Below, one piece after another: positions 1-64,000 of a stretch of DNA of 64,000 nucleotides. Every line of letters starts with the position of its first letter. Position 1 is the stretch's first letter. Under the pieces are notes generated by a model. It was given only the letters and a program-made list of their open reading frames with translations, did not search any database and had not been told where the DNA came from. The stretch comes from Spongilla lacustris (Eukaryota > Porifera > Demospongiae > Spongillida > Spongillidae), in NCBI GenBank assembly GCA_949361645.1, contig OX442426.1, forward strand, positions 3,840,673 through 3,904,672. Reading direction: 5' to 3'. Made by a program: the position numbers and the translations under genes.

Positions 1-2707
1 AGTAATAATATGTATTACCATTACCATCTCATTGCAAGGTTGTATGCATGGCCAGTGCAATAGTCACATGACCCAATCCTTGGTGACATTGAATCCCCCT
101 TAGAAGGGATTTGCTGTTACCTGCAGGTAAGTACGAATCTATCTATATTCACTTTTAAGGTTATTGCTATGGGTATAAATGAATCCCTCGAAAGATTGAT
201 TTATTATATTGAGCTGAGTGTGCAAACAATCACAAACAACACCCTAGTAGCTGGTGTAATCAAACAGTGATTAGCAGGAAGTTAATTGGAGCAGATTCTG
301 TAGAGCTGTATTGTATACCATGATGAGTGTTTCCACTTACATGTATTTTAATGAAACTGAAGCATTTACCGTTTAGGTCACCAACTGATTTTCCTATCAT
401 ATTACGTATTGGTATAGGATAGATTCTTCAATGTCTGGATCTCAGAAAATAAAACGATGTCCGTTTGAGAGAGAAACATCTTTAGAAATGGGTCTAATTA
501 AACATTTTCCATTCTTGGCTTTCTAGGAGGACCCCTCCCCTTTCATCTTCATTTGGTTTAGGTGGTTCTAAACTAAGCATTTTGAATTTCACTATACTCT
601 ACCAAGCATTGGTTGGCGAATGTTAATATTTGCGCAGCTTGTGATACTGAGCAGTAATCATTGGATTTCCTCTGACGATGGTTGAATTTGTTGGACTTAT
701 TGTTTTGGCAGTCTTGTGCTCATTTCATGTTTATTGTAGGACTTTTGTCTGCACCTTATTACTAGGTTTTCTTCTAGGTCTGTGATGTCTACAAGGCATT
801 CTGATCATTTAAATCCACAGAGGTGTTCCTTGTGAATGAAAGAGATATGCGATGTATTGGGACAAGTACATCATTTCATATCTTAGGCGGATCCAGGGTG
901 GTGCACAGGAGTATTAATGAAGGGAGGGGCATGGTAAATTATAAGCGCATTAACTGCTTATACATGTATACAGCCTCATGAGTGCTAGTTAATATCAGTT
1001 GGATTGTCAGAGAATTTAGATGCTGAAAATAGTTATTGTGAAATGTGTGTGATGAAGCATCATTATAAAGTGCATGCATTCAAGAGAACCATTTGTCTAG
1101 GGTGCTTCCTTATAAGCATGTTCAATAACAACAGCATAATCAATCTTAATGTCACAGTGGAACTGCATTGCTGCAATTATTTCAATACTTTTTGACCCAT
1201 TGTGGATTGTAAGTAGGACTTGGGATGCTTCAGGCCACTAAAGCTTTATTTACTCGAACTTATGGACTAAACAAGTACACCGATATATGCATTCATTCTT
1301 AGCGCTCTAACTAAGTAATCTGGTTAGCAAATGTATAAAGATCTTCCAAGTTATATGGAGGATTGAAATCGCTTAAATAGTGCTGCTTTAACAATTTGAC
1401 TGCTCACTCTCACGTGGCAAAACACATGGGTTGGCTGTTAGATTGGTCAGAAAGTAGGTCCACATCTGTAGCTAGCGGTACTTATGTGACACCTTTCCCC
1501 ACACTTTTTTTACTTCGAACTGATATGAACTTCAAAGCCCTATGAGTGTAATTTTGGATTTATATGTACATGTATAGCTCCAAGCGTTCACCTGAAAATG
1601 TCAGTTTTAGAGTTTGTGTTATTGATGTATTTTAATCATAGGTTGCATGTTGTGGGTTTACAAAATACACAAACCACCCGAGCGGATAATAAATTCTTCC
1701 AATTATTCTGCCCAGTTACCCTTAGCTCCTTCTCTGTCATACTCAAATGTTGTACAAGCTAGGACATAGCCATAATAGCCATAGGGCATCTCTCATGGTG
1801 ATGCAAAGTAGAATTTTGCACCTGCATATCACTCAGTGAAAGGGAAGATTTAACCACTATTCTAGAATTATAATAGTGCTGCTTTCTAATTCCGTTAATA
1901 TACGCGTCTTTCTTGATTGATAATATTATTAAGTATGACACCAACAAGGGGCATGGCTTCGTGCTTGTATAGCAGCTACTCTCAAACCCAGCATGCATCC
2001 ATTTGGGTAATCGTCCACTGTCTTCCAAATTGTACATATCAATTAAATAATAAATTTAATGCCCAGAATGGAAGCCTCTATGCACCTTAATCTACTTAGG
2101 GCCTTATTTACAAAACTGATCTCGCAACTGAACTTTATATGTTGGGTCAATAATAAATTTGCTGCCAGTAGCTCATTGGGCTTCTTTGATCCAAGAAACC
2201 GGATGGCCCATCCTCTGCACAAAATAAAGGGGCCATCAATGGTGCAAATATAACTGGAAAACTTATCAGGTGAAAGAATGGACTAAGTGGTGAAATGTTT
2301 CTCTGAAAGTGCATATCCATCACAGTTTTCCCAAGTACGCCTCCCCTGAAGGATTAGGGGGTTTCAAAGGTACACGAAATTATAACTTGAACTGCTGTAA
2401 TGGCTCATCCCACTTCTAGTATACTGATATCAATATATCACGATAATGAATACTTTTCCTTATATACGGAAATTCCAGTAATGCAGCAGCAGTGGCAGTT
2501 TTAGCCTTTATAGTGCTAAGTGTATTACAGGCTATCACTTTTAGTGAATACAACTCCATCACCAAAATTGAAATGGTGCATGGCTGTTGAAATTGTTAAT
2601 TGGTTTAAATTTAAAGGAATGTATTTATCAGTTATAACATATGCAAAAGTGGAATACATTCATAGAATAAGATACATATAGAGCAATTATACAAATGTGA
2701 AAACCTA
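1..2707. other. No recognisable gene
   Basis: AT-rich sequence with only short unsupported open frames. No protein family, RNA gene, terminal repeat or clear tandem repeat could be recognised. Three TACATGTA octamers occur near 341, 962 and 1566. Confidence 0.6.
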
Positions 2708-4971
2708 TTATAAGAAATCATCGCCTGGACCATCCTTACAGCCTGCACACCTTGCTAGCAGAGCTCTAGCATTTGCCCTCACCATAGTTATGCTAAGATT
2801 TCCATAAAGTTGGGTGATAGCCTGGGATTTGGAACAACGCAGCTGACAAGCTAGACGTGATCCAAGCCGAGATAGAGTTTGCCTGGCTTCCGATCCCCAA
2901 CACCCATAGAGTTCTACTGCAAGGGGGATACAAACCCAATCAACTCATTGCACTTGGGGTCATTTGCAACATGCTTTCTCTGTTCTGCTGCATATGCTGC
3001 AGACCCAGCTGTCACACTCGCTTAGGAAATTATTTCAGCATTGAGCGGTAATGTGACAGTAAGGTCAGGTGCAACTGGTTTGCCTAATGACCAGTTAGGA
3101 ATCAGAACATCAGCTGGTCGTGTCCTGCTCTTCTCCGATCCCCATCCACTTCCCATCTCTACTTGACAGCCAACATGTGCCAGGTGACAATACTCTACTA
3201 AAACATCCATTAATCTGTTGTGGCGTGTAACCACATCATCACCATGTTTGCATGTCAGGGAGTGATGGCCAAGGTGGTCCAGTGAATGGTTAGGGCAATA
3301 CACACAAGTAGATCCTTCTGAGACACCAATGCCTAACCACCACTTCAAAGCAATTTGAAATTCATTGGGCTCAAGGTGGGAATGTGATCCAGGTGAGGGT
3401 ATTATAGATAACCAAGCTGAAGCATGGGGTTTATTATATAGAGTGTAGACGAGCTTTATCAGGCATGGAGGCAGAGTTATACAGTTCCATGAACTGATGG
3501 TCTTCGAGCTTGGAAGACAGAACTTTTTGCCCATGCGCACTGAGTCTGTGATGTCAATGGCTGAGATGGAGTCAGATGTAGAAAGGATGGCATTATAAAG
3601 CTGGATTGAATGATTGAGTTGCCGATCATCTGTAAATCCCTGGCCAGATGCACTCAACGAGGCTATGTAAGCAGCCGAGGAATGATGTGACAAGGAACGA
3701 AGGTCTAGTCCTCCCCTGCTGAGACTTAACTGGGCCTGTAACCATGCCTTGTCTGTTGTGTCAATAGAGGTACATTCTGAAAAGCATTGGCAGACGTCAT
3801 CATCATACCCCTTCAATGCTTCTGCTACCAAGGATGGAGGTGTGGATCGGGCTAAATGGACCAGTTTGCTGAAGGTGCCACACTGCCGTAGAAGAAGCAA
3901 GCCCACTTGTAGGTCAACAGCTCCAACTTCCTCAAGATGGGTAAGCAGCTTACCAGCATTTTCCCACTTCTGAGCCACAAAATTAGCGCAGAAGTTGTCA
4001 TCACCAATAGGGGCACCAAGGATCTCGATATTTGGTACACTGGACCTCTTCATGTCTGGAGGGAATGTGCTGAGATCACTCGTGCTAAAAAGCTCACACT
4101 TTGATGTGTTGAGGAACAGACCCAAAGGTGGTCCTTGGGTATGTAGGATGGAGATGACCTGCTTCACTGCTTGTGAGGGTCCAGCCACAACACCGTCATC
4201 TATGTACCAAGAATGAAATTTTAGGCCGTTGTAGGTAGGGTCCACTCCAATGATAGATATAATCCTCTGCAGCACCAAACAAAAAAGGAGAGGACCTAGG
4301 GGATCACCCTGCTGAACACCCATCTCTGAGGTGATGATACCCATTTGGTGGAACAGAACTGGGTGTTGCCCATAACACCAGTTAGCCCATGGTTCCAGCT
4401 CTGGAAAGTGGACACTACTACATTCATCAAGAACAGCCTGGCGGGAAACCATGTTAAAGGCATTGTGCAAATCAATCTTTAGTGCCACAATGTCTTCTTC
4501 AACCCAATGCTCTTCTATGCAACGCCTTAAACCATGAATGATCTTTTCTGCTCCAGAAGGGCAGGCAACTCCCAGCTGGTGTGGAGAGAAGAAGTCAGAA
4601 GCCTTTGACTTGGTGATGATACATAGACATTTGCTGGTGAGACGACGTAGTGCTTCACCTACTGCTATGGGCTGAATGTCATGAGTGGAGCCCTGTTTGT
4701 TTTTGTCCAATGCACTAAGGTTGGCCCCTGCCATGAACTTAGCAACCTGATTAGGTACCTTACCAGCTGCCAAGAGATTAACTACATCTCTCAGAGAAGC
4801 ACAGATGGGGGAAGGTAGAGTAAACATGGCTGCATCTAACAAGTGCTGTATTCGTAAGCCTGTAGGGCCACAGGCAGTTGCTTTAGGGAAGGATGTTAGT
4901 GTGGCCATTATGTTGAAATCAGGTGGTAGTACCTCACCTGTTGGTATGGTGATGGATGGAGGAGTAGGAAA
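2708..4971 (-). pseudogene. Non-LTR retrotransposon RT plus restriction-like endonuclease, decayed
   Basis: A 628-residue open frame (4908 to 3022) encodes a reverse transcriptase. It has a CGPTGLR entry motif, a QQGDPLGPLLF box and a YIDDG catalytic box (YxDD type, both Asp present). The C-terminus has a CxxC...H...H zinc-binding cluster followed by a conserved R-P-A-D-V-L-I-P stretch, as expected of a PD-(D/E)xK-like restriction-like endonuclease in R2-type elements. The frame stays open about 21 codons upstream of the first Met, so the true N-terminus is missing or 5'-truncated. An in-frame TAA at 3022-3024 interrupts the conserved tail. Similar-looking coding continues downstream after one frame change and ends at a stop at 2708-2710. 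The exact clade is not assigned. No poly-A tail or target-site duplication was identified. Confidence 0.8.
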
Positions 4972-5123
4972 GGGGCTCTTTTATAATGTAATTTTCGTAG
5001 TTCCAGTGAGAACTTGTTTTTTTACCTCATTTTGGTCCAACGATTAGCAAAATTAAGGTTTAAAGCAAATTGTTACCATAGGCCATTTCAGACTTAGGAT
5101 TCCTAACCTTTATTTACCACTTG

Positions 5124-5128
5124 AACTC
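5124..5128. repeat. Target-site duplication AACTC, left copy
   Basis: AACTC directly precedes the 5' LTR. The same five bases follow the 3' LTR at 7042-7046, as expected for LTR-element integration. Confidence 0.85.
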
Positions 5129-5444
5129 TGTGGTGGACTGGGCACCCATTGTGGAGAGAGGCGTGTCACGCGGCAAGGTCTGGGCACCCGTCCGGGAACC
5201 TTAAAGTGATAATTGAATTGTACTATTCAGGTGGGAGGCCTAGCTGTCAGCATCCAGCGTGGCGGCGTAGAGCCTCTTTGTCTGTATATGCACCGTAAGG
5301 CTGAACAATACATCTTTGTGTGTATGTATTTAAAGCTGCGCATTGTATTGGTTGTTGTCTTTTGCTGCCCTTAAACTTACTGCTCTTGCGAAGCCATCGG
5401 CGGTTGCGCTCCGATCACTAGGCATCCAAGTACGATCTGTCACA
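5129..5444 (+). repeat. 5' LTR (316 bp) of the small LTR element
   Basis: Direct repeat partner of 6726-7041. It begins TG and ends CA, and a primer-binding-site-like sequence follows immediately. Confidence 0.9.
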
Positions 5445-5501
5445 TTTGGTGGCAGGGGTGGGATCTATCGACGACAGTGTTCGACAAGACCTACATACTG
5501 G

Positions 5502-5633
5502 ATGACGGAGATAGGGATCGCGGATCTAGTGAAGATCATGATCGAGGACCGCAAAGTTCGAGAGGCACAGTGGGAAGCAGAGCAGAGACGTGAGAGGGAA
5601 GTAGCTGACCTAGAGAGAGAGCGCGAATGCTAG
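5502..5633 (+). CDS. Short Gag-like N-terminal ORF
   Basis: This 43-residue frame lies just after the primer-binding site. It starts MTEIGIADLV and is then dominated by Arg, Glu and Gln (REAQWEAEQRRERE), which looks like the coiled-coil start of Gag in Ty3/Gypsy elements. It ends with TAG immediately before the minisatellite. The start Met was chosen because it is the first one after the PBS that gives the charged helix; an earlier Met in the same frame lies inside the LTR. It could be a relic of a longer Gag replaced by repeat expansion. No domain can be proved. Confidence 0.45.
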   Translation: MTEIGIADLVKIMIEDRKVREAQWEAEQRREREVADLEREREC

Positions 5634-5719
5634 AGAGAGCACTGATGTGCAAACAAATGGGCATTCTGATAAAGGAGGCGATAAGTCTTATAAAGGATCG
5701 GAATTTAAGACAGGAAGAG

Positions 5720-6610
5720 TTCGGGAGAGAAGTATCTCTGCTGCCGGGGAGAGAAGAGTCTCTGCCGCTGGGGAGGGAGCCGAACCTACCGCCGCAGAGA
5801 GAAGTATCTCTGCTGCTGGGGAGAGAAGAATCTCTGCTGAATCTACCGCCGGGGAGGGAAGTATCCTTACTGCCGGGGAGAGAAGAGTCTTTGCCGCCGG
5901 GGAGAGAAGTATCTCTGCCGCTGGGGAGAGAAGTATCTCTGCTGTCGGGAAGAGAAGTATCTCTGCTGCCAGGGAGAGAAGTATCTCTGCTGCCGGGGAG
6001 AGAAGTATCACTGCTGCCGGGGAGAGAAGAGTCTTTGCCGCCGGGGAGAGAAGAAGCTCTGCTACCGGGGAGAGAAGAGTCTCTGCTACCAGGGAGATAA
6101 AAGTCTTTGCCGCCGGGGAGAGAAGTATCTCTACCGCCGGGGAGAGAAGTATCTCTGTCGCCGGGGAGAGAAGTATCTCTGCCGCCGGGGAGAGAAGTAG
6201 CTCTGCTACCGAGGAGGGAAGAGTCTTTGCCGCCGGGGAGGAAAGTATCTCTGCTGCCGGGGAGAGAAGAGTCCCTGCTACCGTGGAGAGAAGAGTCTTT
6301 GCCGCCGGGGAGAGAAGTAGCTCTGCCACCGGGGAGAGAAGTGTCTCTGCCGCCGGGGAGGGAGCCGAATCTACCGCTGGGGAGGGAAGTATCTTTACTG
6401 CCGGGGAGAGAAGAGTCTCTGCTACCAGGGAGAGAAGAGTCTTTGCCATTGAGGAGGGAAGAGCCTGCTGAATGCAGTCTCTTCTACCTTGGAGAAGAGT
6501 GTATTTGCCGCCGGGGAGAGAGGAGTGGTGTCTCAGCTGCCCCGGAGAGAAAAGTATCTACCATGTGGGAGAGAAGAAACGCTACCGCAGGGGAGAAAAG
6601 AGTCGCTGCG
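5720..6610 (+). repeat. 24-bp minisatellite inside the LTR element
   Basis: About 30 head-to-tail copies of a 24-bp unit with core GGGGAGAGAAG and a CTCTGCYGCC half; copies become degenerate after about 6470. Because 24 is divisible by three, stops are absent from several frames on both strands. This creates long artefactual ORFs with eight-residue periods such as PGREVSLL and GERSISAA. Confidence 0.9.
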
Positions 6611-6725
6611 GCTGCCAGCAGATGTACACAGTATACCGAAGTGGGAGTGCCAGTGGAAACCCCGACTGTCTGTCGAGGACCCCATAACCTGAATGCACGT
6701 TTGCTGCCGGAGAAGGAAGGAGGAG

Positions 6726-7041
6726 TGTGGTGGACTGGGCACCCATTGTGGAGAGAGGCGTGTCACGTGGCAAGGTCTGGGCACCCGCCCAGGAACCTTA
6801 AAGTGATAATTGAATTGTACTATTCAGGTGGGAGGCCTAGCCGTCAGCATCCAGCATGGCGGCGTAGAGCCTCTTTGTCTGTATATGCGCCGTAAGGCTG
6901 AACAATACATCTTTGTGTGTATGTATTTAAAGCTGCGCATTGTATTGGTTGTTGTCTTTTGCTGCCCTTAAACTTACTGCTCTTGCGAAGCCATCGGCGG
7001 TTGCGCTCCGATCACTAGGCATCCAAGCACGATCCGTCACA
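6726..7041 (+). repeat. 3' LTR (316 bp) of the small LTR element
   Basis: Second copy of the 5129-5444 repeat. A polypurine tract precedes it at 6709-6725 and the AACTC duplication follows at 7042-7046. Confidence 0.9.
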
Positions 7042-7046
7042 AACTC

Positions 7047-7829
7047 GTTTTTGGTAAAGTACTAAGTATCTGAATGGTAGCCACGGTGCCCTACACTAGC
7101 TGGCCTTTCCTAAACCTACAAGGCTATATGCAAACCTAATAGAGTGAGTGTACGTCCAATGCACGGAAATGACTCATGCTCACTCGAGCGTTACTTTCTA
7201 CGAATATTTAATAAAGTACCGGTAAATCACCCAGTACCAATATCTAGCGAGGGTCGGGAGAACTAAGGGCTGCAAAGATTTAGATTTTATAGCTAAGACG
7301 ACTTGCAATGTGCGAATCAGTGCACACCTGTGGGCGTGGGCATTGGTCGGCCCTTTTACAAATATCTGCCAACAAGAGCTGCCTCCTTGTCTGTATGTAT
7401 CATAGAAGCGCGAGCACTAGTGTAGCCTATAAATACGTGAGTACCCTATATAGCAAATGGCACATTATTTATATAGTAACATAATTATGTAACGTCATAT
7501 CATACTGTAAGCTTTCCACCGGTTTCTCTTTCACCCTTGCTTAACTTTTCTATTCTACTCATTGTTTCACTTAAGAAAACGGCTATTGTACTCAGTTGGT
7601 AATGGACCTACGGTATATGGGACATATTGGAAAGAAGCTAGGAGTAACACTCATTGAAATATATATGCATGGTTATAATTGTGATAGATGGTTGAATTTT
7701 TACGATGATGTAATTCTAACACTTCATCACCATTTCATTTGGTTTACAGTCTAATCCAGGGCCTAAATATAACTCAGTTAACTACAAAAAAATGCCAATC
7801 GGCACTGTTTTGATGTGGCAAAATGTGTT
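7047..7829. other. No recognisable gene
   Basis: AT-rich sequence between the small LTR element and an inverted-repeat arm. No coding or structural feature was recognised. Confidence 0.55.
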
Positions 7830-8112
7830 TAGGCTACCATATTTTAATAATACATAGAAGACAGGTATCTGTATCTGAAATGATCGTTTAACAAGAAATT
7901 CTGTTTACTCTGTCGCTAAAAGGTTTACCTCGAACAATTGGGTCTTAAAAGTTAGCCATTTTAATATGAATAACATGTACGTTATCTTTGTTATGATTGA
8001 AAATGCATAAGCAAGCAACCTGAAAGTGGCTTTTTTAAGAACCGATTGCAATCCAGGCTGGCATGAAGAGCTAGCAGAGAGGGACCACCACTTTTGGAAG
8101 GCTTGAAACAAC
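7830..8112 (-). repeat. Inverted-repeat arm paired with 15219-15490
   Basis: Read as reverse complement, this stretch matches the sequence immediately right of the BEL/Pao element, from CCCTCTCT...GCTAGCTCTT through ...AAATATGGTAGCCT, at perhaps 75-80 percent identity. The similarity spans the BEL target site, including about 30 bases left of it. The BEL element therefore appears to have landed inside one arm of an older inverted repeat. Confidence 0.7.
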
Positions 8113-8469
8113 AATTGGTATAAATGTTTTACGATGATCTTGCAAAGCTTCCAATTGATATGGTTGTCTCCCGTGTTTAGACGGTGCTGTTACTAATTAC
8201 AAACTGGCAGCCTAGAAACATCTTGCTGTGCATGTTTTGCATTGATTACTTCGCTCATGCAGCTCAAGTACTATATTGTCAATGCGAGTGTTCTAGCATT
8301 AACATCTGAAAGATTTGACATGTAGTCGGTTGATGCAGATACAGTCCTTTGAATTTGGCTTGCCAGCTTCAGTGTTCTGGCACGATCACCAGTATAACGA
8401 TTGCCACTTCAAACTTTCAGATTTTGGGGAGTATTCCTTGGTTTCACAGTCTTCCCAAAGTGATGGTCC

Positions 8470-8606
8470 TGTGTGAGACGATATCATTATTGTGTAATGG
8501 TATGTAGCCATTATGTAATTGCATGTGTTGTATGAAATGGTTGTTACAAGTGTGAATTGAATAGGATCTAGCCGCAACGTGTCTTACTAGAAACGAGTGT
8601 ATTACA
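8470..8606 (+). repeat. 5' LTR of BEL/Pao element
   Basis: Partner of 15085-15218. Shared blocks include GTGAATTGAATAGGATCTAG and ACGTGTCTTACTAGAAA. A TGG directly follows at 8607, where a primer-binding site would begin. Confidence 0.88.
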
Positions 8607-8944
8607 TGGTCTATCAAGCTAGGGAAATCTGGAAGTGAGACATTCGTGGGCTAGAAACTAGAAATGGAAGAGATCATTCAAAAGAAGTGAATCCATGTGG
8701 GTCACAAAGGATCCGTAACTTGATTTATTACCCAAGTGAGCAGCAGAATGTTTGATTTATTGCAAATCAACCCCTCCAAGCTAGGTCAGCATCTTCAAAC
8801 ACTGAAAGAGAACGCTATGTCTTAAAGAAATTAGACTCTGAGATCCTTGACACAACAACTGAAGAAAAGGAACTCACAGATGAGATTGAGGAATCAGATG
8901 TGTTCAAGGAATCTACCTCGCCATCATAGACATCGAAGGAGCGA

Positions 8945-9680
8945 TTGCACGGTACCAACATTTCTGGAGCGATGAATGTACCTCCCACTACGAATCAATT
9001 ACAACCCACGGATCAAACGGCAAATCAAGATCAATGGACTATAACACCTGGACAAGTTCAGCCATTTAGTCAGAATGCAACTGCACAACCTGTTACTGTT
9101 CATGACGAAAGCCCTGATTCACAAAGAATTGATGGCTCTTCAGGATCTGTTGCATCTACTACTAGTCCTACAAGGGAGAGAACAGAACCGTCATCCACTT
9201 CTCATTCTGCCAGCTCTTGTCAATTATCAAGCAGAGTGACCCAAGGTTAAACTACCCATGCTGTCATTAAAGACATTCAATGGTGATCTGACAACTTGGA
9301 CGGCATTTTGGGACACCTTTGAGTTTTCAATTCACAACTACCCAGACCTTTCAGCAATAGACAGATTTAACTACTTGACATCTCTTCTGAAGCAGAGCAG
9401 GGAATATCCTGCAGCAGCTGCACTATTCTCCAATAATTCATCTCCCGCGTGTTCATACTGTGACCAACCACATTCTTCCTCTTCATGTCAGATGATGACC
9501 AATCATAGAAGGAGGAAGCAAATATTGATGAAGTCTGGAGGGTGTTTTGTGTGTTTGAAAAATTGCCGGTCATCACGTGGATATTACAGTTGTGGAAAAA
9601 GATATCATTCTAGCCTTTGCGGATCATCCAAACCATCTCAGCAAGACATTTCTCAGAGCTCCCAAAATATCAACCTGTAG
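8945..9680 (+). pseudogene. BEL/Pao Gag, frameshifted and internally deleted
   Basis: Two overlapping frames (8945-9250 and 9258-9680) together form a Gag. A Ser/Thr/Gln-rich N-terminal segment is followed by the BEL Gag signature around 9265-9400 (LKTFNGDLTTWTAFWDTFEF and IDRFNYLTSLL). A Cys/His-rich C-terminal part follows (CSYCDQPH..., CFVC...). A frame change near 9245 separates the first two parts. The central Gag segment normally between the DUF1759-like region and the zinc knuckles is missing, so this Gag is not functional as it stands. Confidence 0.75.
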
Positions 9681-9689
9681 ACAAGGTCA

Positions 9690-9983
9690 CAACACTGCTC
9701 AAGTTACTTGTCCATCAACACAGAAGGCCAATTCAACCCAGTCCTCTCCCGTACTAGTATGTACGTCAGTACCAGAACCCCTATGTTGCTACAGACAGCA
9801 AGAGCTCATGTCTTCCAACCTGACAAACCATCTAACACAATTGATGTCAGAATAATCCTCGAAAGTGGAAGAAAACGACTGTATGTTGAAAAAGTCGAGA
9901 CCATCGTGACAAAGACCTTTGCTTCAAAGGAAAGAATCCAAGTCTGCAATGTGATCAAACTTGCCATCAAAACTAAGGACTGA
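9690..9983 (+). pseudogene. BEL/Pao protease region
   Basis: The frame contains TPMLLQTARAHVF followed by IILESGRKRLYV. In BEL/Pao pol the first motif leads into a retropepsin whose active site is normally D-S-G. Here the Asp is replaced by Glu (ESG). The frame ends with TGA at 9981-9983. The assignment rests on motif order between Gag and RT. The residue change predicts an inactive protease. Confidence 0.65.
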
Positions 9984-10221
9984 ACTGGCTTAGTTCTACC
10001 ATTCCTTGTGGTACCAACTATTTGTGAGCCTCTGTCTGGCCAGCCTGTAGCAAGGAACGGTATAGGCACTTATCGAACCTGGAATTGGCAGTGTGTTAAG
10101 TAAGGGAAGCCTCAACATAAACATACTGATTGGAGCTGACCATTATTGACAGCTTGTAACAGGAATGGTTTCCCATGGAACAAGAGGTCCTACAGCGATT
10201 CACAGAGTCCTATGATGGGTT

Positions 10222-12375
10222 TTGTCTGGACCTGTACCCAGCACCTCAGGTCACGAAGCTGCTCTCAACCTTATCTCTGCTCATGCCCTCAAAGTTGAAG
10301 CATTTACATTTCAATGTAAAGATTGCAGTCTGGACCAGAGGATAAAGGAATTTAGGGATCTAGAAACATTGGGCATCAGAAAGAATGAATCCTCTCTTTA
10401 TGACACGTTTATGCAAACCATAAACTTTCAAGCTGGTAGGTACTGCGTTCGTTTGCCCTGGAAGGATTCTCGCCCAACCTTGCCAGACAATCTTGACCTT
10501 GAAAGGAGGTTATATGGGCTACTAAGGCGTCTTTGGCAGGAACCAAGAATCCTCAAGGAATATGATGCCATAATCAAAGAACAGCTAGGGAAGGGAATTG
10601 TTGAATTTGTGGACAACCCTTGGAATTCTACCTCCGAGAAGGAGCACTATATTCCCCACCATGCTGTCTTCTCGAATGATAAACTACCAAGCTGCGAATT
10701 GTTTATGACGCTTCATCTAAGACGAATGGACCTGCCCTGAATGACTGCCTGTATGCAGAGCCTGCGTTCAGGCAAAGAATCATTGACATTGTGCTGTGAT
10801 TTAGAGTCCATAAGGTCGTCGCTCTTGTAGCGGACATCGAGAAAACTTATTTAAGGTTACCATTGCAGAAGAGATGTATTAACCCAAGATATACCAATGT
10901 TATCTCCGGTTAACATTTTGTTAACTGTGGATAACGTTTTTCCTTTCATTTCCTTCAATTATATTCTAAGCATCTTTTGAAGCATAGCAATCAAACAACC
11001 TCGGTTGTGTTTGGCATCCATTTGGGTATAAGTGAAACATAATTTTTTACTGAACTTGTAACATATAGTGCATGAAAATGTGCAATTACACTGCAGCGGT
11101 CACAATCGCTGTCGATTTACAAAATAGAGCGTTAACCTGGGTAAACATCCGTTAAAATGTTGACAAAACCTGTGGTGTTGCGGATTTTTGTTTCCGCCTC
11201 CCTCGTGCTATTTATATCTTCCACAGAAGAACATGGGTAAAGAATTCAAAATCAGTTTTGCTCTTACTGCTTGTGTGGGCAAAGTCATCGGGCTCTTGCG
11301 CTGCAGCAGCATGCTATTGCGTGTCAACCAGAACTATCACCTTTACCCTCGACTCAATCACAAAAATGAGTTGGTTTTTCCCCCCTACCACAAGCGTACA
11401 GAGTTTCGTTAGAAAGGGTTTAATTGGGCTTGCCGACCCCTAGCTATAGCATTAATGGTGTACAAAATATGAATGAAATGAATGCTGTACATACTGAACT
11501 TGTAGTGCATTGTCTGCACTGATATACATGTATATCTCTACTAAAATCGTCTGAATCAGTAAGCTCTTCGGTCCGGCAGTGAATTAGATACGCTCATACA
11601 TGTACGCACCAAAAAATTATTTTTTGGTTTTAAAATAAATTCATTAGCTTTTACAACCAGCACTTTAACCTAGGTACACACAGATAAATGTTAGCTCCGG
11701 CGAACACCAGCATTAACACAGTGCAGTAGATCTATGGTTAAGATTCCTCTGGTTTGACAACATCACCAATGCACTTCCTGAACTCCAAGTCTTACGCTTC
11801 ACTAGCGTGACATTTGGTGTATCCTCAAGCCCGTTCCTATTGAATGCCACCATCAAGCACCACATGGAGAAGTATAGAACTGTGGATGACATCGTTGTAG
11901 ATAAATTCGAGCGATTTATCTACGTAGATGATATCATGGTGCTGCTGATGAAGAAAAAGCCTCTGAATTGTACACCAGGTCTAAGCAGTGGTTGATGGAA
12001 GGTGGATTCAATTTGCGCATTTGTAACCAACTGTTCAACTTGCAAGAAAGGATTAATTGTCTGGAGTGCAGTGCTGTGACCCACAAGCCAACCCGCTGTA
12101 TTCCAGCTACCTTAGAAGATGAATCCTATGTCAAGCGCACACTTGGTGATAGTCAAGGCAACCTTGAAGGGTTCAAGGTCTTAGATGTACATTGCAATCC
12201 CACAGATGACTCTCTTGTGTTCGACATTCACCACAGGCGTAATATTGTTGGCATAACATTATCTAGGTTTTGTGAGTCCCTTGGGATTCTCTCACCCATA
12301 ACTATGCAGTTTAAATTGATGTTTCAGTATCTGTGCATGAAAGAGTTGAATTGGGATGATCCTATTATCTGGTGA
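10222..12375 (+). pseudogene. BEL/Pao reverse transcriptase, interrupted
   Basis: The N-terminal RT part (10222-10740) includes GRYCVRLPWKD, LPDNLDLERRL, a connection helix and HYIPHHAVF. A frame change follows, then LVADIEKTYLRLPLQKR near 10830-10873. The reading is cut there and resumes near 11740 with LWFDN, TSVTFGVSSSPFLLNATI and the catalytic FIYVDDIMV box near 11915-11940 (both Asp present). Further frame changes lie near 11970 and beyond. The enzyme would copy element RNA in cytoplasmic particles if intact. Confidence 0.8.
10874..11737. mobile_element. ~860-bp insertion inside BEL RT, class unknown
   Basis: The insertion is defined by the RT reading frame, which stops after ...LQKR and resumes with ...FLWFDN. 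Near the left end lies AATGTTATCTCCGGTTAACA and near the right end AATGTTAGCTCCGGCGAACA, a direct partial repeat with palindromic TGTTA...TAACA character. GCAGAAGAGAT and GCAGTAGAT at the borders could be a degraded target duplication. An internal open frame (11188-11412) has no recognisable domain. Borders are approximate. Confidence 0.6.
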
Positions 12376-12570
12376 GCAACTGGTGAAGTGGAAGCAGCTT
12401 GTGAATGGCTTTCATCAAGAAAGGCAGTTTCTTATTCCACGATGGTATACATTGGGGCTCACAGAGACATCTTCATTTAGCCTTCATAGATTCAGCGAAG
12501 CATCACAGCAAGCATATGCAGCAGCGGTGTACTTACGAGTGGTACTTCAAGTACCTGTGTAGTCCGACTT

Positions 12571-12990
12571 GTGAGTACAAAAACAAGAGTTTCTCCAGCT
12601 AAGGAACACACCATTCCTAGGCTTGAATTGCTAGCTGCTCTACTTCTGGTTAGGTTGTTGTTATGTGCAGAGTCTGCCTTAATGGAGGAGATACCCTTGA
12701 AACCTCCAATATGCCATACAGACTCCAAGGTCGCTCTTTACTGGATCAAAGGTGTAGGTAGAGAATGGACAAGATTGTGTTACTGAGATAAAAAAATTGG
12801 TACCAGTAGAGTGTTGGGTGCATTGCCCTGGGAAGGAAAACCCTGCCGATCTTCCTCCTAGAGGCGTGAGTGTGGAAGAACTGATAAACAGCCATCTTTG
12901 GTTCAATGGTCCGAGCTGGCTTCTGGATGATACAACTGTAATGCACAGCTTTGAGGAAGCTTCTAGTGCATGGCAGAGATGAAAGTAAAT
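12571..12990 (+). pseudogene. BEL/Pao RNase H and connection
   Basis: Contains the Pao-type TIPRLELLAALLLVRLL box and CHTDSKVALYWIKG, followed in another frame by ECWVHCPGKENPADL and LINSHLWFNGPSWL. These mark the RNase H end and the linker to integrase. The frame changes after about 12786. It lies directly downstream of RT in the normal pol order. Confidence 0.75.
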
Positions 12991-13107
12991 GACAGGTGCA
13001 AGCATCAGGCGATGCATGTCCTGCTTGCAACTGGGAATGGCAGCACAATTGTTAAGTGTGAGAATTTCAGTACCGTAACCAGGTAGCTGAGAGTCACAGG
13101 GTCCATT

Positions 13108-14169
13108 TTGAAGCTCATTGATTTGAAGCTCATTGACGTCTTGAAAGCCAAAAGAACAAAACCTGGAAACGCTCTTTCTGTGACCTTGTCTGCAAACGAC
13201 ATCTCTGTTGCAGAAGCATTCTGGATTAAATCATTTCAACAGTCACTACTTGAGGATGAAAGGTTTCAGACTTGGGAGATGCAGTTTGGGATGTACTGTG
13301 ACGAGTCCGGATTGTGGAGATGTGGAGGCAGACTAGGAAATGCTGATCTTGCAGGATGTGAAACACACCCAATACCACTCCACTCTGAACACCATTTCAC
13401 GGCCCTTGTTGTGAACTACTGCCACAAGAAAGTCATGCATGGAGGTGATAATGATACTCTCACAGAGTTCCGATCACGATTCTGGATAATCAGAGGAAGA
13501 TGCTTGATGAGAAAGTTGCTTCACCACTGTGTAGTATGCAGAAAGATGGAAAGAAACCTTATTCCCATGTCTCTCCACCTCCATTACCAGACTTCCGAGT
13601 TGTCCAATCACCACCATTTGCATTCACTGGCCTGGACTATGCTGGACACCTTTATCTCAAAGGCATTGGAAGTAAAGTGTGGATATGCCTCTTTACCTGT
13701 TATGTGACAAGAGCAGTGCACTTGGATTTGGTCATAGATATGACAGCTACATCATTCAAGGCAGCTAGCAAAAATATATTTGCTATGTTGAGCCATCCAG
13801 ATGTCGAGAAGTTCTTCTTTGGAATGCGAATTGAGTGGTCCTTCAACTTGGAAAAGTCTCCATGGTGGGGAGGCGTCTACCAAGAGATGCCTAATAAAGG
13901 TTATTGGAAGTGCAAATCGTTCCTATGATGAACTTCTGACTGTTATTGCAGAGGTTGAAGCAATTCTGAACTTAAGATTGCTATCATATGTATCATCAGA
14001 GGATTTGGACGAACCCCTTACTCCCTCACATTTACTTACTGGACATCGACTGATCAGCTTACCTGACCCCTTAATTTCAAGTGAAGACCCCAACTACATC
14101 GCAACTAGTGCTCCTAATGTGCTTAGTCGACAGATGCAACATCTAACTGCAATCTTAGATCATTTTTAG
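13108..14169 (+). pseudogene. BEL/Pao integrase, internally deleted
   Basis: The zinc-binding HHCC module is visible (H...H near 13400-13440, CVVCRK near 13530). The catalytic core begins with FTGLDYAGHLYLKG (first Asp) and YVTRAVHLDLV. After SFKAASKNIFAMLSHPDV the sequence jumps to GMRIEWSFNLEKSPWWGG. The segment carrying the second catalytic Asp is missing or unrecognisable. A C-terminal stretch ending LTPSHLLTGHR follows in another frame. Only a relic remains. Confidence 0.78.
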
Positions 14170-14194
14170 CAACACTGGAAAAGGGAGTACTTAA

Positions 14195-14643
14195 TGTCTA
14201 TTGTCCTGAATGTCCGTTCGGGGGTACAATTGTATACCCGGGTGGACAGCAAAATAAGTTTTTGCCGTTCTGTCACAGAAGGGATCCAGTGGCATTTAAC
14301 GGTACTGGTTTATAGTACAAGTCTTTTCAGGATTGGGCCGAGATAAGCAAGGCTTAAATCCTTTTGGTACATGTAGAACGAGCTGTGCTAGCAAACCTAT
14401 CCATTACGCTCTGTGCGGATCGGTCGGAGCGTAATGGATAGGTCCGCTGGCACAGGTCATTTTACGAGTACCGAAAGGATTTAAGCCTTACTTATCTCGG
14501 CCCGATCCTGAAAAGACATGTTCTGTAAGCCAGTACCCTTAAATGCAGCCAGGTCCCTTCCGTGACCGAACGGCAAAAACTTTTTTTGCTGTCCACCCGG
14601 GTGTCCAATTGTACCCCCGGGTGGACATTCAGGACAATTGACA
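14195..14643. mobile_element. Palindromic piggyBac-type MITE (TTAA TSD)
   Basis: A 449-bp element flanked by TTAA on both sides (14191-14194 and 14644-14647). Removing it with one TTAA restores the integrase-side reading frame (GAG TAC TTA ACT AAA CTC), which confirms the target duplication. It is a near-perfect foldback with arms 14195-14411 and 14427-14643 around a 15-base loop. The end sequence resembles the left end of the piggyBac element at 43344 (TGTCTA.TGT.C..., ...CCGTTCTG), suggesting a related transposase mobilised it. It has no coding capacity. Confidence 0.9.
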
Positions 14644-15084
14644 TTAACTAAACTCAGAGAAAGTCATTGTTTTGCTCACAAAAAGACTGCCAACTAACCC
14701 CAAACCTGTGTCTATTGGTGACTATGTACTTATCCATGATGAAGATCATCCAAGGATATTCTGGAAGATGGGAAGGTTGAAGACCTAATAAAGGGTGCTG
14801 CTGGAGTCATTAGAGGAGCAACAGTTTGTACTGGAAGCAATTTGGCTTTGCTGAAACGTCCTATACAGCGCCTATTTCCTCTCAAGGTCAGCAGCAATCC
14901 TGGAAGCACATGTCCAAATACTGATCATGAGGAGTCAGAACAGGAAGTATCACTTGAGAAGGATCCACCTGAGCCACAGAGAGTTTGCTTTCAGAGAGTT
15001 CCATCACAACGAGCAAGATGGAAGGATCAAGGGTTGGATAGATCTGTTGAAGTTGACTAGTTCTAACTCGTCAACGGGGGGGAG

Positions 15085-15218
15085 TGTGCGAGTGTGTATC
15101 CTTATTGTTTAATGTTATGTAACCATTGTAATTTCACTGTTGTAAGAAACGGTTGTTACGTCTGTGAATTGAATAGGATCTAGCTGTGACGTGTCTTACT
15201 AGAAAAGAGTTTATTACA
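15085..15218 (+). repeat. 3' LTR of BEL/Pao element
   Basis: Partner of 8470-8606. It is preceded by the purine tract at 15076-15084 and followed by the GGTCC duplication. Confidence 0.88.
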
Positions 15219-15490
15219 GGTCCCTCTCTCCTAGCTCTTTGTGGCAGCCTGGATTGTAATTGGTTCTGAAAAGAACTGTTTTCAGCTTGCTTGCTTCGTC
15301 CATCTTCAATCATAACAACAATAACAATAATGCAAATAATTATGATGTTATTCATCTGAAAATGGCTAACTTTGAAGACCAAAATGTTCAATACAAACAT
15401 TTTAGCACAGAGTAAACAGAAGTTCTTGTTAAATGATTGTTTCGGATACAGATACCGGTTTTGTATGTATTGTTTAAATATGGTAGCCTG
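15219..15490 (+). repeat. Inverted-repeat arm paired with 7830-8112
   Basis: Matches the reverse complement of 7830-8112 over most of its length, for example GCTAGCTCTT...CAGCCTGGATTG and AGAGTAAACAGAA.TTCTTGTTAAA. Similarity fades after GGTAGCCTGAACACA. Confidence 0.7.
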
Positions 15491-16855
15491 AACACAATGC
15501 AATACGAGACAATCAGCTAGATGGGTTTCTCCCTAAAACAGGACATTTTTAGCCATTGTTCTCAAGCTGTTTACCACATTCAACATTCGGCCCAGCAACG
15601 TAGTATGGCTATTGATGGTGTAGTTATGTCAATGTTCGGCCTGATCTGTCTCCAAATGGGGGAGAAATAATCTAGAAATGTTTTTTCTTGAACGAGGAAC
15701 ACAAATTCTCCAGAATAGATGTCACGTGACAGGCCTAAATTTCAAACTCCTAAAAAAACTAGTTTGTTAATCAAACTGCATTATTTGAATTTCAATAGCT
15801 CAAACCATTATTGATAAAATGTATTCCAAACATTGAAGACTAGGGGAAAAAATTATACTTAACTATCACGGTTTCCACTCTAGCCTACTTTAAACCACTA
15901 AAACGAAGGCTTGCTATGTAGGTGGGGTAAATGGTATTAATGCAGGATGTTAGAAAATGCTAATGGGAGGGGAAGGTGCTAATGTTTTCATCCCCAGGCT
16001 TTGTCATGTTTATTTTAACTCTTATGGGCAGTTCAGCATAGTAACCCCTGCCACTCTGGTGAGAAACTCTCCTCCTGCTGCCATGCCAACCTCAGTTTGG
16101 GTGGACTCATCTCATCCTCTTCATGAGGAGAGTCAGGCATACATGCTCATTCAAAGTGTTTGGTGAGCTCTACAGGTTTATTTTGCCCGTTTCCTGCAAA
16201 TGAGACACCAGCTATAGCCTATCTATTTGGTAAGTGATCGCAATGCACAGTACAAGTGGGGGGAGCTAGTCATCCTTGGGTTTTGGTCTACATTCGCACC
16301 CTTCCTCTCACCCTCCCACCTGTCCCTCCCTCCCTCCCTCTTATTTTCTCAGTTCGATAACTTCATTTTTGTAAGTCTATGTGTTGTTTATTTTACATGT
16401 ACATATAAGAGGTTTCTATTGTGTTCTGCATGCTTCTGGGGACTCCCTTTTGCTTTTGTGGGGTGTATCTAGGCGTGTGTAGTGGATGTTTTCATAGTTA
16501 TGATGGTGTCATCTAATATAATGTAGTGATCTCAAAGTTCATTCTGATCAAACTATGCGGCTTCACTCTAGCACACCACACAACCCAGCACACCTCATTC
16601 GCATCTTCCATCCAGCCCAGTGGTGAACCAACCAATGAACGTGGTCCTCTCTAGACACTAACAGACTATCATGCGAGCAGCTTGAATTGGTTGTCATGGC
16701 TAGAGGATCTAATCACTTCTCAATTGTACAGATTGGCTCCACCCACTTGCACCTCTACCCCTGCCTAATGCACTCAGTACCATTTGTAGTGGCTTTATTG
16801 CCTCAAGAACAAATCAGCCCAGGTCACTGTCCCTTGACCTCCTCTTTTCCAGAAA
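15491..16855. other. No recognisable gene
   Basis: Several small open frames (for example 15957-16166 and 16227-16472) have no family signature or splice support. No terminal repeats are seen. Confidence 0.55.
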
Positions 16856-17808
16856 TGTAAAAGAGTCAATACTGGACCAGATCGTCGTGGCTATATACAG
16901 GTACTTGCTCTGGAACGAACAACCGTTATCGCCAACTCACTCTAAAACTATTACAGTGGTTCTCACTAAGAGAGTAGAAAATGGAAATTTTCAGTCTTTT
17001 AGTCATTACTCTGCAACCAAACATGATATGAAAAAACCAATTACATTTTTTAGATTCAGCATTTTTTTTGTATTGTTGTGTGAATTTGTGGTGTGTCAGG
17101 TGATATGTTTTTATTTCAGGACCACTGAAAATAACATGAGGTTAAAATGACAGTTTTGGTTTGTAAGTCATGAATGGAATGGAGTCAAGGCTTCATATTA
17201 ACAACACCACTACATCATTATAGTGTGCATGTCCATGAGCAATTTGATCATCGTGCACCTTGTAGTTAAGGATATTGTAAAAAATTGAAAGTGCATGGTT
17301 ACCGGTTAAGGAGAAAAATTCCGAGGTAAGGTAAAATTTTAAGTTCATTACATTGCAAAGTCCCTGCAGTGTTATTATATTAAAAAATTGTATTTCTGTC
17401 CCCCATTGCAATTATATGTTACAATGCGCCAAAGTGAAAGATTTCGTTATCGGATAGAAAATTTGATCCTTGATGACGTTTCAAAACATGATGTCATGAT
17501 AGCGATTACGCGTTGCTTTGATTTTGTAAAAACCGATCGTGCGTCGGGAATTTCGATGCTTTCACTGTACTGACAGTATAGTTCACGAAGAGTAAAGGAT
17601 GCCTATGCTGCACAGATAGACCAATTATAAAGCTTTAGGAGGCATTACAGTTAGGTACATGTACATGGGCTATCCATTCGTGAAATACTCTGTTAACTCA
17701 TACGTTTCGCACTACATATACCCATAATGGCTGTTAGAAGTGAGGGTGGTACACAATGAGTGTGGAAATTTGATTCAGCTGATGAAATGCCATACATACA
17801 TATAAATG

Positions 17809-18670
17809 TCATGAATCAAAAACTCTCCTATGTGATTTATACACTTTAACTTGCTTATCCACATCTTTCCCAGTTGATTCATTTCTATATGCTTGTTCAT
17901 AGTCTCTACAAGTTGCAAAATATTTCTGAATTGTTACTGTAGAACACATACTCAATCCTTCAGGCACAATTTCAATTTTTCGCAGCTTTGTGATCCTTCC
18001 ACCTGCATAAGCATGAGTGTTTTTTTTTTGCCAAAACACCAGGCTCTTTTCTATTGGACTTAATTCACAATGATTAAATAGGCATAAGTGCCCTCTCATC
18101 TCAATTTATTCTTCTTAAATTGTTTTTGAGGCTTTAAAATCATCTAAACCTTTAAGAATATTCCTCATCTCATTAGCTTTCATGCCTGTTGTATCAACAT
18201 CCCTTTCCACAAGCACTAGTTTCATACGTTTGGCTTGTCCATCAGGGAGCACCATTGTTTGGAACTTCTCTAGCCCACTCAGTATCCCTCATTAATGGTT
18301 GGTTCCCTCCAGAATAAACATTCATGTAATCTGCATTGAGTTGATTGTCCGCCATTTTCTTGTGGGATGGCACATTGTCAAATAAAAACAGTGCACGTGC
18401 AAATGGATATTTACTTTCAACTATATTGACTGTCCTTTCAACTTGTTTCATGAAGTTGTCATTATCAGAGTAGCCATGCTTTTGTATTTCAAGCGAAACT
18501 TGAGCTGAATTTCCTTCAAAAATAAGAAAACCATCCACTTCTTCTATAAAGACTGATATCATGATTGACTGGCCAAGTGATTTCTGTTTAATAATACTGG
18601 TGTGTTCATCAGCCTAGAAGTATGACTGGTCACAGTTTGCATAAAATGTGCTTTCATCGCGTACAACTCT
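17809..18670 (-). pseudogene. DDE transposase of the Tc1/mariner-like element
   Basis: Two frames (18562-18242 and 18099-17809) plus linking sequence form one protein. An upstream segment, with an in-frame TAG near 18613, reads RDESTFYAN, which would give the first catalytic Asp. FLFDNVPSHKK supplies the second Asp in the D-N-x-P-S-H context. ELSPIEKSLVFW supplies the acidic third position in the L-S-P-I-E context. The central part carries the metal-site order expected of a DDE fold; family placement beyond IS630/Tc1-like is uncertain. A frameshift near 18250 and at least two stops make it non-functional. Confidence 0.75.
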
Positions 18671-18824
18671 TATTAGTGGCTTTTGTCCATTAACAAGTAA
18701 CGGATTGGGATATTGTATTCTTATCGAGTTCAGTCAAAGTGTTCAAATATTTCTCCCTATCCTCTATTATCCATCAAAGTGCATTCCCTTTTGGTGGTGA
18801 ATGCGCTTGAAGCCAAGTTGACAG

Positions 18825-18923
18825 TGTAATATCTTTAGCCAAAATCAGAGTACACTCATACAGCCACACAAGCTATTCTATCTATCTAGCGCATGCGCAG
18901 AACATGACGTCTCACATACTACA
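18825..18923 (-). repeat. 3' LTR of Gypsy element (99 bp)
   Basis: Direct repeat of 22830-22928. A purine tract on the minus strand (GTGGAGGAA) borders it at 18924-18932. Confidence 0.9.
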
Positions 18924-18962
18924 TTCCTCCACACTAAATTGTCAACTTCACATCCTAGATAT

Positions 18963-20104
18963 TCAATATCTCTGAGGGGGTTTTCTTATCCTCTGTGGGT
19001 ATCGACGAGTTAGTGGTATTTCCGGGCCTGGTGTTGACAACCTTTCTTCTTGATCCAAGGAGGGTGAGGGTAGTGACAGTGTCTCAGTGCCCTCTTCATT
19101 TGGTAGTGGCAGTATTGCCGAGGCCTCCCTTGGTGGTAGACTGACAACACTAGGTACCTGGTTCTCTCTGATACCATCCATTTCAGATAGCTATTCTTCA
19201 GACACGTGCTCTCTGATACTCTCCATTTCAGACAGCGGTTCTTCGGTAGGTCGTTCAACAGTGGGAATTAACTCCTCTTCACTCAGCACACTTCCAGGGT
19301 CACCCACTTCTCCAATCTGGTCGACATGACGTTTCCACACTTCTCCTCTAGTAGTTTGCACAACATAGCACAGTGGTCCTTGTCGTCCCACCACCACTCC
19401 AGGGACCCACTTTGGACCATCCCGAAGATTACGCAACATCACTTGCTGGCCAACAAAAAATTCCCTTGCCTTTGCATGCACATCATGCATGGCTTTTTGC
19501 CGTGACACATTTTTGGCCACCCGAGATTCTACCTCACGGTAGAGTAAGTCCAATCGAGTGCGAATCTTCTTGTTCATCAATAGCTCACATGTAGCGACAT
19601 TAGTTGTTGCATGCGGTGTAGTGTGATAGGCTAACAGGAAACCAGCCAAGTGATGTTGAAAGGTTCTCCCGATACCTTTGGTGCACCTCAGTGCATTCTT
19701 CAACGTCTGCACAAATCGCTCAGCAAGACGATTCGAGGAAGGATGGTACGGCCGGCGCACACCATGTGTGTTTAATGCCATTCTCCTTCATAAACCGTTG
19801 GAACTCCTTTGACACAAACTGTGGCCCATTATCCGAAACCACCTGATCAGGCAAGCCATGTACCACAAACAAGCCTCGCAAGGCTTGAATGGTCAACTCT
19901 GAAGTGGTTGAAGTCATCTCAATCACTTCCGTTTTTAACACTCTTACATGGCAAACATGCTTTTACCAACTGCTCCACCTCACGATCCAACCCTGGCCAC
20001 CAAACGTAACTCTGGGCCAGAGCCTTAATTCGACAGATGCCAGCATGATCCTTGTGTAGTTCCTCCAGAATAGATTCTTTGGTTATACCACTTGTGTTCC
20101 CCAC
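18963..20104 (-). pseudogene. Gypsy integrase with C-terminal tail, core deleted
   Basis: The HHCC zinc module is clear (H..H and CLPCKSV, 20060-19940). A short deletion with a frame change near 19940 then jumps straight to KTEVIEMTST and LPDQVVSDNGPQF. The first catalytic Asp and about 50 surrounding residues are missing. The second Asp (SDNGPQF) remains. The segment carrying the third acidic residue reads HPSSNRLAERFVQ (Glu present) in another frame. A GPY-like C-terminal region and a basic tail (RRYPQRIRKPPQRY) end the frame at 18963. A frame change lies near 19750. Confidence 0.85.
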
Positions 20105-21519
20105 AACACACAGTCGTCCTGTAGTGTCAACTCCAGTTTTCTAGCTACATACGGCTTGAGCTCATCCGAAGCTGCAACAGGCCAACTATTCCTAATACAC
20201 TGCACCACCTGACCCAGAATCGGGTCATGATTAGTAGCTGTTTTCAACTGCTGATAGGTAACTGGTAAGGTTTCTAACTGAGTCACATTGTACACCTCTG
20301 CGTCCATAGTGCCTTCCTCTTCCACAGGAGTACCGACAATGGGTAGACTAGAGAGAGCATCCGCATTCCCGTGACACTCCGACAGTCTATACTGTATGTC
20401 ATATTGGTAAGCTGACAGAAGCAGGGCCCAACGTTGCAGCCTAGCCGCAGCTAGGGGAGGAATCCTTGTGTGTGAACCCAGGATTGTGGTAAGTGGTTTA
20501 TGATCGGTCAACAAAGTGAACCGGCGACCATACAGAAACTGATGAATGTTTTTTACTCCAAACACCAAGGCCAGCGCCTCCTCCAGTTGAGCATAGTTCT
20601 CTTCAGATCTGGTTAGTGTACTAGATGCAAAGGCTATTGGCTTTTCCTCCCCACTGGGTAACATATGTGAGATCACTGCTCCCACTCCGTAGCTAGAAGC
20701 ATCCGCAGCAGGAAGATCTGTCATAGTGCACCAACACACTGGATGCTTGTAATGCCTCTTTGGCCTTTTCAAATGCTTGATGACACTGGGCTGACCACTG
20801 CCATTTCACTCTGGACCGCAGCAATCCATTTAAGGGATGCAGTAAGGTAGCCAAGTTAGGAATGAACTTTCCATAATAATTGAGCATTCCTAAAAAGGAT
20901 CTTAGTTCCTGGGTATTTCGTGGAGGTGGTGCCTGCACTATGGCTTGTGTTAAGGTTGGTGACTTGTGTCATCCTTCTGCATCAATTACGTGCCCTAAGT
21001 GCGTGACCTGCTTAGTCAGGAACACACTTTTCTCCTTATTCACCCTCACCATGTTGCTGAACCCGATGCAACACTGCCTCCAAGTTGTCCAGGTGAACTT
21101 CAATGGTCGCTCCAGTCACCAAGATGTCATTCAAGTAACATACCACATTTGGAATTCCTTGCAGCATGCTATCCATTACTCTGGAATATAGCAGGTGCCG
21201 AGGCAACTCCAAATGTAAGTTGCTTATATCTGTATAAGCCTTGATGAGTGTTGACTGTCAGATATTGCTGAGACTCATCCAGCAGCTACTGTTGGTAGGC
21301 GTGTGACAAGTCTATTTTCGAAAATGCGGTCCCTCCAGCTAGTGTGGCAAATCTGTCTTCCGGTTTTGGAAGTGGATACTGGTCCACCTCCAGTGCCGGG
21401 ATGACTGTAAACCAATAGTCCCCACAAATTCGAAAAGTTCCATCCTTCTTGGGAACTGGCACTATAGGAGTAGCCCAATCACTGTGCATTACTCTTTCCA
21501 CAATTCCTTCCTTCTCCAA
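20083..21519 (-). pseudogene. Gypsy reverse transcriptase and RNase H
   Basis: RT begins LEKEGIVERVMHSDWATPIV with VPKKDGTFRICGD and FSKIDLSHAYQQ (first catalytic Asp). A TAG interrupts directly after AYQQ near 21285. RT resumes with FGVASAPAIFQRVMD, and the catalytic box reads YLND instead of the usual YLDD (near 21120-21140). RNase H follows (ADASSYGVGAVIS, LEEALALVFGVKN, TDHKPL, HGNADALS). The frame is otherwise long. The Asp to Asn change in the metal-binding box predicts loss of polymerase activity. Confidence 0.88.
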
Positions 21520-22026
21520 CTAATCCAATTCCTCTCCAACTTTGCAGAACTTGGGATGAGCATCAGCCTTGACTGTCAACTTTGCCTTGAACCCCTGAAT
21601 AGCATCCATTGCCGGCTTAAATAACTCTTCATACTTCCTCATGAGTGCTTCCAATCGTCCATTTTTTTCCAACAATACCTGGTTCACCATTGACCAATCC
21701 AGCTTTAGCTGTCTCATCCAATCTCGGCCTAATAAGGTAGGTCCATCTGTGTTCACTACAAATAAGGACAGAGTCCTAGTTTGGTTCTTATACCTCACTT
21801 GCACAAAAATAGTACCCATGACTGTTGTCTGCTCTGCTGTATTGGTACGCAGTCGTACCCTGGTTTTCTGTGGCTTCAAATATGGAAACAGCTCTTGGCG
21901 CACTCTTTCTGGACTTATGGAGACTGCTGCCCCAGTATCAATCTCCATTGGTAGAATCACCCCATTTACCTGTAGTGAAATCGAAAGGGGCTCTCCAAAT
22001 GGGCCATTGCCATCTACTACATACAC
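21520..22026 (-). pseudogene. Gypsy aspartic protease
   Basis: A 168-residue frame with the retropepsin active site DTGAAVS and the flap/second motif TLLGRDWM, both intact. It runs into a linker that precedes RT and ends in an in-frame TAG (21520-21522), after which RT reading continues in the same frame. The nonsense codon is probably a late mutation or, less likely, a readthrough site. Confidence 0.82.
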
Positions 22027-22044
22027 TGTCTGTACTCCAACCTC

Positions 22045-22804
22045 CTATGCCTCTTCAGTATCCACCCATTTTGTGTTCAGGGAACCTGGTTTTGTCTTTC
22101 TTTCGTCTCTACCTGCTGCAGATGCCGACTGTCCCTTCTCCCGACAGGCTCTTACAATGTGTCCTTTTTTTCTACACCGAAAACACACCACTGAGTCCTT
22201 AATTCGACACTCCCGAACCGAATGGTCTGTGGAATTGCAACGATTACATGCTAAACACACCTGGCATATTGCCCCTGGCCTTGTCACGTGAAACTGTAGA
22301 GACTGTTTCTCTGCCGACTCCATACTAGAAGCTATTTGGACTGCCTTGACCAGTGTCAAATCCGCTTCTGAAAGCAGCCGCTTCTGAGTGGTGTCATTTC
22401 TTAGACCACAGACCAGTCTATCCCGCAAGACCTCATCCAAGAACTGCCCAAATTCACAATGTGAAGCCAGTCTTCTCTCTTCTACCAGGAACTCCGATAC
22501 CGACTCTTCAGCTGTCTGATCTCTTGTATAAAACAGACACCTCTCTGCGATTACCAATGGCTTCGGATCATAGTGCGCTTTTAATAGCGTTTTCAGTTCC
22601 GCAAAGGACTTATCCTTTGGCTGGGCAGGTGCTACTAGACTCCTTAGCACTGTGTATGTCTTCACGCCAATCACCCAGAAAGATAGCCACCGTTTTTTCA
22701 GCTGCAATACCATTGGCTCCGAAGTAAAGCTCCACCCACTCGAGGTACGCTGAGATACGCTCATCTTCGACCACAAACTCTGAAATATGGCCAAAGGTGG
22801 GCAT
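22045..22804 (-). pseudogene. Gypsy Gag with two CCHC zinc knuckles
   Basis: The start Met at 22804 lies just downstream of the primer-binding site. The first part (ISEFVVEDERISAYLEWVEL) shifts frame near 22675 and continues with SFAELKTLLKAHYDPKP, a typical capsid-like Gag segment. Two zinc knuckles are visible, CNRCNSTDHSVREC and CFRCRKKGHIVRAC, both CX2CX4HX4C. A basic tail follows. Apart from the single frameshift it is complete. Confidence 0.85.
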
Positions 22805-22829
22805 CTTTCAATCCCACCCTCGTCGCCAA

Positions 22830-22928
22830 TGTAATATGTTTAGCCAAAATCAGAGTACACTCATACAGCCACACAAGCTATTCTATCTATCTAGCGCATG
22901 CACAGAGCATGGCGTCTCACATACTACA
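22830..22928 (-). repeat. 5' LTR of Gypsy element (99 bp)
   Basis: Direct repeat of 18825-18923. The primer-binding site lies immediately downstream on the minus strand. Confidence 0.9.
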
Positions 22929-23399
22929 GACAGAGCCCCAGTTGCGTTGGAAATTTCTGTGCCATATTCAGCCTTCACCCATTTTTTACCCTTTTCTGGA
23001 GTTTTTTCCTTAACTGCTAATCACAAATTTTTTAGAATCTTGAACCGTTCTCCATAACTACAAGGCACATGATGATCAAAATTGCTCATGGACATGCACA
23101 CTATAATGATGTAGTGGTGTGAACCCTTGACTCCATTGCATTCATGAGTTACAAACCATTTTAACCTTATGCAATGGTCCTGAATGTCATGTGACACGCC
23201 ACAAATTCACAGGATACAGAAATACATGCTGAATCTAAAAATGTAATTGGCTTTTTCATATCATGTTTGGTTGCAGAGTTATGGGAGACTGAAAATTTAA
23301 ATTTTCTTCTCTCTTAGTGAGAAGCACTGTATAATACGCATCTAATAGTTATCGCAATAATCAGCATCCTCCCCCATTGACTGGTAAAGCCAGTGAACT

Positions 23400-25012
23400 T
23401 CTAATTATAGTCTACTTTAGTTGTCACAATCTTCCATTGGTAGCTTTATCTTTTTTCTCGGAACTTGAGCTGCTATACTTCTCGGACTAGTGTGAACAGG
23501 TTGAGGCTGTTCTATTTGCACAATTTCATCCTTATCCTTGTCTTCCTTGTCTTCGATTTGATAAGATTCCAAATTCTGTTTCATCCTTCAGCGTCATTGT
23601 AACCTTGACCACGTCATAAGTAAGCATTTTCTCTGTCTCGGAGCCAAAGGTCTTTATGAGCAAAGCCTCTGCTGTTTTCAATGTAAGTGCTTCCCTGAAA
23701 TGTATGAACACTGACTTCTGCTATCCAATATTGCTCTGGTTACCATTGACTGGCGGGTTGTAGACTAATACCTTCGCTGTCTGCAGGAGCACTGGGGTTG
23801 TAGCATTGACGTACATCGATACAACAGCAGCTTCACCCCTTTTTGCTGTCTGCACCCACGTGGTTTGTGTCTGTTGTTTTGTACCTTGGCCTTTGTTGCA
23901 AATAGTTACATGGTGTCTTTCTTGACAGTTGGAGCATCTCATGGAGGATCGACAGTTTATGATCACCTACATCTGTGACCTTCGCACAAAATTTCTGATG
24001 TGTGTGTCAACAAAAACAGCAGTTGATAGTGGAATCTCGTCAGTAGTGAAGATGCTATTAGTACATGCTTCACTGTTTGGACCTTTCCTTGAACGGTAGT
24101 GCTCACAGCTTCCCTTTTGCGAACATCCAATTCCTTTTGGAATATTTCCATCACCCTTGCCAAGTTCCATTCTTGATCAGTGATCTCCCTTGTTACCATT
24201 ACTCTCAGTTCAGGTGGCAACCTGTTAAGTACAACCGATGCTAAGAGGTTGCTGTAGGAATCAGAGGATATGCCCAAAGAAGTAGATTTCTGATGCAAGT
24301 TTCCACAGAAATGTGAAGGAGGAAGACCCTTCAAGTTGAGTATTGACTTCCAGGCTGAGAAGATCGTCCATAATCTTGGAAACAATTTGCTGCTTCAGAA
24401 CTGACACTGCCTCTTCACAATTTGCACTGGTGAGTGCCAACCCCGCTACAGCATCTGCAGCTCCCTTCTCCAATAAAGAGTTGAGGTAATTGAATTTGTC
24501 AATGTTGGACAGCTGTGTATGGCTATATTGAATGAGTCCCAAAACTTGACCACTGTGTGATGTCACCATTGAATTTCCTTAACATAAGCTTTAGAGCTTT
24601 ATCTTTGGTCTCCTGCTGATGCCATTCTCTTACTCGGAGAGATGTGAGAAATTCACTAGCGCAGGGGATGATGAATGCGATGATTCTGTTGAGCATGATT
24701 GAACTTCCAACATCGTTGCATGGATTTCCTTCATGATTTGAACACTGTTCTCTGTAGTTGTGCATTATAGGTATCCCGCATGTTCTATTTCTTGGGCTAT
24801 TTCCTCTTTGTTCAAAGACAACTCCAATATTTCTGCGTCAAGAGCAGCTAGCAGATCAAGCTTCATTTTGAGAGAGCTTATGTGCCGAGTCAAGTGTTAC
24901 GTTCTTCTTTGTCCATATTCTCGCGAGCCTGGGCGATGATTCGAGCTGCTGATGCACCATGCCCAGCGTGAACGTGCTTCATTCGAACAAGGTTATCTAG
25001 GTCAGACATTCA
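23400..25012 (-). pseudogene. BEL/Pao Gag and protease remnant
   Basis: A start-like ATG at 25012 is followed by a short open segment, then frameshifted Gag. One frame carries LLAALDAEILELSL and another carries LRKFNGDITQWSSF, IDKFNYLNSLLEKGAADAVAGL and LPPELRVMVTREI, the BEL Gag core. A Cys/His segment (CSNCQERHHVTIC) follows, then the Gag-protease junction VNATTPVLLQTAKVLVYNPP. Protease-like reading fades near 23600. Pol beyond it is deleted, and the sequence runs directly to the purine tract and 3' LTR. The element would depend on another BEL for movement. Confidence 0.75.
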
Positions 25013-25050
25013 ATCAAATCCAGTTCTAGGCTAATTCCGCGCTCAAGGCA

Positions 25051-25169
25051 TGTAAAAGAGGACCAGATTGTCGTGGCTATATACTTGCTCTAGAATGAAC
25101 GTAATAGCCTACTCGCTCAAAAAACAACATGCATCACACGTATATTAATAGTTATCACAATAATTGACA
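25051..25169 (-). repeat. 5' LTR of the BEL/Pao derivative
   Basis: Direct repeat of the interrupted copy at 16856-16953 and 23332-23366. It begins TGTAAAAGAG and ends ATTGACA on the plus strand. Confidence 0.75.
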
Positions 25170-25369
25170 AGAGTATTGAACCGCACACAGCATGCACAAA
25201 TGATCAAGGCTACTTTAGTGTTACTAGTACTTTATTTTACTGCCACAGGGGTACAATTAAAGCTCCAATGATATTATCCAAGCCGTTTAACTGAGAGCAA
25301 ATCACAGTAATCCGTCAACCGTTTTTGAAGTGTGCATCTACATACATTGTCAGTCGGACCACCTCTGCC

Positions 25370-25755
25370 AAAGAACATCTTGCATGAATCATGCTATGCG
25401 TCTTACAAAGATCCATGCAAGAATTGATGAGAAAAACGTATGAACATGCAATGAATTTCGGAGGGGCACTTCATGCATGATTCATGTATATGTAACATGC
25501 AAGAAGCTTGGCATGAATCTTGCATAAGTTTGTGCCTGAATCATGTGAATGAGTCTTGCAAGAAATGTGGTCCATGTCATCTTGCAAATTCTCATGTGAG
25601 CTTCATCCATGAATATATACTTAATTAACCTCAAGAAAAGATTGTTGCATATATGAAAATGTGTTCATGCATGCATCTTGCATGTGAGCTTCATCCATGA
25701 ATGTCTACTTAATTAACCTCAAGAAAAAATTGTTGCATATATGAAAATGTGTACA
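25370..25755. repeat. Cluster of CATGCAAG/CTTGCATG motifs with an 89-bp tandem duplication
   Basis: Many copies of CTTGCATGAA and its complement occur on both strands between 25370 and 25690. An 89-bp unit starting TGTGAGCTTCATCCATGAAT is duplicated head to tail (25595-25683 and 25684-25755). Dense short palindromic repeats of this sort are typical of subterminal regions of EnSpm/CACTA elements, but no transposase is seen here. The rest of 25170-26229 shows nothing recognisable. Confidence 0.55.
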
Positions 25756-26234
25756 AAGAAATATGTGCATAATAAACAACCTTAATAAACACTTTACACA
25801 ATCTCAGTTAATTGATCTGTTTCGAATTCTTCTGATGTGGTTTCACCATGTTCATCTCTTTCATCGCCTTCACCTGGTTTCTCTGAATCTTCAGAGGATA
25901 TTTTATTTTCGGATGCTTGTCCTTGTCTTTGTCAACAACAGCCTTGAGATGCCTTTCAGTGTCTCTACATTTGTGATTACACTTTCATTTTAGATTTTTT
26001 TATATCAAAGGTGCCAAATTGTTTCTTAACAACCACATGTAAGATATGCAACATGCACATACCTATCAGTTTCTTCATTTTTCTTCTGGTAAAGCAGGAC
26101 AAGAACTCTCTTTTGATTTCAACACCACATACTTGTTCAATTCTTCTTTTGTAAAAAACGACAGGGCAGCTGAGTAGGGGGTTACAAATTTGAGCAATAT
26201 CAATATCATCAGTAGGGTTAGCCTAATTGAAGTT

Positions 26235-27387
26235 CAGGGCCGTCGCCGCTGGTCTGGTTGCACGGTTTTAACCGGACCACTTTTTCTCCCTGCTGTCTCG
26301 GTCTCGGACCCATTGTATTGCATCATTGTATGTTCTTTTCACGTCCGTTACATGTTCATCGTTACGATCTACTGCTTGCGTCAGCCCTGACTTCACATGC
26401 TACTAAATGTGGCGACCAATGTCTAATCTATTACTGGACCCATCAGCATGTTGTTAGCTACAAAGTCACTATAGCAGTTCCATTAAAAATGGCTACTATT
26501 GCTGATGTGCTAGAGTCGATTCCCATGCAGCCTGCCCGATGAGCCCAACCATCCTAAACGCTTTGCTTTTCTGAAGCGAAGCTTTAGAAGGACAAAACCT
26601 GTATTTTGTTCAGCAAATAGCAAGTGGTTCGATACTTAGCCAAAGACAGGATGTCTGATGTTTGCGTCACTGCCTTTAAGCTATAGGTAGAATTAAGTCC
26701 ATTTGTAAGTGTATAGTGACTGTAACTATAAGAGCATAGCTTTATAATATGGCCATGTGACAAACCTTTTTTTTTGCATGTGTCACAGTGTTTTGTAACT
26801 GGAAAGATGCCTTTGTTATACATGTACTTCAGTAAGCATCTTTTACCCCCTATAGTAACTGTTGACATGCACTGCATGCATATGAGCCTATTGGGGTTGC
26901 TTCATTGGGGTGGGCACTTCCTTCATAAAATAACAACGGTGTAGTAGCGGATCCATGGCATAGATTATAGCGCATGTATCAGATACTTGCGCTATGGATT
27001 GCATGAAGATTTTAGAAGTTGTTTTTATGTCGCGTGCATTTGTTTCATTGATGACGGACAGGCAGTACCATCTAAAAAGGCTAAATTAAAAATGTGATGT
27101 GCAGAGGCTCTGTGTCTCAGGGTTGTATTTTCTAAATGGACAGTGAGTTCAGTTCTATACGTACTATATGCACTTTTTGCGTAGTTTTGGAAGGTTGTAC
27201 AATGCAAAAAGCGTTGGCTTCTAGGGCTCCGCCCCAGACCCTGATGGGGTAGCTTACAGCGCCCCCCATACTCCCTGGCTGGGTGGAGGGGGGTGCCCCC
27301 CTCCCGCACCCTCCCTGGGGTGGCTCCGCCTACACGGCCGCCATTATCTACAACCGGACCACATTTTGTACAGCAGCGACGGCCCTG
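26235..27387. mobile_element. Non-autonomous DNA transposon, CAGGGCCGTCGC ends, 5-bp TSD
   Basis: The termini are inverted repeats CAGGGCCGTCGCCGCTG (26235) and its near complement ending 27387. They are flanked by AAGTT on both sides (26230-26234 and 27388-27392). Secondary similarity (ACCGGACCAC near both ends) supports the pairing. The interior has no recognisable transposase, and the right end is GC-rich. CAGGG ends with a 5-bp duplication could fit a hAT-like group, but this is inference. Confidence 0.7.
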
Positions 27388-27392
27388 AAGTT

Positions 27393-28867
27393 GAGCATGC
27401 AGCATAAATTATGACTATTATAATATGAAGGGCAACTTACTTGTTGTCCATTTATCAAAATCCTTTATATTTCCACAGGCTCTTGTTCAGTATTCTGAAG
27501 CTGTTTTCCAAAATCTAAACAAAGTCAGAAATTTGCAAGTACCTCTATATCATTAAGATACAGCTGGTGATGACATGGCATCCATACTGCTTGAACAATT
27601 CACATCGATTTTGTGTCTGTGTAGAGCAACAATAATGCTAGGTTTGAAATAATTAAGTTTTGTACTGGATTTGATTCTATTTCTTTAGCTTTCTGTAAAA
27701 CTGCAGAAACGGTTTTCAGTAAATCAGTTTTTGATCCACTTGAACTGCCTTTACTAGAAGTTCCAATTGGTTGTTGTGAATTAGTTACTATATAATGGTT
27801 ATTGATTTGAAACATTTTAACACTGCTTCCATGAAAATTGAATACTTTTTGGCCTATTTTTGTCGAACTCACGTTTTGGAAAATTAGTCACAACAGTACG
27901 AATTGCCACAAATACCGGTGTACTAAGTAGTTCAACTCAAACTACATTTGGACTTACTGCCAGCTTTGCAACTACTTCTGGTGAGGACCTAAATTTGTCT
28001 AGAGTCGAGAGGGTAAGGCCGTTACTGGAAACGGAACACTTTTCTGACAAGGTTTCTGGCATGCTCATCTGGATCGGATAGGTAGCGCTTGAAAAAATTC
28101 TGGCGGTAGCCTATCATGATTACACAGGGCCAACACCGGTGTCATAGGGTATACAGTCTGGGGCAATGTTCAGTCCAGGGGACCGTATTCCCTAAGGAAT
28201 ACGGTCCCCCCTGGACCCAACTCCCTAGGGAATATGGTCCGTCTAAAATATTGTACATCCAGGAGGGGAGGAGGCGAACTCAATTCCCTGAATGGAGGTT
28301 TGATTTTGACAACCACTGGTAATTATAGCTTGTATACCAATTCTGTAGGTATACGTATCACTAATCATGTACATGTATACCTAATTGCTGGTTAATATAT
28401 TTTCAGTTTCTGTCACCAAAATAGTAGCCGTGAAGGCAGGCAAATAAATCAATGTATACATTCTAAAAAATGGACATAATGAAAACCACATGACAGAAGT
28501 TCACATCAGCTTTTTCATGTAATTCTGTGGTTGCTCTTTTGCAGCAGCTTGATGATTAGCTGTAATGTAAAGAATTAGTGCGTGAATTCCTATTTGGCAC
28601 CTCAAATTATTTTGACATCCTTATATGTACCTCGGGGTAGAGGACATCCCAAGCAAGGGTATTTTCTTGAGGGCCTGAAACCTTCATCTATTGCAAGTCC
28701 AAACAGGGTGGCCTCTATGTGATAAATACATTATGAGTTGAATGATCTTTACACCATCTTACATTAACACACTATACATCATGTACTAAGATATTATTTA
28801 TTGGCCATCTTGAAAAATAGAGCTTCATATTTTTTGCCTCAGGCAGTGCTGATAGTAATTGTTATTG
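27393..28867. other. No recognisable gene; one strong hairpin
   Basis: Small open frames (27600-27872 minus, 27860-28081 plus) have no domain signature. At 28173-28216 an imperfect palindrome forms a stem of about 19 bp (GGACCGTATTCC paired with GGAATACGGTCC) with a 3-base loop and a 2-base bulge. A third, partial copy of the motif follows at 28220-28243. Confidence 0.55.
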
Positions 28868-29892
28868 GGGTAATTCCATATATATATTTGCCACCCTTTT
28901 AGCATCATTGTCTAGTTTGGACATGCTATTTTCCCCATGTGTTCTCCCCATAGGAGTATGCAGAATTGCTGTACATTTGTATACCCTATAGTGTACAGCT
29001 TTTAATATACGACAAATTAAAATTTTCATTTTTTTCATAACCTCGGTTAACTCGGTTGAGCATATCCTGAGTCCTGAAACATTCTGATTGATTTGAATAT
29101 ATCCAAAACATTGCTAAAATAGAGGTCTACATAAAATTAATTGATTTTAATAACTTCTTGGCATGTTACATGAATAAAGTCATGAATTTGTAATGAATTG
29201 TGACCTATCCAAAAATATGAAAATACAAATCACACCAGACTTGTACCATAGTTAGCTAACCATACCCCAAACATATTTAACTGAAAAACTTACTGGGACA
29301 CGTATTCTCAGGGCTGGGACAGCACAAAAAATGGCTGGCAGCCATGTTATTCCTCCTTGAAACTCTTAGTTTACATAGGGCAGTTTACATAGCTAAGGTA
29401 TTGTCAAAACATAACATGGCTGCCAGCCACTTATTGTGCTGTCCCAGCCCTGAGAATACGTGTCCCAGTAAGCTTTTCAGTTAAATATGTTTGGGGTATG
29501 GTTAGCTAACTATGGTACAAGTCTGGTGTGATTCGTATTTTCATATTTTTGGATAGGTCACAATTCATTACAAATTCATGACTTTATTCATGTAACATGC
29601 CAAGAAGTTATTAAAATCAATTAATTTTATGTAGACCTCTATCTTGGCAATGTTTTGGATATATTCGAATCAACCAGAATGTTTCAGGACTCAAGATATG
29701 CTGAACCGAGTTAACCGAGGTTATGAAAAAATGAAAATTTTAATTTGTCGTATATTAAAAGCTGTACACTATAGGGTATACAAATGTACAGCAATTTTGC
29801 ATACTCCTATGGGGAGAACACATGGGGAAAATAGCATGTCCAAACTAGACAATGATGCTAAAAGGGTGGCAAATATATATATGGAATTACCC
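28868..29892. mobile_element. 1025-bp foldback element, ~480-bp arms
   Basis: The left arm 28868-29350 and right arm 29412-29892 are reverse complements at about 95 percent or better, with a 61-bp spacer. The ends are GGGTAATTCCATATATATAT. ATTG flanks both sides (28864-28867 and 29893-29896), a possible 4-bp target duplication. No coding region. It is a foldback or MITE-like transposon of unassigned family. Confidence 0.85.
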
Positions 29893-30041
29893 ATTGGCAG
29901 GTTGTAATGCTCTTTTCTTCTGTTCTTGGCAAGAACTGTGATCAAAAGAATGATTTTGGTGTACACTGACTGATTATTATGGAATAATTTGTTTTATGCA
30001 TCCTTTGTAGGAAACCAAACCTCATTTTTATAACTGATTTA

Positions 30042-30142
30042 ACCTTCCTCATTGTGGGCATGTCCGATGGGGTCCACAGTGCAGCTCATGTTTGGAGGTG
30101 TGGCGTAAAGGCACCTCCTTGAGCGTGCCAGAACCCCAGCCC
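30042..30142 (-). repeat. Split direct repeat B2
   Basis: About 101 bp, about 90 percent identical to B1 at 30361-30461. Confidence 0.8.
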
Positions 30143-30200
30143 GGATTGTCACATTGCCCGCTTTCCCGGGCAATGGAGTTCAAAAATAAGGAAAGAAAAT

Positions 30201-30362
30201 TTCCTGCACTCGACTAGCCACCTTGCAGCGTGCAATGCCGATGCGCCTGCGCACGCATATACATATATATATATGTGCCCATCTGTGGTGAGCATGTGCA
30301 TTGGTAGTTATTAACCTCACTCGTCGGTTAACTTGGTTTAACAACCTTAAACCATATTTAAC
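30201..30362 (-). repeat. Split direct repeat A2
   Basis: Matches A1 at 34785-34890 but carries about 50 extra bases, including a TATATATATA stretch near 30255-30272. Just before it, CATTGCCCG...CGGGCAATG at about 30152-30175 can form a 9-bp hairpin. Confidence 0.75.
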
Positions 30363-30461
30363 CTTCCTCGTTGTGGGCATGTCCGGTGGGGTCCACAGTG
30401 CAGCTCATGTTTGGGGGTGTGGTGTGAAGGCACCTCCTTGAGTGTGTCAGAACCCCAGCCC
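30361..30461 (-). repeat. Split direct repeat B1
   Basis: Direct repeat of B2, lying between the recombinase gene and A2. A GGAGCC...GGCTCC hairpin follows near 30468-30493. Confidence 0.8.
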
Positions 30462-30535
30462 AGTGAGGAGCCCTTCCCTGGGGGAGGGGCTCCCAAACCC
30501 AATATTCCTTGATTTTTATTTTTACTATCAATAAT

Positions 30536-31506
30536 TTACGTAAGTGCTAATTTGGCTGACACTGCCGCTAACTGGTCATGAGGGGTCTGAATGTATCGGA
30601 GAAAGGCAGCGCTATGCCATTTCCCAAGAGTCTGGATAAGCGAGTCTTCCAAACCTGCTAAGGCTGCCGCTGTTGCCGCCCCTATGCAGAAACTGTGTCC
30701 TGCATATTGATCGTCTTGATAACCTGATTCTTTGAAGGCCTCCCAGAGACCTGCTATGAACTATGTTTTGGAAATCAGTTTCTCCTGGCTGTCCATGAAA
30801 AATAGCCAGGCGTGTCCCTTCGGACGTTGATATAGGCCAATATTGCAGTGACAGGACATAACTGGCTACTAAGAGGACATCTGCGCCCGCACCAAACTGG
30901 TCACACTTGGACTTCTTGAAGTGTACCTTTACCATTGAGGGGTTTGTAGGGGAGTCAATGGAAATGTCCCCCCAACTTAGGTGAAGGACAGAGTTATATG
31001 CTGTCCCGCTCTTGAGTAGTAGTTCCCCCAGCCGAAAAAACCCGAAGAAGGCTACAACTGCAATTGCCCAGAAAGCTGTGCTATCCTGACCCATTCGGAG
31101 ACTGAGGGGGCCCTGAATACCCCATAGAACGGCAGCTGTGATGGGAAGTCGTATTTTTCTTGGCCATCCTCCAGCCTGCGCAGCCGTACTTCTCTGGATG
31201 CCGTCAAGGACTCGTTTGGATGGGAAGCGATGATTGGTCCCATGGAGCTGGCAGACACAGTGAAATTTGCATACTCCGCACCCTAGAGAGGTAGCATTTT
31301 ATTGTCTGGGGAGCCAGACCTTCAGTTGCTAGTGCAGCAAAGTAACATAGTAATTTTTCTGTCACCAGGAAAGGCATGAACACATTGCATTTAGTGCAGA
31401 AAGAGTAAAATCTTCTCAGGGTCAAGTCGTATGACTTGTGTGTTGATGAGGCTAAGCCATGGTGAAAATAGTGCTGAACTGCTGCATCCTGACTGGAGAG
31501 GTCCAA
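30536..31506 (-). pseudogene. DIRS tyrosine recombinase
   Basis: The N-terminal SAM-like part (31506-31204) has STHKSYDLTLRRFYSFC and LAPQTIKCYLSRVRS. The catalytic part includes FFGFFRLGELL (first catalytic Arg). Two frame changes lie near 31150 and 30740. In the last frame the H-x-x-R box reads HSFC, so the second catalytic Arg is replaced by Cys, consistent with CGC to TGC. The tyrosine nucleophile context KWHSAAFLRYIQTP is present. The enzyme would integrate a circular cDNA. This copy should be inactive. Confidence 0.85.
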
Positions 31507-31530
31507 TCCCCCGCCGGGTCCAGCAGAAGG

Positions 31531-33197
31531 TTAACAGCTGCCTGTGGCACACAAGCAAGTTCCTTGTTGGCCTGAGGCACCTTCAGAACGACGATAACGG
31601 GATAGATTATTGGCTAAATCATTGTCGCTACTCGTAATATAGGTTGCCCCTAGCTCGAACCAGTGGGTGGCATCTACAAAATACAAGCATCGCAGCAGAT
31701 GCATAATCTGAGGGTGTGGGCTTGATCTGGAGCACAATCCTGCAACCATGGCCTGGTTGTCACAATAGCGGAGCACTTTTTTCGCGTACCATGACCTCCC
31801 CCAAACCAGGGTTGCCAGGATTATGGGTAGCAGCTTTTTTACTGCAATAGCTAGCTGCCGCGTGACATCGTCCCACTTCCATTGGAACCATGACCGCTGG
31901 TGCCACGCTCCACAGCCCCAGTTACCCAATGCATCGATCGCAAAGCGTACCTGCACTCCCGTGGCTATGTACGACGTACCATTCCACTGTGCCGTGAAAG
32001 AAGCCCACCAGTGCAGGTCCGACCTGAAACCATAATTCAACCTGATTGGATGATACTTATTGTAGGAGTGCTATCATACATCTCAGGAATGACTGATCTG
32101 GGTGAACGACCTTGCACGCATGATTTAGGTGGCCCACTAGTGACTCCAACTCCTTTCTGTTGCACACCTTCTTTCCTGCCCAATCAGCCACCAGACTCCG
32201 AAGGAGCGCCAATTTATCGGCTGGTAGCCTGAGTTCCCCGACTTCTGTATCTATCATAATACAAAGAAATTTGATCGATGTTGCTGGTCCTTTGGTTTTG
32301 TGAGTGGCAAGTAGAATGCCTAGCTCTGTGCACTTGCCGACCAGGGTTCTCAGCGCCCTCTTGCATTCGTCGGTACCCAGAGCTCCCAGGACCACAAAGT
32401 CGTCAAGGTAATGATGCGTGTGCACTTTGCCTCAGCTCCTCAGGCAACATTCCAGTGCATCAGCTACCGCCACGAAGATTTTTGGTGCCAATCGGAGACC
32501 AAACGGTAGCATCTGGTCAATATACAGCTTGTCTCCCAGCATTAGGCCTAGTAGCAAATGGTTGTCTGGATGAACGGGGACCAACCGGTAGGCCGATTCA
32601 ATGTCCACTTTCGCGATGAGTGCCCCTGGGCCGAGCACTGCTGCCTCCGATACAACTATTTCCACGGTGGTGTAGTGAAGATAGCAAAGTGCTGGATTGA
32701 TCCCATCATTTACGCTGTGCACCGTCGGATACGATATGTTGGTTATGATTCTCCATTGCCCTCGTTATGGCCTTTAGGTATCACCCCTAATCTGCTTATT
32801 TGGATAGCCGATTGCAGCCTGCCTCCAACTGGAAAAGGACCTAGCATTCTACTCCATTGGAGCTCTTTCATCTATATATTCTGCAATTGGGTTTGGGATG
32901 TTGAATCGTAGACATCATGTTTGAATTGGCACTTATAAGTTTGCGGTGGTGATTGAAACTTACCCTGAAGCCGAACCGCAGGCCTGCGCAAACATGGTGT
33001 ACAAATTCTGCATCTGGGTGACCCCGCAGTGCCAATTCCCACACGGAATAGTGCAAAGCGGTGATGCCCCCAAGGACTTCTGGGATCAGTGAAGGTGTTT
33101 GCGGCCTGCAACAATCTAAGGCCAGAAGGTCAGCTGTGTAGGCGTACTTGTAGCCCTCATCTGCAGGTGGGTATGTGTTGGAATAGTTAACTCCCAA
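31531..33197 (-). pseudogene. DIRS reverse transcriptase and RNase H
   Basis: The frames 33197-32868, 32722-32432, 32425-32057 and 32040-31531 read as one protein. They contain the entry GLRFGFRVSF, INPALCYLHY, LIAKVDIESAYRLVPVHP (first Asp), LPFGLRLAPKIF and the intact catalytic HHYLDDFVV. A thumb-like ELESLVGHLNHACKVV and an RNase H-like part (FAIDALGNWGCGAW, YCDNQAMVAGL) follow. The AP-KIF substitution for AP-x-I-F is typical. Several frame changes break it. Confidence 0.82.
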
Positions 33198-33452
33198 CTG
33201 ACCTGCCCCTTTGCCTGCCCATGCACCCCTACTGTAAGGTGCTATAAGTGGATGTTAATCGGTTAATTTTTATTTTATTTTTTACTATCTAGTCAAAGAA
33301 CGTTTAGCTAAGCCACGCATCTACCATACTATGTCCAGCCCTGCCACTTCCCAACCTGCTACACACATGGTGGTAGCGGCAGCGGATATACCTGCAGTGG
33401 CCGTCGTTGTACCCTCTGCAGATCTCCTGGGGGGCTGAGGACTTGGTTGTAT

Positions 33453-33944
33453 CTAGGCCGTCGGGTTACCTCCGGAAGCTGCGAGCGGGCAAGCTGACAG
33501 GGTGTGGGTGTCACTTAAACACTGGTGGCACCGCAGGATTTTCTTGGCTCGCCCAGTGAAGGCTTCACTGTATAGGTGGGGGTTGACTCTCGACCAGTTC
33601 AAGCACTTCCCCGCTAAGGCCTCCCATCTGTACTGTCTATTGTAGGCCACCCACACAGTTCCCTCGTAATTATGAGCGGCTCGCACGATGGAAGCCTGGT
33701 AAGCCCACAGCTCTGGGCCTTTGTTCGGAAAATGTGACAGCACAGCAGCCATACATGAATAGCATTCAGTCCATAGTGTTGTATCCTGGACTTGTGCCTT
33801 ATGAGGTAGACACCTGGATGTTAGCACCTGCCCATCGAGGGTCGCTACAGGCTGGTTTTCCTCTTGATACCAGGAATTGGGCAGCAAGTCAGACATCTCG
33901 ATGAACTCGAGCTCAAGAATGCGCCGGACTAAACGAGGTGGCAA
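33453..33944 (-). CDS. DIRS Gag-like ORF with CCHC knuckle
   Basis: A 163-residue frame from Met at 33944. It has LPNSWYQEENQP, a central conserved stretch (GPELWAYQASIVRAAHNYEGTVW and YNRQYRWEA) and a C-terminal zinc knuckle CHQCLSDTHTLSAC (CX2CX4HX4C). This arrangement is known upstream of RT in DIRS-like elements. Upstream reading may continue in another frame (34125-33913). It is probably the nucleic-acid-binding structural protein. It is uninterrupted, but its real N-terminus is uncertain. Confidence 0.6.
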   Translation of the reverse strand: MPPRLVRRILELEFIEMSDLLPNSWYQEENQPVATLDGQVLTSRCLPHKAQVQDTTLWTECYSCMAAVLSHFPNKGPELWAYQASIVRAAHNYEGTVWVAYNRQYRWEALAGKCLNWSRVNPHLYSEAFTGRAKKILRCHQCLSDTHTLSACPLAASGGNPTA

Positions 33945-34214
33945 ACTTACAAGTTATACATGTATAAGAAGTTGACGGGTGGTGCCGGGTTGGTGGTTTT
34001 GCAACCACCTGCTGCCACCAAACTTGCCAGACTGCTAGCCTCGCCTGATGGTGTAAACAGGGGTATTGACATCTTCGTCGGTGGTCCAGTGCCCGTGATT
34101 GTCGGCGGTTGCCCCTGTGAGTCACCTAACAGGAAGGGGGATAGTACTCAACGTATGCCAGAATGCGGGTTACCCCATTTGCAGTATTACTGACCAACAG
34201 CTCACTCGCTGGTC

Positions 34215-34490
34215 ACATAGTGGGCACATGCCCATCTAATGAATCACGGTGACCAATGGCTTGAAGGCCATGCATACATGTTTGTATATAGCGCGGGCGC
34301 TTGCCCATATAATGACTGCCGGCTCGCTGGCCGTACATGCATGCCCGTTATACGGGCATGCATGCCCATACCATGTAACGACCGACGGCCCTCCAGCCAT
34401 GCAGCTTGCGCCTGTTCATTTGATGCAGTGGGTGCCTGCCCATATAATGCTGACGGCGTAGTGCAAGCAGGCGCCTGCCCGGTGGCCCTC
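34215..34490. repeat. Four degenerate ~60-75-bp repeats in the DIRS leader
   Basis: Units centred on TGCCCATATAATG or variants recur near 34229, 34302, 34362 and 34437, each followed by a CGG-rich tail. Between two units lies a perfect 13-bp inverted repeat with a 3-base loop at 34336-34364 (CATGCATGCCCGT). This region lies between A1 and the Gag-like ORF, where a DIRS leader would be. Confidence 0.6.
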
Positions 34491-34784
34491 TTGTAAGTCC
34501 TGCCTACCAAAACTAAGCCCCTATTGCCGAGGCCCATTACAAAATACCCGTCCTCCCCCTTTACAAAAGCTCCCATTTCGAGATGTTTCCGGAGTCGCAA
34601 AGGTCAACAATGAGCCAGCCTTTTCCTTAGCAACAAATTCGCATAGCCGTGCCGTTTGTTCCATCCAGAACGGCGCCCCCGAATCGCCTTGTTGCAGCAT
34701 TGCCCCGGAGTTTCCTTGCTTCAGCAATTCCCCTGGACCAACTTGTAATCATGGCTGACTTTTTCTTTGCAATATTGTCCATAT

Positions 34785-34890
34785 TTCCTGCGCTCGACTA
34801 GCCATCATGCAGCGTGCAATGCCGATGCGCCTGCGCATGATTAACCCCATTCGTCGGTTAACTTGGTTTAACTCCTTTAAACCGTATTTG
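34785..34890 (-). repeat. Split direct repeat A1
   Basis: Left-end repeat of the DIRS element on the minus strand, matching A2 at 30201-30362. Confidence 0.78.
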
Positions 34891-36132
34891 AACTATATCC
34901 TTGAATGTAATTCCATCTCACTGAAGAAAATTCAAGAACATTTAGAACTCTATCCGTACAGTATTGCCTTACATCTTGACATACGGCAGAATTTTCTCGA
35001 GGGAATTTCTCTTCAATTTCTTTCCTTCATTATTAATCAGATCCACCTTGTATCAATTAAACTTGCATTCATACAAAATTGAAATCATGCACTGAAAGCT
35101 ACCCAATTTCTAGATATGGTTTTCACAGTATAAGGCTTTTGGCTTTCCTGTTGTCTATTCCATATCAGGACTTAGTATCCCACTAATATGTGTGATTTGA
35201 CATCAATTTTGCCTTTGATCTTGAGATCATTGGCTATCAGCTGGCTTGGGCCTTGGTTATGTTAGCTTTAACCTTGCATGTATATCATGTGAACCTTTGG
35301 AGTTACAACTCTGCATTCAAATTGAACTAACCTCTTGTGTTATCTTGGATTGATGTGATAACTTTGTTGATGCATTTCATCACTATAGCTGTCATCTGCG
35401 GGAATTGTGTGTTCTGACCTCCCAGCATGTTCTATGAAAAAGTAACTTTTATATGCGACTTTGTATTGTAGATGGCTGCGGAGAGGTCCGAATTGCAAAT
35501 AAAACTGACTCAATTGATTGGCCCCACTCATCCAAGCAATCATTCACATACGTTTGCAGTGATCTGTTTCATAATTATAACGTTATGCATTATTTAATTC
35601 CTTATTATTGTATGGTTCATTCTTTCACACAATCCATTAGATTGTGGGTGATAGGCTGAAGTCATCCGATGATTGATTTCAAATTTCTTGCTTAGGCAAT
35701 CTACAACCTGCATGAAAAGTTAATATAGTTGCAACACAAATACACTTTTCTGCAGTTTGCAGGAATGAATTACACATGTATATACTCCAGACTTAGCCTT
35801 GAAGCTTTATATGTCATTTTCTACGCATATAGATTAAAGAGTTAAAGTATGTACATCAATAAGGATGGCATGGTGTGGGAACGTGGGTGTGTGTGAAGGT
35901 GCAGCTGCATCTCAGGTGATGGAAGAGCACATGAGTGATCTGTGGAATGAATCTTCAGCCGTGTGTACATATAACATTGGCACTGTATAAAACACATCCC
36001 AAAACTTTGCGCCGGCATTATCCTGAGACAGGCCCAGGTGAGATAAATATTTTAAAATAATGTACATGGTATGAGTATAATTTGTGTGATGTGTGTGCAT
36101 TAATCAGTAGATTTTTGTATGTACTAACTCCA
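34891..36132. other. No recognisable gene
   Basis: AT-rich sequence with only short unsupported frames. No repeats recognised. Confidence 0.55.
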
Positions 36133-36435
36133 TTACGTATGTCCGGATGCATGTGCAGCCAGTATTACATGTAGTGCCTCATTTTGCATTCGGTGCGGTC
36201 TCTCCTCCACTTTTAATTTGGATGCGTGACACTCCGAAAACGCTTTTGTTCTATCTTCTTCTGTTAAAATCATCACTCTTTCATATTCATTCTTGCCTCC
36301 CACATACATGTACAGCAGAACATCGTCATGGCTTAGCGAGAAGTCTGTCAAACGCTTTCGTATCAGCCGCTTCTCTGACTCTGTAGCGCATAATGGGTAC
36401 GTCCTGTCCTTTAGATACGACTGTACCCATTTCAT
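36133..36435 (-). pseudogene. Integrase zinc-module-like fragment
   Basis: A 100-residue frame containing KWVQSYLKDRTYPLC, KRLIRKRLTDFSLSHDDVLL and TEEDRTKAFSECH. This pattern resembles the segment just before and into the H2C2 module of Gypsy-like integrases and of host proteins derived from them. In a shifted frame GGRDRTECKM follows, consistent with the next part of that module. No catalytic core is seen and no splice sites are obvious. It is probably a short relic. An exon of a domesticated integrase gene is possible. Confidence 0.45.
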
Positions 36436-37636
36436 CGTTTCTTAATTCACTGTTTTAATGTATTCCTGCTATACTATAGTACATGTGTATGTGCACAAAG
36501 GGTGAAATCATATCATTACACCATTGGGACACATAACTATGACGGTTGACTGTCATGTAAAAAAAAAAAGTTGTTGGGCTTCGGGATTGTTGCGTACTTT
36601 AACCTGAGCAAAGGCTTCGAGACAACACCCTGCGCATTGTCCAATTGCCATCATATTTAAATCATTAATGCATCTAGGTGTCTTTAAAGTCTCTATAACC
36701 CTTTCATGCAACCCATTCAGTGATTGACAGAATTCTGTAACTTTCAAAACAGGGCCCACCGTACATTCACTGCGATACCATTATTACATCGAGATATAGT
36801 ACTTACACAAATGACGTAACTACCGTAAAAAAGTGGGTCTAAAAAGTAACGAAAAAATTGATACGCAATATTTGAATGCCAGAGAGCATTGGTTTGTATC
36901 GCTCGGTTGTTTGTTTTGAATTAGAGTTCTTTTTAACCTGTAATAAACTTTCAAGGTAGCGCAAGAGTGTTTTTAGCATTTGCTATTGGTTTCAACTACG
37001 GTGGCCCTGGAGGTCGCGTGACCAAACATTATACGACAAGCGATTTTTTGATTGAAAAATATAGCGACGGTCCGATGCCGTGTTCGAGCAATGGAGCAGC
37101 GGTCCGATTCTGCGATCAATCATCGATCCCATTCCGTGACCAAACGATCATCCACTTCCGCTACCCGCTAACTAGCATTGACCTATTTTTGAGATCAAAC
37201 ATCCTGTGATGTGAGTGGAGCTGCATATGAACTGGTGTGTTTTGTGTACTTGCATGGTAAAACCACAATCTGTCCTCAACTGAGGAGGTGCTTAATTTAT
37301 TGTGTTGATATGTCAGTCTTAAGCAGTGGTTCGTCATTTTGAGAATTGGAGAACCTGTTATCTTGGGCGCAGCAAATTGAACACTTCAGAGCATCCCGCC
37401 AGGACAAAAAGAATTAAAATTTTCATGGCAACTATAGTATGCTGTGTCCTTCACACTCTCGTTGTGATGATGATGAGGCAAATGGCTAGGAGGGACAACA
37501 TACCTGGTTCTCTGTAACATATGATGCACTGGGCTGGGAGGAGACATTTAAAAACATTATTTAACAATTGTGTAAAATATGTATACTAGTATGACATTGT
37601 AATCTAAAAATGATTTAATTGTTTCCGCACTGCAAG
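36436..37636. other. No recognisable gene
   Basis: Contains unsupported frames (36553-36759 minus, 36967-37209 plus) and no terminal repeats. Confidence 0.5.
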
Positions 37637-37857
37637 ATGTCGAAGGAGGATAGTCGCGATTCTCTAGTTAAGGATACTTCGTTCCAGGAGGAATTGCGTG
37701 CAGCCCTCAAAAAGACACTTGCAAGCTCTGCGCGGGTCGAACGATCATCGTCTTATTCGTCTGCATCAGCCAGCAACGAGAGACTTATGGGCGCATGCAA
37801 GCGCGTCAATCAACTTTTTATCCTAATGAACAATGTTGATGGTTTCAATCTAGAGCA
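37637..37857 (+). CDS. Candidate exon, unknown protein
   Basis: The frame from ATG at 37637 reads MSKEDSRDSLVKDTSF, then a Ser/Ala-rich segment and LMGACKRVNQLFILMNNVDG. It ends at a good donor (GAGCAG followed by GTCATT). A pyrimidine-rich acceptor (TTTTTATTTTTCAG) lies at about 37921-37935, but the sequence after it hits a stop in phase. Composition is coding-like and charged. No family is recognised. Confidence 0.35.
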
Positions 37858-38469
37858 GGTCATTTTTAAAAATTCCATGGTGGTCAGCATGCAATATGAA
37901 TGTAACTTATGTTTTGAACCATTTTTATTTTTCAGATTGAATGGATATACAATCATGAACAAAATGATGATTTCCATCACTGAGGGTAACCATAGGAGAC
38001 AACAGGCGAGAATCGTTATGCCAACATTTGCCATGAAATATTTCCCTAGGATATCAATTCATCAGTTATAAGTTTGCTATTCAACAGTTACTTATATATA
38101 TTGGCCTTGTGGAAAGCGAGACACACTATTTGCTATGTCAGGTCGTCCAAGACACTGATGAACAATTGTTGGCAGAGGAGTTGAATAAAAAGGAATCCCT
38201 TCCTGAGACACATACTGCGGAAAGAGAGGATGCTTTAGTATCCCATTGTGACATATTAGTATTGTACCCGTTTAGGCACAGACACACCAGGTAGCTGGAA
38301 TGCCTTTATGGAATTTAATGATGGAGTAGCAATACCCATCTGCTTCAGTATAAACCACACAAAAGACATATATTTGTTTCACCCTGCAAAAATATCGAAG
38401 GAACAAAATATATGTGTATTTACATGTATATCACAGTACCATTTGATGAGGAGTATGAAGAAGCAGGAA

Positions 38470-38867
38470 AAGCAGAGCAAAGAGCTTATTTGGAAATGGG
38501 ATGTCCATCTCAAGGTCTTGAATAAGATCGTTAAACAGGCATTCGCATGCTTCACTTTCTTCTGCCTCATCAGCCTCACAATCACTTTCATCCTCTTGAT
38601 CATAAATGGTGTTGTCAGCTAACTCCACAAGATTAAAGTCACTGCTGTTGTAGCACTATCGTCCCACTACAATCATGTAGATGTAGATGTAGAAGTAAAT
38701 AAATACACGCATCCCTACACACTAATCCTGACCTGCTGTTCATCAAGCAACGGTGTTTCATTTTCACCAAGGTATTCTAAAAGCAGACGATGAGAGCGAC
38801 TTCGAAGATGTTGCAGAAGTCTTGATCTAAACTCGTACTGTATGTCCACAAGGTTCGCACCTGTATC
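38470..38867 (-). CDS. Two candidate exons, unknown acidic protein
   Basis: The exon 38867-38733 (135 bp, 45 codons, phase 0) has a strong pyrimidine-tract acceptor upstream and a CAG/GTCAGG donor. It encodes DTGANLVDIQYEFRSRLLQH and on to LLDEQQ. A second open segment, about 38620-38519, is highly acidic (YDQEDESDCEADEAEESEAC, then LFNDLIQDLE). Joining in phase requires an acceptor next to TTAGCTGAC. No domain is recognised. It may be a host gene or a further transposon ORF. Confidence 0.35.
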
Positions 38868-39018
38868 CTGAATAGAAATATAAACGAAAAAAGTAAAAAT
38901 ATAATGTTTTCACATTCATACAGCCTTGCATGCAGCTAGTACTTTTACTGGCCATTTACGCATATATGAAGAAGCGTTAATTGGAGCTGCGATCATACCA
39001 CGTTTGCAGTAAATTTCA

Positions 39019-39228
39019 AATGGCTAACCATGGTACTGGCACTGCGATGCAATTGACACCCCTTCGAGTTCCACGACCAACCCAAACAAGTACTACCGCT
39101 ATACAACCTCTTCCAGTTTCCGCTGCACCTGTGGCTGCATCGCTCGCGACTGTTGTAGCTCGACCACCTCCTGCAACTGCGTTGCCACAACACCCATTGA
39201 GCGGTGTACTCAAAAGTTATCAATGATG
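39019..39228 (+). CDS. Candidate Pro/Ala-rich ORF, unknown
   Basis: The frame from ATG at 39019 reads MANHGTGTAMQLTPLRVPRP, then TTAIQPLPVSAAPVAASLA and RPPPATALPQHPLSGVLKS before a stop. Low-complexity Pro/Ala composition. A different frame overlapping its end (39204-39354) looks coding (KVCKDEVQKKQC) and stops at a GTACC donor-like site. No function assigned. Confidence 0.25.
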
Positions 39229-39537
39229 AACTAAAAGTGTGTAAAGATGAAGTGCAAAAAAAACAGTGCGTTACTGAAACAAGTTGTAGAAGACAACAAA
39301 AAACAGTGGGCCCTGATTACACAGCAGTCCTTCACAGTGGAGAACAGTGGTTACAAGGTACCATAAATTCGACTGTATGCATACATTCGCATACAAAATA
39401 ATATCTTAATAGGATCAATTGACAACAGCTATTAGAATCTTGTTTGCACAAACAACTAACCGGCAGCCATCTGCAAAAGATATAGCTGTAAAATTATATG
39501 TATACTTAGTCATGCCGGCAGATTGTTTGACACACAG

Positions 39538-40082
39538 CAAGTGATCAGTAGTGTTGTGGGGTCAATAAGCTCTAAGAAGCTCCAGATAATGGTCAAATTC
39601 TGCAAACATCGGCTTAAAGAGCTGAGAGCTGAAGAAAGACGCAAGGTAAGTTAATTAAATGTGGTGATGTAATGATTTTTATAAGGTTTCACTAGATTTT
39701 TTGGAATGTTTGCTAAATTAAGTCACCATGAGTTTGTTAAGAAATTTATTACAATGCTGAAAGCTGAAGAGGAAAATGTGCCATTATATGTTTACCATGT
39801 GGCATTGTTAGTAAGTCTCATTATAATATCATTGGTATCAGTTATCATTACTTTTGTATGCAGCGCAAATTTTGCAACACTGTGCCAAATGCACGCATAA
39901 ACACGTACAGTACCTTTGATGAATGGCTGAAGACATTATATCCTGCTAGTAGTGGTCAACCAACACGTGATGACCTGAAAGCTATTTTGTCAGCGGAATG
40001 TGACTTCATGATCCAGCATGAAACAGACGAAGACCCTTCACTTGTGTTTGAATCTCCACCTTCACCTTTATACGTGGCTTAA
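39538..40082 (+). CDS. Two-exon gene 3' end, unknown protein
   Basis: Exon 39538-39645 (36 codons) is preceded by ACACAG and followed by GTAAGT. It encodes a basic helix (QIMVKFCKHRLKELRAEER). Exon 39864-40082 (73 codons including stop) is preceded by TTTTGTATGCAG, joins in phase 0 and encodes FDEWLKTLYPASSGQPTRDD, then AILSAECDFM and an acidic/Pro tail ending SPLYVA. Phase, splice sites and composition agree, so a real spliced gene end is likely. The upstream exon is not established and no domain family is recognised. Confidence 0.5.
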
Positions 40083-40429
40083 GCTTGTTAGCCAAAAACT
40101 GAACTTATATTCCACAGCTGCAGCAGGACTGAATTCCGTACGCATGACAGACTCATTGATTGCTTTCGCTTTTTCAAACCTTGATGTCCATCTCTCATTG
40201 TGTATCAGTGTATCCATTACAAATATATATTTAGACTTTGTCACGGGCTTGAGGGTCCTAAAAAAAACCTATACATGACTCTGTGTTGCTAATGTCATGT
40301 CAGTAATGATATACTAGTACCGTAGAGTATGTTAACGTTGTAAGCTAAGCACCTGCGCCCCTACCAAAAAAATCTTAGTAGCAATGCTAGCGCGTACCTG
40401 TTTCAACACGTCTGGAAATAAATGGTGCC

Positions 40430-40621
40430 CTAAGGCCTACAAGATTTTGATGAACGGCGCGCAGCAGCGCTCGAGATTTCGACAACACGCTCGTTGAAAC
40501 GAACCTTTTTTGGTGGGGGCGGAGGGGGGCCTATAGTTGACGTACCTACATGCTCTAAAGTTAATGTTTTGTAGTGAGCGTACAATACTGACATCAGCGA
40601 TGCTACATCGCCTGGATACAT
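40430..40621 (-). CDS. Small candidate ORF with PP1-docking-like KVRF motif
   Basis: A 63-residue frame reading MYPGDVASLMSVLYAHYKTL, then PPPPPPKKVRFNERVVEI and a basic Ser/Ala-rich end. The K-V-R-F context after a proline run resembles RVxF phosphatase-docking motifs. Start, expression and splicing are unsupported, so this is a weak candidate. Confidence 0.2.
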   Translation of the reverse strand: MYPGDVASLMSVLYAHYKTLTLEHVGTSTIGPPPPPPKKVRFNERVVEISSAAARRSSKSCRP

Positions 40622-41017
40622 TACCCATCATCGATGACGTGGAACAATGTGACATCATGTACAAAAAACATCTGACACAGTATGTCGATTATCGCTGTTA
40701 CTCAATGACATCATCGCTGATACGTTATGTACACTTCTCATCACTACTGACACATGAAATTTTTTGGCTGTGTAGTATAAAATTACGTGACGTCATGCAA
40801 AGGTACCACCATAGTACGTTTGGCTGGTCGGTCGGAGAAACGGTCCGCTGTTCGATCTCATTTTTATCTGAATAAGCTAAAAATCTTATTTGACCCATAC
40901 TTAGTAGGCATTGGTAGCGGGTGAACAAATAACATGAAAAAATGCTTGAAACATGCCAACCTACCGTTTTGTGATATACGTTTTCTTGCCAAATACAACT
41001 CTCTTGTCATATTTAAA

Positions 41018-41171
41018 CACTATGAAAAAGGTATTGTTATACACACTACTGTATAACAGTGTGTAAATAGACGTTATTGCGTGTACGTGTGTATAATGTC
41101 TCAATACGCAGTGTTATACACCACTAATTGATGTTATACACTAGTGTATAACAACCCTTTTTACACAGTGA
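41018..41171. mobile_element. Small MITE with ~45-bp inverted ends
   Basis: The ends CACTATGAAAAAGG and CACTGTGTAAAAAGG (right end read as complement) continue into TTGTTATACACACTA-like arms. The interior is rich in TGTTATACAC and its complement. AAA flanks both ends, a possible 3-bp target duplication. CACT ends plus a 3-bp duplication would fit an EnSpm/CACTA-type MITE. Confidence 0.6.
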
Positions 41172-41465
41172 AATGTAGCACCCACATACTGTATCGGTTT
41201 CCTCACAGAACACACATTCATGCACCAGTTTTCTAATTCAAGATGACAATGCGCAAGCTCACTTTGATAGCTATGTGCGCACCATTTAGAAACCTACTAT
41301 CAGAGTTTCACATACAGCAGGCAAGGCGCGCAAAACCATCAGGTGAGACATGCTAAATATTAAAGAGAAGAGTTAAGTCCACAAGTCTATCTGATTTGCA
41401 ATGTGAGAACGATAATTTTACGCGTACTGTAGGTGTTGCATATTTGTGAATAATTGTCCCGACAA

Positions 41466-42620
41466 ATGGATTACCACATCCAGCAGCTTACTATACACTG
41501 CAGGATTTGCGGAAGGCGGGTGATAGATCATCGTGGCAAATGCATGTGCACAGTTTACAAGTGCAAGGAACTTGCTGAAATTCTGCAGCAAGCACTTGCA
41601 ATAAATGTAAACGATGATAGTGCTGCCATGCACCCTGAATGCATTTGCAAACCCTGCAAGATGACTATAGACAAGGTCATCCAAGCCCGCAGCATAGGTG
41701 TCCCTAAGAATCACATTGTCCCTTTTCAGTGGCATGCTCACAAAGCTGAAGGATGCATAGTAAGAAATACGGTTCATATATAATTATGCATGTTGAAATT
41801 TACAAAATCAGATTTGTGAGCACTTTCACAAAACCAGCATAGGGGGGAGAATTTTGAAGTCCATTTGCCAAAGTGGTGTCTTATGAGCACCCCCCTTTGG
41901 GACTGTATGGTGCCCCCCCCCCCCCCCCGACTTCTCTAATAAAAGTTCAAGTATTCAGTATTACTAGGAACATCCCCCCCACTTGTTCAATTGGCTGAAA
42001 GCGGAGAGCCCCCCCCCCCCCCCCCAGTAGTCACATTCGGCTATCAAATGGCTCCCCCCTGCCCTATCCTGCCCCCCCCCCCCCCCCCCCCCCGTAATCA
42101 CATTCGGCTGTCAAATGGCTCCCCCCTGCCCTATCCTGGCCCCCCCCCCCCCTCCCCCTTCCAGAAATGCTCGGGGCGCCCATGTGTCTGGCCAAGCACA
42201 CTGATCAAACATATTCAGGTCATTCCATCAGCTACTGTAACTAATCCTGGCTGTCCCAGGCCACCAGTAGCTTTGTCTTGCCTAAGCAAGCTGGAATGCC
42301 CTATCTGTTTGGAGATCCTTTCTCAGCCAGTTGAGCTGCCATGCAGTGTTCTTGCTTGTGCTGAATTGTGTCATCGAATGGCTAAAAGTCTCAGGTACTG
42401 TTTTGTGCCCATGCTGCCACTCAGCTTGCGAGCGGCTTCTGATTTCAATTACTGCTAAATGACGTTTTAGTCCACTGCCCTTCCTGTGGCAGGGATATGA
42501 GAACTGGTGTATTTGTTGGTCATGAGTGCACCAGTTCACCTACAAGAAGTGAAGCAAATATGGCAGCTGATGTTCTTAGGCATGTGGTCCCCTACAGTCC
42601 CCTGGTCAAAATCCCTACAG
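41466..42620 (+). CDS. Zinc-finger/RING gene resembling RAG1-like N-terminal region
   Basis: Exon A (41466-41759, 98 codons) encodes HCRICGRRVIDHRGKCMC, PECICKPCKM and WHAHKAEGCI, and ends at a GTAAGA donor. Exon B (42165-42394) follows a CCCCTTCCAG acceptor in phase 0. The junction makes a CxxC pair (C-I plus K-C). Exon B then reads CPICLEILSQPVELPC and CAELC, a RING first half. A third segment after GACGTTTTAG (42471 on) supplies HCPSCGRDMRTG and GHEC, then KIPTGGR. A CRICG-type module, then RING, then GGR recalls RAG1 and RAG1-like N-terminal zinc regions. The third segment joins out of phase by one base and an in-frame TAG lies near 42634. It may be a pseudogene. No RAG core follows. Confidence 0.5.
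41908..42155. repeat. Poly-C tracts in the intron of the zinc-finger gene
   Basis: Four runs of 14-21 C occur within 250 bp, alternating with copies of CAAATGGCTCCCCCCTGCCC and CGGAGAGCCCC. A related GGTTGAATTGGCC-plus-C-run pattern recurs at 47404-47510. Homopolymer lengths may be assembly-sensitive. Confidence 0.7.
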
Positions 42621-42649
42621 GAGGTCGAGTTTAGTTACAACACCATGCA

Positions 42650-43339
42650 CGACAAGGTTCAAAGACTACTGTGCATAGTCAAGCAACACTTTTTAACTCT
42701 TCACACTGCACCTCACATACCACCACCACCAAAAAATGAGAAAGCAGCAACTTTGTTTCGTTCCCCCCGCAGGCCCTACATATGTATATGGTACACACGT
42801 ACACGGTATGACTATACACGCATAAAAAATGCCATTGTTTGGTGACACAGAACTTCCCCAGAATTATCGTTCTCGATTTCAGAAAAGAAGATAAGGGTTC
42901 TTTAAGGACATACCTTTACCTGGCAAGTCGGCTTTTGGCCTTTTTTGCGCCGTTTGGCGAATATACTGCACCTGCTGCGACATATCAGTTTCAAGCGGTC
43001 CGCTTTCGAGTCCCAGGGCACACTGCAGAAATGTACACCGAGCACATGATTGCTAAAGTGCAAAGAGTGAAGGTCATTGGCGTATGTTCTGAGCACTGTT
43101 ACATGTTTGTTATACTTGTTGGTACCTTGTACAGCTGCAAATTCCAAAAGCCATTACGTTGTCGGGGTGGTTGCTATGGGATGACGCAAGTACTTTTCAA
43201 TATTACGTACTTTATTGAACTTTATTTCCAACATTTCTACGAGTGCAAACAACCGTGAGGTTTGCTTTTCCTTCAATTCTTGTGGTGTACCAAACTCCTA
43301 TCATCCTACTACTTGATAAGTTGGTTTTTGTTGAATCTG
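42650..43339. other. Unrecognised open frame, no supported gene
   Basis: A 139-residue frame at 42839-43258 (plus) has no recognisable domain and includes no clear splice sites in phase. It could hold degraded continuation of the zinc-finger gene upstream. Confidence 0.4.
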
Positions 43340-43466
43340 TTAATGTCTAATGTACCGGACGTCATCCCGGGGGGCACATTTGTCTACTGACCGTTGGTGT
43401 ACAGAAAATAAATTTATTCCCGTTCTGCCAGTTTAGCATCCCTTACATTTGAGGGTGCATGGTCAT

Positions 43467-44822
43467 TCAGATTGTACACTCTACAGGTCCTTTGGAACTT
43501 GGACCGAAATTGTCAAGCTCTAATTCCTTTCTCTGGACCCATGGTGCTATATCCATGTAGCGGAGATTGGAGAATTGGATTGAGGATTCGATGATGCATG
43601 TAGAGCAGGGACATTGTTCGTTCGCATTTTTGTTGACGAAGTAAACTAAACAGATCGACCAGCGATAATGCGTGTGTTTGCCGGTGACTATGGCAAGGAG
43701 GTGCTCTGAAAGTGTTGAACCAACATTAGACACAATTGTTTTCATCTTCTTATCAGCCCATCCAAGAGCATAGAAGGGTATACCATTTTCAGCCTGAGTC
43801 TCCAATAAGCAAAAATCCCCCCGAGCTGGTACTGCTTCATCTTCCTGACCTTTTCCCCAAGACTGTAAGTATGCAAGTGGATATTCTTTATGTGCTGTCT
43901 TTACCATACCCATGAAGTACAGTCCCCTTTCTTGTAAGGCCAAGAGGGTCTTCACTGAGAAGAAGGCAGAATCAGCATGCACCACACGGCCACTACCATA
44001 GTATTCCTTGGTTAGGCGAAGAGTTACTGCTGTTCCCTCCCCATACTGTTGGAAATAGTCCTTTTTTTCTGTTGGCTTCTTATCTCTAACTTCAGAATGA
44101 TGCCTGTGTCATCACAAGCAAGTGATTTGATTTCAGTACCCACTCCTTTAGGTTTGCGAGGCAGCTTTGTCTTATGAGGCATACCGTCCACAACATATTC
44201 ACCATCAGCTCCTTTCCAAGAATTCATACATTCATCAACAACTAAGTGACATCCAGGAATGATATGCTTTTTTCGTGTAAGGTTGAAATCATCTATGAAG
44301 CATCTGATGCTTTTCCATGGATCCTAAAAACATTGCATGCTATCAACATTCTATACAACTTTGTATAATTACTTACATCAGTGCAGGTACCTTCAACATG
44401 AGGTGGAACAAAACTTAAGCACTTCAGTATATCTTGGAAGCGATGTCTAGTCATCCCATAATGACCAAAGTCTGCACCTTTGAACACACTTCCAGGTTCA
44501 CTTCCAGTTTTCCAGTACACATGAATAGGAACCCGTTTAGGTTCACAAGCCATAGCAAGCCTCAATCCAAGAAATTTTAAAAACTCACCCTTGTCAAGGT
44601 GACTCAATCCATTTGCATTCATGTTGATGTTGGTACACTGCAACATGCTATCGAGTCCACACATGGGATGTAACAAAGTAAAATAGTTGTAAGCTGTCTT
44701 TGGTTGACTCTCTTGTACTTTGGTTGACTCTCTTGTACATGTGACCACCTCACATGAGGAATGGAATTATAACGCCCTCCAGCTGAGGGATCAATGAGCA
44801 AAGATTCTCGCCATTTCCACAT
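43467..44822 (-). pseudogene. piggyBac-type transposase, DDE part
   Basis: Open segments 44822-44377 and 44323-43467 are separated by a 53-bp intron (44376-44324, GTAAGT to TTTTTAG). The N-terminal side reads WRESLLIDPSAGGRYNS and GEFLKFLGLRLAMACEPK, typical of the DDE_Tnp_1_7 family. DEFCM-like ECMNSWKGADGEYVVDGMPH and VHADSAFF give the first two acidic contexts. A frameshift lies near 44090. The C-terminal region with the third catalytic Asp and the Cys-rich end was not found before the left terminal repeat, so the copy is defective. Confidence 0.8.
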
Positions 44823-46406
44823 GCACTATCACGTCTCCCTTGTGTGCAGTGTGGAAGAAGTGAACACTTCACTAATGATGACATAGTAAATGTTTTGGCA
44901 GTGGACATTAGGAGATCTCTTGGTGGTCACAACCCTGAAGAGATTCATAGATTGCAACTAGAGGACAACATTATTGGGCCTGTATTACGTGCTGTGGAAA
45001 AAAATGAAAAGCCTCTACCGGCACAAATCAAAACCATGTGCCCTGAAAGCAGAAGACTTTTTCAGCAGTTTGATCAGCTGAAAATAAAAGATAGCCAACT
45101 CTATCGAAGGTTTCATGACCCAAAGGATCCAAGGGAAAGTGGAGAGCATCTTCAGCTTGTTGTTCCCAATGTTCTAAAGAAGGACCTACTTCAAGAGTTG
45201 CATGCTGGGGTTGCTAGTGGACACCTTGGAGAAGAGAAGACTATGTCACGGTTAAGAGAGAGGTTCTATTGGCCTGGCCAGTGGAATGCTGTACAAGACT
45301 GGTGTCGAACATGTGCAGTGTGTGCAACAAGAAAGACTAAAGCTCCAAAGGCAAGAGCTCCACTACAGACAATCACAGCTAGCTATCCAATGCAAATCAT
45401 TGCCATGGATATTTTGGGACCCCTACCTGAAAGTGAATCAGGGAATAAATATGTGTTGGTTATCGGTGATTACTTCACCCGTTGGATGGAAGCGTATCCT
45501 ATTCATAATCAAGAAGCAGTGGCCGTAGCAAGGAAACTCACAAATGAGTGGTTCTTTCGCTTTTCATTGCCTGAGCAGCTGCACACAGACCAGGGCAAAC
45601 AATTTGAGTCCGAGCTGATAGCTGAGATTTGCAGACTACTTAGGATTCAGAAGTCCCACACTACAGCTTATCACCCACAGTGCAATGGTCTCATTGAACG
45701 TTTCAACCGTACACTTTTGGACATGCTTTCAACTGCCATCAAGGACCACCACTTTGATTGGGAAGATTGTATTAGACCAGCATGTATGGCCTATAACACC
45801 AGTGTGCAATCCAGTACAGGTTATACACCATTTTTTTTGACATTTGGTCGTGAAGCCAAGATACCAGCAGACATCATGTTTGGTAGCAGTAACAATGCAG
45901 ATGTGTCCACTAGTACTTTTGCTGCAGAGCTCCGATCCAGGCTAAGTGAAGCATTTTCATAGGCAAGGGAAAATACTGCTGTAAGGCATGAGAGGCAGAA
46001 AGAATTTTATGACGAGAAGGTACATGGGAAACCATTTGCAGTTGGTGAGTTGGTATGGCTGCACTCTCCAGCAGTTCCACGAGGAAAGCCAAAAAAGTTT
46101 CACCATCCTTGGTCTGGCCCTTACAAGGTGATAAAGGTTTTGTCAACTGTGAACTACAGAATTCAGAGCGTGAATGGAAGAAAACGTTATGTAGTGCACT
46201 TTGACCGTCTTAAGAAGTGTAACCCTGATACACGTTTTGCTTCTAAGAACACTGAACCACAGGTACCAAAGACTAAAGACCCCATTCAGGTTGAACCTTG
46301 TGGTACACACCTTCATATCCCTGATTATGATGATGATGTCCCTGCACCACCTGCAATGGAACGAAGATATCCTGCACGTGAACATCGTCCACCTGCTAGG
46401 TACTGA
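44823..46406 (+). pseudogene. Gypsy integrase, one nonsense codon
   Basis: The 5' part holds the HHCC module (LHAGVASGHLGEEKTMSRLR and CRTCAVCATRK). The core has IIAMDILGPLPES (first Asp), LHTDQGKQFESELI (second Asp) and YHPQCNGLIERFNR (Glu), so all three catalytic residues are visible. A TAG at 45961-45963 breaks the frame, which otherwise continues (VRHERQKEFYDEKV, GPYKVIK, a GPY-type C-terminal domain) to the basic tail REHRPPARY. Apart from the single stop this integrase reads intact. Confidence 0.88.
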
Positions 46407-46456
46407 AGTTTGAAAGTCCATAAACTACGGGACGTAGTTTTCAAGGAGGAGAGCAA

Positions 46457-46590
46457 TGTAGTACATCGAATTTAATATATAGAATAAATGTGTATCACGT
46501 GATGAGGCATGATGCAATTAGTTCCTTTTTCGTGTGCGTGTTTGCTGTCTCGTGTTTGAACTATTTGTTACTCGATTCGTACTCACTACA
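46457..46590 (+). repeat. 3' LTR of the truncated Gypsy element
   Basis: Starts TGTAGTACATCG after a purine tract and ends CTCACTACA. No second copy lies in the window. The bases that follow (ATTGGCATCAAAAGTGGG) resemble a primer-binding site but also read in frame as piggyBac coding on the minus strand. Confidence 0.7.
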
Positions 46591-47104
46591 ATTGGCATCA
46601 AAAGTGGGTGTACATCAGTAGTGGGTGGAACTGGGTCTTCAAGAAAATCCTCATTTGTATGCGTTCTATATGAATTATTAATTTTTAAAAATATGTTTTC
46701 ATACATAACTATCTTTACCTTTGCTCATGTTCAACATCACTATTGCTATCACTTTCTGATGACGAGGTCAAAACGATGCATTCAGTGTCAATGTTTGTGA
46801 CATCCTCTTCCGCGTTTGCCACAGACGAGCTGTCTAGTTCAAAGCGTGAAGCTGGAAGTGTGCTGGCTTCTTCAGTTTCTTCAAGTGCTCTAGCTCTTTT
46901 GCGACGACTGCACTTTGCCTTTGGTTCGAAGTCGCGTGCTAAGCAAATGTCATTAGTAGAGACCGTTGAAACTTTCCCAGTTTCCCAGCGAACAACATAT
47001 TTCCTCCTTCCATTAACAATGACTTCTAGCACTGTTGCTTTTTTGCCCATCGTACTTATAAGTTTGCCAACTATACTATCACCAACTTTGAATCGCTTCG
47101 CCAT
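46591..47104 (-). pseudogene. piggyBac transposase N-terminal exons with Tudor/chromo-like module
   Basis: Exon 1 (47104-46719) starts MAKRFKVGDSIVGKL, continues with GKKATVLEVIVNGRRKYVVR and WETGKVSTVSTNDICL, and ends in a Ser/Asp/Glu-rich tail. The pattern of G-D, V-L-E-V and V-x-W with an x-G-x turn resembles small beta-barrel Tudor/chromo/KOW-like modules; this is inference. A GTAAAG donor and a TTCATATAG acceptor join it in phase to exon 2 (46665-46591), reading THTNEDFLEDPVPPTTDVHP. The Gypsy fragment cuts the frame there. Minus-strand continuity with 44822 supports one gene. Confidence 0.6.
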
Positions 47105-47294
47105 TTTGACCAAAAACCAGTTGCCTAGATAGAGCACTGATAAAAAACCAGTTTACCCTGATACAGTTTATCAGATCAAAACTTGACATCGTAAATTTTA
47201 AAGGAAATTTTGCGTACTTTAGCTGGAATGAAGATATCGTCCTTGTTTAATGACAAAGGCGCTTAATTAAGGACGACTGGAGATTAAACATTAA

Positions 47295-48100
47295 TCTAGT
47301 GTAAGCTTAAAGCATACAGGAAGCAACGTGGTTTTCAATATAGCCATGTAAGTAGAGGGCACCCTCTCCCTTTTTAAACAGAGAGAGCCGTAAGTGGACA
47401 GCATCCCCCCTCCCCCCACTGGTTGAATTGGCCTAAAGCGGATAACACCCCCCCCCCCCCACACACACACACACACTGGTTGAATCGACCTAAAGTGGAC
47501 AACACCCCAGTTTTCATATGTAAACCCCCTGGGCCCTGGCATGGTAGCTGAGATAAGGCTGGTACAGGTGGCCATGGCTGAGATGAGGCTGGTACCGGTG
47601 GCTGAGATGAGGCTGTGACTGGTGTCAGAGTGTCTGAGATGAGGCTGGTACAGGTGGCCATGGCTTTGATGAGGCTGGTACAGGTGGCCATGGCTGAGAT
47701 GAGGCTGGTACAGGTACATGTGTAGCTGAGATGAGGCTGGTACAGTTGGCTGAGATGAGGCTGGTTCTGGGGTTGGGAATGGGATTGATACGGAAGAGTA
47801 TACTATATTAATAGCTAACAGCACAAAGACAAACTTTGAGTAAGACATAAGTCCAGCAGTTGCTCTCCATTGTGAAAGAACAACTGCTGTTAATGCATTG
47901 GCCCACCTAACGTGGCGGCAATACCACAGTAGGCTAGTAACACACACACACCCGCATAGAGTACTTACTTTTAGTACGCTTGATCGCTGTCAAAAAAAAA
48001 AGTGGCTACAAGCCAATGCTATTAGTTATTAGTACCTTTCGTTCCCTTTACGAACCAACCTTTTTTTCTGATTTCCTATTGTCGCAGGCGTGGGGAATCG
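47295..48100. repeat. Low-complexity stretch: C/CA runs and a ~30-bp minisatellite
   Basis: A C-run followed by (AC)n lies at 47447-47476, inside two copies of a TGGTTGAAT-plus-CCTAAAG unit. From about 47540 to 47780 degenerate units of GAGATGAGGCTGGTACAGG repeat 7-8 times. Long frames on the minus strand here are repeat artefacts. The remainder to 48100 has no recognised feature. Confidence 0.7.
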
Positions 48101-48310
48101 CCGTAAGAAAAAATATGGCAAGTCTTGCCATGACTTGGCATGACTTGCCTGTGTTTTAACATGACATGGCAAGTCATGCTATGTCTTGCCATGACTTGGC
48201 ATGATTCCATCATGACATTTCTTACCATGATCCGTGTAAACATACTATTCCATGACATTCCAAGGTTTGCCAAGTCATTCCTTCATTTCAATACAGAAGT
48301 ACTGCATTTG
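48101..48310. repeat. Left subterminal repeats of the EnSpm element
   Basis: Repeated short motifs ATGGCAAGTC, TGCCATGACTTGGCATG and variants in both orientations, typical transposase-binding arrays of CACTA elements. Confidence 0.75.
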
Positions 48311-48503
48311 CATCAGAATAATATTATGGGCATATTACTGTAGTACATGAGCTAGGATCCACCATGCATGTACTCTTTTGGTGTTAGAATAGTACAAATA
48401 ACTGCGTGATTCAAATGACAGTGCAACATGCAGTAACATTTTACACAAAACACTAACACATGATTTCAACCAATGTTTAAAAAGACCAGTTGGCACAACA
48501 ACA

Positions 48504-51500
48504 CTAATTATGTTCAAACCTATTAGGCTGTCTAATAATGTATGAGTGCGTTCCATCAATATCAATTTTCATTGCTTTGGATATAATATTATGGATTGGT
48601 ACTGCTATGAATTCTTCATGTTCTCTCTGGATTTTCAACATGAATCTATGTTCTGTCAGTATATCAGCTTCTTTATACATCTCAAGGCGACCACGACAGG
48701 GTGGACCAGCATTCTTCAGTACTGATGTAAAGTCCATTTCATACAATAATACTTTAGGTGGTGATGTTCTTACAAATGATAAAATTTGTCTAAATTGTAT
48801 TTTATCATTATAAGCACAGCGAAAAGAGCAAAAACTGCTATTTCTTTTGCGATCCAACTTTGAGGAAGTGCAATAAATGATTCCATCCTTTAGTAACTGC
48901 GTGTATGTTACTATTTTTTCAGTTGAACTCCAATTCAGTATGTTGGCTTCTTCAGTTGTAGGAGTTTTAATCATTGGCTGACCTAACAAATAGGTGTGAG
49001 GTCCAATGTGTTCCATTTCATTACCATGATTATTACAACAATAATGTATAAACGATATAGTCATAGGACTCTCTTGCAATAAAACTTTGCTTTTTAGAAG
49101 CTGTAATGTTAGTGATGTATCAATGTTGTGTAGCAACTGTTTATGTATTATACTCTTGCCGTGTATATTGCGTTTTAAGTCTCCATTTTTACTTTCATAC
49201 CAAAAGCTGATTGTGTCCAAAAAGGGCTCCACAATCTAATGTATTTAGGTAAATGCAACAACATGTGTGCATTTGCTGTACAATTAGATTCTCCATAAAG
49301 TTCTGGAAGTAATACAATAAAATCTTTTAGCATCATCTCCGCAGCATCTAGCAAGGATGAATCTATTGATTCTTGTAGGAGGATGTGCATGGCACATACA
49401 AGTACAGTGGAAACCATCACACTTGCTCCTATAATTTTTTTGTACTGTTATTTTGTTCACTTGAATATATTTCAATAACAATGAGATCAAATGGAAATCT
49501 GACAACGCAGGTATAGTGTACAACTATTTTTCAATATATACTGAAAGTTAAAAAGCATCACGTGACTATTTACTTTTGTTATTAACACTTGTTGGGACCC
49601 CAGTACAAAAAAAATTGTGAACATAATTCCTCCTCCTGTAGGCAATAGATCTTGACCATATTCGCAATATATCTAAAGAACAAGCATTAGCAACCTTTGG
49701 CCGAGTCGGTTTTTAAGTCCGGTAAATAGTTACGGTATTATCGAGCTAGATATGCGTTTTTAGCTCGTAAAAGCTTAGCGATGCTATTTCGTAGTACGCT
49801 CTCACTGGACTGCTATATTTCGCTTCCGAGTCGTCACATGTTAGATCTATCGCGAAATCGTACTTGGGAGGCAATAGACCCTTCTTTGCCGTTAAAAAAG
49901 TGCCATCAGAGCTGAGTACCTGAAAACCTCCGCCATATCGCGATGAATTACATTTGAAACGTCATCATTTCGTCATTTTGTATCGTGAATATATTTATAA
50001 TGTGACGATAATACGAATGGATGCAAGGGATTGTGAAAATGGTTCTTAACCTAGCGATGCTGCATCTTGCAGCCACTCACGGCGAACGTTTAGTAAATCA
50101 GTAGCATCAAATTGGGAAGCTTTATGGACCATCAAGACATTCGCCAAGGCTAGCGTTCTATCACCCAAAGCTTCGAATCCTAGATGGCAGCTTCCAAATA
50201 GCTAATTGGGTACGCTTCCCTTCCAGCTTTAGAGTTGCCTCTTGCTTTTTGACGTTTCTTGTAACCTGCCCAATTTGATGCTATATCATCTCTGCCGATA
50301 CGTCACATTATAAATATATTCACGATACAAAATGATGCAATGATGACGTTTCAAATGTAATTCATCGCGATATGGCGGAGGTTTTCAGGTACTCAGCTCT
50401 GATGGCACTTTTTTAACGGCAAAGAAGGGTCTATTGCCTCCCAAGTACGATTTCGCGATAGATCTAACATGTGACGACTCGGAAGCGAAATATAGCAGTC
50501 CAGTGAGAGCGTACTACGAAATAGCATCGCTAAGCTTTTACGAGCTAAAAACGCATATCTAGCTCGATAATACCGTAACTATTTACCGGACTTAAAAACC
50601 GACTCGGCCAAAGGTTGCTAATGCTTGTTCTTTAGATATATTGCGAATATGGTCAAGATCTATTGCCTACAGGAGAAGGAATTATGCTCACAATTTTTTT
50701 TGTACTGGGGTCACAACAAGTGTTAATAACAAAAGTAAATAGTCACGTGATGCTTTTTAACTTTCAGTATATATTGAAAAATAGTTGTACACTATACCTG
50801 CCTTGTCAGATTTTCATTTGATCTCATTGTTATTGAAATATATTCAAGTGAACAAAATAACAGTACAAAAAAATTATAGGAGCAAGTGTGATGGTTTCCA
50901 CTGTAGTGCATAATGGTGAAGATAAAGAGATGGCAAATAGTCCAGAAGAAGTGGCAACGAATAAAATAGCAACCAATTTTTAAATTCTGATGCTTTCCAG
51001 AATTTCAAATGTTTTGCAATTGATCTAGGACAGCGTGAAAATTCATGCGGTGGATGCTGCTGCATAAGAACCCTGTCTATCGCAGCAGTGTTTCTGCCCA
51101 AATAGTATGGCTCCATATGATTAGATGACTCAAACCACAGGTTCATTAGCCTCTTTACCATACCCTCATACGCACAGTGCATATCATCAACTGGAATTCC
51201 ATCCACAAGGTTGATAGTATGGGCGAGAGGGGAAATTCCTGCAATGCCATTAACACTATTTCCAGTTGATTCTGCTATAGTTCCATCTTGAATTATCGTC
51301 TCATGGGTGCGAAGTGGATAGTCTCTAGGTAAATAGATCCTAGCTCCATTGGGAAGTCGCTTGCCAGGATGATAGCATATAGGGCAGCCAAATTCACCAT
51401 TAAATTGCTTAGTACATATAACTGGGCTTGGCAACTAAATCAAGTACACCGAACATCAGTTTTACTTTCATATGCATCTTTCCAGAAGATATTTGTGTTT

Positions 51501-53102
51501 CAAAACCATCTCTATAAAGATCTTCAAGAGTTTTTACCACTGGGTCCAGGAGTAACTTCATATCAGGTTTTCTTATCCCATACCACATTCCACACATAAC
51601 AATATTTTCAGCTTTGAATCGAATTGAGGGGGGAAGGTTAAGAACTTGTAACAGTACTGGCCAAAGGCTTATTTGATTGGATTTAAATAATGGTACACCA
51701 TCTGTAAATATGCTAAGAGCAAGGTTACTCTTTGTTTTAAAAAACTCACTCATCTTGAATTACACTACCAGTCCAAACATCAGATAGGGGATTTTTCCCC
51801 CTGTCAGAATAATATTCATCCAATGCTTCTATATTATCTGAAATAGGATTAACTCTTGTTATCAAAATAAAATGGCCATTTTCCATCCACTCAATTAATC
51901 AAGTGAACTTACTTGTAATCATTGATTGCAGATGCTTGATAAAAGGGATGTGGATCAAATGCCCTAGAGGTTCAGGCACTACACAGGTGCTGCATTGCTT
52001 TTGGCATTGTATGCCACAGATGGTGCAAACAGTGCAATGTTTGTAAGGAACACTGAATTGCTTAAAAAACTTTATAATCATATATTCACTCTTTGGAAGG
52101 CAATTAGGAGAAGGACAAAGCACGTGCAGTAACTTAGTCAAACCATTGATAGCCTTGTCAGATAGTTTAAATTTACGTGCATACAACATAATACAGTAAT
52201 ATGCTCCAGATTTAGTTATGCTTGCACCTTGATAGAGGGGTTCTAAATAATCTGCTTGCTGCATTGGGCATTCAAATGAAGTTTCAGTGTTGTCCTTCAT
52301 TTTCGGTCTGGTTCTCATTCTCATCAATATCACTGCTGGATGCTATTTCTGATTCACATTCAAAATTCAGTGGTGTATTTGGTGGCTCCTGTAGGCCTTC
52401 CTTTTCTACATCACTCTCAGACTCTGAAAACTCACTGACTTGCTGTCTGTACCATTATGTGACTCCTTCAGAATCAACTGTGTGAGGGAAGGAATAATAA
52501 ATAATAATGATTAGTGAAATAACTATACCTGGTTGGCAATCAAATGAGGTAGTGCAGGAGTTTACTTCAGAGATGTCATCTGTGAGTATGCAGTGAAGTT
52601 TACGTATCAGTAAGTAACATTTACAGATGCATTTACCTCTCACTTCCATAGTATAAGTATAATCACTAGAAGAGAGCATTATTTTACACAGCTTGTAGCC
52701 TGCCCGACCATATGTATCGCGTACAGGCCACTTATAATTATATGTACATGTATGTATACATGAAGGTCGGGCTACGCCCAAGTAATATATATACACGCCC
52801 TATGGTATAATGAAAAAATTTCGCCTACGCAAACCAATTGTATCATGTACCAAAGGACAAAACGTTCAGTTAAATCAGAAATTACATCTCGATAGCATAT
52901 GCGCCCTGTGTCAAGCACATAACGGTGATCGATCTGGCGCCGCGTGTATAAAAATGTATACATGCATGTATTAAATAGCTTACGAACGTTTCTTCGCACT
53001 CTGGCACCATTTCGTGCTTCTGGGTACAGGAATAGAAGCATCCCGAAAGTATGAACAGTAGCGACGATACTTTCTAACACGAGATCGAGAGCCCGTTTTC
53101 AT
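48504..53102 (-). pseudogene. Tnp2-type EnSpm transposase
   Basis: Probable start ATG at 53102 (MKTGSRSRVRKYRRYCS). An acidic linker precedes Cys-rich HCTVCTICGIQCQKQCSTC at about 52030. The catalytic region (51753-50906) reads DGVPLFKSNQISLWPV, GCPICYHPGKRLPNG and VDDMHCAYEGMVKRLMN, hallmarks of Tnp2-family transposases, then PPHEFSRCPRSIAKHLKFWK. After the nested foldback it resumes in frame with LVCAMHILLQESID and ESKNGDLKRNIHGKS and ends at 48504. Frameshifts near 52290, 51434 and 49190 and early stops near 52440 make it non-functional. Introns are likely near the start. Confidence 0.8.
49405..50903. mobile_element. 1499-bp foldback element in the transposase gene (TA TSD)
   Basis: Arms 49405-50007 and 50301-50903 are each 603 bp, reverse complements with only scattered differences, around a 293-bp centre without coding capacity. 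The ends are CAGTGGAAACCATCACACTT. TA flanks both sides (49403-49404 and 50904-50905), and removing the element with one TA restores the transposase frame (GCA CTA CTT GTA), proving the insertion. TA targets and CAGTG ends match those of the Tc1/mariner-like element at 16954. Confidence 0.92.
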
Positions 53103-53186
53103 CATCTCAGCGGGTTCCATGTTTGCATGTGAATATCAATATGAAAATGTAAATTTAAGAAATTTGACACGTGTCCATGAGGAGAT
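53103..53186. promoter_or_regulatory. Shared divergent promoter interval
   Basis: Only 84 bp separate the inferred start codons of the transposase (minus) and the BEN gene (plus). It is AT-rich and contains an E-box-like CACGTG variant (ACACGTGTCC). No TATA box was convincingly seen. The regulatory role is inferred from spacing. Confidence 0.4.
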
Positions 53187-55136
53187 ATGGCGGAGCAGAG
53201 AATGTATAAGAGAAATCGTGTTCCATCAAAGAAAGCCCAGGAAGGCAGGACTTTATCTGAAGAGCTGCTGGATCAAAACAGTACGTTTGTTTAGGTATTA
53301 CTATTAGCAGCTAGAAATAATAAGACGTGTTGATTGCGCACGCGACTTCACATGCGCATATGCATGTTGTAGTATTGTACATTTGTATATATACCAATCG
53401 AGCTTTTTAGTGACCTTATACACAGCCTAAGTGAATATATTGGTGCATGCGGTTGTAAGAAAACCCGCTGTATAGATTAGGTACAAGTATACACACGCTC
53501 TTACACAACTGCATGCATCGATCGATACATTCACTTAAGTTACAACCGCAAGCACCACGCATGCAATGCATGTACGCAATGCTAGCCGTTTGTAATTTTT
53601 TATGTATGTAACATATAGAGAAAGTCAAGCTAAAGTGCAGTCAGGAAGGAAAGATCTTTACTGCCAAAATCAGTGACCTTTCAAGAGAGGACATGCAGCC
53701 ACTCTCAAATGCTGACTTCCATAAAGGTTCTGCGCTTTTATGTGACATTGGTGGAAAGGCATACCCTGTCCAACTTATGGCATTTGATGGTAATGCATGC
53801 AGTTGCTGTAAAATATGAAATGTATATTAATCTACTCTCAAATTGGTTAAGATGCATCATCAAAACAGCCCAAAAGGAAGCAGGCACATAAGGCGGATTG
53901 TGGTCAGCTACCAGATGATAATGATGTAAATGCACACATATTAGCAATTCTAATATCTTGAAATTTTGTTTTATTTTCCAGCTCAACTCATCTGAACGTG
54001 ATGTGTGTGGCAAGAAAATGAGGATGGCAGATGAAAATATATGCACTGTAAGTAATATTTAGTAGCATCTGTAGTTGTTTGTGTGTTTTTTGTGTTTTTG
54101 TGCGTGTGTTTATCTGTAAGTAATAATTTAACAACTATTTCCATTAATAAATGTACCCAGGGTGCTGAAAGTTGTCATGTGGAAAAAAATAAGGTGCAGT
54201 GATTTGTTGCTACATGTAATCCATGGCAGGCACACCCCATAATGTCAAAACAGGACGAGGACAGTGGTTCAGAGTCATTGCAGACAAGTTCAGAGTCATT
54301 GCAGCCAAGTGCATGGGATTCAGAGTCATTGCAGGCAAGTATAATTAAAACCTTTTATTTTAAAGCTATTACTAATTTTGATGTAGATGTCTGATGCAGC
54401 TGTAAAGCAATGCCTACTGAAAGCAAAAGTGATTGTTATCAAAATAGAATTGCACTTCAAAAGTAGTGATTTCCTTTCTGCATGCATTTATAGGGTAAAG
54501 AGAAAGCGGAACTATTAAGTAACCACAGTGAAAAGGTAGAAATTGCATGTACAAGTGCTTCATTTATCAAGTATTATATTTTCTAGGAGCGGATCAGATT
54601 ACTTGGTGAGTTTATTTATTTTATATTTGTATGCATTCGTATAATGACACACGACCAGTTCAGATCTTCTATGCACGAGGTAAATGCTAAACTGGACAGG
54701 ATACTGGCTGTTATACAACCCCCAAAGTAAGGAGGTAGCTGAGTAAAGTTGGTATACCTTACATGCATGTACTTAGCACACCAGGCACCTCACAAGTGTT
54801 GAAAAGTGAACATTGCAGTGGATTGAAGCCGGTTTGTATGCGCATATTGTAGTGAAGAATTGCGCACTAATTGACCTATTTTACTCTGATTCAGAGCATC
54901 ATCAATGGAGTGGACATCACTCTTTTGCCCGCCGATAATATATACCTCTTTGGGCTCATGCTTCTCGATGTGTACTTCACCAAAGAAGAACTCTCAAAAA
55001 GTCTAATCTTTCCATCAACCAAAAGCAGCAAACCTGTGCTGGATCAAGCCAAGGTTCGCGCCATTGTTGGTAAGTTTTAACATTTTAAATTATCATGAAT
55101 AACATGTTTTAATATAGAGAGTTGATGAAACAATGA
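53187..55136 (+). CDS. BEN-domain protein, 11-exon model
   Basis: Exons 53187-53280, 53619-53789, 53852-53925, 53982-54047, 54161-54193, 54230-54334 (GC donor), 54494-54535, 54587-54726, 54777-54831, 54895-55069 and 55120-55136 sum to 972 nt, 323 residues plus stop, all phases agreeing. The N-terminus is basic. Residues about 33-88 (VKLKCSQEGKIFTAKISDL and on) look like a small beta-rich module. A basic KQPKRKQAHK may be a nuclear signal. SESLQ repeats follow. The C-terminus (FGLMLLDVYFTKEELSKS, SKPVLDQAKVRAIVGEL) fits a BEN domain, a DNA/chromatin-binding fold. No stop or frameshift was found. Exon 8 is read through a possible small intron and is the weakest link. Confidence 0.7.
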
Positions 55137-55274
55137 TTTCCACATGAGAATCTTAACATTAAAAAGTTTCAAGAAAAGGCCAATAACAAAATGTAGAGAC
55201 GCTAATAATTATGTACTTATTGTTTGATGTTTTGTATTTGTGTTAATCAGTTTGAATAATAAAGACATATCATA

Positions 55275-55474
55275 ATAAGCATGGTTTGTCATGGATTAGT
55301 AATGGATACCATTCCCGGTTATTCAGGCCTGATCAGGCCTATTTATGTCTCCATTGAATGCCATGTCATGGCATGCAATGCTAAGTCATGGCATGACACT
55401 ATGGCAAGTCATGCCATGACTTGGATCCAAGTCATGCCAAATCATGGCATGACATGCCATATTTTTTCTTAGGG
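55275..55474. repeat. Right subterminal repeats of the EnSpm element
   Basis: Copies of AAGTCATGGCATGAC, CATGCCATGACTTGG and related palindromes, ending with the terminal CTTAGGG. Partner of the array at 48101-48310. Confidence 0.75.
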
Positions 55475-56554
55475 CGCTTCTGTATCGAAGAGGTACGCTT
55501 AGACTAACCCGCATTCAAGGCCCGTAGCTTGCCGTCGAAACTTCACTACACCTCGTGGTTTGCAACACAAATAGAAAAAAGTTGTTTCTTTCCTAGCCTA
55601 GTGCGATTAGCCCATCGTTGTTTTTGAGTGAGCTCACGTTCCAAAGGTCTTCGGTTGTCAAGGTCGTTGTCAAGGGATGACATCATCATTTCAAACTTTT
55701 GGAAAACGAACCTCGTGTCCACAAAACATTGGGCCGCAAACACCTGTGCTATATTGGTGTAGTTAAGTTCAATTCTATAGCTAAATTAATTAACTTACTG
55801 TGCAATATATATATGGAACGTTCTATGAGATTTTGATGCTTGTGATTTTATATATATAGCATCCAATTCGAAGCACTATATCTTCCAAACGGTTTGCACT
55901 ATTGACTTCCTATTTTCAGCACTTCATACTACACCATTTCTCTATGCTAAAATACATTTTGGGGTCTTGCACTTACTCCGTGCCAGGATTGCAATGTCCG
56001 ATACCCCACCGGGTTCAAACCCGACATAACTTTCAGTAGGAGTAATCAAATCGCTTCAAATTCGGTTTGTAGGTAGGGAGGTCCTATACCTATTGATTTG
56101 TTCTGTTCGTTAATTTTCATGCCATCCGTTACGGAGAAACAGCTGTGCAAAGTAAATACACGTTTCCCGCTCGAATCGCGCCTTTATATATTCACGGAAC
56201 AGTTTCCATTCTCCGGAGCACATAATAGGGCGTGATAACCACACCCCAAACAAACGGGCGGCTGAATTGTAATGCTTGTTACGGTTGTTTTTCGGTGTAG
56301 ATAAACGATATGGGGTGACGTATAACACGAGTGAAGGCGAGCTCGTCGAGTTTCACTGAATCAGTCGGCGGATGAGTTCGAACTGTACGAATACGACGAT
56401 CGATATTCAAGCTTGATACATTGGACGAGGATGGAGAGATTGAGAAAGGTAGCGATGGCGGTCGTACCACTGACGATGGTAGTTGTGTTGGTGATAGGGA
56501 GTGAGCAGCCCCTAAAGTACCAAAGAGCCACCAGCCCCACCCCCACATAGCCAA
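55475..56554. other. No supported gene; CpG-richer stretch
   Basis: A minus-strand frame (55743-55546, FVFQKFEMMMSSLDNDLDNR and on) has an acceptor-like CACAG before it but no recognised domain. At 56300-56460 CpG density rises. A plus-strand frame there reads EYDDRYSSLIHW, then a hydrophobic AMAVVPLTMVVVLVIG segment, and stops at 56550. It could be a signal-anchor exon, but this is weak. Confidence 0.3.
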
Positions 56555-56563
56555 GGGGGTAAT

Positions 56564-58777
<2,214 letters not shown>

Positions 58778-58786
58778 GGGGGTAAT

Positions 58787-60181
58787 GGGGCTAGGCCCTT
58801 CACTGCAGTTCGCTCAGCAGCCCTGGGGCCAAAAAGGCCATCCCCACACAGCAGAACCACAAGCCCCCTCACTGCAAGTGCACACTATATACCTTTGGAA
58901 CCATTAAGCCCCATGCTGCAATTTAAATTAATAGCCTCACATTCCAAATAGTGGAGCCATCAAGTGGAATTAACAGGCCCCATAATTCCAGCAAGGGAGC
59001 CACCAGCTAACCTGGCCAATGGAGCTAGCATCCACAATGCCATTGGAGACACCAGTCCTCTCGCAAATAGATCATCAGACCCCTACACTGCCAGCAGGGA
59101 TGTGGCCCCCACAATAATGCCAATGGAGATGCCAGCCCTCAGGCTGCAAATGGAATCAGCATCCCCAACAATTTCAGGGGAGCCATGAACTACATGTACC
59201 AACAACACGTGATGACCTCACTACCAAATCAACCATTAGCCCTCACTCCGCAAGTGGTCTTAACAGGCCCCACACACTGGGACCAACCCCCCCCCCCCCC
59301 CCCCCCCCCCCCCGCACTACCTTTCTTTCAATGCAAGTTGAGTCAGCTGGGATCCCCCACACAGTAGAACCACCAGCCCCCCTCACCGCAAGCTCATGAA
59401 CAGTACCAGTGGAACCTGTAAAGTCTACACTGCAACTGAACCTAATACATAAAGCCTCACACTGCAGTCAGCAGCCCATGGAACCATTCTTACAGAACAC
59501 CCTCAGCTACCCAGGGCCAATGGGGTAGCATCCACAAAGTCAGTGAAGATGCCACCCCAAGTTGAGTCAGCAGCTCCTACACAAACAAGGGCCGATAGGG
59601 CCAGCCCCACACAGTAGAACCACCAGCTCCTCTCTGCTCACTTCAAATAGAGCCACTAGACCCTCTACCAGTACACGCTGCAAGTCCAGACAGCAGGCCA
59701 CACCAGTGGAGCCCTCTCACAGATGGAGCCCAGCAAGGAAGTACCAGCTGCCACACAACCAGTGGTCAATCGAGCCCCCAGAATAATGCCAGTGGAGAAA
59801 TCAGAATCGCACTGCAAATGGATTCAGCAACCCCAAAAATTTCAGGGGAGCCATGAACTACACGTAAATATACTAGAGGGAAAAAAAACCCACACATGCC
59901 CCCTTCAAACACTATAACAGAACAAGTGGAACTTTAAGCCCTCATAGTTAATACGTAGCAGTCCCCACAGCTCTCCCCCCCCCCCCCCCCCCCCCCCCTC
60001 CCTACTACCTGTCCTACAATGAAAGAGGGGCCAATCAGCCAATGGGACAGTACAACCACCAACCCTCTTCATTGGTCAGGGGACATGTACCATAAGAACA
60101 CATGCCGCCATCACTACCAGTTGAACCTCAATGCAAGTGGACTTAACAGGCCCACCACACACTGGTGCCAGCCCTCGCCCC

Positions 60182-60212
<31 letters not shown>

Positions 60213-63200
60213 AGTCCCCCTCTGCTCACTACCTGTCTGTCCTTCACTGCAAGTTGCGTCAGCAGTCCATGGGCCAATGGGGGCCGTAGAACTACCACTC
60301 CGCCTCACTGCAATCACACAGAACCTTTAGAACCAACCATTAACCACCATAATGCAAGTGAACCCAATACTACAAAACCTGACCCCCACACTGCCAGCAA
60401 GGGAGCACCAGCTGCCACATAACCAGAGGGTCAATGTGGCCCCCACTTAATGCCAGTGGAGAAGGCAGCCCTCACACTGCAAATGGAGTCAGTAGCCCCA
60501 ACAATTTCAGGGGACATGTGCATGTACGCACATGTACTAATGGAATCACACATGCCCCCTTCATACACTACCAATGGAACCAGTGGAACATTTAGCCCTC
60601 ACAGCAAGTGGACTTATTCCTTAGCAGCCCCCACAGCGCCCCCCCCCCCCCCCCCCCCACTACCTGTCCTTCACTGAAAGAGGGGGCTAATGGGACCATC
60701 CCCACACAATACAACTACCAGCCTTCCTCATTGCAAGCCAATGGAACCATTAACTCCCAAGCTGCAATTGAACTTAGTAACCTCACACTGCAAGTCCAGT
60801 CAAAAGCGCTGCACAACCAGTAGAGCCACCAGCCCTTCCACATATGGTGTTATCAGACCGTTCACTGCCAGCGGTCAATGGGGCCCCCATAATAATGCCC
60901 ATACTCTACAAATGGTTCCCTTTCATGTGTGGGTTACACTGGTAGTGAGGAGGCTTGTGACTTTGCTGACAGTGTGGGGTCTGCTAACTTCACTTGGAAA
61001 GAAAGCAAGGTGTGATGCATAATATTGTTGCCTTTATGGACTGTGCCTATGTGTGCAATTTACATGCAGTTGTATATTCCCCATGTTACTTTTATTACAT
61101 CTAAGATGTTACTTATTGCTACATGTACATAAAGCACTAGTTTCCAGCAAGAGGGTACATGTACATTTTAGAAAAGAAATGTACAACTCAAACCTTTTTG
61201 TATGCCTTGCTTGCCTATATAAACCAACTACCATGGGTGCAGACCACCCAAAATCAGTACTGATAGGGCAGGTAATGATATTCACCCACCAATAACAAGG
61301 CTTCACTAAACCTCAGATAAACAGATACACAATTGTGTGTACAGAAAACAGGTATACACATGAACACACTGCAAGGCAACTTCAGTAGTTGTGTTTCTAT
61401 TTGTTAGTGGCTCCAATGGGGACTGGTGATTTACACATAGTGTGGGGGCTAGTAGCTCCACTGGTAAATGATGGCTCGCCTAAAAGTGTCGGGGTGCCAA
61501 GTCCATATGCAGTTTGGGGGGGGGGGGGGGGGGGGGGGGGGGGCTCTGGACCATTGATTGTAAAGGACAGGATCTGGCCCCAGTGCTAATATAAGTCCAA
61601 TTGCAGTGAGGGCTAATGGTTCCACTGGTTCCATGTGTTGTGTTAGGAGCAGGGAATGTGTGGGTCCATTGGTACATCTAGTTCAGGGGGCTGGGGTCTC
61701 CACTGGCATTATTGTGGGGTGACTCCTGGTTATGTGGCAGCTGATGGCTGACTGGACTTGCAGTGTGTCTAGCGGCTCCATTTGAAGTGAGCAGAGAGGG
61801 GCTGGTGGTTGTCTGTGTGGAGCTGGCCCCTACAGGCCCCTGTTTGTGTGGGGGCTGCTGACTCAACTTGGGCACTGGCTTTGTGGAGGCTACCCCATCG
61901 GCCCTGGAATGGTTCCATAAGTTGTGCATGGGCTGCTGACTGCATGGACATGTGAGGCTATTAAGTTCAGTTGTAGGGAACACTTTACAGGTTCCACTGG
62001 TATTGTTCATGAGCTTGAGGTGAGGGGGCTGGTGGTGGCCCCTCAACTGCTGACTCAACTTACATGCAGCAATAGAAAGGTAGTGGGGGCGTGGGCTGGC
62101 CTCAATGCGTGGGACCTGCTAGGTCCACTTGCGGAGTGAGGGTTAATGGCTCATCTGGTAGTGAGAGCATGTGTTATCGATACATGTAGTTAGTGGCTCC
62201 CCTAAAATTGTTAGGGATGCCAACTCCATTTGCTGTGTGATGGCTGGCATCTCCACTGGCATTATTGTGGGGGCCAAATTTCTGCTAGCAGTGTGGGGGT
62301 ATGATAACTCTATTTGTGAGAAGGCTGGTAGCTCCAACGTTTGTGCAGAGGTTCCATTGGCTTGCAATGAGGAAGGCTGGTAGTTGTACTGTGTGAGGAA
62401 GGTCCCATTAGCCCCCTCTTTCAGTGAAGAACAGGTTGTGAGGGCTGCTAAGTAATACGTCCACTTGCTGTGAGGGCTAAAAGTTCCACTGCATGGTTCC
62501 ATTGGTGGGGCGTTATTCCATTGGTACATGTACATGTGCGTACATGCACATGTCCCCTGAAATTGTTGCATGGGGCTACTGACTCCATTTACAGTGTGAG
62601 GGCTGCCTTCTCCACTGGCATTAAGTGGGGGCCACATTGAACCTCTGGTTGTGTGGCAGCTGGTGCTCCCTTGCTGGCAGTGTGGGGGTCAGGTTTTGCA
62701 GTATTGAGTTCACTTGCAGTATGGGGGTTAATAGTTGGTTCCAGAGGTAGTGTGTGATTGCAGTGAGGCGGAGTGGTAGTTCTACGGCCCCCATTGGCCC
62801 ATGGACTGCTGACGCAACTTGCAGTGAAGGACAAGTAGTGAGCAGAGGGGGGCTGAGGGGGGGGGAGGAGGAGTGAGGGCTGGCACCAGTGTGTGGTGGG
62901 CCTGTTAAGTCCACTTGCATTGAGGTTCAACTGGTAGTGATGGCATGTGTTCTTGGTACATGTCCCCCCTGACCAATGAAGAGGGTTGGTGGTTGTACTG
63001 TCCCATTGGCTGATTGGCCCCTCTTTCATTGTAGGACAGGTAGTAGGGGGAGGGGGGGGGGTGGAGAGCTGTGGGGACTGCTACGTATTAACTATGAGGG
63101 CTTAAAGTTCCACTTGTTCTGTTATAGTGTTTGAAGGGGGCATGTGTGGGTTTTTTTTCCCTCAAGTATATTTACGTGTAGTTCATGGCTCCCCTGAAAT

Positions 63201-64000
63201 TTTTGGGGTTGCTGAATCCATTTGCAGTGCGATTCTGATTTCTCCACTGGCATTATTCTGGGGGCTCGATTGACCACTGGTTGTGTGGCAGCTGGTACTT
63301 CCTTGCTGGGCTCCATCTGTGAGAGGGCTCCACTGGTGTGGCCTGCTGTCTGGACTTGCAGCGTGTACTGGTAGAGGGTCTAGTGGCTCTATTTGAAGTG
63401 AGCAGAGAGGAGCTGGTGGTTCTACTGTGTGGGGCTGGCCCTATCGGCCCTTGTTTGTGTAGGAGCTGCTGACTCAACTTGGGGTGGCATCTTCACTGAC
63501 TTTGTGGATGCTACCCCATTGGCCCTGGGTAGCTGAGGGTGTTCTGTAAGAATGGTTCCATGGGCTGCTGACTGCAGTGTGAGGCTTTATGTATTAGGTT
63601 CAGTTGCAGTGTAGACTTTACAGGTTCCACTGGTACTGTTCATGAGCTTGCGGTGAGGGGGGCTGGTGGTTCTACTGTGTGGGGGGTCCCAGCTGACTCA
63701 ACTTGCATTGAAAGAAAGGTAGTGCGGGGGGGGGGGGGGGGGGGGGTTGGTTCCAGTGTGTGGGGCCTGTTAAGACCACTTGCGGAGTGAGGGCTAATGG
63801 TTGATCTGTTAGTGAGGTCATCACGTGTTGTTGGAACATGTAGTTCATGGCTCCCCTGAAATTGTTGGGGATGCTGATTCCATTTGCAGCCTGAGGGCTG
63901 GCATCTCCATTGGCATTATTGTGGGGGCCACATCCCTGCTGGCAGTGTAGGGGTCTGATGATCTATTTGCGAGAGGACTGGTGTCTCCAATGGCATTGTG
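58787..64000. repeat. Large inverted duplication of degenerate repeats, open at window end
   Basis: The plus strand at 59033-60000 pairs with the complement of 63035-64000 at about 99 percent identity; only a handful of differences were counted. The pairing continues inward with more indels and lower identity to about 60950 and 62050, around a centre of about 1.1 kb. The sequence is built from short degenerate modules (CTCACTGCAAGTGGA, AATGCCAGTGGAG, CAGTAGAACCACCAGC) with poly-C/poly-G runs. The right arm runs off the window. Pro-rich ORFs on both strands here are repeat products. Confidence 0.85.
59287..60660. repeat. Poly-C runs of the left arm
   Basis: C-runs of about 18-33 bases sit at 59287-59313, 59979-59998, 60189-60210 and 60640-60658. 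Mirror poly-G runs occur at 61516-61543 and 63726-63746. Run lengths differ between arms. Confidence 0.85.

Follow-up and report, generated by a model that had tools for sequence, protein, structure and literature searches.

The BEN domain occurs in chromatin factors of hosts and in viruses. The animal BEN proteins BANP, BEND6, NACC1, Insv and Bsg25A are host regulators, and they share 9-26% identity of aligned residues with the BEN protein of the transposon described here. BEN genes are also found on mobile, viral DNA in bracoviruses and poxviruses; unlike the gene studied here, those of bracoviruses are described as virulence factors and no transposase partner is mentioned for them in the available part of that work (PMC5704228). 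A chromatin-type accessory gene is present in a transposon in the case of the fungal DNA transposons with a TET/JBP dioxygenase, but that protein is an enzyme, it belongs to other hosts and the term BEN domain does not occur in that paper (PMC12730594). Among the papers covered by our literature search, none reports BEN as a DNA-transposon gene and none joins EnSpm and the BEN domain.

Transposition of the maize Spm element requires both TNPA, which recognises the subterminal repeats, and TNPD, according to the accessible part of the source (PMC2613891). The TRC elements (SmTRC1 and those of Aedes and Tribolium) possess a Transposase_21 domain, ends starting with CCC and 2-bp direct target repeats, as far as the available text describes them (PMC1636069), and all these features are present in our element. 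However, SmTRC1 has alternatively spliced products and no BEN protein in the part of its description at hand, whereas here a separate, divergent BEN gene is found. Like maize Spm/En, our element combines a transposase, a second element protein and subterminal repeats, to which this protein is predicted to bind; unlike it, the second protein comes from a divergent gene and not, as TNPA does, from alternative splicing of the transposase unit, and the likeness is a functional analogy only.

The window, i.e. the whole stretch of 64,000 nucleotides of Spongilla lacustris that we analysed, contains a complete transposon with inverted ends, a 2-bp target duplication, a Tnp2 transposase gene and a divergent spliced BEN-protein gene (Table 1). 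The terminal inverted repeats read CCC followed by TAAGAAAAAATATGG at the right end and begin with CCG at the left end, and CCC is found at both ends of the copies L036, L037 and L070. A 2-bp target duplication was observed in all four copies with both ends read (CG for the window, TG for L036, AG for L037 and TA for L070). The Transposase_21 domain, the CCC-type inverted ends and this duplication make it a TRC-type EnSpm/CACTA element; it is not CACTA in the strict plant sense, since the ends start with CCCTAAG, CCCAAG or CCCGAG.

Table 1. Features of the transposon and of its two genes (window positions)
Feature	Position	Strand	Basis or remark
Whole element, TRC-type EnSpm/CACTA, ends CC(C/G)TAAGAAAAAATATGG	48101..55474	.	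Inverted ends and copy boundaries
Target-site duplication CG, left	48099..48100	.	Flanks as read
Target-site duplication CG, right	55475..55476	.	Flanks as read
Left subterminal region, 9 CATG in 150 bp	48101..48250	.	At least 9 in 0.0002 of the 20000 windows sampled for the background
Right subterminal region, 11 CATG in 150 bp	55325..55474	.	At least 10 in none of the 20000 windows sampled for the background
Broken Tnp2-type transposase gene (frame changed twice, one insertion)	48504..53102	-	Pfam PF02992; pieces compared with family F6
Palindromic insertion within transposase gene, 605-nt arms, 99% complementary	49409..50905	.	Absent in L038
Divergent intergenic interval, 84 bp, between transposase ATG and BEN ATG (53187)	53103..53186	.	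Conserved in L036, L037, L038
BEN-protein gene, exon 1	53187..53280	+	In-phase chain; similar to start of E. muelleri P0007
Exon 2, putative Tudor-like N-domain	53619..53789	+	
Exon 3 (linker)	53852..53925	+	In-phase chain
Exon 4 (linker)	53982..54047	+	In-phase chain
Exon 5 (linker)	54161..54193	+	In-phase chain
Exon 6 (linker, 22-nt repeats)	54230..54334	+	In-phase chain
Exon 7	54494..54535	+	In-phase chain
Exon 8, coiled-coil segment	54659..54726	+	In-frame counterpart in L040
Exon 9, putative 13-nt micro-exon	54819..54831	+	Phase and shared acceptor
Exon 10, BEN domain	54895..55069	+	BEN match
Exon 11, last part of BEN, truncated by TGA (55134-55136)	55120..55136	+	L036, L037, L038 read CGA; L040 has the same TGA

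Searching the host genome assembly (248.6 Mb) with the end motif, with two mismatches at most, gave 15 matches at seven dispersed loci, and the reversed motif used as a control gave none. BEN-gene DNA is found at six of these seven loci (not at L041), in line with the first-pass annotation, which considered the gene as carried by the element. An internal deletion corresponding to window positions 48735 to 51800 is common to L036, L037 and L039; most of the transposase is gone and the BEN-gene DNA is kept. Since the deletion is the same in the three copies, a transposase-less form keeping the BEN DNA has multiplied, and by their sequence these copies appear to be a non-autonomous subgroup which moved after the loss of the transposase. 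At L042 (2564-4465), we observed BEN exon-3/4 DNA four times in tandem, with 82-85% identity, the rest of the element having no match at this locus.

The transposase gene extends on the minus strand from its ATG at 53102-53100 to about 48504. Its product matches Transposase_21 with 58.7 bits (cut-off 28.6), and the F6 transposase matches this domain with 55.4 bits. Taking the latter as a reference (a 631-residue open frame in L070), the window transposase is split into four pieces with two frame changes and that of L038 into two. The window gene is indeed broken by frameshifts and a 1.5-kb insertion, as initially described. This insertion, a near-perfect palindrome, resembles a foldback element or a large one of MITE type. 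The N-terminus of the transposase, judged by eye, is similar to Halichondria panicea P0069.

The 84-bp interval between the two ATGs, correctly noted at first, is a shared promoter, as we infer. A chain of 11 exons with agreeing phases does exist for the BEN gene, with predicted junctions, and it encodes 285 residues instead of the 323 announced. Two other exons were discarded: 54587-54605 breaks the frame, and 54785-54831 gives stops and lacks its acceptor AG in L036 and L037. The named homologues of the BEN protein are all from Ephydatia muelleri (the eukprot prefix Em being taken as the same species), and P0001, P0002 and P0007 share 56-78% of aligned residues with the window BEN. In the gene model of P0007, exon 1 is similar and the last-exon junction is identical, but the exons between exon 1 and BEN are absent.

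It is misleading to describe this gene as open while the transposase is broken. Indeed, the window reads CAATGA instead of the CAACGA of L036, L037 and L038, and the end of the BEN domain is therefore cut off. The TGA is present in two of five copies, the window and the more distant L040, and CGA in three of the four other copies. Past the stop site, L037 and L038 continue in frame up to the typical BEN end NNKCRDA (...NNKCRDANNYVLIV), and L036 loses the frame about a dozen residues further. In L037 and L038 deletions lie within or at exons, and L036 has a 6-nt loss besides its late frame change; among the copies examined, none of the window's family (F1) is fully intact.

From N- to C-terminus, the BEN protein comprises an N-domain, tentatively termed Tudor-like on fold evidence only, a coiled coil, seen as a long helix of this type upstream of BEN, and the BEN domain. 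The C-terminal BEN segment proposed by the first-pass annotation was recovered through its relatives, L038 and L037 (31.4 and 28.5 bits with Pfam BEN, PF10523), but not with the window copy alone, which gives 13.2 bits (E 0.1), below the curated cut-off of 23.2. PF10523 is the best Pfam family in six of six element families, and it exceeds the cut-off in three of them, F1 with the two copies just cited, F6 with 25.6 bits and F7 with 23.6 bits; F2 (16.6), F3 (15.4) and F4 (21.1) stay below it, yet with PF10523 as the best match. The domain has the BEN fold.

Both ends of the element are rich in CATG. In the end 150 bp we counted 8-11 CATG in three F1 copies and 10 and 6 in F6, for a background mean of 1.0; at least 8 occur in 0.0011 of 20000 windows drawn from 16 loci plus the window's first 48 kb. 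The counts are 5 for F3 and 3 for F4/F5, whose ends were not reached, and CAAGTCTTG-type repeats are present in their place, which weakens CATG as a single universal site. The BEN domain of human NACC1 binds a CATG core (available text of PMC11472053 and PMC7764960), and BANP needs oligomerisation, partly via a coiled coil, to select unmethylated sites (PMC11472053, same restriction).

A Tnp2 transposase, a second protein with a DNA-binding-type domain and an oligomerising-type helix, and end repeats fit together the scheme of maize Spm, with a different protein. The window probably contains a damaged transposon of the animal CACTA superfamily (TRC-type EnSpm) with two genes, whose BEN protein would, by this analogy, be a TNPA-like, end-binding accessory. 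The BEN domain would bind the subterminal repeats (of CATG type in F1 and F6), the coiled coil would allow several molecules to bind and would draw the ends of the element together, and the end-bound protein would recruit or license the transposase, much like TNPA in maize Spm. Contacts with chromatin or with the transposase may be made by the N-domain, and a role of the protein in silencing escape is possible.

The BEN protein could also belong to the element as a regulator of the promoter common to the two divergent genes, a self-repressor or an anti-silencing factor outside the cutting complex, with end binding as a secondary property. Divergent genes over 84 bp and a Tudor-like N-domain are compatible with this role; besides, known BEN proteins are mainly chromatin and transcription factors (PMC11472053, part available) and maize TNPA reactivates a methylated promoter and represses an unmethylated one (PMC1636069, part available). 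However, the dense repeats are located at both ends, kilobases away from the promoter, and we consider regulation of the promoter as the main function rather unlikely.

The association of the two genes goes beyond the window's family. With the window protein as tblastn query against the genome (E up to 1), we obtained 123 matches in 59 clusters. In 29 of the 59 a Transposase_21 match lies on the opposite strand, at most 8 kb upstream; one cluster has such a match upstream on the same strand, none has it downstream and 29 have none. Over 1000 random placements the mean is 0.17 pairs and the maximum 3, in a test which ignores the kinship of copies within a family. BEN-Tnp2 pairs exist in at least six families (F1, F2, F3/F9, F5, F6 and F7/F8), and the BEN domains of the five other families are 37-52% identical to the window BEN. 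F6 accounts for nine BEN matches, seven at 42.2 bits and two at 40.3, with many near-identical copies. Since the gene is element-owned, of BEN type and common to other copies and EnSpm families, the accessory role in transposition that had been suggested at first is its best reading.

Could the gene be a host chromatin gene captured once and carried as a passenger, with no function for the element? BEN is also a host domain, and among the Tnp2 matches (150 of 163 candidates were scored) only 29 of 129 have a BEN partner, which suggests that the gene is dispensable in general; the others may be without a partner or have one too distant to find. Nevertheless, a passenger would decay, whereas this gene has kept one orientation across families and shows selection between them, which makes cargo an improbable explanation.

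Several loci outside these pairs were also observed. The genome contains further BEN genes, L001-L005, without a Tnp2 match in their vicinity; L002, L003 and L004 are equal-scoring BEN genes at three places, the BEN gene of L005 adjoins a Tc1-type transposase ORF, and these five are possibly further mobile BEN genes. At L079, an EnSpm locus without BEN, a 138-residue ORF (575-991, minus strand) is divergent to a 1021-residue transposase; it could be another accessory gene, and a Pfam scan of it gave no match. The ends of the BEN-less EnSpm element (L079, L080) were searched and not found, and no relative was confirmed in viral_contigs and genome_contigs.

In the transposase tree, six BEN-linked sequences are split from six BEN-less ones by a fully supported branch, at which long branches meet; six of the 15 top Tnp2 loci were used, the nine rows L046-L051, L053, L056 and L057 being dropped as near-duplicates. 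F6 and F7 pair in both the BEN and the transposase trees, the other forks being weakly resolved. Between families, third codon positions are the most divergent in 38 of 42 BEN pairs and in 20 of 20 N-domain pairs, after exclusion of the near-identical F2a-F2b, F4-F5 and F7-F8 (BEN) and F7-F8 (N-domain). Among distant families dS is mostly saturated and many dN/dS values were returned as -1; for F1 versus L040, dN is 0.14 and dS 0.77. Between close F1 copies, dN is above dS for four of six pairs, with very few changes behind the estimates: the dN and dS values are 0.021 and 0.018 (window-L036), 0.024 and 0.006 (window-L037), 0.031 and 0.006 (window-L038), 0.031 and 0.013 (L037-L038), 0.025 and 0.025 (L036-L038), and 0.008 and 0.012 (L036-L037). 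The third-position excess between families, together with dN above dS among close copies, points to selection on the transposon lineage, not visibly on the window copy, and the substitution pattern indicates that the BEN gene is under long-term selection as a transposon gene.

That the window gene was domesticated by the host and kept open after the death of the transposase is hardly tenable: its in-phase exon chain does persist beside a broken transposase, and exons differ less than introns from L036 (16/821 versus 59/1035), L037 (15/802 versus 40/1025) and L038 (20/799 versus 35/1082), but a domesticated gene should be intact and constrained outside a mobile element, while this one lies inside element ends at one of seven dispersed loci bearing them, has a premature stop in BEN and, when compared with each of the three closest copies, shows dN above dS, though with few changes. 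The initial suggestion that it may now serve the host is not supported.

Coming back to the end-binding accessory, we propose more tentatively that a lineage of animal CACTA elements may own a BEN-plus-Tudor-like end-binding protein, co-diversified with the transposase and the subterminal repeats, as a TNPA analogue from the chromatin-reader toolkit. Should the protein bind the element ends, another fold would have solved the TNPA problem in animal CACTA elements, which would offer a system for studying how subterminal repeats co-evolve with the proteins that bind them. The origin of BEN domains would also be concerned, host and viral BEN proteins possibly sharing ancestry with the end-binding factors of transposons. 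The end-binding idea is testable in families with many near-identical copies, such as F6.

Other mobile sequences and repeats surround the element. Directly to its left, an integrase ORF (44787-46406, plus strand), which we take to be of the Ty3 type, contains H2C2 and rve domains and a stop at 45960-45962. Transposase pieces are found at 43467-44766 (minus strand), of which the scanned one, 43467-44108, matches DDE_Tnp_1_7 and is presumably of the piggyBac type. On the other side, in the region 56335-64000, a long run of GT/CA lies near 57840-58020, and mirrored repeat blocks with proline-rich frames extend from about 59000 up to the end of the window.
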